A DNA stretch of 44,786 nucleotides from Akkermansia muciniphila (GTDB taxonomy: Bacteria > Verrucomicrobiota > Verrucomicrobiia > Verrucomicrobiales > Akkermansiaceae): contig CAMAYN010000007.1 in the NCBI GenBank assembly GCA_945862285.1, forward strand, positions 1 to 44,786, in the 5' to 3' direction. Positions within the stretch are counted from its first letter, which is position 1. Every line of letters starts with the position of its first letter. Shown piece after piece: positions 1-44,786 of the stretch. The notes under the pieces were generated by a model. The model saw only the letters and a program-made list of their open reading frames with translations, did no database searches and had not been told where the DNA came from. A program made the translations under genes and the position numbers.

Positions 1-356
1 TTCGCAAATGATGATTGCCTTCTGCTGTCAACTTGCTAGTAAACAGTTCATAATATGTTGTTGCTATCTCCATCAGTCATTTCTTTGTCTCCACTCCCTC
101 GCTTGGTACTCCGCCTGAGCTTCGCAGGGCGGAAGGAACTCACCGCCGACCCCGTCAACGGACTTACCACCGATTCCCCCCACGGCGCGGAATACAGGAA
201 ACACGGCGAATCGCTCCTCACCCAGTTCTTCGATTGTGGAGACAGTCCCGCCCGGCAGACACCTTGTCGCAACCTGCTAGCAACCGAGCCTTCATGAAAT
301 GATCAAATTATGCTGACGCAGCAACCTTCACATGAAGCTATAAACATTGCAATTTT
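1..356. other. Left-end stretch with no supported gene
   Basis: Open frames of 74-80 codons exist on both strands, but they overlap each other, have no recognisable domain and no ribosome-binding site, so I do not call them. A weak imperfect hairpin with arms CCGCC and GGCGG lies near 113-134. A TATAAA box at 339-344 precedes the next gene at 357 but has no good -35 partner. The composition changes at about position 300 from mixed to A+T-rich, which may mark the left edge of the acquired defence gene. Confidence 0.4.
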
Positions 357-3300
357 ATGACAGATTACAACCCACCCGACTGGCAACAGGACTCATCATC
401 GTATGCAATGGCAATACTAGAAGATGCCAGAAAAACAGGAAGACCTGTTATTCTTCTTACTGGTGCAGGAATATCAGCTGACTCAGGTTTTCCACTTGCT
501 ATGGAGTTAAAAGATTACTTTGTTCAAGCTCGCCGCTACGTTATTCATGAAGGATATTCGAATTTTAGGCAATATATTGAGGAGGCACGTTGGCCAAGCC
601 GTCACGACCTTAGAGTTGACCTAATGCTCAAGGCAAAAAAACTTAGTCTTGAAGATGAAATGCTTGTAGCTGAGCAAGAGGCTACTCAAGCCGCTTTGGT
701 TGCTGAGCTTAGAAGAGACGCACCAAGCTTAGCTTTTTCACTTCAAGAAATTTTTGAACTTCTGAGTCCGCCAGCTTGGAAAAGTGAAGAGCTTAAAGAA
801 GTCTATAAACATGCTAATTCACTAGCAGAGTCACTCGGTAAAAGATCCCCCAAAAATATTGCGTATAGATCACTTCTCGCAAATCTTTGCGACAACAATC
901 AGACAACAATTGACGCTTGTTTTGACCACTTTATTAGGGACCGTGAACCTACTACAACTCATCAATTTATCTATTTCTTATCGCAGGTATTATGTATGCC
1001 TGTGATTTTCACGACCAATTTTGACCCCCTTTTGGAAAATGCCTTTACAGGCGAAGGCTTACAACCCCGGGTTTATGAAGTTCGCGGTGAGGAGTCTATT
1101 CCATCAGCAGAACTGTTACTATCCCAATCATTATCCATTGTAAAACTTCATGGCGGCACACACCAAATGCAAACGGGATTTAATTTGGACGATCCTCTCT
1201 CCCCATCTGCACTTACAGCATTCAAAGATCTTTATGATCGTCTAGAAAAAATATACAGGCAGCCTCCACTTACTCTTGTAATAGGTTACAGTGGTTCGGA
1301 TCGCAGAGTCATGGATATTGTAGCATCTCAAGTCCGGGAGTGGGACCCGAAAAAAGATACTAAAAAATCCAATCACCCACTTCCCAAAGTGGGACGCCCC
1401 AGAATCCTTTGGGTTTCAAGGGTTCCGTGGATACCTGAACAACTCAATTCGGCGGTAAAAACTCATCCGTATATCCTTCAAGGTCACTCAAAGGTAGGGA
1501 ATGGTGAGTATCCAGTTCATCTTGTAAGATATAGGGATGGAAGACTTTTTCTATTAGAGGCACTACAAACACTTCTGCGTCACTTCCCCATAGCTAAATC
1601 TCACTACCAGGCTGTTAATTTTGTAGTTCACTCTGTTTCTGGTAAAGATCGAAGCTCAGAGAACGCGATGCATTTTGTGAATAAAAACAAAAATTGGCGA
1701 ATTGCTTTGATTCATACTGCGAGTGGAGGAGGATCTTCTTCCACGCTGGTAAACGTTGCAGAAAGGCTTGAAAGTAGCGACGACTGCCGAGTTGTTTGGA
1801 TTGATCTTACAGAAATTGCCGGTGTTTCAGCTCTAATTGATGTAATATCTGAACGAATAACCAAATTGGATACCAGATTGCAGCCAGTGCGCCGACCTCC
1901 CTTGCTCAGTTCACTGTTGAATACCAGCGATGAAATGGAAGAGACCAACTTTACAATTGCAAGTAGGGAACACGAGATGCTTGCTTGTGTGCAATGGCTT
2001 AGGCATGCAATGAGACGCGGAAAGTACTTTTTAGCACTTGATTCTTTAGATGAATTCCCTTGTGAACATCCAGCTATGGACAACGAAAAAAGCAGCCCAA
2101 AAATTTCAAAAACGATTGTCTCAAAACAAAGAAGCTTAATGTTACGATTGATCAAAGAGCTTTGTGATAGCCCCGAGCTAATTGGCGATTCGAGAATTGC
2201 CTTGGCACTGTCATCTTCTACTATCGGAGCAGCAAGTAAAAATAAGTGTGATGATCAAAAGCCACTTGATGAATTATCTAGCTATTTAAAAAAACTCCAT
2301 AACCTAGACGGCTTAGTCCGAGCCCCAATGCTTGAAAGTACGACACTTAAGGCAACTGCTTGGCAGGAATCTTTGAAAACCTGGGGGTGTCATTACGAAA
2401 ATTCATGTAACCAAAGGTCTAATTCTGAATCAATAAATGAAGATGATTTAATCTTGAGGCCATTCATATACACGGTAATAATGGTTATATCCAGTTGTTG
2501 CCGCCGTGTTCGCAGTGAAGTTCTTCTACGGCGCTGTGTTGGTGAATACATCGGCAGACTCTGCCCTGTTCAAGAAGATTCAAATCATGCAAGCAAAAAA
2601 AAATGGCTTATTGATAAGTTGAAAGAATCGAAAAATAGCGAAGAAAACTCTGATTTCTCTTGGATATATGTCAGTGAAAAAAAGGTAGATGCACCTGCCT
2701 CAGTCATCAATCTATTTAATCAATTTAATAATGAATTATCTAAAATTTGGAACGAGCCACAATCTGATAAGCAACATATCAGCGATCATGCAATTCCAGA
2801 ATTAGACACTTTGATTCGTAAGTGTATCCACGAACTCTGTGGACATTCTGAAATTGATCAAAAAGGCCCGCCAACAACAGTAGATACAGCTAGGAAATGG
2901 CTTTACAGGACAGAAGGTGCTTATCATTGGATGCATCGTGATTTGAGGAATGGCCTCTATAGTGCTATTAAAGCAGGCGGAGATGGACGCAATGAGACTC
3001 TTGCAACTGCTCATCATATTACTGCCCTTTTTTGTTACGATGAACTCTATGATAGATCTCGCGATGCTAGAGCATTCCAAGAATATCTGTTTCACAGGAT
3101 CGCTTCTATCCAACTGGCCATCGAAGACTGCTCACTTAAACCAAGAAAATCAGATTTTTTAACAAGGCTGAAAGCTGCAACATCTTGGACTACAAGACTT
3201 TTGATTGCTCTGCACCGTGAGAAGCACGCAATGCTTACTAGGGTAAGAATGCCTGGGTTTATCCGACAAATCACACAGCTAAGAAACGTGCTAAGTAATC

Positions 3301-4958
3301 TTAGGGATTCCATTGAGGAGCTTAAATCAGAACATAACATATTACGAGAGCAGATAGGGGATTTACTTAGATTGTTTTCGGATTTTCTACTCGCTAGCGG
3401 ACATCCTCATTCTGCATTTTTAGATGGGATTAGTAGACTTAAGGAATCTGGTCAGCTTCCAAAAAAATGCGAACCAGAATCACCATCAGATATTTTTACA
3501 CATAAATTTTTAGATAAATTATCCGGCTATGCAAAAAAACATCTAAAGAACCTAGAATATCCAATCAAAGATAGAAAAAGTGAAGATATATCAAAGGATA
3601 TACAAACTATGGCCATTTTCCGTGACCTTGCCTATTCATGTCACGATCCGATTGTTTCTACTACGAGATTTCCAATGTTCCCAAGACCGAATATGAAGTT
3701 GCTTGATCCATCAGATTGGGTAAACCTTATGGCAGATAACAATCGGAAAGAAGATTGCGCCACGCGAAACGATAGGATTACACTTTGCAAAAATATTTAT
3801 GATGGTCTTTCCCTTTTAAGAAATAAAGCGTTCCGCGAACTGAACGATCTACAACCTTGGACGCAATCAAATCTAGCTGGTGATTTTTTTGGAGGCATGG
3901 TTAGGAAATCTCTGGAATTTCGTATGATCTTTTACTCGGAATCTTGGATTGATTCCTCGAAAGTATATCTTACAAAAAATCCTGAGGCGGACAAAAAATT
4001 AACAGAATTTTGTAATGCTCGTGGTAATGAGCGTGAGACTCATGAAAGTGCTGAAAAGCTAAAATCAGATAAAAATAAGGCATTCCGTATTGGCGAACTA
4101 GGTGGGGATCAACCTCTGTTAAGAAGAAGCGAGCGCAGGCAGCGTCATGAGTGCTATAGACTTTGCCTTAAAGCTAGATTGAAGGCTGCTTCTTCTCTTC
4201 AAGTTAATAAAGCGAATGAAGTAAAAGATAAGTTGCTTTCCGCTGAAGGTTTGCGCGATTGGGAGAAAATCCGCAGGCGACTGGAAATTGCTGAATCTAT
4301 TCTTAACCGTTCGGGTGGCTTTGCTGATCAGCAAGCAATGGCTATAACTAGACTGACATGTGCAGAACTGCTTGTTCGACGATCCGAGATATTATGCTGG
4401 GGTGCTCAAATCCATGAATCTAAATCTGATATTGCGGCGGAACTTAATCTTTTATGCTCTCAAGGACTAGGCGAAGCTTTAACAATTTTATCTACAGTAG
4501 CTAAGTTAATGAACGAAGGTAGAGGTGAAAATAGGTGGCGATTTTTTTATCTTCTCACACGTTCTCGCGCTTACCTTCTTCGTGCTTTTATTCGCAAAGA
4601 CACAGCGCGTAGGCTTTCGCTAACGGATATGAATTGGGCGGCAAGAAACCTCGCTGGTGCACTCAATAATTGTGGACTCTGGACAGACCGTTACGACATT
4701 CTTCTATGGTGGTGGGACGTGTGGAAAGAAGTTGCTAAATCCATTCATGGTGAAGGGGATGATTTGGAACGCTATTTAGCTTTGACTTCCGCCACACTTG
4801 GCCTGCGCTGGAAGACAGAAAGAACTGCAAATCGTTTTGGTCGGGATTTGGGAGGAAGCGGAGATGGTAATCATAGGAGGCAGAAGGTAAGGCAGGAAAC
4901 AAAGGATCAATCATTTGGCTATGAAGGAGAAAGGTATGGCGAGGAATCTTTTGGGTGA
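357..4958 (+). CDS. SIR2-STAND antiphage-defence-type protein
   Basis: The 1533-residue protein starts with a SIR2-like NADase domain. It shows GAGIS at residues 36-40, TTNFD at 219-223, the catalytic-type His in KLHGG (H265), and a GYSGSD turn at 310-315. A central NTPase-like module follows: a glycine-rich loop at 454-464 and a Walker B of the STAND type, LALDSLDE, at 559-566. The long C-terminal part (about 700-1500) is helical and could be the sensor. In known SIR2-STAND proteins (Avs5 and relatives), recognition of a phage protein triggers NAD+ depletion; applying that here is inference. The loop reads TASGGGSSSTL, so the usual Walker A Lys is replaced by Ser. Base composition is markedly A+T-richer than downstream genes, which suggests transfer. 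No clear Shine-Dalgarno precedes the ATG. The gene stands alone, with decayed toxin-antitoxin genes downstream. Confidence 0.82.
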   Translation: MTDYNPPDWQQDSSSYAMAILEDARKTGRPVILLTGAGISADSGFPLAMELKDYFVQARRYVIHEGYSNFRQYIEEARWPSRHDLRVDLMLKAKKLSLEDEMLVAEQEATQAALVAELRRDAPSLAFSLQEIFELLSPPAWKSEELKEVYKHANSLAESLGKRSPKNIAYRSLLANLCDNNQTTIDACFDHFIRDREPTTTHQFIYFLSQVLCMPVIFTTNFDPLLENAFTGEGLQPRVYEVRGEESIPSAELLLSQSLSIVKLHGGTHQMQTGFNLDDPLSPSALTAFKDLYDRLEKIYRQPPLTLVIGYSGSDRRVMDIVASQVREWDPKKDTKKSNHPLPKVGRPRILWVSRVPWIPEQLNSAVKTHPYILQGHSKVGNGEYPVHLVRYRDGRLFLLEALQTLLRHFPIAKSHYQAVNFVVHSVSGKDRSSENAMHFVNKNKNWRIALIHTASGGGSSSTLVNVAERLESSDDCRVVWIDLTEIAGVSALIDVISERITKLDTRLQPVRRPPLLSSLLNTSDEMEETNFTIASREHEMLACVQWLRHAMRRGKYFLALDSLDEFPCEHPAMDNEKSSPKISKTIVSKQRSLMLRLIKELCDSPELIGDSRIALALSSSTIGAASKNKCDDQKPLDELSSYLKKLHNLDGLVRAPMLESTTLKATAWQESLKTWGCHYENSCNQRSNSESINEDDLILRPFIYTVIMVISSCCRRVRSEVLLRRCVGEYIGRLCPVQEDSNHASKKKWLIDKLKESKNSEENSDFSWIYVSEKKVDAPASVINLFNQFNNELSKIWNEPQSDKQHISDHAIPELDTLIRKCIHELCGHSEIDQKGPPTTVDTARKWLYRTEGAYHWMHRDLRNGLYSAIKAGGDGRNETLATAHHITALFCYDELYDRSRDARAFQEYLFHRIASIQLAIEDCSLKPRKSDFLTRLKAATSWTTRLLIALHREKHAMLTRVRMPGFIRQITQLRNVLSNLRDSIEELKSEHNILREQIGDLLRLFSDFLLASGHPHSAFLDGISRLKESGQLPKKCEPESPSDIFTHKFLDKLSGYAKKHLKNLEYPIKDRKSEDISKDIQTMAIFRDLAYSCHDPIVSTTRFPMFPRPNMKLLDPSDWVNLMADNNRKEDCATRNDRITLCKNIYDGLSLLRNKAFRELNDLQPWTQSNLAGDFFGGMVRKSLEFRMIFYSESWIDSSKVYLTKNPEADKKLTEFCNARGNERETHESAEKLKSDKNKAFRIGELGGDQPLLRRSERRQRHECYRLCLKARLKAASSLQVNKANEVKDKLLSAEGLRDWEKIRRRLEIAESILNRSGGFADQQAMAITRLTCAELLVRRSEILCWGAQIHESKSDIAAELNLLCSQGLGEALTILSTVAKLMNEGRGENRWRFFYLLTRSRAYLLRAFIRKDTARRLSLTDMNWAARNLAGALNNCGLWTDRYDILLWWWDVWKEVAKSIHGEGDDLERYLALTSATLGLRWKTERTANRFGRDLGGSGDGNHRRQKVRQETKDQSFGYEGERYGEESFG

Positions 4959-5065
4959 ATGGTTTTTCGTTCGTAGCTCATTCACAATACGATTTCTTTG
5001 TTGCCCTCTTTATATCCATAGACCTTTCAAAGTTGAGTGCCTCACTGAAGTGCAACGAGGACTAC

Positions 5066-5328
5066 TTAGGGATGGGATTCAGCGATTCGCAGCAGGGCGC
5101 AAGCAGTCCCTTCGGGACGGCGGTGGCCTTGTTCCCAATTTTGAAGGGTGCGTGGGCTGATGCCTATGAGTGAAGCGAATTGCGTTTGGCTGAGTCCGAG
5201 CTTTTCGCGAACTGCCTTGCATCGGGCCATAGCAGGGTAGTGCTTCGGGCGGGTTTCTTTTTCCCGCGAAGGATGGCCCCGCCTTCCTTGAGGCTGGCGG
5301 CGAGTTGTTGGAAGAGTTCGTCTTTCAT
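5066..5328 (-). pseudogene. Xre/HigA-like antitoxin, frameshifted
   Basis: The gene begins at an ATG overlapping the stop of the upstream toxin remnant (ATGA). The first frame gives MKDELFQQLAASLKEGGAI, typical of the N-terminus of the helix-turn-helix antitoxin paired with RelE/HigB-type toxins. It then runs out of register near WPDA. The rest continues in another frame as KAVREKLGLSQTQFASLIG, then RTLQNWEQG, to the end. This is the family's DNA-binding helix-turn-helix. Joining the frames needs one extra base near 5217-5224, so a one-base deletion is the simplest explanation. The product should be truncated before the DNA-binding helices and probably cannot regulate or neutralise. The flanking plus-strand bases 4959-5065 hold nothing recognisable. 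Confidence 0.75.
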
Positions 5329-5666
5329 GGGAATTCGTTTTCGATGATGAATTTGAGGGCTTTGATTTGCGTGGCGGTGAGGTTTTCTTGTTCGTTTTTC
5401 GGGTAGGCGAGTAGCAGAAGAATGACGCTGTCTGGAACATGCCAATAGTAGATGACACGCAAACCGCCGCGCTTGCCACGGCCTGACCCTGCCCAACGAA
5501 GCTTGCGAAGGCCACCAGAGCCAGTAATGACATCGCCGCTCTCGGGGTTGGCTAGAAGCTGTCACTACAGAGCGTTCAATTCCTCATCAGCAGGAAGTTC
5601 CGCAGCTTGCCGAGAGAAAAATGAAGTTTCTTTGAAGACCAAGCGCACGGGGAAATGATCCGTCAT
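5325..5666 (-). pseudogene. RelE/HigB-like toxin with two tandem stop codons
   Basis: Reading from an ATG at 5666, the frame gives MTDHFPVRLVFKETSFFSRQ, then EELNAL, then TAG TGA at 5562-5567. The same frame resumes as QLLANPESGDVITGSGG, LRKLRW, GRGKRGGLRVIYYW, and ends in FIIENEFP. The GDVI-G-GG-RKLRW and GRGKRGG-RVIYYW blocks are hallmarks of the RelE/HigB-type mRNA interferase family. Alignment from memory with intact members puts the two stops where two ordinary residues should be, so this is nonsense mutation without length change. The conserved core lies after the stops, so the toxin should be dead. Stop and antitoxin start overlap by four bases, the normal operon layout for this module type. 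Confidence 0.75.
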
Positions 5667-6037
5667 TGACGGATGGCTGTCAACTGGGGAATTGAGTGGA
5701 CATTTCAATTCTTAACTCTCTACGTGCCGGGCAGGGATATTTCCGCAGGCAGTTGGAATCCGCGGCTTCGCAAGGCTCTGAGGGTTTCGGATATCTGCCT
5801 CGCCTGAATCACTCGCGAGAACCTAGATGCGGAGTGGATCCACTTCGAGGTAGAGGGCAGTGGCGCTGTGGGCTCGCCGTGAGCGGCTTGATCGTTTGCT
5901 CTATCTTATCATCAAGGCGAACTCCGGTGTATTGAAGAACGGCCCCATGTTAGGCGCTGAAAGCCAGAGTCAAAGACTTGAAATTGTGCTCCCAGTTTTG
6001 TCTTTGAATTTTCCCGGTTCTGCGATACCATCACGGC
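5667..6037. other. Intergenic stretch holding a decayed coding fragment (copy 1)
   Basis: No intact gene is supported. A perfect 7-bp inverted repeat (GAATTGA at 5689-5695, TCAATTC at 5705-5711) could be a hairpin after or before the flanking modules. Positions 5788-5850 resemble 6754-6815, and both encode ENLxAEWIHFE in one plus-strand frame. In this copy the frame is closed by a TGA just upstream and another stop shortly downstream. The bases before 6038 presumably carry the promoter of the antitoxin/PIN pair, but I cannot point to convincing -35 and -10 boxes. Confidence 0.45.
5788..5850 (+). repeat. Diverged direct repeat, copy 1
   Basis: About 60 bases starting CGGAT and ending GGATCCACTTCGAGG match the segment at 6754-6815, with substitutions and small length differences. 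The last part, from GAGAACCT to CACTTCGAGG, is nearly identical. The shared peptide reading is ENL-AEWIHFE on the plus strand. It appears to be a relic of a coding sequence duplicated within this region. Confidence 0.6.
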
Positions 6038-6271
6038 ATGACTATAACTGCCACGCTTGATCCCACGAAGTTGCGTCCGCTGCTGCAAGAGAAGATCTGC
6101 CAAATGTCTGATGAGCAAGTGCAGCAGCTACATCGGGTGATGCAGAAGCTGGAGGCGCAGCAGCTTTGGGATGAAATCAAAACGGATGGTGCTCGGGATC
6201 GGGCTGAGGGTAAGTTTGACCGGCTCAGTGAGGTGATCGCTGAGGTAAGGGTAGCGATGGCCGGTTCCTGA
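6038..6271 (+). CDS. Putative antitoxin of a PIN-toxin pair
   Basis: This small 77-residue, charged, helix-rich protein begins MTITATLDPTKLRPLLQEK and is rich in Gln, Glu and Asp. It ends two bases before the start of a PIN-domain gene. Small proteins of this size and position are typically the antitoxins of type II modules whose toxin is a PIN ribonuclease. I do not see a textbook ribbon-helix-helix, AbrB or Phd motif, so the DNA-binding class is unassigned. It would bind and silence the PIN toxin and probably repress its own promoter, which is inferred from position. The pair is the only toxin-antitoxin module in this region in which both genes are intact. Confidence 0.7.
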   Translation: MTITATLDPTKLRPLLQEKICQMSDEQVQQLHRVMQKLEAQQLWDEIKTDGARDRAEGKFDRLSEVIAEVRVAMAGS

Positions 6272-6273
6272 AA

Positions 6274-6687
6274 ATGATCGTCGTCATCGATACCAACGTG
6301 TTGATCCAAGCAACCGACGGTTCGCACCCATTTTCGCGAATCATCGATGGATGGGTGCAAGGCAAGTTTTTGTGGGCCGTCTCCACGGATATTTTGTTCG
6401 AATACGAGGAGGTGATGTCGCGCATGCTCGGTTCGGCCCGATGGCAGAAATTCGTCCGCTTCATGGACTTGACGGATGCCGCAGATGGCTCACTGCTGCG
6501 TATCGCCACTTTTTTCCATTTTCTCACCGTGCCCTCGGATCGGGATGATGACAAATTCGCCGACTGCGCGATCAGCATCCACGCGGACTTCATCGTCACT
6601 GCGGATCGGCATTTCAAGCCGTTGGTCGGCGCTGGCTACAAACCGCAACCGATTTCGCCGGAGGAGTTCATCACGAGATTTCTTTGA
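6274..6687 (+). CDS. PIN-domain ribonuclease toxin
   Basis: This 137-residue protein has the complete PIN-domain acidic set: D6 in VVIDTN, E43/E45 in FEYEEV, D92/D93 and D97 in DDDKFADCA, and D111 in VTADRHF. PIN domains cleave RNA with Mg2+ or Mn2+ held by these residues, and in toxin-antitoxin modules they cut tRNA, rRNA or mRNA. The sequence resembles the COG1569-type putative toxin component. It starts two bases after the antitoxin stop, so the two should be co-translated. Length is normal for the family and no damage is visible. The RNA target cannot be told from sequence. Confidence 0.85.
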   Translation: MIVVIDTNVLIQATDGSHPFSRIIDGWVQGKFLWAVSTDILFEYEEVMSRMLGSARWQKFVRFMDLTDAADGSLLRIATFFHFLTVPSDRDDDKFADCAISIHADFIVTADRHFKPLVGAGYKPQPISPEEFITRFL

Positions 6688-6706
6688 TTCCATTTCATCC
6701 GAGTGA

Positions 6707-6943
6707 ATAGGGACATATCTCTCTGCTGCTCAGACAGCAAACCTTGCAGAATTCGGATTACTGCACGGCCTGCCTCGGGGGGAGAACCTGGCTGCGGAGT
6801 GGATTCACTTCGAGGCGACGCGGGGCATCGCGAGGAGAAATCTCGCGTCGGACGAAACGACGATTGAATTGACCCGACTGAACTCCATCGATTTCCGTGG
6901 TGGCTGGGTGGGTGGTCTCGCGAAGCTGTTGGAGAAGCTGTAG
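6707..6943 (+). pseudogene. Unidentified coding remnant (copy 2)
   Basis: An open frame of 78 codons with no ATG start follows a stop at 6704-6706 and ends in TAG at 6941-6943. It reads like real protein: [73 protein letters not shown]. Its start matches copy 1 (5788-5850) and its end matches copy 3 (7699-7736). In copy 3 the TAG codon is GAG, so the stop here is probably a nonsense mutation. I cannot name the parent family. Together the copies suggest a protein once present in several versions in this accessory region. Confidence 0.5.
6754..6815 (+). repeat. Diverged direct repeat, copy 2
   Basis: This segment is the partner of 5788-5850: it begins CGGAT, contains GAGAACCTGGCTGCGGAGTG, and ends CACTTCGAGG. 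It lies in the open frame 6707-6943, where it encodes [11 protein letters not shown]. Confidence 0.6.
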
Positions 6944-6958
6944 AAGGACCGGGTTCCC
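6921..6958 (+). repeat. Diverged repeat shared with 7699-7736
   Basis: This 38-base segment differs from 7699-7736 at about five positions. The shared coding reading is AKL-EKL-KD-VP on the plus strand. A stop codon (TAG) interrupts this copy where the other has GAG. The match ends where the DUF5131 stub on the opposite strand begins, so this looks like a recombination junction. Confidence 0.6.
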
Positions 6959-7078
6959 TTTCACTCCCCGCCCGCGCTCGGCGAAGGTTTCTGCGTAGCA
7001 ATGGGCGCAGCCGGCGCTGACTTTGGTGCAGCCGCGGACGGGATTCCATATCGCGTCGGTCCACTCGATTTTGGAAAT
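6950..7078 (-). pseudogene. DUF5131 (phage Gp37/Gp68-like) N-terminal stub
   Basis: The minus strand encodes [20 protein letters not shown], then [17 protein letters not shown], then VKGNP. This is the conserved start of DUF5131 proteins, with the Cys cluster [13 protein letters not shown] that resembles a radical-SAM-type metal site. Only about 43 residues remain of a family usually more than 200 residues long. The codon where the initiator Met is expected is ATT (7076-7078), with stops shortly upstream, so the start seems lost too. After VKGNP the sequence turns into the unrelated repeat shared with 7699-7736. The stub lies 12 bases downstream of the parE stop, on the same strand. The gene is certainly non-functional here. 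Confidence 0.72.
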
Positions 7079-7090
7079 ATCAGAAGCCTA

Positions 7091-7395
7091 TTATGCTTTC
7101 TCATCGGAGGATAGATGACGTTTGAAATCCATGGCAGAGTGGAGTACACGGACGACTTCGAGTTGTTCATGGCCTGCCCTGAACAGGATGACGTGTTTGC
7201 CCTCGGCGGCAATGCGGCATCCTGGGAATAAGTCGGGGCGCTGCCGGTAGCGATCGGGATCTTGGCGAAGCGAGTCAAACTTTGCCCACATCTTGTCGAG
7301 GTAGCCGCCTCTTGTTCAGGACCCCAAGTTTCCAAGGTGTAAGCTCGGATCGAACGGAGGTCTTCCAATGCCGCGTGCGTGAATACCAATTTCAT
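7091..7395 (-). pseudogene. ParE-like toxin, frameshifted
   Basis: The ATG at 7393-7395 overlaps the parD stop by ATGA. The first frame gives MKLVFTHAALEDLRSIRAYT, then LETWGPEQEA, a normal ParE N-terminus. A second frame continues GYLDKMWAKFDSLRQDPDRY, RQRPDLFPGCR, EGKHVILFR, ending SSDEKA. This is the conserved ParE/RelE-fold core and C-terminus. Joining the two frames needs one added base near 7303-7312, so a single-base deletion is the simplest cause. ParE toxins poison DNA gyrase; this one should be truncated after about 35 normal residues and inactive. The neighbouring antitoxin is intact. A sequencing error is possible but less likely given three other damaged genes nearby. Confidence 0.78.
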
Positions 7396-7631
7396 GGGGC
7401 TTCGCGCACCAATGCCATGAATTGCTGTTTGGATTCCACTGCCACCGTTTGTCCTGCTTCGAGCTGGGCAAAGCCGATGGCGGCTTCCCGCGCTAGCCAA
7501 GCGTTTTCGGATTCCCGCGCTAGGGAGTAACGCAAGGCCTCGCGAACCACTTCGCTGGCGTTGTTGTAAAGACCGGACTGCACCTTGGCTTTCACGGCGT
7601 TTTCAAGTTCGGGAGTTAGTGAAATGTGCAT
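7392..7631 (-). CDS. parD: ParD-like antitoxin (ribbon-helix-helix)
   Basis: This 79-residue protein starts MHISLTPELENAVKAKVQSG and continues LYNNASEVVREALRYSLARE. That is the N-terminal ribbon-helix-helix of ParD/CopG-type antitoxins (beta strand HISLTPEL, then the helix with SEVVREALR). The C-terminal half, about residues 45-79, would wrap the toxin. The ATG at 7631 is chosen because the motif begins there; the open frame extends further upstream without family similarity. Its stop overlaps the parE start. Because parE is frameshifted, this is an antitoxin without a working local partner. It may persist by chance or by neutralising a related toxin elsewhere, which is inference. Confidence 0.82.
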   Translation of the reverse strand: MHISLTPELENAVKAKVQSGLYNNASEVVREALRYSLARESENAWLAREAAIGFAQLEAGQTVAVESKQQFMALVREAP

Positions 7632-7957
7632 GGCACAGGGGATACATGAATTGACAATCTTTGTCAATGAATAGTCGGAAGAAGTTGAATCGGTGAAGCG
7701 AAGCTCTGGGAGAAGCTGGAGAAGGACGGGGTACCCAAGGACCCTCGCTTCCATGCGGCAGCCCTGGCGACCTGTTGGCAGGACAAGCTCTATTCCGGGC
7801 AGGCGGTCATCGCCCGCAGCGAGCCACAGGCCTGCAATGGGTTTCCGATCCGGTCGTTTCCGCAGAGAATTTTCCTTTGGCTGAATTTCCACTTTAAAAA
7901 AGCATGGAGGACTCGGCAACAAATGGGTGGCTGACGGATTTCCTATTCTAGTAATGG
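7632..7957. other. Intergenic stretch with coding remnant (copy 3)
   Basis: A plus-strand frame open from 7689 to 7934 without a start reads EAKLWEKLEKDGVPKDPRFH, then AAALATCWQDKLYSGQ. Its first part (7699-7736) matches 6921-6958. It looks like the downstream continuation of the protein whose earlier part is seen in copy 2. The nonamer AATGGGTGG occurs twice, near 7922 and 7953, flanking about 22 bases; this may be a small duplication scar. The parD promoter should also lie here, on the minus strand just above 7631. Confidence 0.45.
7699..7736 (+). repeat. Diverged repeat shared with 6921-6958
   Basis: This is the partner of the 38-base element at 6921-6958, with about five differences. It encodes AKLWEKLEKDGVP in the open plus-strand frame. 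The matching segment in copy 2 is interrupted by a stop, so this copy is nearer the ancestral reading. Confidence 0.6.
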
Positions 7958-8149
7958 GTGGAGTATGAACCGCGATTCGCCTTGCGTGCCTTAGCTCTTG
8001 GCATTCCTGTGATTACAAGCAGATCATGTGGACTTATGCCTCATTCGCTGCTTTATGAGATTCCATCGGGCGATGTCTCGGTCTTGTGCATGATCATGAA
8101 ACATCTAGCCAATACCTCAATGGCGAATCATGAGCCATTGGCGATCTAA
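7958..8149 (+). pseudogene. Glycosyltransferase family 1 C-terminal remnant
   Basis: The 63-codon frame reads EPRFALRALALGIPVITSRS, then CGLMPHSLLYEIPSGDVSVL. This resembles the nucleotide-sugar-binding end of GT-B glycosyltransferases, where an E/P-rich segment is followed by ALA-G-PVI-SR and later a P-GD block. No upstream part of the enzyme is present, and the only available start is a GTG with no ribosome-binding site. It is therefore probably a broken end left by recombination. An inverted repeat (CAATGGC and GCCATTG, near 8118-8140) overlaps its 3' end. The match is by pattern recognition only. Confidence 0.45.
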
Positions 8150-8202
8150 CAAAAATGTGTGAACAGGATTGATGATGGTTCGACAAATACCCCGTGGCGC
8201 AC

Positions 8203-9078
8203 TTAGCGAAAAGTGGGAAAATCCTCACCTTTGAGCCACTTGGTGATCAAGGCATCACTGGCGGTAAGGTTGCCGATCACGCGGTAATTTGAGTTTTGTA
8301 AAACCTTGGCTTGATCGGCATTTTCTTCCACCACGCACCAGGGTTTGGCTCCTGATGAGTGGATGAAACGATAATCTTTTCCGTTTTCGTTCGGAACAAC
8401 GATGAAGCCGACATGTGTATCTAAGCCCACAATATAAATGCCAGGTTTTCCCCGAGAAATCTCCGCGCGATAGGTCTTATACGGCACGCCTACGCGTAAA
8501 TGCAGATCACTTTGGGGCAGAAACGTGCGCAAAATATTCTGTGATGCCTGCTGGGCGAGGGGACTGCGCTTGATGTGAAACCCTGCTCCTTCCATCACCG
8601 TTGCCACGAAATAACCACAAGCAATTTTCCCCGCGCCAGGTTCTTTGGCTGTTCCATTAAAATCCCAACCCGTTCCCAGCCAGCAACGCATTAACTCCGG
8701 TAAATTGTGTTCTAACAAATTCCTTGCATCCATGATGACTGCTTGTCGCGCGGTTGTGCTTCCTGCTTTGCGATATTTCTCCGCATAGAAAATACGCCAT
8801 CGCTCTAAATCTTTACGCAAAATTTGCCATCGTTGTGCGTCCGGCACGGGCAATGGCTCTACCTTTACTCCCGGAATTTTCCCACGACGCTCAAAAAAAT
8901 ATCGTTCGATTTCTTGACGCTTCGCATAAGCGTAAGCTGCTGTTCCCAGCAATATGCCGATAAGCACGAGTAGCAACACGATTTTATACCTACGCATGCC
9001 AGGACGCGAGGGAAGGGGAGTGGCAGCACCCGCGGCTTTTTTGGCACGTTTTTTGGCGATGGGGGCTTGCTTTTTCAA
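8203..9078 (-). CDS. Membrane-anchored protein with papain-like Cys/His motifs
   Basis: The N-terminus is strongly basic (KKQAPIAKKRAKKAAG), followed by one membrane segment at about residues 31-50. This predicts a short cytoplasmic tail and an outer globular domain. That domain has GKIACGYFVATVMEGAGF with C154, and later GLDTHVGFIVV with H222 followed by a FIHSSG block. A Cys at a helix start followed by a His in a beta strand is the layout of NlpC/P60- or papain-like hydrolases. The active site is inferred, not proven, and the substrate is unknown; peptidoglycan or a peptide bond would fit the location. The start is TTG at 9078; an ATG further in, at the PGMRRYK segment, would still keep the membrane helix. 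Confidence 0.6.
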   Translation of the reverse strand: MKKQAPIAKKRAKKAAGAATPLPSRPGMRRYKIVLLLVLIGILLGTAAYAYAKRQEIERYFFERRGKIPGVKVEPLPVPDAQRWQILRKDLERWRIFYAEKYRKAGSTTARQAVIMDARNLLEHNLPELMRCWLGTGWDFNGTAKEPGAGKIACGYFVATVMEGAGFHIKRSPLAQQASQNILRTFLPQSDLHLRVGVPYKTYRAEISRGKPGIYIVGLDTHVGFIVVPNENGKDYRFIHSSGAKPWCVVEENADQAKVLQNSNYRVIGNLTASDALITKWLKGEDFPTFR

Positions 9079-9095
9079 AGGGAGATCGCTTTAGG

Positions 9096-9395
9096 TCATA
9101 CTAAACAATACGGGCCATCTTCGTCGTAGCCTTCCCACCCAAGTTTATCGAAAGCGCGATACAATGCTGGTAGAACTTCCTCCGAATCGTCATCCGAATG
9201 CTCAATTGTTGCCGAACTCGTAAACCCGTTTAAGCACTCGATGCTAATCACAGTTTCACATCCTTCAAGACGCAACCAATCACCCCAATTTTTATGTTCA
9301 TGCTTGACTCCGAGCTTTTGCGAACGAATGGCAGTTACTACCTTCTGCAAGGTTTGCGGGGGTCGATCTTCTGGTAAACGAACAACTATTTCCAT
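9096..9395 (-). CDS. Small hypothetical acidic protein
   Basis: I do not recognise this protein. The preferred start is the ATG at 9395, giving MEIVVRLPEDRPPQTLQKVV and about 99 residues; the open frame reaches 9431 through MAGVAFLGRVAV. It is acidic towards the C-terminus (EHSDDDSEEV, then GYDEDGPYCLV), and the alternating pattern suggests a small alpha/beta domain. It has no signal peptide or membrane segment, so it is probably cytoplasmic. It lies between the RNase gene and the membrane-anchored protein on the same strand, 116 bases downstream of the RNase stop, so co-transcription is possible. Confidence 0.55.
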   Translation of the reverse strand: MEIVVRLPEDRPPQTLQKVVTAIRSQKLGVKHEHKNWGDWLRLEGCETVISIECLNGFTSSATIEHSDDDSEEVLPALYRAFDKLGWEGYDEDGPYCLV

Positions 9396-9511
9396 CACCG
9401 CCACTCTACCCAGAAATGCAACGCCCGCCAAGCATGGAGTAGAACTTTTTTTGCGGACGTTTCACAAATGATGTTCCACTCGATGCCAGTTCGGAATCAG
9501 GACTCCTCGCC

Positions 9512-11101
9512 TTACACTTGGAACAGCGGTTTCTGGGAGGCGGCATCGACGATGGCGAAACGCTCGCGGTGCAGCGAGGGATCTGCACGGAAGATGAGGC
9601 GCCCCGAGTGTGTGCGCTCGAGCTCCATGAGAATCTTCGAGTCTTCTGTCCGGAACCGATTGAGCACATCGGTATTCACCATCACGATCAGGTCGCCGGT
9701 GTGCTGATTTTTTTGAATCAGTGTATTGAGTTGGCGCTGAATTTCTACCGACATCGTCATCGTTGTCTTGACGCGCCCGCGCCCTTGGCAATAGGGGCAT
9801 GGCTCATACATCGAATCTCGTAACGACTCATTCAGCCGTTGGCGGGTCATTTCCATCAGACCGATGGTGGAAATTTGTAGAACTTGCGTCTTGGCTTTGT
9901 CTTTTTTCACGCGGTCTTTCATGGCTTTGTAAACGGCCATTTGGTCTTTGCGATGACGCATATCAATAAAGTCCACCACGACCAGTCCGCCGATGTTGCG
10001 CAGACGGAGTTGACGGGCTACGGCTTGCGCGGCCTCGATGTTCGTTTCAAGAATCATTTTATCTTGATCCTTTGCCCCTCGATTGCGGCCCGTATTGACA
10101 TCGACGGCGATGAGTGCCTCGGTTTCATCAATGACGATGTAGCCGCCACAGGGAAGCCAGACTTGACGGGAAAATGCCTCGTCAATTTGCTTTTGAATGC
10201 CGATTCGTTCAAAAATAGGCACAGGACCCGCCACGTAATTGACTCGACGCTTGGCACGGCGAGATACTTTACCTGCTACTTCTTTGATGGCCTCGGTTGT
10301 ATCTGGGCAGTCGCACAAAACTTGGTCAATGCCATCGGTCAGGAGATCGCGAGCAGTGCGTTCGACGAGGCCAGGTTCTTGGAAAACGCATGCCGGTGCT
10401 GGTAGGCTATTGCGTTGTTGTTCCACCGTGCGCCATTGTTCAAGAAGCATGGCGAGGTCGCGTACGAGATAGGCTTTGCGGACACCGATCGCAGCGGTGC
10501 GCATGATGATGCCCATGCCCTCGGGCAGATTGAGGTCTTGGATGATCGTGCGCAGGCGGGTGCGTTCTTTTTGGTCTTCGACTTTCCGCGAAATACCGAA
10601 TTGCTCGGTGTAGGGCATGAGCACGAGGTATCGTCCGGCGAGGGAGATATTTGTAGTGACGCGTGGGCCTTTGGTGCCGATGGGGCCTTTGGAAACTTGC
10701 ACCATAATTTCTGCACCGACGGGGTAAATGCTGGGAATGTCCTTGGAGGTGATTTTCTTCTGTTGTTTCTTGGGACCGCGCTCGATTTCTTCAAGCCCGG
10801 CATCGAGTGCAGCGGGAATGGCGTCCCAAAAGTGAAGGAAGGCGTTTTTGTCAATGCCGATGTCAACGAACATGGCCTTGAGACCGTTTTCGATGTTTTT
10901 GACTCGTCCCGTGAAAATGCCACCAACGATGTTTTGGTCGCCTTCGCGTTCGACGGAGTATTCTTCAAGGAGGCCGTTTTCGAGCAGCGCCACGCGGCGT
11001 TCAAGTTTTTCGACGTTAATGAGGATGGTGTTGCCTTCCATGGGATTCGTGGAGCCGAATCCGAAGAAGCGTTTGATTTTATTGATCATAGAGAAAGACA
11101 C
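9512..11101 (-). CDS. rng: Ribonuclease E/G family endoribonuclease
   Basis: The 529-residue length is typical of RNase G or a short RNase E. An S1-type RNA-binding domain begins around GGIFTGRVKNIENGLKAMFV, followed by DIGIDKNAFLHF. The catalytic acids that hold Mg2+ are D334 in AVDVNTGR and D377 in VVDFIDM. The zinc-link CPYC (435-438) that joins protomers into the tetramer precedes GRGRV. The enzyme cuts single-stranded A/U-rich RNA and matures rRNA. It has no long disordered degradosome-scaffold tail. It sits 23 bases downstream of mrdA on the same strand and is probably the last gene of the mre cluster; the link to cell shape is known in some bacteria. An ATG at 11089 (MINKIKRFF) is an alternative start. 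Confidence 0.93.
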   Translation of the reverse strand: MSFSMINKIKRFFGFGSTNPMEGNTILINVEKLERRVALLENGLLEEYSVEREGDQNIVGGIFTGRVKNIENGLKAMFVDIGIDKNAFLHFWDAIPAALDAGLEEIERGPKKQQKKITSKDIPSIYPVGAEIMVQVSKGPIGTKGPRVTTNISLAGRYLVLMPYTEQFGISRKVEDQKERTRLRTIIQDLNLPEGMGIIMRTAAIGVRKAYLVRDLAMLLEQWRTVEQQRNSLPAPACVFQEPGLVERTARDLLTDGIDQVLCDCPDTTEAIKEVAGKVSRRAKRRVNYVAGPVPIFERIGIQKQIDEAFSRQVWLPCGGYIVIDETEALIAVDVNTGRNRGAKDQDKMILETNIEAAQAVARQLRLRNIGGLVVVDFIDMRHRKDQMAVYKAMKDRVKKDKAKTQVLQISTIGLMEMTRQRLNESLRDSMYEPCPYCQGRGRVKTTMTMSVEIQRQLNTLIQKNQHTGDLIVMVNTDVLNRFRTEDSKILMELERTHSGRLIFRADPSLHRERFAIVDAASQKPLFQV

Positions 11102-11124
11102 TGGAGTGAAGTAGGGTTTGGGTA

Positions 11125-13272
11125 TTAGGGATCTATCACGGGGATGGCTCGCGGAATTGTGCCATCATTATCGATATTACTCGGTGTGATAAGGGTTGGT
11201 GTGGTTGGGTTGTTATTTGTGGGATTGGGTAGGTTTGGGTCTGTGGTTATATTATCGGCTGTTTCTGTGAGTTCTTCAACTGGAACTGCACCGATTGCGG
11301 TAATTGAGTCTTCTGGTAGTGCGATTTCATCGATTTTATTCGTATTTCCTGCGTATTCATTTTGTGGAGTAACTTTAATGGTTTGGCCTGCGTCTAGGGC
11401 AAAAAGCCCCTGATAGATCTGGTTGACAAGTGGGCCGCCGACTTTGCCTCCGGAAGTGCCGCCGATAACCAAAACGCAAACGGCGTATTTTGGTTGATCA
11501 TAGGGCGCAAAGGAAACCGTCCATGAATTATTGGAGTATTTCCCGCGATCCACACTCTGTGCCGTTCCTGTTTTTGCGGCGCTTTCGATGTTTGCCATTT
11601 TTACGCGACCTGCCGTGCCGCCTGGTTTGTTCACCGCCATCCACATTCCTCGGCGAATGCGTTCGAGGTCATCTGCCGCAACGCCTTTTTCGAGCAAATT
11701 TACATTCAGCTTCGGTTCGTCAGGAACGATGACTTGGTTGCCGCGTACGACTTTTTTCACAAGCCGTGGTTGGTAGTAGCGACCTCCGTTGGCGATGGCG
11801 GCGACCATGGCGCAGAGTTGCAAAGGTGTGGCTGAATTCGTCCCTTGCCCGATGGCGAGGAAGGCGATGTCAACAGGCGTGATCGTAACAGTTGGGTTTT
11901 TTTGTTTCCACAGTGGCGTGCCAATCACACTGCCCGGTTTTTCGCCAGGAAGCTCGATGCCAGTATTGCGACCTAAATTAATCAAGTGAAACGATTCGGC
12001 CATCGCCTTCGGTCCTACGCTATTGGCGAGACGGTAAAAAAACGGATTACACGATACTTGAATCGCCTCGCTGAGGGTTAGGGCACCATGGCGTCCTTTT
12101 TGTTTATTCCATAACCAGCATCCTGCTTTGTGGTTGCCGTATTGCACGTAACCATCACAGGAAAATGACCTGTTTGCCATGCCCGCGCGTGCACCGGCAA
12201 GTGCTGTGGCGAGCTTAAAGGTGGAACCAGGATCGAAGCCTTCAATGCAACGGTTCATGGTCGGCAGACAGATGTTATCTTCGTATTCCTTCAGCTTCGA
12301 TGCGAGGGTGGGTGGGATATAGGAATTGGGATTGTAATTCGGAACCGAGGCCATGGCTATGACTTCACCGGTTTCGACGTTCATGACCACGGCCGCAGCA
12401 CGACCAGCGTTGCGTAGCGTGTTTTCTACGATAAATTGAGCTCGACTATCAATCGTGAGAATCACATCAGCACCGCTCTGGGGTTTGATGTAGTCGGTCA
12501 TGTTGATCGTTTTACCTTTTTCGTCCTTGAGGACTGTTTTTTCACCGCCGATTCCCACGAGGTATTGATCCATGGTGGCCTCAATGCCGGCGATGCCTTT
12601 TTCGTCACCGATGTAGTGGCGGTATTTTGCTCTTGCTTCGGGAGGGATGGCGCCATTCATCCAGTTTTGGGTAAAGCCGAGAATGTGACAGGCAAGGGTA
12701 TTGTAGGGATATTGCCGCTGTGGTTTAAGCCCTACGGATAAGCCGGGAATTTCTTGAGAAAGGGCGGCAAAGCGAGCAAATTTCTCAAAGCTCAAATCGG
12801 TGCGGTAGGAAAATGGCACCATGCCACCGTGCGTAGCGTAGTGGATTTCTAATGTGCGAGGGTTAAATTCTTTCGTCAGTCCTTCTTTCTCAAGGCGATT
12901 CAACACGACCTCGCGAACGATGCGTAGGATGTCGCGTTTCTTTCCTTTCCGTGGCATACCTCGTTCCGTGCGCAAAATTTCCGCCATAGGAGCCTGATCA
13001 TTGATGCTCAGGTAATGGTTTACGATTTCATCAAGGTTGAAAGTGACTTCGTATTGGCGACTATTTCGTGCCAGAACTACGCCGTTCGCATCGCGTATTT
13101 CGCCGCGCACTCCTGGCTCACGGACACTCACCGAGCGAGGCGATGGGACTCGTTCGCGATACTTGTTTTGGTCTTCGATTTGGACCTTGTGGAGCCGCTG
13201 CAATAACGTACCAAAGCCGAGAAGAATCAAGGCGGTAAGCAAGTAGAGTCGAAAGCGAAAAGCGATTTCCAT
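11125..13272 (-). CDS. mrdA: Penicillin-binding protein 2 (peptidoglycan transpeptidase)
   Basis: This 715-residue class B PBP has an N-terminal membrane anchor (residues 5-25) and the PBP dimerisation/pedestal domain (about 50-250). The transpeptidase domain has all three active-site motifs: STFK at 350-353 with nucleophile S350, SCN at 407-409, and KTGTA at 567-571. It cross-links new peptidoglycan along the side wall with the MreBCD complex. The C-terminal 70 residues form a Pro/Asn/Thr-rich, low-complexity tail beyond the enzyme domain, which is longer than I expect for the family. It starts 10 bases after mreD stops. No rodA follows; in many bacteria the glycosyltransferase partner RodA is the next gene. 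Confidence 0.95.
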   Translation of the reverse strand: MEIAFRFRLYLLTALILLGFGTLLQRLHKVQIEDQNKYRERVPSPRSVSVREPGVRGEIRDANGVVLARNSRQYEVTFNLDEIVNHYLSINDQAPMAEILRTERGMPRKGKKRDILRIVREVVLNRLEKEGLTKEFNPRTLEIHYATHGGMVPFSYRTDLSFEKFARFAALSQEIPGLSVGLKPQRQYPYNTLACHILGFTQNWMNGAIPPEARAKYRHYIGDEKGIAGIEATMDQYLVGIGGEKTVLKDEKGKTINMTDYIKPQSGADVILTIDSRAQFIVENTLRNAGRAAAVVMNVETGEVIAMASVPNYNPNSYIPPTLASKLKEYEDNICLPTMNRCIEGFDPGSTFKLATALAGARAGMANRSFSCDGYVQYGNHKAGCWLWNKQKGRHGALTLSEAIQVSCNPFFYRLANSVGPKAMAESFHLINLGRNTGIELPGEKPGSVIGTPLWKQKNPTVTITPVDIAFLAIGQGTNSATPLQLCAMVAAIANGGRYYQPRLVKKVVRGNQVIVPDEPKLNVNLLEKGVAADDLERIRRGMWMAVNKPGGTAGRVKMANIESAAKTGTAQSVDRGKYSNNSWTVSFAPYDQPKYAVCVLVIGGTSGGKVGGPLVNQIYQGLFALDAGQTIKVTPQNEYAGNTNKIDEIALPEDSITAIGAVPVEELTETADNITTDPNLPNPTNNNPTTPTLITPSNIDNDGTIPRAIPVIDP

Positions 13273-13282
13273 GGGATTCGAA

Positions 13283-13870
13283 CTAGGTGCTCCAACTGGG
13301 TGTTTTGCGTCGATTCGCCTCTACAATCGAGTGATCAAAGATTCGAGCCATACCCAGCAATGCGGCGAAGGCCAGCGGGGCAACGCCTATGGAAAATAGC
13401 GACGAATAAGCAATTTGCAGTAAAACGCCGCGGTTGATGGTGAATGATCCACGCAAAACCTCAAGCGCGGCATATTCAGCAAACATGAAAATGTAGGTGC
13501 TGATGCCGATCAAGAGACAGACGAGAATCCATTTTTTCTGAATAAAAAGTTGTCGAAATCCATGCATAAATGCCCCCGCAAGCCCGAAAAGTAAGATCGA
13601 TGATCCAAAGCGCAGGCTCAGGGCTTTTTCTCTACTGACGGAAGGATCGATGGTCATTTCGCCCACATAACATTGAGCATCCCAGATAAATCCGCAGCCG
13701 AGAGCTAAGAGGAACATCACGGGGAAGGGGACAGTCACACTGGTGCAAAGAAATAGTGCCAAAAAGAGAAACACGCGCGAGTTATAGTAATCCGTAAATG
13801 CCGGCAAATACTGCTGGAGAATGATCGCCAGTAGCAAAAGCGGAAAGAGAATGAGGTTGTAGCGTAGCAC
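13283..13870 (-). CDS. mreD: Rod shape-determining protein MreD
   Basis: This 195-residue hydrophobic protein has about five membrane segments, for example LILFPLLLLAIILQQYLPA and VFLFLALFLCTSV. Primary sequence similarity in MreD is weak, so the call rests on size, topology and its place between mreC and mrdA. MreD is the inner-membrane partner of MreC in the elongation complex. It starts 12 bases after the mreC stop, and the mrdA start follows its own stop by 10 bases, so translation is likely coupled along the operon. The C-terminus ends in a short basic cytoplasmic tail (EANRRKTPSWST). Confidence 0.8.
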   Translation of the reverse strand: MLRYNLILFPLLLLAIILQQYLPAFTDYYNSRVFLFLALFLCTSVTVPFPVMFLLALGCGFIWDAQCYVGEMTIDPSVSREKALSLRFGSSILLFGLAGAFMHGFRQLFIQKKWILVCLLIGISTYIFMFAEYAALEVLRGSFTINRGVLLQIAYSSLFSIGVAPLAFAALLGMARIFDHSIVEANRRKTPSWST

Positions 13871-13882
13871 GATAGATTGGGG

Positions 13883-14689
13883 TTATTCGTTCGCTTTGGG
13901 GATGACAAATACTGTTGTCAGTTCTTTGAAATCTACGGCAGGTCTGACCAATGCTTCCGATTCCATGGCCCCGGATTCGATCGATTCTATGGTGCCGAGG
14001 AAAATATTCGCAGGAATGACGCGATCACGACCATCGCTGAAAACACGCTGACCTTTTTTCAGTCGGGAATTTTTTGAGAGGAAGCTCAAACGCAGCTTGG
14101 GTTGATCGCCGTAACTTGCGGCTATGCCACGCAGCAAGCCGTATTCAGGACTGCCTTCGACTTTCGCAGCAACAAGGCATTTGACATCAGTCAACAGAAC
14201 GACAGTGGAAAGATTTTGTCCGACCATGTCGATTTTCCCAACGAGTCCATCGGCAGTGACGACAGGATTTTGCGATGAAATGAAGGATTCTTCGCCGCGA
14301 TTAATCTCTAGAGTGTTATACCAATTCGTTGTTTGGCGACGTGTGGTGCGGGCGGCAATGACAGTAAATGGTGCTTTTTTCGTAAATTCCAGAGCTTCTC
14401 GCAGTCGTTTATTCTCGTCTTCTAGCTCATGGAGACGCTGCTCGATCAAGCTGTACTTCGCTAAGTCTGCTTTCGTTTTCTCTAATTTCACTTCCAGTTC
14501 CAGAGAATGCTCGACCTCTTTGGTGAAATTTCTGGCGCTCTGTTCTACGGCGGAGCCCGTCGTCAAGAATGGGCCTATCGCTTTGTAATAGCTATTCTGG
14601 ATCGAGCGCACAGTGCGATCACTGCGCGTAAGTGCCCAAGTGGCACCACCGAGGAAGCAAAGGAGAGCAATAAGGTTAAGCGGTTTCAT
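13883..14689 (-). CDS. mreC: Rod shape-determining protein MreC
   Basis: This 268-residue protein has a single N-terminal membrane segment (about residues 4-20), a coiled coil at roughly 60-105 rich in Lys and Glu (VEHSLELEVKLEKTKADLAK), and a periplasmic beta domain. The beta domain includes GLVGKIDMVGQNLSTVVLLT and YGLLRG, both typical of MreC. MreC dimerises through the coiled coil and links cytoplasmic MreB to PBP2 outside. It starts 36 bases downstream of mreB and ends 12 bases before mreD. Length is normal for the family. No separate promoter is obvious between mreB and mreC. Confidence 0.93.
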   Translation of the reverse strand: MKPLNLIALLCFLGGATWALTRSDRTVRSIQNSYYKAIGPFLTTGSAVEQSARNFTKEVEHSLELEVKLEKTKADLAKYSLIEQRLHELEDENKRLREALEFTKKAPFTVIAARTTRRQTTNWYNTLEINRGEESFISSQNPVVTADGLVGKIDMVGQNLSTVVLLTDVKCLVAAKVEGSPEYGLLRGIAASYGDQPKLRLSFLSKNSRLKKGQRVFSDGRDRVIPANIFLGTIESIESGAMESEALVRPAVDFKELTTVFVIPKANE

Positions 14690-14725
14690 GGCCTTGGGAG
14701 AAGGCGTAGCGTCTAGCGGCTATGA

Positions 14726-15754
14726 TCAAATGTTGGAAATGCGCTTTAACAAGGAAAGTTCTTGAAGTGCTTTACCTGTTCCCTCTGCCACGGCACTGAG
14801 CGGATCTTCTGCAACGTGAACGGGAAGCCCCGTTTCCTCGCGAATCAATCGATCAAGACCTTTTAAGAGAGCTCCACCGCCCGCTAGCACAATTCCGCGA
14901 TCCACCAAATCTGCGGCTAATTCTGGTGGACAACGCTCCAGTGTAGTGCGTATGCCATCGACGACTTGAGCCAGTCGATCCGACATCGCTTCACGAATCT
15001 CTTGCGATGTAATGGTGATGGTTTTTGGTAAGCCGGCAACAAGATCACGACCTTTAACTTCCATCGTTAATTCCTTTGGTAAGGGAGCTGCCGAGCCGAT
15101 GCGGATTTTTATATCTTCCGCCGTGCGCTCGCCGATCATGAGGTTATACGCGCGCTTCATGTAGGAAATGATCGATTCATCAAATTCGTCACCCGCCACC
15201 CGCACACTGCGAGAATAAACAATGCCAGAAAGAGAAATCAAAGCCACCTCCGTGGTGCCGCCGCCAATGTCAACGATCATGTTTCCTGAGGCATCTTGCA
15301 CAGGGAGTCCCACGCCGATCGCGGCAGCCATGGGTTCCTCGATCAGGTAAACTTCACGAGCACCCGCTTGTTCCGCAGATTCACGGACGGCACGTTTTTC
15401 GACTTCGGTAATGCCCGATGGCACAGCGATGACCACCCGTGAATTCGAACGACGACCATTATTCACTTTTTTGATGAAATGGCGCAACATCGCTTCGGTG
15501 ACTTGGAAGTCAGAGATGACGCCTTGTCGCAAAGGGCGGATGGCTACGATGTCACCAGGCGTTCTGCCCAGCATGCGCTTCGCGTCATCGCCCACGGCGA
15601 GAACTTGATTGGTGCCAGCCTTGACGGCGACGACAGACGGCTCGCGGAGGACGATACCGTGATCTTTGACGCAAACGAGCGTGTTCGCAGTGCCAAGGTC
15701 GATGCCAATGTCCTGCGACATCCAGCTTCGGAAAATACGAGAAAATACAGACAT
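14726..15754 (-). CDS. mreB: Actin-like cell-shape protein MreB
   Basis: The 342-residue protein shows the actin/Hsp70 ATPase fold signatures: phosphate-1 loop [13 protein letters not shown] near residues 15-27, connect-1/phosphate-2 region with [11 protein letters not shown], and the adenosine motif [13 protein letters not shown] near the C-terminus. [11 protein letters not shown] is also characteristic. An N-terminal amphipathic stretch ([10 protein letters not shown]) may serve as membrane anchor. MreB forms membrane filaments that guide lateral wall synthesis, so the cell is probably a rod or ovoid. It is the first gene of the minus-strand cluster mreB-mreC-mreD-mrdA-rng. Confidence 0.97.
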
Positions 15755-16054
15755 GTAAAACGAAAGAGAGAAATTGTTAGAGTTGACACGATGCAGCGAA
15801 GGAAATTCAGCGAATTACCTCTCCGAGTTTGGGCAAAAGTGACAAATTCGTGGAGCGGGCTGGCGTTTACAAAGCGCAAAGTGCAGGAAGGAGTGATTGC
15901 GCGTAATGGCAGGTGTAATGTCAAGCAATTAATCCAGATTTTTAAATACTCTTAACCTTATTCGCCGATACTTCGGAATCGTGAAGAGATACGACTTGGC
16001 AAACGTCGGCTTTTGCGGCATGAGTGGCGCGTCTTGCAGATTCATTGAAGTAGA
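15755..16054. other. Divergent intergenic region, mreB and permease
   Basis: About 300 bases separate mreB (minus) from the permease gene (plus). I see no gene here; the open frames are short or run in from mreB. On the minus strand there is a perfect -35-like TTGACA (see the separate entry). Both neighbouring genes must have their promoters and leaders here. The mreB leader would be about 135 bases or more if that box is used, long enough for regulation, but I see no clear structure in it. Confidence 0.5.
15919..15924 (-). promoter_or_regulatory. Candidate -35 box for the mre cluster
   Basis: Read on the minus strand the sequence is TTGACA, a perfect sigma-70-type -35. At 17 bases spacing the -10 position reads CGCAAT, which is poor, so the promoter is uncertain or needs an activator. 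Confidence 0.3.
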
Positions 16055-17263
16055 ATGTCAAATCAGTCTAAATATCTTCGATTGGTAATCATTCTATTTC
16101 TTTTGGGAATGGGGGCTGGCTTTTGGTTGCCTGGACTGACAAATATCATCAAGGCGACGGGTTGGCCAAATGCGAATAGCTGGGTGGCATGGGTATTTAT
16201 GATTTTTCCGCTGACTTCGATCGTCACACCTCTGTGCGTTGGGGCTTTTGCGGATCAGCGGGTGGCGGCGGAAAAACTTGGTGCTTGGTCCTGTGGACTG
16301 AGCGCCATTTTTATGTTCGCGGCATTTTGGTTCATGAAAAATGGCTGGGGACCATGGTGGTTTTTTGTTGCCTTTGCGCTTAATTCTCTGATTGCAGCAC
16401 CGCTGTGGACTTTGGTCACTACGATTGCCTTGAGCCATGTGCCGAATCCAGAGAAAAATTTTCCTTACATTCGCATGTGCGCCACGATCGGTTGGGTGGT
16501 GGCCGGATGGTGTGCATCGTTAGTCTTTCACTATGATGGTCGACCAGAGGCAGGGTATGCGGGTGTGGTCTTGCGCGTTCTGTTAGGTGTGGCACTGGCT
16601 CTCGCCCCACATACGCCGCCGCGTGGGGTGTCGCGCTCGTGGCGAAGTTTATTAGGATTTGATGCCCTGCGTTTGATGCGAAACAAAGAAATGCGAGTGC
16701 TCTTGTGTGTATCATGTGCGCTTTCCATGCCGATCACATCGTTTTATATGCATACCCCAGAGCATTTGCAGCATTTGCGGGTGGAGATGCCGATGTTATG
16801 GATGAGCTTCGGCCAATGGAGTGAAGTTGCGGCGATGTTAGTCACGGGGTATTTAATGATGAAGTTCCGGGTGAAGGCATTGCTGATGGCGGGGCTGATT
16901 TGTTGTGTGCTGCGTTTCGTGTGGTTTGCTTTGGCGGGTGAGACGCATCACGTGGGATGGATGATTCCCGGGATTGCGATTCATGGGGTGTGTTACACGA
17001 TATTTTTTATTGTTGGGCAGTTGCATCTCGATCGGCAAGTAGAGCCAGGAATGCGTGGGCAATTGCATGGGTTAGTGAGTCTAGCTACGGCGGGCGTGGG
17101 CACGCTACTAGGAACTCTTGGACTGAAGTGGCTACATGCCTTCACGGTAGAAACGAGAAATGATTGGGCTACCTACTGGTTGACACTAACCGCCTTTACC
17201 GTTGGCTGCCTGCTATGCTTCGGTTTTTCTTTTCAGGGAAAAACATCGCAGCAAGAAAAGTAA
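16055..17263 (+). CDS. Nucleoside:H+ symporter-like MFS permease
   Basis: This 402-residue membrane protein has about twelve hydrophobic segments, the major-facilitator layout. The segment FPYIRMCATIGWVVAGW after the fourth helix matches the R-x-GT-GW signature of the nucleoside:H+ symporter family (NupG/XapB type). The N-terminal GLWLPGL-like turn (GFWLPGLTNIIKATG) also fits. It would import nucleosides or a related solute with protons across the inner membrane. The start is the ATG at 16055, before SNQSKYLRLVIILFLLG. It is a single gene divergent from mreB and not next to purine-salvage enzymes, so the substrate is inferred from family only. Confidence 0.75.
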   Translation: MSNQSKYLRLVIILFLLGMGAGFWLPGLTNIIKATGWPNANSWVAWVFMIFPLTSIVTPLCVGAFADQRVAAEKLGAWSCGLSAIFMFAAFWFMKNGWGPWWFFVAFALNSLIAAPLWTLVTTIALSHVPNPEKNFPYIRMCATIGWVVAGWCASLVFHYDGRPEAGYAGVVLRVLLGVALALAPHTPPRGVSRSWRSLLGFDALRLMRNKEMRVLLCVSCALSMPITSFYMHTPEHLQHLRVEMPMLWMSFGQWSEVAAMLVTGYLMMKFRVKALLMAGLICCVLRFVWFALAGETHHVGWMIPGIAIHGVCYTIFFIVGQLHLDRQVEPGMRGQLHGLVSLATAGVGTLLGTLGLKWLHAFTVETRNDWATYWLTLTAFTVGCLLCFGFSFQGKTSQQEK

Positions 17264-17354
17264 ACTCCCATGTGTGAGGTGAGGCAGAACCAATTTGATT
17301 TACGGGTGGAAGATGACGAGAGTCTTTTGTATCAGCGTAAATTCGAAAAATGCT

Positions 17355-17386
17355 CTTGATTTGCTAATCAAGAAATGTCTTATAAA
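17355..17386 (+). promoter_or_regulatory. Candidate promoter with overlapping palindrome
   Basis: A perfect inverted repeat, CTTGATT-TGCT-AATCAAG (17355-17372), overlaps a possible -35 (TTGATT, 17356-17361). A -10-like TATAAA lies at 17381-17386, 19 bases downstream. The lipoprotein ATG follows at 17407. A repressor bound to the palindrome would cover the -35, but this is inference from layout. The spacing is longer than the ideal 17. Confidence 0.35.
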
Positions 17387-17406
17387 TTCATAAACCATTG
17401 AATTCA

Positions 17407-18120
17407 ATGAAATTCACACGTGCACGAATCATGCTTCTCATCCTAGGTCTTGTGAGTTGTAGCCAAACGACAACACCTGAAACAGCTAGTGAAGTGATTC
17501 GCAAAGAAAAATTGGCTGGTTCGGGTAGCTTGCTTTTTAGAGAACACCTTTTTCACACGGATCCAGATCAGAAGATCGATGAATATAGATTTTACCTTTT
17601 TCCTTACCGTGAAGGACCTTTTCCAAAATTACCAATAGACGTTGATGATGCAGAGCGTTTAGATTCTCAGGCTTTAAAAAAATATTCAAAACTGAAGATT
17701 TCGTATGATTCAATAGAGAAATATTATCTTCGTGTTGTTGCTTTAGAAAATTATTTCAGAGACCATCCCAGAGATCCTAAGTATGTGAAAGGACGTGCGA
17801 ATCAGGATATTTATATTCAATCTGGTAGCGATAGTTCGCACGCCTTACAATTCTTACTGTATAAAACATTTGCTACTTTCAAATCGAATCGATGGGAAAT
17901 GGATCCTGGTATGAACCCGAAAAGGGGTGAATTATACGCAGATCCGCTAGCCAGATCCGCAATGAATCAGCATTTACATGAACTGTGTGAGAAACACGGC
18001 TACACGCTAACTGCATTTTTGTGGTCGGGCGAAGAATCTATTTTTCGTTCAGCGAAAGCCATAAAACAAGGAACAGAAGCCCTACAGTATCATTTAGCAA
18101 ATCACTACAAACCGGAATGA
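17407..18120 (+). CDS. Hypothetical lipoprotein
   Basis: I do not recognise the family. The 237-residue protein starts MKFTRARIMLLILGLVSCSQ, a lipoprotein signal peptide with lipobox LVSC and acylated Cys at residue 18, so it should be membrane-attached outside the cytoplasm. The open frame begins nine bases earlier at a TTG, but the ATG gives the better signal. The mature part is rich in charged and aromatic residues (HPRDPKYVKG, NRWEMDPG), with no repeats or known catalytic motif. Codon use is more A+T-rich than the surrounding genes. It stands alone between the permease and a convergent LON-domain gene. Confidence 0.65.
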   Translation: MKFTRARIMLLILGLVSCSQTTTPETASEVIRKEKLAGSGSLLFREHLFHTDPDQKIDEYRFYLFPYREGPFPKLPIDVDDAERLDSQALKKYSKLKISYDSIEKYYLRVVALENYFRDHPRDPKYVKGRANQDIYIQSGSDSSHALQFLLYKTFATFKSNRWEMDPGMNPKRGELYADPLARSAMNQHLHELCEKHGYTLTAFLWSGEESIFRSAKAIKQGTEALQYHLANHYKPE

Positions 18121-18166
18121 CTCTGCAGCCGCGAAGCAATGAGTGAATAAGCAATAAAATTCACCC

Positions 18167-18766
18167 TCAAGTCTGCAACGATCGACAAATCCACGAAATA
18201 CGAGTGGCGGGCGAGGTTTCTTCGAGGAGCATTTGTCGTTGGTCTGGATCTTGGAAAAACTGTTGGCTGACAATATCGGCAAGAATCGCCGGATCGTCGG
18301 TTCGGTTAAGCATTTCCATGACTGCGGATTTTAGCTCATCGGGCAGTTCTTGGATGGCATCTTCCACAAATCCTCGTAGTGTGGCAGTAGCGCCTGCCGC
18401 TTGCTCGGGCGGGGAAAATATGGCCGGTATCGGTTCGATTTCCGCATACGGATAGGGTTTTTCATTAAGCCAATTGGTGAATCTTACGCGAATGATGCCA
18501 TGGAGAAGAATATCGGATGTGCCATCGTCCTTGAGGTGCGAGGCGCGAATCATACCGATGGTGCCAATCGTGGCTGCACCGGGATTGTTTTTGGATGGTT
18601 TTTGTGCGCGAGCAATGGCAAAAAACGCATCGTTCGATATTGCATCGTGCAGCATTTGCCGATAGCGATCCTCAAAAATATGGAGCGGGAGTCCTCCGTG
18701 GGGGAATAGTGTGCAGTCGGGGAGTATCATGACTCCTATTTTTGAAGGCAGCGTGATGGCAGACAT
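18167..18766 (-). CDS. LON substrate-binding-domain protein
   Basis: The 199-residue protein consists of the N-terminal domain of Lon protease alone. After MSAITLPSKIGVMILPDCTL come FPHGGLPLHIFEDRYRQML, the classic LFP-LPL-IFE-RY-M block, and later RVRFTNW. It has no AAA+ ATPase and no Ser-Lys protease domain. Stand-alone LON-domain proteins are widespread, and their role is poorly defined, possibly substrate binding or regulation. The ATG at 18766 is preferred over the upstream one because it is close to the domain start. It converges with the lipoprotein gene. Confidence 0.85.
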   Translation of the reverse strand: MSAITLPSKIGVMILPDCTLFPHGGLPLHIFEDRYRQMLHDAISNDAFFAIARAQKPSKNNPGAATIGTIGMIRASHLKDDGTSDILLHGIIRVRFTNWLNEKPYPYAEIEPIPAIFSPPEQAAGATATLRGFVEDAIQELPDELKSAVMEMLNRTDDPAILADIVSQQFFQDPDQRQMLLEETSPATRISWICRSLQT

Positions 18767-18913
18767 TGTGAAAGAGAAACAATACACCACATTCCGTTAT
18801 CGCCAAATTGGAATATTCAAAAATTTTATCGATACTGCGCGATATAGTGGAAAATCATACGCACACGGAGAAAAAAACTCTGTTGTCGTGGAAAGAAAAA
18901 AACGAGGATGAGT

Positions 18914-18943
18914 CCTAGGGTTGCGGATAACCGCGACCCTAGG
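18914..18943. terminator. Strong hairpin between DUF5069 and LON genes
   Basis: CCTAGGGTTGCGG, loop ATAA, CCGCGACCCTAGG: thirteen paired bases with one G-T pair. It lies about 90 bases past the DUF5069 stop on the minus strand. A T-run on that strand appears only about ten bases after the stem, so it is not a textbook intrinsic terminator. It could instead be a mobile REP-like palindrome or an RNA stability element. Confidence 0.5.
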
Positions 18944-19033
18944 CTTTGTTGCACAATTCCTCTGGCGATAGAAGACCTGAATCGTTACGAGTAGGGACGC
19001 GCGAACTTGGTAGTTGCGTCGTCAGACCTAGAT

Positions 19034-19477
19034 TTAGGCACACATAATCACGCTGGCGTGAAAAGATCCCCAGTCGTCGAGGTTATTGAGGTTGATGGCA
19101 TCAAGGATTTTTCCTTCGTCGGGCATACCCACAGCAGCAAGAATCGCCGCGCGAGTTTCGTCCTTGTGGTTGTAGCCGATGATGGAAGCGTTTAATGCGG
19201 CGATGGAATCGGCATCGAGCTTGGTCGCGTTGGCACTAATCCACGTTTCTGTTTCTACATAGGTAGGCTTGGTGGCGATGAAGGCGAGGAAGGCATCGCG
19301 ATCGATACCGATGCCGTCGAGAACCATTTGGTCGTAGCCTTGGCCGCAGCCAGGGTAGTCGGAATGGAGCAATCCGGCAGCATCAAGCGAGGCTTTTTGC
19401 CATAGGCGTGGGAGGTGGAGGACACCAAGGGGACCTTTGATGCCACTGCTAATGGTGGGAACGATGTTGTTTGTCAT
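19034..19477 (-). CDS. DUF5069 family protein
   Basis: This 147-residue protein matches DUF5069, a family seen mostly in Verrucomicrobia and relatives. It starts TNNIVPTISSGIKGPLGVLH, followed by LPRLWQKASLDAAGLL, with GCGQGYDQMVLDGIGID and a C-terminal NNLDDWGSFHA. No enzymatic function is established for the family. There is no signal peptide, so it is probably cytoplasmic. It lies 53 bases downstream of serA on the same strand, so it may be co-transcribed with serine biosynthesis, followed by the strong hairpin at 18914-18943. Length is normal. Confidence 0.8.
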   Translation of the reverse strand: MTNNIVPTISSGIKGPLGVLHLPRLWQKASLDAAGLLHSDYPGCGQGYDQMVLDGIGIDRDAFLAFIATKPTYVETETWISANATKLDADSIAALNASIIGYNHKDETRAAILAAVGMPDEGKILDAINLNNLDDWGSFHASVIMCA

Positions 19478-19530
19478 AGGATAGATGGGTGTGTTATGTT
19501 GTTATTCAGTTTGGCTAGGAAAGTGAGGAA

Positions 19531-21126
19531 TTACAAGTGAATGCTCAACACGCGCAAAATACCGGGCGTGCTGCGGAGAGACTGCAATAGTTCAGCGTTT
19601 GGCTCGCTATCGACTTCTAAAACCGTGACGGCGCGGGTGCGGTCAGGGGTGCGGGAAAGTGACATGTTAGCGATGTTCACGGCGGCGGTGCCGAGTGCCA
19701 TGCCCACGGTGCCGACCATGCCGGGGCGGTCGTCATTTTCTACAAAGAGGAATCGACCCGCAACATTGGTTTCGACATTGTGTCCGGCGATGTGGACGAT
19801 GCGTGGCTGGGTGCCGAAGAAGGTGGCAGCGACGGTGGTGACCTCGCCGCCTTTGAGGATATCGACTTCGAGCAATTCGTTGTATGCGGTCTCGATGGCG
19901 ACGGAGGATTTCTGTACTTCTACGCCGAAGTTTTTCGCCACGGCGGGGGCATTGATGAGATTGACCTGGGCTTCATTGCAAGCGGAGCAGAGGTAACCTG
20001 TAAGAACGGCGCGGGTGATCAGGTCGGTGTCCATTTCGGCGACGGGGCCGGCGAAGCAGACGCGCACAGTATCGGCCTGGGCGGGGGCGATCTTGGCGGC
20101 GAGTTTACCAAGGGATGAGGCAAGATCCATGTATTTGCCAACTTCTTGAATCGTTTTTGCATCGAGATTCGGCATATTCACGGCATTGCGGATTTCGCCC
20201 GTGGCGAGGAAATCGCGGACTTGGTAAGCGACTTCAATGCCGACATTCTCTTGTGCTTCAGAAGTAGAGGCACCGAGATGCGGGGTGAAAACGGTGTTTT
20301 GATGAGCAAAAAGCGGAAAGTCAGCGGGCGGAGGCTCGACTTCATAGACATCGAGAGCGAGACCACCGAGGTGGCCGGAGTCCAGAGCGTTTTTGGCGGC
20401 GGCTTCATCGACGAGCCCTCCGCGAGCGCAGTTGATGACCATGGCACCACGGTTCAGCAGGGCGATACGGTTGGCATTAATGATGTGCTGCGATTCTTCG
20501 TTGAGTGGGATGTGGAGGGTGACAACATCGGCAGCAGTGAGCGCGGCATCTACGGTATCGGCAAGTTCCACTTTCAGGGCGGCGGCGCGGGCGGTAGTCA
20601 GGAAGGGATCGTAGGCGACGACGTTCATGCCGAAGGCGAGCGCGCGTTTCGCAAACTCAGTGCCGATGCGCCCCATGCCGATAATGGCGAGGCGTTTTCC
20701 TGCAATTTCCCGGCCTTCAAATTTTTTCCGATCCCAACGTCCCGCAATCATGGAGGCGTGGGCTTGAGGGATGCTGCGTGCAAGTGAGAGCATAAGGGTG
20801 AAGGCATGTTCCGCAGTGGAAATCGTATTGCCGCTGGGGGTGTTCATGACCACCACGCCGTGGTCGGTGGCCGCTTGGCGGTCGATATTATCAACACCAA
20901 CGCCCGCGCGACCAACGGCTTTAAGGTTTTTTGCGGCGGCGAAGACTTCGGCTGTGACTTTGGTTTGGGAGCGAACGACGAGGCCATGATACTCGCCAAT
21001 GATGGCCAGTAATTCATCGGGCTTGAGACCAGTTTTGACATCGACAAGGATGCCGGGAGCGGAAGCAAGAGCTTCTACGCCTTTTTCGGAAATAGGGTCG
21101 GAAACGAGAACTCGGTATTGTGTCAT
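19531..21126 (-). CDS. serA: D-3-phosphoglycerate dehydrogenase
   Basis: The 531-residue protein is the long SerA type. The catalytic and NAD-binding halves include GRAGVGVDNID, the Rossmann segment GMGRIGTEFAKRA, the R-E-H set (NCARGGLVDE, DVYEVEPP, TPHLGAST), then an ASB-like domain and a C-terminal ACT domain (DDRPGMVGTVG). It makes 3-phosphohydroxypyruvate, the first step of serine synthesis; the ACT domain is where serine feedback usually acts. I chose ATG 21126 (MTQYRVLVSDPISEKG) because the 31 residues before it are not family-like. DUF5069 follows on the same strand. Confidence 0.95.
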   Translation of the reverse strand: MTQYRVLVSDPISEKGVEALASAPGILVDVKTGLKPDELLAIIGEYHGLVVRSQTKVTAEVFAAAKNLKAVGRAGVGVDNIDRQAATDHGVVVMNTPSGNTISTAEHAFTLMLSLARSIPQAHASMIAGRWDRKKFEGREIAGKRLAIIGMGRIGTEFAKRALAFGMNVVAYDPFLTTARAAALKVELADTVDAALTAADVVTLHIPLNEESQHIINANRIALLNRGAMVINCARGGLVDEAAAKNALDSGHLGGLALDVYEVEPPPADFPLFAHQNTVFTPHLGASTSEAQENVGIEVAYQVRDFLATGEIRNAVNMPNLDAKTIQEVGKYMDLASSLGKLAAKIAPAQADTVRVCFAGPVAEMDTDLITRAVLTGYLCSACNEAQVNLINAPAVAKNFGVEVQKSSVAIETAYNELLEVDILKGGEVTTVAATFFGTQPRIVHIAGHNVETNVAGRFLFVENDDRPGMVGTVGMALGTAAVNIANMSLSRTPDRTRAVTVLEVDSEPNAELLQSLRSTPGILRVLSIHL

Positions 21127-21240
21127 AGCGCGGAGGCAAGCTACGGGGCGATGTTGATCCTGTCCAGCAGGAATGACGACATACCAAAGGTTCGCGACAT
21201 TCCCGAGGAAATGCATCATCTTTTTAAAATGCTTGATGGC

Positions 21241-21975
21241 TTACTCGCGCAAAATCATGGCATCCATGACGATGATCGCCGTTGGTGGAGTCGCCTTGAT
21301 AAACGGGGAATCAGGGAGCGATGCTCGCAACGCTTGCGGGTTTGAGTGATTGACGGCGATGGTGCCAATGATTTTTTTCCCGCCTGCGGGGTCGATGCAA
21401 GTGACTTCGACAGATGAGTCATTTTCGTCGATGGCGGAGATGGCGATGAGGGAGAGAAAATGAGACTCTGCGGGTTTCGTGCCATGATAGCGGCGGATGC
21501 AGACGATGGGCGGGAAACCGTTGCGCAAAGACTGAGCGAGGGCATGATGGGCATTTTTGAGAAGTTGCGAGCCGCTACCTTTAGCGAGATAGAAAGAGAG
21601 CTGTGCCGTGGGGTGGATTTCTTCGGCTACGTCCCTGAGATCAACGGGATTGATACCGCGCTTTGACCAGCGAATGCGCGAGGGTAGATGGCGAGACTTT
21701 TTTGCTCCATGGTGTAGGATGAGGTGGCGAAGTTTTTGCGTATCCGATGCGCCCGGAATGGCGACGGCAGCTGATTGGCATGGAGCATCACCAGAACGCA
21801 AGGAATTGAGCAGCGCCGTGGGACCGCAGGCGTTGGTGGCAATCAGCCTTTGATCGACGAATCGCGCATGGAGATTTGGTGCTTGCGCGGGATTGTTCGT
21901 GGAGCAAGAACTGAGAGAAATCGATACAATCAAGGCAATGAAACCACAGAACTGCTTGGGTGGCAGAGTTCTCAC
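21241..21975 (-). CDS. C39-like papain-fold lipoprotein
   Basis: The 244-residue protein has a signal peptide with lipobox LSSC (C24). The mature part begins near a Cys motif, NACGPTALLNSLRSG, with candidate nucleophile C50. A later SHFLSLIAI strand supplies a possible His and TCIDPAGG a possible Asp. This is the order seen in C39-type and other papain-like peptidases. Proteolysis is inferred; some proteins of this shape lack activity. It is the last of three closely spaced genes with rseP and a PhoD-like phosphatase (nine-base gap), suggesting a shared envelope role. No propeptide leader substrates are seen nearby. Confidence 0.65.
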   Translation of the reverse strand: MRTLPPKQFCGFIALIVSISLSSCSTNNPAQAPNLHARFVDQRLIATNACGPTALLNSLRSGDAPCQSAAVAIPGASDTQKLRHLILHHGAKKSRHLPSRIRWSKRGINPVDLRDVAEEIHPTAQLSFYLAKGSGSQLLKNAHHALAQSLRNGFPPIVCIRRYHGTKPAESHFLSLIAISAIDENDSSVEVTCIDPAGGKKIIGTIAVNHSNPQALRASLPDSPFIKATPPTAIIVMDAMILRE

Positions 21976-21984
21976 GGGGGAAAA

Positions 21985-22971
21985 TTACGATGATTTTCGT
22001 GGTGCGACTGAAATAACTGCGGTGCGGACTGGTTGGCCTGTTTGATCATGCACGGAGGCTGTGATGGTGACGGGGGATTTTTCCCAGTCGATCACGAAGG
22101 ACCCGAAATTACTCGAGGTGAAGACTGCGCCTTGGCGATGGCGATTGATTTCCTTGGGATTGCCACCGCCTGAGCGATTGATGGCACTGGAAGTGATCTC
22201 GAATAAAGGGTAGCCGCTGGTGGTGGAGGGGAGTTGGGAAATTTCGGCAAGGTGACGGTCGCCGCTGCAAAGGACCACGGGCGGGCATTTGGGATTGGCG
22301 AGTAGCTTGAAGAGTCTTTCTCGCGAGGTGGGGAAATTGGCCCATTTTTCGAAGCGATGCTCTTCTGGAATGACTTGAATGCTGGAAACGATGATATTGA
22401 CGGCGGCGGGACTGTCTAAGAGATTTTTTTCTAACCAGTTCCATTGATCTGCGCCAAGGATGTCGGCTTGCGGGCCGGGATCTTGGCGGAAGTAGCGGGT
22501 ATCGAGTAGGAAAACTCGCACCGACTTTTTACCTGTTCCATAGTCTTTGTGAGTGTAAATGCCTTTCTGTGTACGGCGTGGGCTGTTGGCTGGTTCGTTA
22601 AAGAAGTCGAGATAGGCTTGTTGAGACTGTTCTTTGCTGGGGTACTTTTCGCCAACATCGTTGGCGCCGAAGTCATGATCATCCCAAGTGCCAATGATCG
22701 GGCATTTCGCCATCAGCGTTTGGTATTCGGGGCGATTTTTTTGGATGGCATATTTCTTACGCAATACATCCACATCGGGCGAATCTCCGTAAATATTGTC
22801 GCCCATCCAAACGAACAACTCGGGTTTAAAGTCGATGATGGTCTGAAAAATAGGTGCGGGTTTTGACTCGTGACAGCACGAGGCGAAGACGATACGTGAT
22901 ACGGACTCTTCTCCGGCGGTGAGGCTTGGGAGCGAGAGAATGAGAGTGGATAGGAGGAAGAAATTTTTCAT
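21985..22971 (-). CDS. PhoD-like metallophosphatase
   Basis: The 328-residue protein has a Sec signal peptide (residues 1-20, ending TAG-EE) and then the metallophosphatase fold. It shows VFASC near the start, VWMGDNIYGD, GTWDDHDFGAND, and LCSGDRHLAE. These supply Asp, Asn and His ligands for the two-metal centre of the PhoD family. PhoD-type enzymes cleave phosphate mono- or diesters outside the cytoplasm; the substrate here is unknown. It starts three bases after the rseP stop, and the C39-like gene starts nine bases after its end, so the three are probably one operon. No Tat-type twin Arg is present, unlike some PhoD proteins. Confidence 0.88.
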   Translation of the reverse strand: MKNFFLLSTLILSLPSLTAGEESVSRIVFASCCHESKPAPIFQTIIDFKPELFVWMGDNIYGDSPDVDVLRKKYAIQKNRPEYQTLMAKCPIIGTWDDHDFGANDVGEKYPSKEQSQQAYLDFFNEPANSPRRTQKGIYTHKDYGTGKKSVRVFLLDTRYFRQDPGPQADILGADQWNWLEKNLLDSPAAVNIIVSSIQVIPEEHRFEKWANFPTSRERLFKLLANPKCPPVVLCSGDRHLAEISQLPSTTSGYPLFEITSSAINRSGGGNPKEINRHRQGAVFTSSNFGSFVIDWEKSPVTITASVHDQTGQPVRTAVISVAPRKSS

Positions 22972-22974
22972 CGT

Positions 22975-24387
22975 TTATGGGCAAAATTCAATTTTGTCTT
23001 CAGTTTCTTGCGGTGAGAAGAATCCCCCCACATCTTTGGTGGAAATATAGAAAAATGTACCCATCAGTAGCAGTGCGCACGCAGTTTGCACGTATTCTAA
23101 AACACGGGCACGAACGGGGCGGCGGGCTACGCTCTCCATGATGGCAAGGGTGATGTGTCCGCCGTCGAGAACGGGAAAGGGCAGCATGTTGAAGATTGCA
23201 AGATTGACATTGATCAACACTAGGAAAGCAAGAAGACGGCGTAGGCCGTTGTCGGTTTTGAGAATGTCAAACTTCGCCTTGGCAATGCTGACGGGGCCGC
23301 TGAGTTGATCGATGCCGACGCTGGATTTCGGCGAAAGCAGTGCTGTGAAAGTGGCGAGCATCATCTTTACACTGTTTGTGCATTGTTTCACTGGTGACGG
23401 ATAAACAATGTGTTCATCGACGATTCCTTGATTATCCCATGCGACACCGAGCATGGCTTGATCTTTTTCCAGTGCCAACTTCTGCGGTTTGCATGGACGA
23501 CGCGGGGTGATGGTAACATCTTGCGGTTTGTCATTTCTGAGAATACCGAGCTTCACTTCTTGATTTTCGCGCTTACTGACATACTCGGCGAGTTGATGAT
23601 TGCTCCATACTTTGATTCCATCAACACTGATGATTTTATCTCCTTTTAGTAAGCTAGATTTGCTAGCAGGGCTATTCGGAACGAATTCATCAACAATTAA
23701 TGGTGTGGCAAATGAGATCCCGATGGTACGTAAGGCTCGGCGCTCATACCATCGACTCGGTGCAATCTCGAAACTACATTGAAGTGTTAATGGACTTTTT
23801 TCACCTGGTCTCTCTACCGTCACAGCAATCTTCTCATTGGTGGAGAGCACGATGTTTTCTTTTACACCTTCTATGCCGCCAAGGTAATATCGAACAGGAT
23901 TGCCATCGACAGCGATGATTTTATCACCTTCACGCAAACCAGCTTTCGCTGCGGGAGAGTCATTCTGGACATAACCGATAGTGGTTTCATGAATGATATC
24001 CTGAGGTTTACCGATGCCCCAAACGATCAGTCCCAGAGCCAGAGCAAAGCCTAAGGAAAATAAGGGACCAGCGACAGCGACGATGATTTTATCGATGGGC
24101 TTCACAGGAGGTAGCGGTTCTGCGTCTAAATTTGCACCTTCGATGGCCTCCATGGGTGCCATTTGCGGCAATGATACGAAGCCACCAGCGGGAATCGTGC
24201 CGAGGCCGTATTGCACACCATTGATGGTTTTTTGCCAAATCGGCTTTCCGAACCAAATTTGAAATTTTTCCACCTTCAAGCCACGCCAGCGAGCAGCAAG
24301 AAAGTGCCCTAGCTCGTGGATGAAAATCATCAGATTAAAGCTAAGAAGAACGAGAAAGATGAGTGCAATATTGGTAAGCAATTCCAT
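22975..24387 (-). CDS. rseP: RIP site-2 metalloprotease
   Basis: The 470-residue protein has the intramembrane zinc motif HELGH (residues 24-28) in the first helix. Two PDZ-like domains follow (around AAKAGLREGDKIIAVDGNP and SPASKSSLLKGDKIISVDG). A C-terminal helix pair contains the second metal motif, NMLPFPVLDGGH. This is the RseP/RIP family, which cuts membrane-bound anti-sigma factors and cleared signal peptides. The start at 24387 (MELLTNIALIFLVLLS) is chosen over the upstream one because the family begins there. It is the first gene of the operon with the PhoD-like and C39-like genes and is divergent from purT. Confidence 0.95.
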   Translation of the reverse strand: MELLTNIALIFLVLLSFNLMIFIHELGHFLAARWRGLKVEKFQIWFGKPIWQKTINGVQYGLGTIPAGGFVSLPQMAPMEAIEGANLDAEPLPPVKPIDKIIVAVAGPLFSLGFALALGLIVWGIGKPQDIIHETTIGYVQNDSPAAKAGLREGDKIIAVDGNPVRYYLGGIEGVKENIVLSTNEKIAVTVERPGEKSPLTLQCSFEIAPSRWYERRALRTIGISFATPLIVDEFVPNSPASKSSLLKGDKIISVDGIKVWSNHQLAEYVSKRENQEVKLGILRNDKPQDVTITPRRPCKPQKLALEKDQAMLGVAWDNQGIVDEHIVYPSPVKQCTNSVKMMLATFTALLSPKSSVGIDQLSGPVSIAKAKFDILKTDNGLRRLLAFLVLINVNLAIFNMLPFPVLDGGHITLAIMESVARRPVRARVLEYVQTACALLLMGTFFYISTKDVGGFFSPQETEDKIEFCP

Positions 24388-24508
24388 GGGCAGTGCGGGG
24401 TGAATGTAACGATAAAGTATAGCGAAGCAAGCAAGATTCCGAAATGAATCACCATCCCCACGACTTTTCCTTTTTGGCATGAAATTTGATACGGGGAGAT
24501 TGATTCGC

Positions 24509-24538
24509 TTTACATGACTGCGGGCGCATCGTTACAAT
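24509..24538 (+). promoter_or_regulatory. purT promoter, possibly leaderless
   Basis: TTTACA (24509-24514) and TACAAT (24533-24538) are separated by 18 bases. The purT ATG starts at 24545, six bases past the -10, where transcription would normally begin. There is no Shine-Dalgarno. The mRNA would therefore be leaderless or nearly so. This is inference from spacing. Confidence 0.5.
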
Positions 24539-24544
24539 TTTTTC

Positions 24545-25729
24545 ATGACTACCATTGGCACGCCTTTTACCGACAACGCAACTCGTGTGATGATTTGCGG
24601 TTCCGGGGAACTTGGCAAGGAGGTCGTAATCGAATTACAGCGATTCGGTATCGAAGTAATTGCTGTGGATAGCTATGCAAATGCCCCCGCAATGCAAGTG
24701 GCGGATCGATGCCATGTACTATCAATGCTTGACGGAATAGCGTTGCGAGACGTTATTGAAAAGGAGCAACCGCATTTCATTGTGCCGGAAGTTGAGGCCA
24801 TTGCGACTGATGTTCTAGCAGCGATTGAATCCGAAGGGCGTGCAATCGTAATCCCTACCGCACGCGCGACGCAACTCACGATGAATCGTGAAGGCATCCG
24901 CCGACTTGCCGCGGAAGATCTCGGACTAAAAACATCGCCCTACCGATTTGCCACGAACGAGGAAGAATTTCGTGCGGCGGTCGCTGAAATTGGCATTCCC
25001 TGTGTGGTCAAGCCGATTATGAGTTCATCGGGAAAAGGGCAAAGCACCATCAAAAAAGCCGATGATATCCAAGCTGCATGGGACTACGCACAAAAAGGCG
25101 GACGCGCCGGGAAAGGAAAAGTCATCGTCGAGGGTTTTGTGGATTTCGACTATGAAATCACCCAATTAACCATTCGGCACATCGGCGGAACATCGTTTTG
25201 TGAACCGATTGGGCATATTCAAATTGATGGCGACTACCGAGAAAGTTGGCAGCCTCAGCCCATGAGTGAAATCGCTCGGCAACGCGCCCAAGAATACGCC
25301 AAAATTATCACCGATCGCTTAGGCGGTCGCGGTATTTTTGGCGTGGAGCTATTTGTAAAAGGCGAGGAGGTTATTTTTTCCGAAGTATCGCCACGTCCAC
25401 ACGACACAGGCATGGTGACAATGATTTCACAGGATCTCTCTCAATTCGCCCTGCATGCCCGCGCCATTTTAGGATTACCCATTCCATCGATCCGCTTTGT
25501 TGGTCCTTCGGCATCTGCGGTTTTACTCGTCGATGGTGAATCGAACTCGATTCAATATGGCAATCTTGAAAATGCTCTATCCCTTCCCGATACCCAAATT
25601 CGCCTATTCGGAAAACCAAATGTTCACGGAAAACGCCGTATGGGAGTTGCTCTTGCGCGTGATGAAGATCTCGACCGTGCTCGCGAAAAAGCACGTAAGG
25701 TAAGCGATTCGATTCGTGTTACTCTCTAG
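24545..25729 (+). CDS. purT: Formate-dependent GAR transformylase
   Basis: The 394-residue protein is an ATP-grasp enzyme with the PurT pattern. The N-terminal Rossmann-like part has [20 protein letters not shown], the ATP-grasp centre has [12 protein letters not shown], and metal-binding and closing segments include [16 protein letters not shown]. It makes formyl-GAR from formate and ATP in the third step of purine synthesis, without folate. Length is exactly in the family range. It is a single gene between divergent rseP and convergent DUF2809. A promoter with a leaderless arrangement sits just ahead. Confidence 0.96.
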
Positions 25730-25735
25730 AATTTT

Positions 25736-26149
25736 TCATCGCTTCTTTGCCACTCCTGTCGTGACTCCAGCGGCGATGATGATGCCAACTAAATAGGCAA
25801 ATAAATCAGGCCAATGAAATACACTGCCGAGAATCAATCGACCAAGGAGAGTCGAGCGTAGGCTATCGATCCATGGCGCATGATAAATTTGGGAGAACTC
25901 GACAAACCATGAGAAACACAAAGCCTGCAACGCCAAGCTACTCACGGATCGCTTGGGCATGAGAAATCCGATCCCGAAAAAAACCATCATTGCCCAAATC
26001 GCATCTCCACCGTATTTAGAATGCCATTTCGGTAGGAGTATCCAGCCAGATCGCCACAGCAAGCCGAGAAGCATCGAGAAAATCACTGCCATCACATAGA
26101 ACCAGCGGCTATTTTTCCTAGTTTTAACAAATCCCATCTTTCGTGGCAT
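25736..26149 (-). CDS. DUF2809 membrane protein
   Basis: The small membrane protein has about four hydrophobic helices and the conserved DUF2809 centre: FSQIYHAPWIDSLRSTLLGR, then LILGSVFHWPDLFAYLVG. The function of the family is not established. The preferred start is 26149 (MPRKMGFVKTRK), giving about 137 residues; the open frame allows ten more, and the ATG at MGFVK is also possible. It is convergent with purT, with only six bases between their stops, and no clear terminator is visible between them. Confidence 0.75.
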   Translation of the reverse strand: MPRKMGFVKTRKNSRWFYVMAVIFSMLLGLLWRSGWILLPKWHSKYGGDAIWAMMVFFGIGFLMPKRSVSSLALQALCFSWFVEFSQIYHAPWIDSLRSTLLGRLILGSVFHWPDLFAYLVGIIIAAGVTTGVAKKR

Positions 26150-26252
26150 CGATACTAACGATCCGTAATCCGCAATCAAAGAAATTCACAATAATCATTT
26201 CAGAAATTAACAAACTCTCCTACAGGAAAAATCTTTTCCCTAATGGAAAAAA

Positions 26253-27134
26253 GTGCATCATTTCGCTATGAAGCCACCGATTGTTGCCGCACAAAAAATC
26301 GCTATTGCGCATGGAATTCAACCGGATCGATGCGAGATCTTACAGGATGGGCATACAATCGTAGTTCGTCTAACAGATTCCTTGGTGGCGCGCATCGTCA
26401 CGGAACCAAATGGCCCGCGCCAAGGCACTTCATGGTTTACCCGCGAGACTTCCATCGCTGCCCATCTGAGCAAATATCAAGCACCGGTGATTCCGCTTTT
26501 TGATGACATTCCACCTGTGGCGCACACGGAGGATGGATATACGATGAATTTTTGGCAATACGTTTCCGTTGTCGAAGCTCCAGCCTCTCCAAGCGAAATG
26601 GCAATCACACTTCATCGCTGCCATGAAATCCTAAAAACTTTTCCTGAACATTTGCCGTCACTCGCAATTTTGCATGAAAGTAGCGCCATTCTTGAAGAAA
26701 ATGCCGTTCAGTTGGCATTTGATCCTTCCTGCATACGTTTGCTGCGAGATAAGTTAGAAAAATCGATCGACCAACTTGCACGCATGCCTCACCAAGCATT
26801 GCATGGTGATGCACACACAGGCAATCTTCTTACTACCTCGCAAGGAGTGCTGTGGACAGACTGGGAAGATGCCTTTTCAGGTCCAATCGAGTGGGACATT
26901 GCTTCCTTAATTTGGAATGCGAAATTGTTCGATGGCGATACTTTTTCCGTTGATCAAATCTTGTCGGCCTATCAATCGGGTGGAAGCGCGATTGATCAAG
27001 ATGCACTCGACCAATGCCTCATCGCCCGAGCCGCTGTGATGAGCGCGTGGTATCCGATTCTTTATCCGAATCCATCGCCAGAACGCATACGCAAACTCCA
27101 ACACCGCATGGACTGGCTGCGAAGCTGCGGATGA
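26253..27134 (+). CDS. Aminoglycoside phosphotransferase-family kinase
   Basis: The approximately 290-residue protein has the APH/choline-kinase fold. The Brenner-type catalytic loop is HGDAHTGNLL, followed by the metal-binding Asp in WTDWEDAFSGPIEWD. A Lys or Arg-containing beta strand near VVRLTDSLVARIV would hold ATP. Members phosphorylate small alcohols, sugars or antibiotics; the substrate here cannot be predicted, and resistance should not be assumed. A GTG at 26253 and an ATG at 26268 (MKPPIVAAQ) are both possible; GGAAAA ahead of the GTG suits the earlier one. Confidence 0.85.
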   Translation: MHHFAMKPPIVAAQKIAIAHGIQPDRCEILQDGHTIVVRLTDSLVARIVTEPNGPRQGTSWFTRETSIAAHLSKYQAPVIPLFDDIPPVAHTEDGYTMNFWQYVSVVEAPASPSEMAITLHRCHEILKTFPEHLPSLAILHESSAILEENAVQLAFDPSCIRLLRDKLEKSIDQLARMPHQALHGDAHTGNLLTTSQGVLWTDWEDAFSGPIEWDIASLIWNAKLFDGDTFSVDQILSAYQSGGSAIDQDALDQCLIARAAVMSAWYPILYPNPSPERIRKLQHRMDWLRSCG

Positions 27135-27220
27135 TTGAGGGAGAACGTCGGAGAGGCTTACTCTTTACTCCGTTGATAAGAATCGCTTTACTTCATCCAT
27201 TCATTCCCATTCCTGCTGTC

Positions 27221-30091
27221 ATGTCATTTCAAAAAATTATCTTTCGCACAATCATCGCAGGCGTTTTTTCTTCCTCTGCCATTTCCTTCCCAGAGACTCC
27301 CGACAAACGCCCCATCGCTCATTCTGACTTCGACGCATGGCGCACCGTTTCCTCACCTACTGTAGCTCGTGACGGTTCATGGTTGGCCTATGCCTACATG
27401 CCGCAAGAAGGTGATGGCGATCTCATGCTGTGCCAACTCGCGACCGATCAGCGACTTCGCGTCCCCATCGGTGCCCTACCACCTGCGCCGACCGAAGGTT
27501 CCGAGGAAAACCCTGAAAAACCAGCACCACGACGCCAGCCAACGATCGTTTTCACCAAGGATGCACGTTTCGTTGTAGCAACGCTTTTCCCGAACCTGAG
27601 CGATACCATTGCTGCCAAAAGAGCGAAGAAAAAACGTGCCGATCTTCCTCAAGAAGGAATTGTCATCACCAAACTCGCCACAGTAGATACGACGCGTATT
27701 CTCGGTGTAAAAAATTTCCAAATCCCATCGAAAGGCGGGAATCTGCTCGCCTATCTAAAAACTCGCGTTGACGAACAAAAACCAGGAAAAAAATATGGCA
27801 GCGAACTCATTCTTCGCGATCTATCGGCAGGAGGTGAGAAGTCATTTCCGAATGTTCTCGAATACTCTTTGACTCGCGACGGAGCTGTGTTGGTATTCAC
27901 CGTTGCCTCAAAAACTGAATCCGAAAACGGCGTCTTCGTCGCAAAGACAGACACCGATGCCGCGCCGATTCCTCTGATTTCTGGTCCAGGGCAATATAAG
28001 AACCTCAAATGGGATCGCATGCAGACTCGACTCGCTTTCCTTACCGATCGTGCGGAAGTGGATGCCCCGCAACCACGCTTTGCCGCGTGTCTCTGGTCGC
28101 GCACTACGGAAGGACTTGCGTCTTCCTCACCAGCGATCGAAATCGTTTCAGCCACTACCGATGGCGTCCCCTCAGGCTCCAGTCCCACAGAGGATTCCAT
28201 GTTGGACTTCACCTTCGACGGCAAAAAAATACTGGTTTCCACGGCACCCACACCACCTCCGCCTGATCAACGCCTCGCGACTCTCATCGATGAAGAAAAA
28301 ATCTCCGCTGATCTCTGGCACTGGAAAGACGATTACCTACCTTCCGTACAAAAAGTCCGTGCAGCCCAAGAAAAAAAGCGCACCTTCCTAGGTGTCTTTG
28401 ATCTCACATCGCGGCGTTTTACTCAACTTGCGGATCCATCTTTAGCCAACGTCATTCTTTGCGACAATGGCTCTCGTGGCGTAGGTTTTGATAATCGCTC
28501 TTACCGCAAACAACTCGACTATGAAGGAGCCTTCGATGACGCATACCTTGTTGATTCTGCCTCTGGAATTCGTCAACTCGTAGCCACAAAAATCGGTGAA
28601 ATCGCGAGCCCGCGTTGGTCGCCAAATAACCGATACATTTGCTATTTCCAAAACAAACATTGGTATGTCATCGATGCCAACAACGCCAAGACCGTATCGC
28701 TCACCGAAGGTCTGAACATCGCCTTTCATAACGAAGACTTTGATCGACCTCAAGAAGCCCCAGCCTACGGATCCGCAGGTTGGACAAGTGATGGGGAATC
28801 ATTCATCGCCTATGATCGCTACGATGTCTGGCAATTTTTTCCCGACGGACGCCCTGCCAGAAATCTAACAGCTTCTCACGGACGTGCAGAGAAAATCTAT
28901 TTTCGCGTCGAAGCGACTATGCCCCGAGAACCGGAAGATGATACCCGCGGGATCGATAGCAATCAGCCATTGATTCTTCGCGGCGAAAGTGAGCAAACCC
29001 GCGCAACAGGATTTTTTCGTACGAATTTCCAAGCAGTGTCTGTCCCTAATCGTTTGTTATGGGCAGATAAAAATTTCAGCTACGCCACTCGTGCGAAAGA
29101 AGCTGATACCGTCGTGCTGGTCGCATCGCGATTTGATGAATATCCCGATCTACACACAACAAATGCCGACTTTGCCACTCCCAAGAAACGATCCGATGGC
29201 GGTAGCCAGATGAAGCCCTTCCAGTGGGGAAGTTCGGAAATGATGTCGTTTCGCAGCGCCGATGGTGTGCCTCTGAATGCCGCGCTGTTCAAACCAGCGA
29301 ATTTTGATCCGAACAAAAAATACCCCGTGATTGTTTACCTCTATGAACGACTTTCACAAACGTTACATTTTTTCTCCCATCCCGCGCCATCGAATGTGAT
29401 CAATCCTGCCTACTATACAAGTAACGGTTACTGCGTGCTGATGCCCGACGTCGTTTACCAAACGGGTTATCCTGGCAAGAGCGCGCTCAACTGCATCCTG
29501 CCTGCCGTTGATGCTTTAGTGGCTCGCGGCTTCATTGATGAAAAGGCAATCGGCATTCAGGGTCATTCCTGGGGCGGATATCAAATTGCCTACATGGTGA
29601 CACAGACCAATCGATTCCGCGCTGCCGCACCCGGTGCCATCGTTTGTAACATGACCAGCGCCTACTCTGGCATCCGTTGGGGATCGGGGCGCACTCGCCA
29701 ACTTCAATACGAAAAATCACAGAGTCGCCTCGGTCAACCCTTACACGTTGCGCCCGATCTTTATTGGGAAAATTCGCCTCTTTTCGCTGTCGATAAAGTC
29801 ACAACGCCACTTTTACTCTTGCATAATGATCGTGATGATGCTGTGCCATGGGAGCAAGGCATCGAGTTTTTCCTTGCGCTGCGGCGTCTTGAAAAAGAGG
29901 CCTACCTTTTCAACTACAACGGCGCTCTCCACGGACTTCGCCGCCGTGTCGAACTCGAAGACTACGCGAAAAGGATGCAACAATTCTTCGACCATCATCT
30001 CAAAGGAGCACCGGCTCCTGAGTGGATGAAAAAAGGGATTCGTTACCTTGATCGCGATGAAGAAAAGCTGCGTCTGCGTGATCAAAAATAA
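27221..30091 (+). CDS. Secreted S9 (prolyl oligopeptidase) family peptidase
   Basis: The approximately 956-residue protein begins with a signal peptide (MSFQKIIFRTIIAGVFSSSA). A long beta-propeller region with WD/TolB-like repeats (WSPNNRYICYF, WTSDGESFIAYD) comes before the alpha/beta hydrolase domain. The catalytic triad is S783 in GHSWGGYQ, D872 in HNDRDDAVPW, and H904 in GALHGLRRR. Such enzymes cut short peptides in the periplasm or outside. I chose ATG 27221 because 69 residues of upstream open frame overlap the previous gene and lack a signal. It is likely its own transcription unit, 86 bases after the kinase. Confidence 0.9.
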   Translation: MSFQKIIFRTIIAGVFSSSAISFPETPDKRPIAHSDFDAWRTVSSPTVARDGSWLAYAYMPQEGDGDLMLCQLATDQRLRVPIGALPPAPTEGSEENPEKPAPRRQPTIVFTKDARFVVATLFPNLSDTIAAKRAKKKRADLPQEGIVITKLATVDTTRILGVKNFQIPSKGGNLLAYLKTRVDEQKPGKKYGSELILRDLSAGGEKSFPNVLEYSLTRDGAVLVFTVASKTESENGVFVAKTDTDAAPIPLISGPGQYKNLKWDRMQTRLAFLTDRAEVDAPQPRFAACLWSRTTEGLASSSPAIEIVSATTDGVPSGSSPTEDSMLDFTFDGKKILVSTAPTPPPPDQRLATLIDEEKISADLWHWKDDYLPSVQKVRAAQEKKRTFLGVFDLTSRRFTQLADPSLANVILCDNGSRGVGFDNRSYRKQLDYEGAFDDAYLVDSASGIRQLVATKIGEIASPRWSPNNRYICYFQNKHWYVIDANNAKTVSLTEGLNIAFHNEDFDRPQEAPAYGSAGWTSDGESFIAYDRYDVWQFFPDGRPARNLTASHGRAEKIYFRVEATMPREPEDDTRGIDSNQPLILRGESEQTRATGFFRTNFQAVSVPNRLLWADKNFSYATRAKEADTVVLVASRFDEYPDLHTTNADFATPKKRSDGGSQMKPFQWGSSEMMSFRSADGVPLNAALFKPANFDPNKKYPVIVYLYERLSQTLHFFSHPAPSNVINPAYYTSNGYCVLMPDVVYQTGYPGKSALNCILPAVDALVARGFIDEKAIGIQGHSWGGYQIAYMVTQTNRFRAAAPGAIVCNMTSAYSGIRWGSGRTRQLQYEKSQSRLGQPLHVAPDLYWENSPLFAVDKVTTPLLLLHNDRDDAVPWEQGIEFFLALRRLEKEAYLFNYNGALHGLRRRVELEDYAKRMQQFFDHHLKGAPAPEWMKKGIRYLDRDEEKLRLRDQK

Positions 30092-30102
30092 TCTCGATCC
30101 GA

Positions 30103-31479
30103 TTAAAACGAGCCACCGAGAGCAAGATGAAGATCGATGCGTGCTTGAAACCTTTGATTGCGGAGTCGAATCAAGCTTGATCTCGCATTATTGGCGCGCC
30201 GCTGAGATTCCAAAACACTGAGAATTTCCGCGCCTTCAAGGCCCTCCGAGTAATCGCGTTCCGATTGCTTTTCCGCCAATGCAGCTTGCTCGACCTCTTT
30301 GCGCAGGAAGGTTTCTTGCTCCGCGAGAGAGTGTTCCGTAGCTAGAGTCGTTTCGATTTCACGAAATGCTTCGAGACAGAGTTGGGCGTAATCGTGGATC
30401 GCAGCGCGATTTCGCTCCAATGCCGCACGAGCCTCGGCTGGATTCTCCCCGCCAGTGAACAGGTTTTGTGTTAGGTTTGCCCCGAGTTGGGAAACGAGAG
30501 AATCAAGTTCGAGGAGTTTGGTGAAATTGTTTGTTGTTTCGCCGGTTGACCCTGTAAGCGAAAGAGAGGGCAAGAGGTTTTTGCGAGCAGCGTCGGCGCG
30601 ACGAGCGGAAGCATACAAACGCGCACGGGCCGCAACCAGATCGGGACGTCGCTCAATAATGTTGGCGGGAATACCTACGGCAACACGTTGGCTGATTTTT
30701 GGCAAATCGTCTTTCTGGGCGATGGATGCTGAAGGATAGCGTCCTAATAATATTTCGAGACTCCGCGCGGCATTATCCCGTTCAAGTTGGCGATCGCGCG
30801 AAACACGTTGCGCCGCTGAAACGTTAGAGCGTCCGAGTTGAACATCTAACGCACGAACATTAGGAACGCCCGCTTTGTAATTTCGCTCGATAATTCGTAA
30901 GTTTTTTTCAAAGGAGGTCTGCGTTTCCTCGGCGAGGCGTAGCTGTTGTGAGGCGCTGATGAAATTTGCATAACTTTTCGTCGTGAGGGCAGCGAGAGAA
31001 AGGCGTGCGCCTCGAAATTGTGCAACTGCGGCATCGAAGTCCGCAACGGTGGCATTTTGAAGATCGCGCAACCGCCCCCAAAGATCGATTTCCCATGAAG
31101 CGCTTAGATTCAGCCCGTAGCGATCATCATCACCATCGGAGCGAAAGGATTGAGATGCGGAATTGCTTGCATTTAGGCGAGGTAGAAGGTTGGCGCGAGC
31201 GATAATGGGTGATTGTTTTGCCGCGCGTAATCGTGCCGCCGTGGCTTGCAGGTCTTGATTGGCCTTCATCGCCTCGTTGACCAGCTTTGTTAGATCGGCA
31301 TCTTGGCAGTCCTCTAACCAATGCGTAGCAATACGTTTTGACTCCATTGAGTTCGCCGCCTTCCATACATCCGGAGTGTGAATCTTCCATTGATCAGCCG
31401 GATGATTGACCGCGATCATTTCACAGGAAGCGATGATGAACAGCAGCCCAAGTGCGGCAGCTATTTTTTTGGGAATCAT
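30103..31479 (-). CDS. TolC/NodT-type outer-membrane efflux lipoprotein
   Basis: The 458-residue protein has a lipoprotein signal (MIPKKIAAALGLLFIIASC, Cys at residue 19) and the outer-membrane factor repeat. Helical hairpins contain NQDLQATAARLRAAK, and the signature IIERRPDLVAARARL and LLPSLSLTGS appear in the second half. It would form the outer-membrane duct of a tripartite pump. No RND or MFP partner gene is nearby, so it must work with components encoded elsewhere. The start at 31479 is preferred to the two upstream Met codons because it gives a clean signal peptide. It is convergent with the S9 peptidase. Confidence 0.9.
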   Translation of the reverse strand: MIPKKIAAALGLLFIIASCEMIAVNHPADQWKIHTPDVWKAANSMESKRIATHWLEDCQDADLTKLVNEAMKANQDLQATAARLRAAKQSPIIARANLLPRLNASNSASQSFRSDGDDDRYGLNLSASWEIDLWGRLRDLQNATVADFDAAVAQFRGARLSLAALTTKSYANFISASQQLRLAEETQTSFEKNLRIIERNYKAGVPNVRALDVQLGRSNVSAAQRVSRDRQLERDNAARSLEILLGRYPSASIAQKDDLPKISQRVAVGIPANIIERRPDLVAARARLYASARRADAARKNLLPSLSLTGSTGETTNNFTKLLELDSLVSQLGANLTQNLFTGGENPAEARAALERNRAAIHDYAQLCLEAFREIETTLATEHSLAEQETFLRKEVEQAALAEKQSERDYSEGLEGAEILSVLESQRRANNARSSLIRLRNQRFQARIDLHLALGGSF

Positions 31480-31621
31480 GGATACGGGAAAATGGAGCAT
31501 TGTGGCCAATGGATACGATAGGTTGAAGGAAACGCGAGACTTTTTGTATACGTCGATCCATCAAACGTTTTTACGAGATCTGTTGGCAAACTCAAGTTTT
31601 CGAGGCAATCCACATGTTTCA

Positions 31622-32347
31622 TCAAAGAATTTCGGATTTACGCATTTTCTCATGTAAGCAAATAAGGCGTTTCAAGTGGACTTCAGGCGTAACATCATCG
31701 CCGTGATTGGGCAGCACCCCCGTAAGGTCGAGTTCCAGTGCCCGAGTCACACTTTTCCGCATTTCGCGCTCATTCGTATTGAAAATTCTTGGCGGCAAAT
31801 GCGAAAAATGTTCATAACTTGCAAAGAGATCAGCAGCGAAAAGGAGTTTCCTTGTTGAGCAATAGAATCCGCAATGCCCCGCTGTATGCCCAGGAAGATG
31901 AATCATCTTGAGGCCCTGCCATATTTCTAACATATCGCCATCATGCAATAGACGATCGGGAGAAAATGTTTTAAACCCCAGCAGCGGACGTCCAAGGGAT
32001 TCGAGTAATCCAGTAAATTTCGCTACGCCATGGTAACAAGCTGATCCAGAATAATGTGCCCTATCAAGCTCTGGCGCAGCAACCCATGCTCCTGTGATTG
32101 ACGCGAGTCGATGAATATTCAAAATATGATCAAGATGACCATGAGTAACGACAATCCCAACGATGCGCTCATTGGCCCATCCACGTTTGTCTAAGGCTTG
32201 CAGCAGTTGATTAGTCCCTCCGATGAACCCACCATCAATGAGATAGAGTCCCTGCGCATCCCGCAAAACATAGAAACTCACCCCAAAAGAGCGAACTTTT
32301 AGCGTGTCTTCGTCGATCAAATTTTTCTGGCGATTCACGTGATTCAC
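31622..32347 (-). CDS. MBL-fold metallo-hydrolase
   Basis: The 241-residue protein shows the metallo-beta-lactamase-fold metal motif THGHLDH (residues 68-74), followed by HLPGHTAGHCGFY and LFAADLF. These supply the other His and Asp ligands. Family members include glyoxalase II, thioesterases and N-acyl-lactonases; the sequence does not tell which. There is no signal peptide, so it is cytoplasmic. It lies upstream of the efflux lipoprotein on the same strand, with 142 bases between, and is divergent from the sialate esterase-like gene. Confidence 0.88.
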   Translation of the reverse strand: MNHVNRQKNLIDEDTLKVRSFGVSFYVLRDAQGLYLIDGGFIGGTNQLLQALDKRGWANERIVGIVVTHGHLDHILNIHRLASITGAWVAAPELDRAHYSGSACYHGVAKFTGLLESLGRPLLGFKTFSPDRLLHDGDMLEIWQGLKMIHLPGHTAGHCGFYCSTRKLLFAADLFASYEHFSHLPPRIFNTNEREMRKSVTRALELDLTGVLPNHGDDVTPEVHLKRLICLHEKMRKSEIL

Positions 32348-32471
32348 TACGTCGAACTTTTATGCTGATTTCTCCTTGGTTGCAAATCATCTTCCGACGC
32401 GTAGGCAAAAATCCTGAATAACCGCGGTTTTTTCTTACGTATGGTAAGCACTGTTTATCGAAATCACTCCT

Positions 32472-35411
32472 ATGCGCCATTTTTTACCTTTCTCTCTTTT
32501 GCCATTAACCATTTTACGTTCCGCCGCACTTCTCACCAGTTCCTTGGCATGCCTCTCCGCTCAAGAGATCAAAACACCTACGATCGAGCTTGGTGCACCG
32601 TTTTGCGACAATGCCATCCTCCAACGCGAAATGGATTTGCCCGTCTGGGGCTGGAGCAAGCCAGGAACGACGGTAACCGTTTCTTTTTCAGGACAAAAAG
32701 AATCTGCCAAAGTGGGCACTGACGGCAAGTGGCTCATCAAACTCAAACCCCTTAAAACCAATGCCCAACCCGCAGAAATGCTGGTGCAAGAGGCTGGCAA
32801 TTCCATCACTGTCAAAAACATTCTCGTCGGCGAAGTATGGATGGCATCAGGCCAATCGAATATGCAATGGCTTGCCTCTAAATGCGATGCAAAGGAAATC
32901 GTTGCTGCCTTAATAACCAATAAGCAAGCTCCGCCGATCCGCGAATTTCAGGTCACATCAGCCTGCTCGGCTCTGCATCCGATTGAGCGAGCCACTGGGC
33001 AATGGAAAGTAGATGACTACGGAAACTACAGTGCCGTGGCATTTGCCTTCGCGCACAAGCTCCATAGCGAACTCAACGTGCCCATAGGCATACTCAATTG
33101 CTCATGGAGCGAAACCTCGATCGAAGCCTGGACACCACGCCAAGGATACGCTTTAGCACAAGATGATTATGGAAAATCCATTCATCAACAATGCCTGATC
33201 ACCGATCCTCAAACACCTGAGCATAAGGAGGCGTGGAAGAATTTTCATCAAGCCATCGAGGATAAAATCACGGGAAATCAAGCAATGGTAAAAGTAGGTA
33301 TCAAACCACCAGCGATCTCGATTGCTCTTCCAGGAAATATGAAAAGCAATCGTGATGCGAATTGGATGTTTAACGGACGCATGAACCCTGTGATTCCCTT
33401 CGCCATTCGTGGTGCCATTTGGAATCAAGGCTGGGCGAATCGACAAAGCGGACTTCTTTACTACAACTGCCTGCACAACATGATTCGCGGCTGGCGCACT
33501 GTCTGGAATCGCCCAGAATTACCTGTTTACTTTCATCAATTTTACTGCCCAGGCAACGAACACACGGGCAAGCCTAGCCTCGACAGCACCGCTGAAATGC
33601 GCCTCGGAACATGGCTGGCCCGCGACATCCCGCATACGGGCATGGCTTGCCAAATCGACATTCAAGGCGCCATTCATTATGGCAACAAAACGCTTCCCGC
33701 GAAACGCCTCGCCCTTCACGCTCTCAAAAACCAATACGGCAAAAACATCGTTGCCGATAGCCCTATGCTACAATCCTACGAGGTCAAAGGTGAAAAAGTC
33801 ACCATCAATCTCGACTTTGCCGAAGGCGGATTGCTTGTCGGGCAAGCCATTGAGAAAGACCTCCTCGAATCTCCCAAGGTTCTTTCTAACAGCGAAGACA
33901 AAGTGAAGCTGTTCTACGTCGCTGGGGAAGACCGCGTGTGGCATCCTGCGAGCATGAAAATTATCGGCGAAAAAATCGAAATAAGCTCTCCCGCCGTTAA
34001 GTCTCCGCGCGGTGTCGCTTACGGATCTGAAGGCATCGGCACGCTGCCATGTATATATAACAAAGCTATGCTGCCACTCGTTCCCTTCATTTATTTCGAC
34101 AATCAATTGGTCACCAGCAAAAACTGGCCCGGCGGAAAAATCGTGATTGCTGGAGAAGAGGTCGATACTTCAACGGAGGGAAAAGCGTATGAATATCGGA
34201 AAATGCCACTTCTGAGCCAGCAATTTGATGATAACGCCGTTCTACAAGCGGGCAAGCCCGTCACCATCTGGGGCTCGACTCGTAACTTCGGCGAGTGGCA
34301 AGCAGAGCCTGAAGTAGGAGATTGCAAAATCAATTTCTCTTTCGGTGCTATCAACAAAACCATTGATGTCACTCCCACGATGGCAGAATGGCAAGTCACT
34401 CTGCCGCCAATGGAGGCCGGACCAACCGCGTACACACTGAAAGTGAGCTTTTCCATCAACGGAGAAATTGTCCATCAACGCGAGGCAAAAAACATTGTCT
34501 TCGGCGACGTGTGGTATCTTGCCTTGCCAGCAGGCACATTCACCGCTCCCGAGCTGAAGCCCTCGGGTCAAATTGTGCGCATGATTCAAAACGAATCGAA
34601 GAGGGATACAGCAAAATTGCCCAGTCGCTTTACGATCGCAACATCACGAGGGATCCGTGCAGAAAACCGCTTCGCTTCTTACTGGCGCGATGCAGAGGGC
34701 CTAGCCGCCTATTTTGGCCATAACATTGCCACGCAAACCAAGAAGCCCGTAGGCATCATCTTCATGCAGGCGAAAAGCGATATGCCATTAAAAAGCTGGA
34801 TCGGTGCCGATTTCCTCAACCGTGCACCTAGCCTGATGAACGATTACCAGACCATCGGCAGCCAGCATACGAACAACCCCTATTACATTCAAAACGTTCG
34901 CCGTTACGCCGCCGACTGGCGAAAATATTGGGCGGAATACATCCCGGCGATGATCCAGAACAAGGCCGCTCCAGACGGTGCTGTATGGGGACAATACCCA
35001 ACTCTCACACCCGAAGTCGGCGATTCTACTGCCACGGGAACCTACAATATTTACGTCGATTGCTTCTCGCCTGCCCACGTAAACGGTATCGTTTTTGTCT
35101 GTGGAAATGCCATGATCGCTGACCAGCAAGGCATGAATTTTGGCTCAGAAATGAAGGCGTTAGCAGACTGTTTCAAAGCCAATTTCGGCGGCGATGATGT
35201 TCCGTTTTTCTACACCATACCTAGTTCAACACTCGCGCCAAAAATCACCAAGCCGATTTCTATAAAAGGTGCCAGCACGGCTTTAGAAATCGCCGAATGG
35301 ACTGCGGCAAGCCCGACCAGTAAGAAAAATGATCAAGCTGAAATGACTCTTGCGTCCGATCGCATTAAGACTGTACTCGACCAAGTTTTACAAAAATCAG
35401 TGAAAAAATAA
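32472..35411 (+). CDS. Sialate O-acetylesterase-like protein with internal duplication
   Basis: The 979-residue protein has a signal peptide (cleavage near LACLSA-QE). The first half is a typical sialate O-acetylesterase: DNAILQREMDLPVWGW near residue 45, then GEVWMASGQSNMQW with nucleophile S129. The second half repeats this plan: DDNAVLQAGKPVTIWGS near residue 586, then GDVWYLALPAGTF at 678-690, in which the GQSN nucleophile motif is lost. So the protein is a tandem duplication of one active and one pseudo-esterase module. Family members remove acetyl groups from sialic acid or plant and algal glycans. It is followed by sulfatases, so sulfated acetylated glycans are the likely targets. Confidence 0.85.
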   Translation: MRHFLPFSLLPLTILRSAALLTSSLACLSAQEIKTPTIELGAPFCDNAILQREMDLPVWGWSKPGTTVTVSFSGQKESAKVGTDGKWLIKLKPLKTNAQPAEMLVQEAGNSITVKNILVGEVWMASGQSNMQWLASKCDAKEIVAALITNKQAPPIREFQVTSACSALHPIERATGQWKVDDYGNYSAVAFAFAHKLHSELNVPIGILNCSWSETSIEAWTPRQGYALAQDDYGKSIHQQCLITDPQTPEHKEAWKNFHQAIEDKITGNQAMVKVGIKPPAISIALPGNMKSNRDANWMFNGRMNPVIPFAIRGAIWNQGWANRQSGLLYYNCLHNMIRGWRTVWNRPELPVYFHQFYCPGNEHTGKPSLDSTAEMRLGTWLARDIPHTGMACQIDIQGAIHYGNKTLPAKRLALHALKNQYGKNIVADSPMLQSYEVKGEKVTINLDFAEGGLLVGQAIEKDLLESPKVLSNSEDKVKLFYVAGEDRVWHPASMKIIGEKIEISSPAVKSPRGVAYGSEGIGTLPCIYNKAMLPLVPFIYFDNQLVTSKNWPGGKIVIAGEEVDTSTEGKAYEYRKMPLLSQQFDDNAVLQAGKPVTIWGSTRNFGEWQAEPEVGDCKINFSFGAINKTIDVTPTMAEWQVTLPPMEAGPTAYTLKVSFSINGEIVHQREAKNIVFGDVWYLALPAGTFTAPELKPSGQIVRMIQNESKRDTAKLPSRFTIATSRGIRAENRFASYWRDAEGLAAYFGHNIATQTKKPVGIIFMQAKSDMPLKSWIGADFLNRAPSLMNDYQTIGSQHTNNPYYIQNVRRYAADWRKYWAEYIPAMIQNKAAPDGAVWGQYPTLTPEVGDSTATGTYNIYVDCFSPAHVNGIVFVCGNAMIADQQGMNFGSEMKALADCFKANFGGDDVPFFYTIPSSTLAPKITKPISIKGASTALEIAEWTAASPTSKKNDQAEMTLASDRIKTVLDQVLQKSVKK

Positions 35412-35488
35412 CGATTGAAACCACGAGTCGAAATCGCGTAGTTCCATCTAACGCATAGCCCGTCATCACAAAACCCAAAAAACCGAAC

Positions 35489-36868
35489 ATGAAGTATCTG
35501 ACATTCTTTTTCTATGCCGTCCTCGCGCTGTCTAAAACAGCCATTGGCGCACCGAATTTCATTTTTATACTATCCGATGACCTCGCCCAGGGGGATTGTG
35601 GATCTTACGGTCAAAAGCTGATCAAGACTCCAAATCTTGATCGCATGGCGCGTGAAGGCACTCGCTACGAGCAGGCTTATTCCGGCACCAGCGTTTGTGC
35701 CCCAAGCCGCACTTCACTGATGACGGGACTGCACATGGGGCATTCGCCGATACGCGGAAATCGGCAGGCGCAGCCAAATCAGGAGGGACAAAAACCTTTG
35801 CCCGATGGCACATTTACCGTCGCAAAACTTCTTAAAAGTGCAGGCTACTCGACCGCAGTGACAGGGAAATGGGGCATGGGAATGTTCGATACCTCTGGTA
35901 GTCCACTCAACGTCGGCTTCGACCGATTCTTTGGCTACAATTGCCAAGCCCACGCCCATAGTTATTTCCCCACTCACCTCTACGATGACGCAAAACGCAT
36001 CGACCTCCCAGGGAATGACGGCAACAAATCGATCAATGGCAAGGGCGAAGTCTATGCACAAAATCTGATCGCGGATGAAACACTCAAATGGGTGCGCGAG
36101 CATAAGGAAAAGCCGTTCTTCCTGTTCTATGCGATCACATTACCCCATGACATTCATCAAATTGACAATCAGGGAATTTACAAAAATCAACCATGGACGG
36201 ATCAACAGAAAAATTACGCTGCGATGGTCACACGGCTCGATAGCGATGTCGGGCGCTTGCTCGATTTGCTTGTGGAACTCGGGATCGACAAAAATACGCT
36301 CGTCATGTTTGCAGGGGATAATGGATCGTCCTTTTCTTCAGAATCACCAGTTGGTAAACTCTTTGATCAGACCATGGGCGGCAAACTGCGCGGCTTTAAA
36401 CGATCGATGTACGAAGGTGCCCTACGCCAAGCCTCCTTCGCATGGTGGCCTGGTACGGTGCCCGCAGGTCGTGTGACCGATGAACCTTGGGCGTTCTGGG
36501 ATTTTCTGCCTACAGTGGCGGAACTTAGCGGAGCAAAAATTCCCGCATCGGTGAAAAGCGATGGACTCACGCTGGCTTCATTTCTCAAAGGTGGCTCGGC
36601 ACCGAAGCGCGATTATTTTTACTGGGAACTTCACGAAGGTACTCCGATTCAAGCCGCACGATGGGATGACTGGAAAGCTGTCCGCAACGGGATTTCAAAA
36701 CCGATCGAGCTCTACAATTTGAAAACGGATCAAAGCGAAGCAAAAGACATCGCTAAAGAAAATCCCGAACTCGTCAGCAAAGCTGCCGCGATATTCAAAT
36801 CTGCGCGAGTCGATGATCCCGCTTGGCCGCTTACCGAAAAGAATAGCAAAAAAGTCAAAAAGAAGTAA
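35489..36868 (+). CDS. Secreted sulfatase (first)
   Basis: The 459-residue protein has a signal peptide (residues 1-20), then [18 protein letters not shown] with metal-binding Asp residues. The formylglycine site is [11 protein letters not shown], with C70 the residue to be oxidised. TGKWGMG follows, and FAGDNGSS supplies further metal ligands. It belongs to the arylsulfatase A-like family; the maturing enzyme must be encoded elsewhere. It removes sulfate esters from sugars outside the cytoplasm. It starts 77 bases after the esterase-like gene and ends 36 bases before a second sulfatase. The C-terminus ends in a Lys-rich tail (NSKKVKKK). Confidence 0.93.
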
Positions 36869-36904
36869 CGCCTTTCACTCGCATATCAGGCTCTACCCAC
36901 TTCC

Positions 36905-38323
36905 ATGAAAGCCCTATTTTTTCTGCTGTTTTTTCATTCCTATCTGATCGCCGCCGTAGCAAAGCCGAACGTGGTTTTTTTACTCGTGGATGACCTCGGA
37001 TGGGCCGACTTCGGTTGCTATGGTGCCAAGTTTTATGAAACGCCAAATATCGACAAGCTCGCCGCCCAAGGGATGCGTTTTACCCATGCCTATTCCGCCT
37101 GCACTGTTTGTTCGCCAAGTCGCGCGGCGATTTTGACTGGTTGCTATCCCGCGCGGATTCACCTTACCGACTGGATTGCTGGCCATAAAAAACCGCAGGC
37201 ACGGCTCAAGATTCCAGACTGGAAAATGAAAATCGACCACGAACGAATCCTTCTTCCCGAGGCGCTCAAGGAAGGGGGATATGCAACGGGCTTTTTCGGC
37301 AAATGGCATCTCATGCCCGATGGCGCGGCTGATTTCAGCAAGCATTATCCCACCGATCACGGCTTCGACTGCAACATCGGTGGCAGAGAATGGGGACAAC
37401 CCAAAGGACCCGGGAAATACTTTGCACCATTTGGTATGCCGAATCTAAATGGCAAACCAGGGGAGTTTTTGACCGATGCGCTTACCGATCAAGCATTGGC
37501 ATTCATGGAGAAACATGCGCCCTCGACGCCGTTTTTCTTGTACCTTTCCTACTACACCCTGCACTCTCCACTCATGGCACCTGCTGACTTAGAAGCGAAA
37601 TATCGCAAAAAAGCTCAAGGGTTCGATAATCGAAAAAAGGAACTTCTGAATCCTCAGCGAGCTGGAATGGTGGAATGTCTCGACCGCAGTGTAGGCCGGA
37701 TTCGCGCCAAACTCGATGAATTGGGACTAACCGAAAATACCATCATCATTCTAACAGGCGACAACGGCGGTGACCATCAAGAAGTCACTGGCGGACTGAG
37801 CCAGTTCAAAGGCTTCTCCCATGAAGGTGGCGTACGCGTGCCGTTGATTGCCCAGTGGTCGGGAAAAATTCCTACTGCTACAATTTGCGAAAAGCCCGTT
37901 ATCGGCACCGATTTCTATCCGACGATTTTAGATCTAACGGGTCTGCCAGCACGACCCGAACAACACGCCGATGGTCTCAGCATTTCTTCATTGCTCAGAA
38001 ATCCATCGGCAAGTCTATCCCGAGAAGCAATCTACTGGCACTATCCCCATTACCACCGCACCAATCCCTACGGCGCGATCCGCAAGGGAGATTGGAAGTT
38101 GATCGAATTTTTCGAGGATGGCAGCACAGAACTTTATGACCTCAAAGCCGATCCTTTTGAAAAAAACAACCTCGCCAAGGCAGAGCCAGAACGTGCCGAG
38201 TCGATGCGATCCGATCTTGTCGCTTGGAGAAAATCCGTGGCAGCACAAATGCCGACACCGAATCCGAACTACCAGCCTGTTGACAAATCGGGAAACAAGA
38301 AAAAGAAGAAATCTCGTGAGTGA
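36905..38323 (+). CDS. Secreted sulfatase (second)
   Basis: The 472-residue protein has a signal peptide (residues 1-18) and the motifs VDDLGWADFGCYG, CSPSRAAILTG with formylglycine Cys C69, FFGKWHL, and LTGDNGGDHQ. It is a different paralogue from the preceding sulfatase, sharing the fold but not close identity. The C-terminus has a Lys-rich tail (GNKKKKKSRE). It lies 36 bases after the first sulfatase, so the two are probably co-transcribed. The pair would remove sulfate groups at different positions of the same glycan; that specificity is inference. Confidence 0.93.
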   Translation: MKALFFLLFFHSYLIAAVAKPNVVFLLVDDLGWADFGCYGAKFYETPNIDKLAAQGMRFTHAYSACTVCSPSRAAILTGCYPARIHLTDWIAGHKKPQARLKIPDWKMKIDHERILLPEALKEGGYATGFFGKWHLMPDGAADFSKHYPTDHGFDCNIGGREWGQPKGPGKYFAPFGMPNLNGKPGEFLTDALTDQALAFMEKHAPSTPFFLYLSYYTLHSPLMAPADLEAKYRKKAQGFDNRKKELLNPQRAGMVECLDRSVGRIRAKLDELGLTENTIIILTGDNGGDHQEVTGGLSQFKGFSHEGGVRVPLIAQWSGKIPTATICEKPVIGTDFYPTILDLTGLPARPEQHADGLSISSLLRNPSASLSREAIYWHYPHYHRTNPYGAIRKGDWKLIEFFEDGSTELYDLKADPFEKNNLAKAEPERAESMRSDLVAWRKSVAAQMPTPNPNYQPVDKSGNKKKKKSRE

Positions 38324-38416
38324 AGTTTCTTAGAGTCGAGCATGAAATCTAGCATTTATGAACCCCATGTTTCTATCGTGTGATGAAATTTTAAGCATCT
38401 AACAAAGTATTTTTCT

Positions 38417-40084
38417 ATGATGACTCGTTATATCTCACACAAAATTCCAGCAACTTTCCTTTCTGCGGTATTTGCTCTATCGACAGCAAATCGATCTTAC
38501 GCGAAAGAACAACACGAAGCGGACATCGTGGTTTATGGCGGCACATCGGGCGGGATCATTGCCGCGATCCAAGCCGCTAAATCGAATCGTTCTGTCGTTC
38601 TCGTGTCCCCAACGACCCACCTTGGCGGGCTGACCACCAGTGGACTTGGCTGGACGGATCTAGGCAGCGATGCGATTCTCGGCGGACTCAGTCGGGACTT
38701 TTATACACGATTATTTCACTACTATGAAAAGCCCGATTCATGGAAATGGGAAGATCGGAAAAAATTCGGCAATAGCGGACAAGGCGTGCCTGCGCTCAAC
38801 GCCAAAACCCAACTTGCATCGGTATTTGAACCATCTGCGGCGAGCTTTCTCTTTGATCAAATGCTTAAAGAGCACTCCATCAAGGTCGTCACCGCGCGCT
38901 TAGATCTGAAAAGTGGCGTTGTAATGAACGGGAAAAAAATCCACATGATCCGCGCGGAAGACGGTAGCGAATTTGCGGGGAAAATGTTTATCGATGCGAG
39001 TTATGAAGGCGATTTACTTCCTGGTGCCGGCGTGAGTTTTACCGTTGGTCGTGAGTCAAATGCGACATTCGGCGAAAGTCTCAATGGCATTCAAGCGCGC
39101 CACGCCGTGAAGAATCAACTGCCAGATGGCATCGATCCCTACATCATACCAGGCAACCCTTCCAGCGGTCTCTTACCAGGTGTGAACCCAAGCTCTGGCG
39201 GCAATGACGGCGAGGCAGATCATCGATTACAAGCGTTTTGCTATCGAATGTGCCTGACGGATGTTGCAGAAAATCGCGTCTCCATTGCCAAACCAGAGGG
39301 TTACCAGGAAGCAGACTATGAATTACTCTTCCGCGCAATTGAAGCCGGACAGCAGAAACACTTTACTAAGTTTAGTCTCTTACAAAACCGCAAAACTGAC
39401 TCAAATAACACCGGTGGAATTTCCAACGACATGATTGGGGCTAACTACGGCAAGGACTGGGATTGGACGACGCTCAACCACGATCAACGCAATGCTCTGG
39501 CAAAAAAGCACGAAGATTGGCAGCGTGGCCTAATGTGGACTTTGCAAAATCATCCAAGAGTTCCAGAAAAGATCCGCAAGGAATATGCCAAATGGGGCTT
39601 GCCGAAGGACGAATTCTTGAACAACCACCACTGGCCGCCACAACTTTACATTCGCGAAGGACGGCGGATGGTTTCTGATTTAGTCATGACGGAACACCAT
39701 TGTCAGCGCAAGCAACCGGTAGCCGATTCTGTCGCGCTCGCCTCCTACACTATGGATTCACATCATGTTCAGCGATTTGTGAAAGCTGGCAAAATCAAGA
39801 ATGAGGGCGACGTACAGGTACAAATTCCTGGCCCGTATCCGATCTCTTATCGAGCGATTATTCCGAAGAAGGGCGAATGCGAAAACCTCTTCGTTCCGTG
39901 GAGTCTTTCCGCCAGTCATATTGCCTTCGGCTCCATCCGCATGGAACCTGTATTTATGATCCTTGCTCAAAGTTCCGCCACGGCGGCGGACTTAGCGATT
40001 ACTCACGGGATCTCTGTGCAGAATGTCTCCTACGAGGAACTCGCGAAACGACTCATCAAAGACGGACAACGTCTTGCGCTTTAG
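38417..40084 (+). CDS. Secreted FAD-dependent oxidoreductase
   Basis: The 555-residue protein has a signal-peptide-like start (KIPATFLSAVFALSTANRSY, then AKEQ). A dinucleotide-binding fold follows: ADIVVYGGTSGGIIAAIQAA, then THLGGLTTSGLGWTDLG. DASYEGDLLPGAGVSFTVGR and a C-terminal FAD-closing segment complete the pattern of the FAD_oxidored family common in Planctomycetes and Verrucomicrobia. These enzymes are often near sulfatase and glycoside-hydrolase genes, but no substrate is proven. It is the fourth gene of the plus-strand block after the esterase-like protein and two sulfatases. Confidence 0.85.
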   Translation: MMTRYISHKIPATFLSAVFALSTANRSYAKEQHEADIVVYGGTSGGIIAAIQAAKSNRSVVLVSPTTHLGGLTTSGLGWTDLGSDAILGGLSRDFYTRLFHYYEKPDSWKWEDRKKFGNSGQGVPALNAKTQLASVFEPSAASFLFDQMLKEHSIKVVTARLDLKSGVVMNGKKIHMIRAEDGSEFAGKMFIDASYEGDLLPGAGVSFTVGRESNATFGESLNGIQARHAVKNQLPDGIDPYIIPGNPSSGLLPGVNPSSGGNDGEADHRLQAFCYRMCLTDVAENRVSIAKPEGYQEADYELLFRAIEAGQQKHFTKFSLLQNRKTDSNNTGGISNDMIGANYGKDWDWTTLNHDQRNALAKKHEDWQRGLMWTLQNHPRVPEKIRKEYAKWGLPKDEFLNNHHWPPQLYIREGRRMVSDLVMTEHHCQRKQPVADSVALASYTMDSHHVQRFVKAGKIKNEGDVQVQIPGPYPISYRAIIPKKGECENLFVPWSLSASHIAFGSIRMEPVFMILAQSSATAADLAITHGISVQNVSYEELAKRLIKDGQRLAL

Positions 40085-40243
40085 AAAAATTTCCCTTCAA
40101 GAATGGGCATACAGTCCGTAATTTGAGCAAATCATCGCTCTTTCCTAGTAGGCAGCAAGCTGTTCCCGAACTTGTCGTTGTTGCATGGCAAGAAAAGTGG
40201 TTGACGGATCATCGCCACGGTTTATCCATTGCCAATACCCATT

Positions 40244-41560
40244 ATGGAATTCCAATGCCCACACTGCCAGCTTAGCATGACCTCTGAAGACGAACATGCT
40301 GGAAAAATCGTCTCATGCCCGGGATGCAATGGTAAATTTCAAATCCCACCTTTACCCGCTGCGCCGGTAAGCCAAATCAGCGGCAACAAGACCTCTTCAT
40401 CTGCTGCTCCAGCACAACGCGGCGGCTGGCATGAGGAAGACCATGCCAATGTCGGCTTTTTTTCAAGCCTTTCCTTTGGTGTCGTCATTAGTGCCCTATT
40501 TTTTGTCTCCATGATTCCTGTGCTCTCACCAGATGAGAAAAAACCCATGCTTGGTGATATTTTCCTACGCCGCGGCTGGGTCAATTATGCCGAAGTCTTT
40601 CTCTTTATTTGGGGCATGGTCATCCTTGTGATGAAATGGAAAAAGACCACACGCCAGCGGCGAGCTATGCTTCTCGACATCGTTCCCGCTAAACTCGGAA
40701 GCGAAATCAACTCGGAAACCGTCGGCGGCTTTATCGAGCACATCTATAAACTCCCCAATCGACTGCGCGATAGCCTCATGGTGAACCGAATCCGCAAAGG
40801 CATGGAGCTTTTTGAAAAACGCAACAACAATGGCGAGGTAGGCACCTTTCTGAACTCGCAGTCGGACATTGATGCCAATCGCATCTCCGGTTCTTACACT
40901 CTCTTAAAAGTCTTCCTGTGGGCCATTCCAATCCTCGGATTCATCGGCACGGTGCAGGGTTTGTCGGTCGCGGTCAGTTCGCTGTCTGCTGGCTCCACCG
41001 ATCCAGAGGCTCTTAAGTCATCGATCAATAACCTCACCGGCGGACTTGGTGTGGCATTCGATACGACTCTCCTCGGACTGATCCTTTCCATGATCATGTC
41101 ATTCCCCATGGCCGTGATGCAAAAGGAAGAAGAAGAAATGCTCACTGAAATTGATGCCTTCTGCACGGAGAAGCTCTTGCCAAAACTAAACGACTCTCAA
41201 AACTCGACAAATGACTTACTACTATCGCAAGCGGAAAATATTCCAGCTTTTGCTGCATCTTTGTCACGTGCCCACGAGCAGTTTCTTGTAAAATTACAGG
41301 ACGCATCGACTCTTTTACGCGACGCGGGAGAAACGTTGAAGACACGTCTCGACGCACATCAGACAAGAGTCGAAGGCACATTTCAGCATGCGATAGATAA
41401 ACTCACTTCACAAACATGTGATTCCTTTCAAGAGTCAACCAAGCAACTCAATCAATATTTTGCTTCACTCAACAAAGGCGTTGAATCTCTTAACGAAACA
41501 CTGAAACAACTGGGGGGAGAAACCATTACTATCAAGAAAAAAGGCCTATTCTCTCGATAG
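40244..41560 (+). CDS. Zinc-ribbon-fused ExbB/TolQ/MotA-like channel protein
   Basis: The 438-residue protein has an N-terminal zinc ribbon (C5-x2-C8 and C25-x2-C28), then hydrophobic helices at about 72-94, 113-130, 220-247 and 270-290. The last two carry the MotA/TolQ/ExbB core: PILGFIGTVQGL at 229-240 and AFDTTLLGL at 271-279, with Thr residues that line the proton path in the family. A helical, coiled-coil-like C-terminal part follows (about 330-430). It would form the proton-channel subunit of a stator-type complex. I chose ATG 40244 (MEFQCPHC). It heads a three-gene operon with two one-pass partner proteins. Confidence 0.88.
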   Translation: MEFQCPHCQLSMTSEDEHAGKIVSCPGCNGKFQIPPLPAAPVSQISGNKTSSSAAPAQRGGWHEEDHANVGFFSSLSFGVVISALFFVSMIPVLSPDEKKPMLGDIFLRRGWVNYAEVFLFIWGMVILVMKWKKTTRQRRAMLLDIVPAKLGSEINSETVGGFIEHIYKLPNRLRDSLMVNRIRKGMELFEKRNNNGEVGTFLNSQSDIDANRISGSYTLLKVFLWAIPILGFIGTVQGLSVAVSSLSAGSTDPEALKSSINNLTGGLGVAFDTTLLGLILSMIMSFPMAVMQKEEEEMLTEIDAFCTEKLLPKLNDSQNSTNDLLLSQAENIPAFAASLSRAHEQFLVKLQDASTLLRDAGETLKTRLDAHQTRVEGTFQHAIDKLTSQTCDSFQESTKQLNQYFASLNKGVESLNETLKQLGGETITIKKKGLFSR

Positions 41561-41581
41561 TCCACTTCTTCATCATTGTCC

Positions 41582-42400
41582 ATGTCGCGTCGCAATTCCA
41601 GTGCAGCCGGAACCGGAGTATCGCTCTTCCCTTTCTTGAGCATCCTCGCATGCTTAATCGGCGTTCTCACGATGATGATTAAGATCATTACCGATGTAAA
41701 AGCACAGGAAACCCAAGGGCGCGATGAAGAAGAACTGGCACGCGCAAGGCAATTCCAACAAATCCAAGGGGAAATCAAAAGCCAACAAAAGGAATTGGAA
41801 AAAATCAATGCCGTCCTCAAAGAACGCAACGCTGCACTCGTGGATCTGAGCGAACTGGAAAACAAACGGATCATCCTACGTAAAAAACTCGACGATACCA
41901 AATCCAAACCTCAACAATCCGATGAAGCATTGCAGAAGTTGCTGGAGCAGATGATCGATCAAATTGCCGCGTTAAAAAGCGAACGACCGACCCTCGAAAA
42001 AGAACTCGCTGCGCTCAAGGAAGAGTTAGCTCGGCGTAAAATCAAGCCCGATAGCAAACCTCAACCCGTGCGTATCAACCCCACTGGTTCAGGAATCTAT
42101 AGCAACACGGATGTTCTCTTTGTCGATTGCAATGCGAATGGCGTGGTCATCCTTGGCAAAAATGGAGTGAAGACAACCGTTTCCGCCGCTACGATCGATA
42201 CCGATGGCAGTCTCGCTGCGGCATTTAACAAAACAAAATCATCTCGCGAACACCTCGTGCTATTTTTTATCCGCAATGATGGCAATAGCAGCTATTATAA
42301 GGCCGCTGTAGTCGCGGAAACCAAATACCAACTGCGCACAGGAAAATTACCCATCCCCACCCAGGGAGAGATCGATCTCTCACTATTCCTCAAACGTTGA
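41582..42400 (+). CDS. One-pass coiled-coil protein, ExbD-like without the membrane Asp
   Basis: The 272-residue protein has one N-terminal membrane helix, SLFPFLSILACLIGVLTMMI (residues 14-33). A coiled coil of about 100 residues follows, rich in Lys, Glu and Gln. A C-terminal domain, starting near residue 165, contains SNTDVLFVDCNANGVVIL and HLVLFFIRNDGNSSYYKA. The layout matches ExbD, TolR and MotB. At the position where those proteins have a proton-binding Asp in the helix, this one has Ser20. The start is the ATG at 41582; a TTG six bases earlier is possible. It lies between the ExbB-like gene and a second one-pass protein, with gaps of 21 and 6 bases. Confidence 0.7.
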   Translation: MSRRNSSAAGTGVSLFPFLSILACLIGVLTMMIKIITDVKAQETQGRDEEELARARQFQQIQGEIKSQQKELEKINAVLKERNAALVDLSELENKRIILRKKLDDTKSKPQQSDEALQKLLEQMIDQIAALKSERPTLEKELAALKEELARRKIKPDSKPQPVRINPTGSGIYSNTDVLFVDCNANGVVILGKNGVKTTVSAATIDTDGSLAAAFNKTKSSREHLVLFFIRNDGNSSYYKAAVVAETKYQLRTGKLPIPTQGEIDLSLFLKR

Positions 42401-42406
42401 TCAATC

Positions 42407-43498
42407 ATGGCTCGCAGAAAAAACAACAACGAACAAGGTGTGAGCATGGACTCACTCATGGACGCGCTGACTAACGTCGTCGCGGTGCTGATCGTGATTC
42501 TCATTCTCCTGCAATGCGATGTCCAAAACCAGGTGGAGAAACTTCTCAATGACCTAAAACCTGCATCCACAGAAGAAATCGCCGCGGCGCAAATGCAGAA
42601 ACAAAACCTCATTACTCAGATCAAAAGTAAAACCGACTTGTTAGGTGCGCCCGAACCCACACCCGAACAATTTGGCAAAATCGAAGCGGATCTGATGCTT
42701 TTGGAAAAATCGCTCAAAAAACATGATACTAGCCTCATGGAGTTGGCGAACTTACGCAAAAAAGTCGAAGAACAAAAAAGCCTCGTCGGAGTCGAACAGA
42801 AAAAGACCGACGCCATTCTTGTAGAAATCGCGCGCATCAAAGCCCTGCTTGATCAAACCCCGATCCCCAAAGCTCCTTCGCCCACTGTCGTGCGAATTCC
42901 CAATAGTCGCCCGATCCCAGAATCGGCAGAACTTTTCTATTGTTTCATCATCAACGACCAAGCTCATTTAGTCGATGCACCAGCGGCAAAAAAAATGATC
43001 ATGAAGGAAATGAAAGACCATGAACGAGACTTACTGCGCTCCATCAATAAAGTCCCCAAAAAGCCCGACGTGAAGATATTCGACCAAGAAAAAACTGTTA
43101 CCCACTTCGCCCAAAGCAATCTCAAAATTCGTAATTACAACATAACCGTGCCCTACAACAAGCCATGGCCTGTGCTATACATGCGAATTACTTTCGACCC
43201 AAAAAAAGGCGATGCCAGTCTCGCTGATATGGAGCAACCTAAAGGTCGATTTCACAACGTGTGCAATTATGTTCGTTCCGTGCCACGCAGCGTGATCATT
43301 TTTAAAGTCCACACCAATGGATTCGCCACCTATCTCAAAGCGCGTGAAATTGCCGACTCCCTGAATATTCCCTGCGGATGGGAAGTTGACAACAATCCCT
43401 ATTATCAAGAAAGGCTGGATTTTAAAGTCAATAACCTAGAACAACCCCCAAAACCAACCGGCCCGAGCAAACCTGGACTGACGCGTAAGCTCGATTGA
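42407..43498 (+). CDS. One-pass coiled-coil protein, ExbD/MotB-like with the membrane Asp
   Basis: The 363-residue protein has one N-terminal membrane helix, MDALTNVVAVLIVILILLQC, with D19 where ExbD and MotB have their proton-binding Asp. A coiled coil spans about 40-155. A Pro-rich linker (PIPKAPSPTV) leads to an outer domain with AELFYCFIINDQAHLVDAPA and VCNYVRSVPRSVIIFKVHTN. The C-terminus is basic and Pro-rich (PPKPTGPSKPGLTRKLD). It starts six bases after the previous gene. With the ExbB-like gene it would complete a proton-driven machine; the task of that machine is unknown to me. Confidence 0.72.
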   Translation: MARRKNNNEQGVSMDSLMDALTNVVAVLIVILILLQCDVQNQVEKLLNDLKPASTEEIAAAQMQKQNLITQIKSKTDLLGAPEPTPEQFGKIEADLMLLEKSLKKHDTSLMELANLRKKVEEQKSLVGVEQKKTDAILVEIARIKALLDQTPIPKAPSPTVVRIPNSRPIPESAELFYCFIINDQAHLVDAPAAKKMIMKEMKDHERDLLRSINKVPKKPDVKIFDQEKTVTHFAQSNLKIRNYNITVPYNKPWPVLYMRITFDPKKGDASLADMEQPKGRFHNVCNYVRSVPRSVIIFKVHTNGFATYLKAREIADSLNIPCGWEVDNNPYYQERLDFKVNNLEQPPKPTGPSKPGLTRKLD

Positions 43499-43530
43499 TC
43501 ATTCATCCTTGTAGGAAAAAAGGGGGATTA

Positions 43531-43848
43531 TTACGAATATTTCAAATCCAGCGAAGGATCTAACTCGAAGCGTTGCGGAAAGGAAACCGACGTGTGATTT
43601 TTGATCACAGATTCGAGGAATTTGAGATAGATGGGGTCTTCCAGCACAATGTGTAATTTTTTAAGAGAATCCACTTCGATGGAGACGAAAAAACTCCACT
43701 GAGAAGCTGAATCAAGGCTTCTTCCCGACTTTACAGAGAAAATTTCAGGGATTTTCAGTAACAAACTTCGCGCCGTGCGAGCCATTTCTTGGCGCTTTGG
43801 GTCATCTACATGGGGCTGCGTCTCGTAAAAAACGACGTAGTGAATCAT
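43531..43848 (-). CDS. Dabb-like small protein
   Basis: The 105-residue protein starts MIHYVVFYETQPHVDDPKRQ and continues EMARTARSLLLKIPEIFSV, with SQWSFFVSIEVDS and LKFLESVIKNHT. The alternation of strands and helices, size, and I/V-rich first strand fit the stress-responsive alpha/beta barrel (Dabb) dimer family, whose roles are varied. It begins four bases after the nuoA stop on the same strand, so it is probably co-transcribed with nuoA. It is convergent with the preceding stator-like operon. Confidence 0.6.
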   Translation of the reverse strand: MIHYVVFYETQPHVDDPKRQEMARTARSLLLKIPEIFSVKSGRSLDSASQWSFFVSIEVDSLKKLHIVLEDPIYLKFLESVIKNHTSVSFPQRFELDPSLDLKYS

Positions 43849-43852
43849 ATTA

Positions 43853-44221
43853 TCATTTCCAATTCAATGCCCCTTTTTTCAGAGCATAGACATAAGCGAG
43901 TGCAAGGATGCCTGCGAAGCCCGCAATGCTGAGCAATGGCGTAACCGAAACCTGCGCCATATCACGGAATTGCACGGCCCACGGATACATGAAAACGACT
44001 TCGATGTCAAAAATGACAAACAACATAGCGATCAAGTAAAACTTGACGGAAAATCGAGGTGCACCATCGCCAATCGGCAGCATACCACACTCATAAGCGC
44101 TATCTTTAGTCGCGTTTGTGCGACCCGACTTCCCCAGTAAAACGCTTAAACTCAAGACGACAACCGCAAATCCGAGCGCAATGATCATTTGAAGTAATAC
44201 GGGAAGATAATCTGAAAGCAT
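43853..44221 (-). CDS. nuoA: NADH-quinone oxidoreductase subunit A
   Basis: This approximately 122-residue membrane protein has three helices and the NuoA signature: SAYECGMLPIGDGAPRFSVK, then FYLIAMLFVIFDIEVVFMYP. NuoA belongs to the membrane arm of complex I, near the quinone site, and the FDIE segment is conserved. The ATG at 44221 (MLSDYLPVLL) is preferred over the upstream start at 44248. In most bacteria nuoB follows; here a Dabb-like gene follows instead, so the rest of complex I must be encoded elsewhere. Confidence 0.93.
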   Translation of the reverse strand: MLSDYLPVLLQMIIALGFAVVVLSLSVLLGKSGRTNATKDSAYECGMLPIGDGAPRFSVKFYLIAMLFVIFDIEVVFMYPWAVQFRDMAQVSVTPLLSIAGFAGILALAYVYALKKGALNWK

Positions 44222-44617
44222 GGCGAAGAAATCTGTTCTATGAGTCAATCCCTGTCAAGCGACGATTTTTTCCTATTACGTTACTTCGTTAAACGCACAG
44301 ACGATCAATTTGATGTCGCTTTTTGTTTTCATGTTCTCTTCTTATATTCCGAACATTTTTCTGAGGCATTTCATGTCAAATCTGTGCTTGAGATGTGTCG
44401 AATCGCCCACGATATACGGATCTTTCCTATTCTTGAGTTAGATCAGTCGAGCTAACGACACCTGAATACCGTCTGCAACGCGGTTCGGGAAGTAGGATAC
44501 CATCCTGAAATAATTCCTGTGGACTACGAACTGCAAAAGGGTAGCAATACGATGTTGAGAATAACAAATTGCGAACAGACCCATCCACCTAACTCCCATG
44601 CCTTCGGCACTTCTGCC
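44222..44617. other. Intergenic stretch upstream of nuoA
   Basis: No convincing gene is seen. A plus-strand frame of 71 codons at 44240 has no family similarity or ribosome-binding site. A short inverted repeat (GTTAG and CTAAC near 44439-44455) is weak. The stretch should contain the nuoA promoter on the minus strand, but I cannot fix its boxes. Confidence 0.4.
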
Positions 44618-44621
44618 ACGG

Positions 44622-44653
44622 CAAAAAAAACGGCGCAACGAGACGCTGCGCCG
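44622..44653 (-). terminator. Intrinsic terminator of the right-end gene
   Basis: On the minus strand the stem CGGCGCA / TGCGCCG (44631-44637 and 44647-44653) encloses a nine-base loop and is followed by an eight-T run (44623-44630 on the plus strand as A's). It lies 24 bases past the stop of the partial gene. This is a textbook Rho-independent terminator. Confidence 0.9.
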
Positions 44654-44677
44654 TGAGAGGATCAGGAACCAGGCCGA

Positions 44678-44786
44678 TTACTCCGCAGCAGGAGTCACAG
44701 CAGGTTCTTTTTCGCCAGACTGACCGGCAGGGTAAAGGCGCGATTGATCAAATAAAATCGGCCCCATCCGCGTATCACCCGTAAAC
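44678..44786 (-). CDS. C-terminal end of a gene running off the window
   Basis: Thirty-five codons end in TAA at 44678-44680. The readable protein is FTGDTRMGPILFDQSRLYPA, then GQSGEKEPAVTPAAE. I do not recognise the family; the low-complexity Glu/Pro/Ala ending resembles a flexible tail. The frame is supported by the stop followed closely by the strong terminator at 44622-44653. Only the neighbouring sequence can identify the gene. Confidence 0.7.
   Translation of the reverse strand, partial: FTGDTRMGPILFDQSRLYPAGQSGEKEPAVTPAAE

Follow-up and report, generated by a model that had tools for sequence, protein, structure and literature searches.

Current models of 5:2 motors have two identical rods whose aspartates alternate, and MotB and PomB are identical rods of this sort, with an OmpA-like head. 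Proton transport in ExbBD, TolQR and MotAB relies on the aspartate and the ring threonines, and the positions of the two rods in the pore are unequal (PMC12965293). For 5:2 motors, a step of 36 degrees has been discussed (PMC9389320, available text). The gliding motor of Myxococcus xanthus, AglR-AglQ-AglS, resembles the locus reported here in having one MotA-like and two MotB/TolR-like proteins, and AglQ and AglS both bear the conserved Asp according to the available text of PMC9389320. In the same bacterial group as our locus, an arrangement of one TolQ-like gene and, after it, two TolR-like genes that differ from each other has already been reported, and Asp-less partners go without mention in the accessible sections of that paper (PMC12204202).

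We analyzed a stretch of 44,786 nucleotides, here called the window, from Akkermansia muciniphila (GCA_945862285.1, contig CAMAYN010000007.1, positions 1 to 44,786, forward strand). It contains a cassette of three genes, all on the + strand: gene 1, a MotA/TolQ/ExbB-type channel subunit of 438 aa (40244..41560), gene 2, a rod subunit of 272 aa that lacks the motor aspartate (41582..42400), and gene 3, a rod subunit of 363 aa that bears it (42407..43498). The genes are separated by 21 bases (gene 1 to gene 2) and 6 bases (gene 2 to gene 3). Rechecking the reading frames bore out the three genes, coordinates and gaps given in a first-pass annotation of the sequence, as well as the start codons. 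Scans for promoters and terminators gave signal no greater than in shuffled sequence. One flank holds sulfatase and FAD oxidoreductase genes, and the other holds a gene for a Dabb protein and NuoA. Ordinary members of these families are found in this genome as well, with eight matches for ExbD and six strong ones for ExbB.

Gene 1 was assigned to the channel family from Pfam, PDB matches and hydropathy. It matches PF01618 (MotA_ExbB) at E=1e-10 and 41.9 bits, above the Pfam cut-off of 22.9, with the domain covering residues 182-294 (40787..41125, +). Four membrane segments are predicted by hydropathy, followed by a long C-terminal tail; with four segments, both the tail and the N-terminal zinc ribbon would be cytoplasmic, as in MotA. 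The ribbon, of CxxC-CxxC type, lies at residues 4-32 (40253..40339, +), where there are weak Pfam zinc-ribbon matches, and the CxxC...CxxC motif itself spans residues 5-28. A profile scan of species genomes with gene 1 gave 425 relatives, and among the best 80 of these, all four cysteines are present in 78; the two exceptions are a protein that starts at the edge of its contig and one whose sequence opens with the second CxxC pair. The channel residues are also retained. Thr236 (40949..40951, +), the equivalent of ExbB Thr148 and TolQ Thr145, is invariant in 147 relatives, as is Thr275, the equivalent of ExbB Thr181, which lies in the Asp273-Thr274-Thr275 stretch (41060..41068, +). A PDB search found 8vvn, a 696-aa MotA/TolQ/ExbB chain, as the best match, with PomA also among the matches. 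The nearest named models were NCBIfam ZorA_2 (E=1.3e-10) and PADLOC ZorA2 (E=2.7e-13), and the ZorA-type and PDB matches take in part of the cytoplasmic tail. The description of this gene as a zinc-ribbon-fused ExbB/TolQ-like channel is thus upheld by the PF01618 score and the cysteine motif.

Genes 2 and 3 share one layout: a single membrane helix at the N-terminus, then a long, charged stalk with few Pro and Gly residues (helical in gene 2, residues 40-155; 41699..42046, +), and a TolR/ExbD-like outer domain. They are full-length paralogues, as their profiles align over 98.5% (E=3.5e-15), and the gene 2 profile also retrieves gene 3 within its own genome (E=1.9e-4). This alignment sets Ser20 of gene 2 (41639..41641, +) opposite Asp19 of gene 3 (42461..42463, +), in agreement with the first-pass pairing of these residues in the window, so that the serine occupies the place of the proton-carrying Asp. 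Asp19 aligns with the ExbD aspartate and is invariant in the 76 relatives of gene 3 that were readable at the best 80 of the 425 gene 1 matches. One helical turn before it, gene 3 carries a second acid, Asp15 (42449..42451, +). Within gene 2, the helix around Ser20 is among the best-conserved parts. The two proteins had also been described as one-pass coiled coils: each does have one helix, and the coiled-coil nature of the stalks is only moderately supported by their sequences, as the best 56 residues of each window stalk show no significant heptad periodicity and the whole stalk shows it weakly.

Both rods fall outside catalogued families. Pfam and NCBIfam held no family for either gene, nor a consistent one for their relatives, and PF02472 (ExbD/TolR) matched neither the window proteins nor the 34 proteins that make up A2 and A3. 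When gene 3 was compared by profile with the eight ordinary ExbD-type proteins of its own genome, only the membrane helix aligned (E=0.006), with the Asp in register. For the outer domains we used AlphaFold2 models, which were confident (mean pLDDT 87.6 for gene 2 and 92.8 for gene 3). The E. coli TolR periplasmic domain (5by4) was the top structural match for both: residues 177-257 of gene 2 (42110..42352, +) matched with Z 7.5 and rmsd 3.0 over 86 residues, and residues 175-327 of gene 3 (42929..43387, +), which have a large insertion, with Z 7.2 and rmsd 2.7 over 87 residues. ExbD structures ranked after TolR for gene 2 (8pek, Z 6.6). All TolR/ExbD matches have Z below 8, a range that unrelated folds also reach, and Foldseek alone returned nothing with E under 0.001 for either domain, its lists being taken up by ribosomal and RNase H-like proteins; for gene 2, TolR came 47th. 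The models are therefore suggestive of a TolR-type fold rather than proof of it, and profile comparison found no sequence link from the outer domains to ExbD. Between the two outer domains there is a homologous core (E=4.1e-7 for the outer domains compared alone), which runs against the proposal that they differ and might therefore bind separate partners; the two are paralogues, both TolR-like.

The cassette is a conserved unit. The search for conserved triplets that had been suggested found the three genes side by side in the same order in about 77 of 80 loci (best 80 of 425), so their arrangement is not due to chance; the roughly three others are interrupted by contig ends or have a broken gene 3. 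Where a group was named, all of these 80 relatives were titled Verrucomicrobiota. Whole-genome sampling covered this phylum, and there the gene 1 family was present in 74 of 388 genomes. Each of the ten genomes sampled from the window's genus had gene 3; its occurrence in the family and order was patchy, and in one genome (G007) it lay on a separate contig from genes 1 and 2. Gene 2 is retained wherever adjoining sequence exists. No relative of gene 3 was found on viral contigs.

Five cassette types (I-V) were distinguished by motif and by eye, with the window belonging to type I. Beyond local synteny, neighbourhood comparison found no conserved family accompanying type I cassettes. Across 93 type I loci, the acids of the two rods are distributed in only two ways. 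In 74 loci, including the window, a Ser in gene 2 goes with Asp in gene 3 at both the canonical position (i) and one turn earlier (i-4, position 15); in the remaining 19, gene 2 carries Asp and the i-4 residue of gene 3 is Val. Cultured strains with the Ser arrangement include Haloferula rosea KCTC 22201 and Roseibacillus ishigakijimensis KCTC 12986, and Verrucomicrobium sp. BvORR034 has the Asp arrangement. This pairing had zero exceptions, so Asp15 is present whenever a type I gene 2 has Ser. The 19 Asp-type loci form one nested clade in the gene 1 tree (SH-aLRT 99), and because this clade is nested, Ser appears from the tree to be the older state of gene 2 inside type I. Ring residue 274 follows the same division, being Ala in 19/19 of the gene-2-Asp loci and Thr in 74/74 of the others. 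The co-switch of gene 2, gene 3 and ring residue 274 is a single evolutionary event. Since the Asp-clade branch differs at about a dozen gene 1 positions, residue 274 among them, a link between the Thr274 to Ala change and the rod changes is plausible from the sequences rather than proven.

The other types vary more. Type III, in which gene 1 has about 500 aa and the cassette in several genomes lies next to fabZ, lpxA and a secretin gene, resembles the window: gene 2 mostly has Ser, Ala or Cys in place of the Asp, and Asp residues occupy both i-4 and i of gene 3. One type III locus (L268), with Asp in gene 2 and Asn at i-4 of gene 3, fits the type I pattern, and one type III family (f34), in which gene 2 has Asn and the i-4 residue of gene 3 is Ser, breaks it, which means that a second acid at i-4 is not a requirement. 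In types II, IV and V, gene 2 has the Asp, and so does gene 3 with one exception (L239). Type II (motifs SFQDI / LELLLD) usually has Glu or Asp at i-4 of gene 3 as well. A vWA domain was detected in a gene downstream of the one type II locus tested (L191, E=7e-5) and weakly at one type IV locus (L271). Four changes of the gene 2 Asp fall on the gene 1 tree, a quick one whose types are separated by long branches. Of three independent contrasts, an average of 2.4 paired its loss with an i-4 acid in gene 3, and the opposite was never seen; three are too few for significance (p 0.25 at best). A simple exchange of acids across the superfamily was considered and rejected, as type II keeps both the gene 2 Asp and the i-4 acid, and f34 has neither. 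One Asp-bearing and one Asp-lacking partner are thus what the window has, but the view of the cassette as a stator with one active and one inactive rod is too simple: it overlooked Asp15, the second acid of the active rod, and in a nested subclade the second acid sits in gene 2. Asp in both rods, named beforehand as an observation that would count against that view, occurs in types II, IV and V and, within type I, in 19 of the 93 loci, and is absent from the window's own branch.

We consider it probable that the cassette encodes an inner-membrane motor of the MotAB/ExbBD/TolQR kind, driven by the proton motive force and of 5:2 type, in which five gene 1 subunits enclose an obligate heterodimeric axle made up of gene 2 and gene 3. 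Both the 5:2 assembly and the heterodimer are what we infer from these comparisons. In such a motor, protons would pass between Asp19 of gene 3, with Asp15 assisting, and the threonine ring; gene 2 would form the structural second half of the axle and take up no proton at the canonical place. The two stalks would hold the pair of TolR-like heads at a distance from the membrane, close to the cell wall or outer membrane. On the other side, the zinc ribbons and tails of gene 1 would couple the ring to something inside the cell, the ribbons forming a cytoplasmic ring of five if gene 1 is pentameric. With a single proton-accepting helix in the axle instead of two alternating ones, there would be one power stroke per ring subunit, and therefore a step of about 72 rather than roughly 36 degrees. 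More tentatively, and with less than even confidence, we propose that the axle is asymmetric, with Asp15 and Asp19 on gene 3 and a silent partner, and that the second acid once moved together with Thr274 to Ala, converting between one-active-helix and two-active-helix forms. The likeliest job of the machine is envelope maintenance rather than defence. The surroundings of type III (fabZ, lpxA, secretin) hint at an envelope context, and a point of contact with the cell wall or outer membrane is suggested by the stalks with their TolR-like heads.

Other readings of the same data were weighed against the heterodimeric motor. One ring protein could serve two motors, in which homodimers of gene 3 are active and homodimers of gene 2 are a proton-dead regulatory or plug form. 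Axles of known 5:2 motors are homodimeric, and whether AglRQS uses homodimers or a heterodimer is left open in the available text of PMC9389320. Nevertheless, we regard this as unlikely, since both rods and ring Thr274 changed in a linked way on one branch, which together with the conserved triplet fits one shared complex better than two motors. Rather less likely again is that gene 2 sits outside the ring and relays force like TonB or TolA, leaving gene 3 alone as a homodimeric axle. TolA/TonB and vWA transducers do bind at the motor edge (PMC12204202, accessible text), and gene 2 lacks the Asp required of an axle helix; yet it is paralogous to gene 3 from end to end, the helices being in register, and a subclade bears Asp at the gene 2 site, which an edge-binding helix would not need.

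The ZorA models nearest to gene 1, with 8vvn as the best PDB match and part of the tail included, could instead point to a relative of the Zorya anti-phage system, a reading to which we give little credence. Gene 1 scores only 40.9 bits with ZorA_2, far under the curated cut-off of 100, and gene 2 matches no ZorB model, with gene 3 doing so only at E=0.3. No effector-like neighbour is conserved, none of the effector genes ZorC/D, ZorE or ZorF/G was found adjoining the window cassette, and the cassette is in every sampled genome of the genus. Membership in Zorya was thus rejected on scores, absent partners and neighbourhood. The loss of the key Asp could also mark gene 2 as a decaying duplicate heading for disappearance, which we find scarcely credible given that the Ser is invariant in 74 loci, the helix is well conserved and the gene is kept; on this invariance, the reading of gene 2 as a degenerate pseudogene was rejected. 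Under the preferred heterodimeric motor, a rod lacking the Asp and a sister clade with a second Asp on the other rod would amount to a natural test of whether rotation and force need alternating proton sites.

Compared with ExbB-ExbD and TolQ-TolR, the window type keeps the ring threonines (T148/T181 and T145/T178, respectively), one-helix rods, the canonical Asp (in gene 3) and a putative TolR-type outer domain; unlike it, ExbD and TolR are identical short rods with Asp in both, and their systems have no zinc ribbon. With MotA-MotB and PomA-PomB it shares a four-segment ring subunit with a cytoplasmic N-terminus, but it has two different rods with TolR-like heads. ZorA-ZorB, the Zorya core, includes the nearest named relatives of gene 1, even in part of the cytoplasmic tail, but has a single Asp-bearing ZorB and attached effector genes, which are missing at the window. 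AglRQS has Asp in both rods, whereas gene 2 of the window has Ser20, and the available text of PMC9389320 does not describe a zinc ribbon for it. In the literature covered, mostly outside subscription journals, we found no report of an Asp-less partner, a zinc-ribbon ring or an acid switch.

Another close system is the PVC one of TolQ with a heterologous TolR pair, which also has one TolQ-like gene and two unlike TolR-like genes (PMC12204202, accessible text); our types II and IV are probably these systems. No vWA or TPR genes lie beside the window cassette or are conserved in type I loci, and in this the window type differs from the PVC system (PMC12204202, accessible text). It differs further in its zinc-ribbon ring protein, in TolR-like heads on long stalks and in the Asp-less gene 2. 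Since a TolQ gene with two TolR genes was reported earlier (PMC12204202, accessible text), the cassette counts as a variant of a known arrangement, and the first-pass suggestion of an undescribed system survives only in part. With its rods in neither Pfam nor NCBIfam, the cassette adds a widespread, uncatalogued and probably envelope-related machine to the Verrucomicrobiota.

In the window, the three-gene cassette is directly preceded by three genes on the same strand (35489-40084), of which two code for sulfatases and one for an FAD-dependent oxidoreductase (PF12831). These genes are not conserved alongside the cassette. In a Prosthecobacter-like group (L096, L097, L100, L101, L115, L117, L121 and L124), the upstream genes resemble ribBA, ribH, nusB and ftsY, and gene 3, the second of the two rods, is larger (~515 aa). 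For the type III relatives L183, L185, L187, L188, L192, L242 and L245, fabZ sits just downstream of the cassette, usually followed by lpxA and a gene for a GspD-like secretin, a neighborhood that strongly points to an envelope-biogenesis context.

Additional genes were also seen inside the cassette. An NHL-repeat protein is encoded between the ring and rod genes in some type III genomes, and type IV cassettes carry an extra protein of ~358 aa between the ring gene and the rod pair (L271, 1846-2922, + strand), for which no Pfam match was obtained. In G007, genes 1 and 2 are on a separate contig from gene 3 (L177 and L178, on G007:C5 and G007:C40), which may be a genuine split or a binning error. 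Both parts are of the Asp/Val type (gene 2 with Asp, gene 3 with Val at i-4), even though G007 is placed in the window's genus.

Gene 3 of the type II locus L239 (4305-5213, - strand) has Gly at the canonical place of the proton-carrying Asp (SLDLLLGPMCN) and an Asp one turn earlier, so that the acid has apparently shifted within one helix.

The window's own genome also encodes ordinary ExbB/ExbD systems. One is a two-gene pair (L168, G000:C53:4040-4384), in which the canonical Asp of ExbD is replaced by Asn (PLLNLVGLLLL), possibly making it a further Asp-less rod in this genome. Another is an ordinary exbB-exbD-exbD triplet (L165, L167 and L173; G000:C170:4633-5898), in which both ExbD proteins keep the Asp (FSDIAF and MGDIAF).
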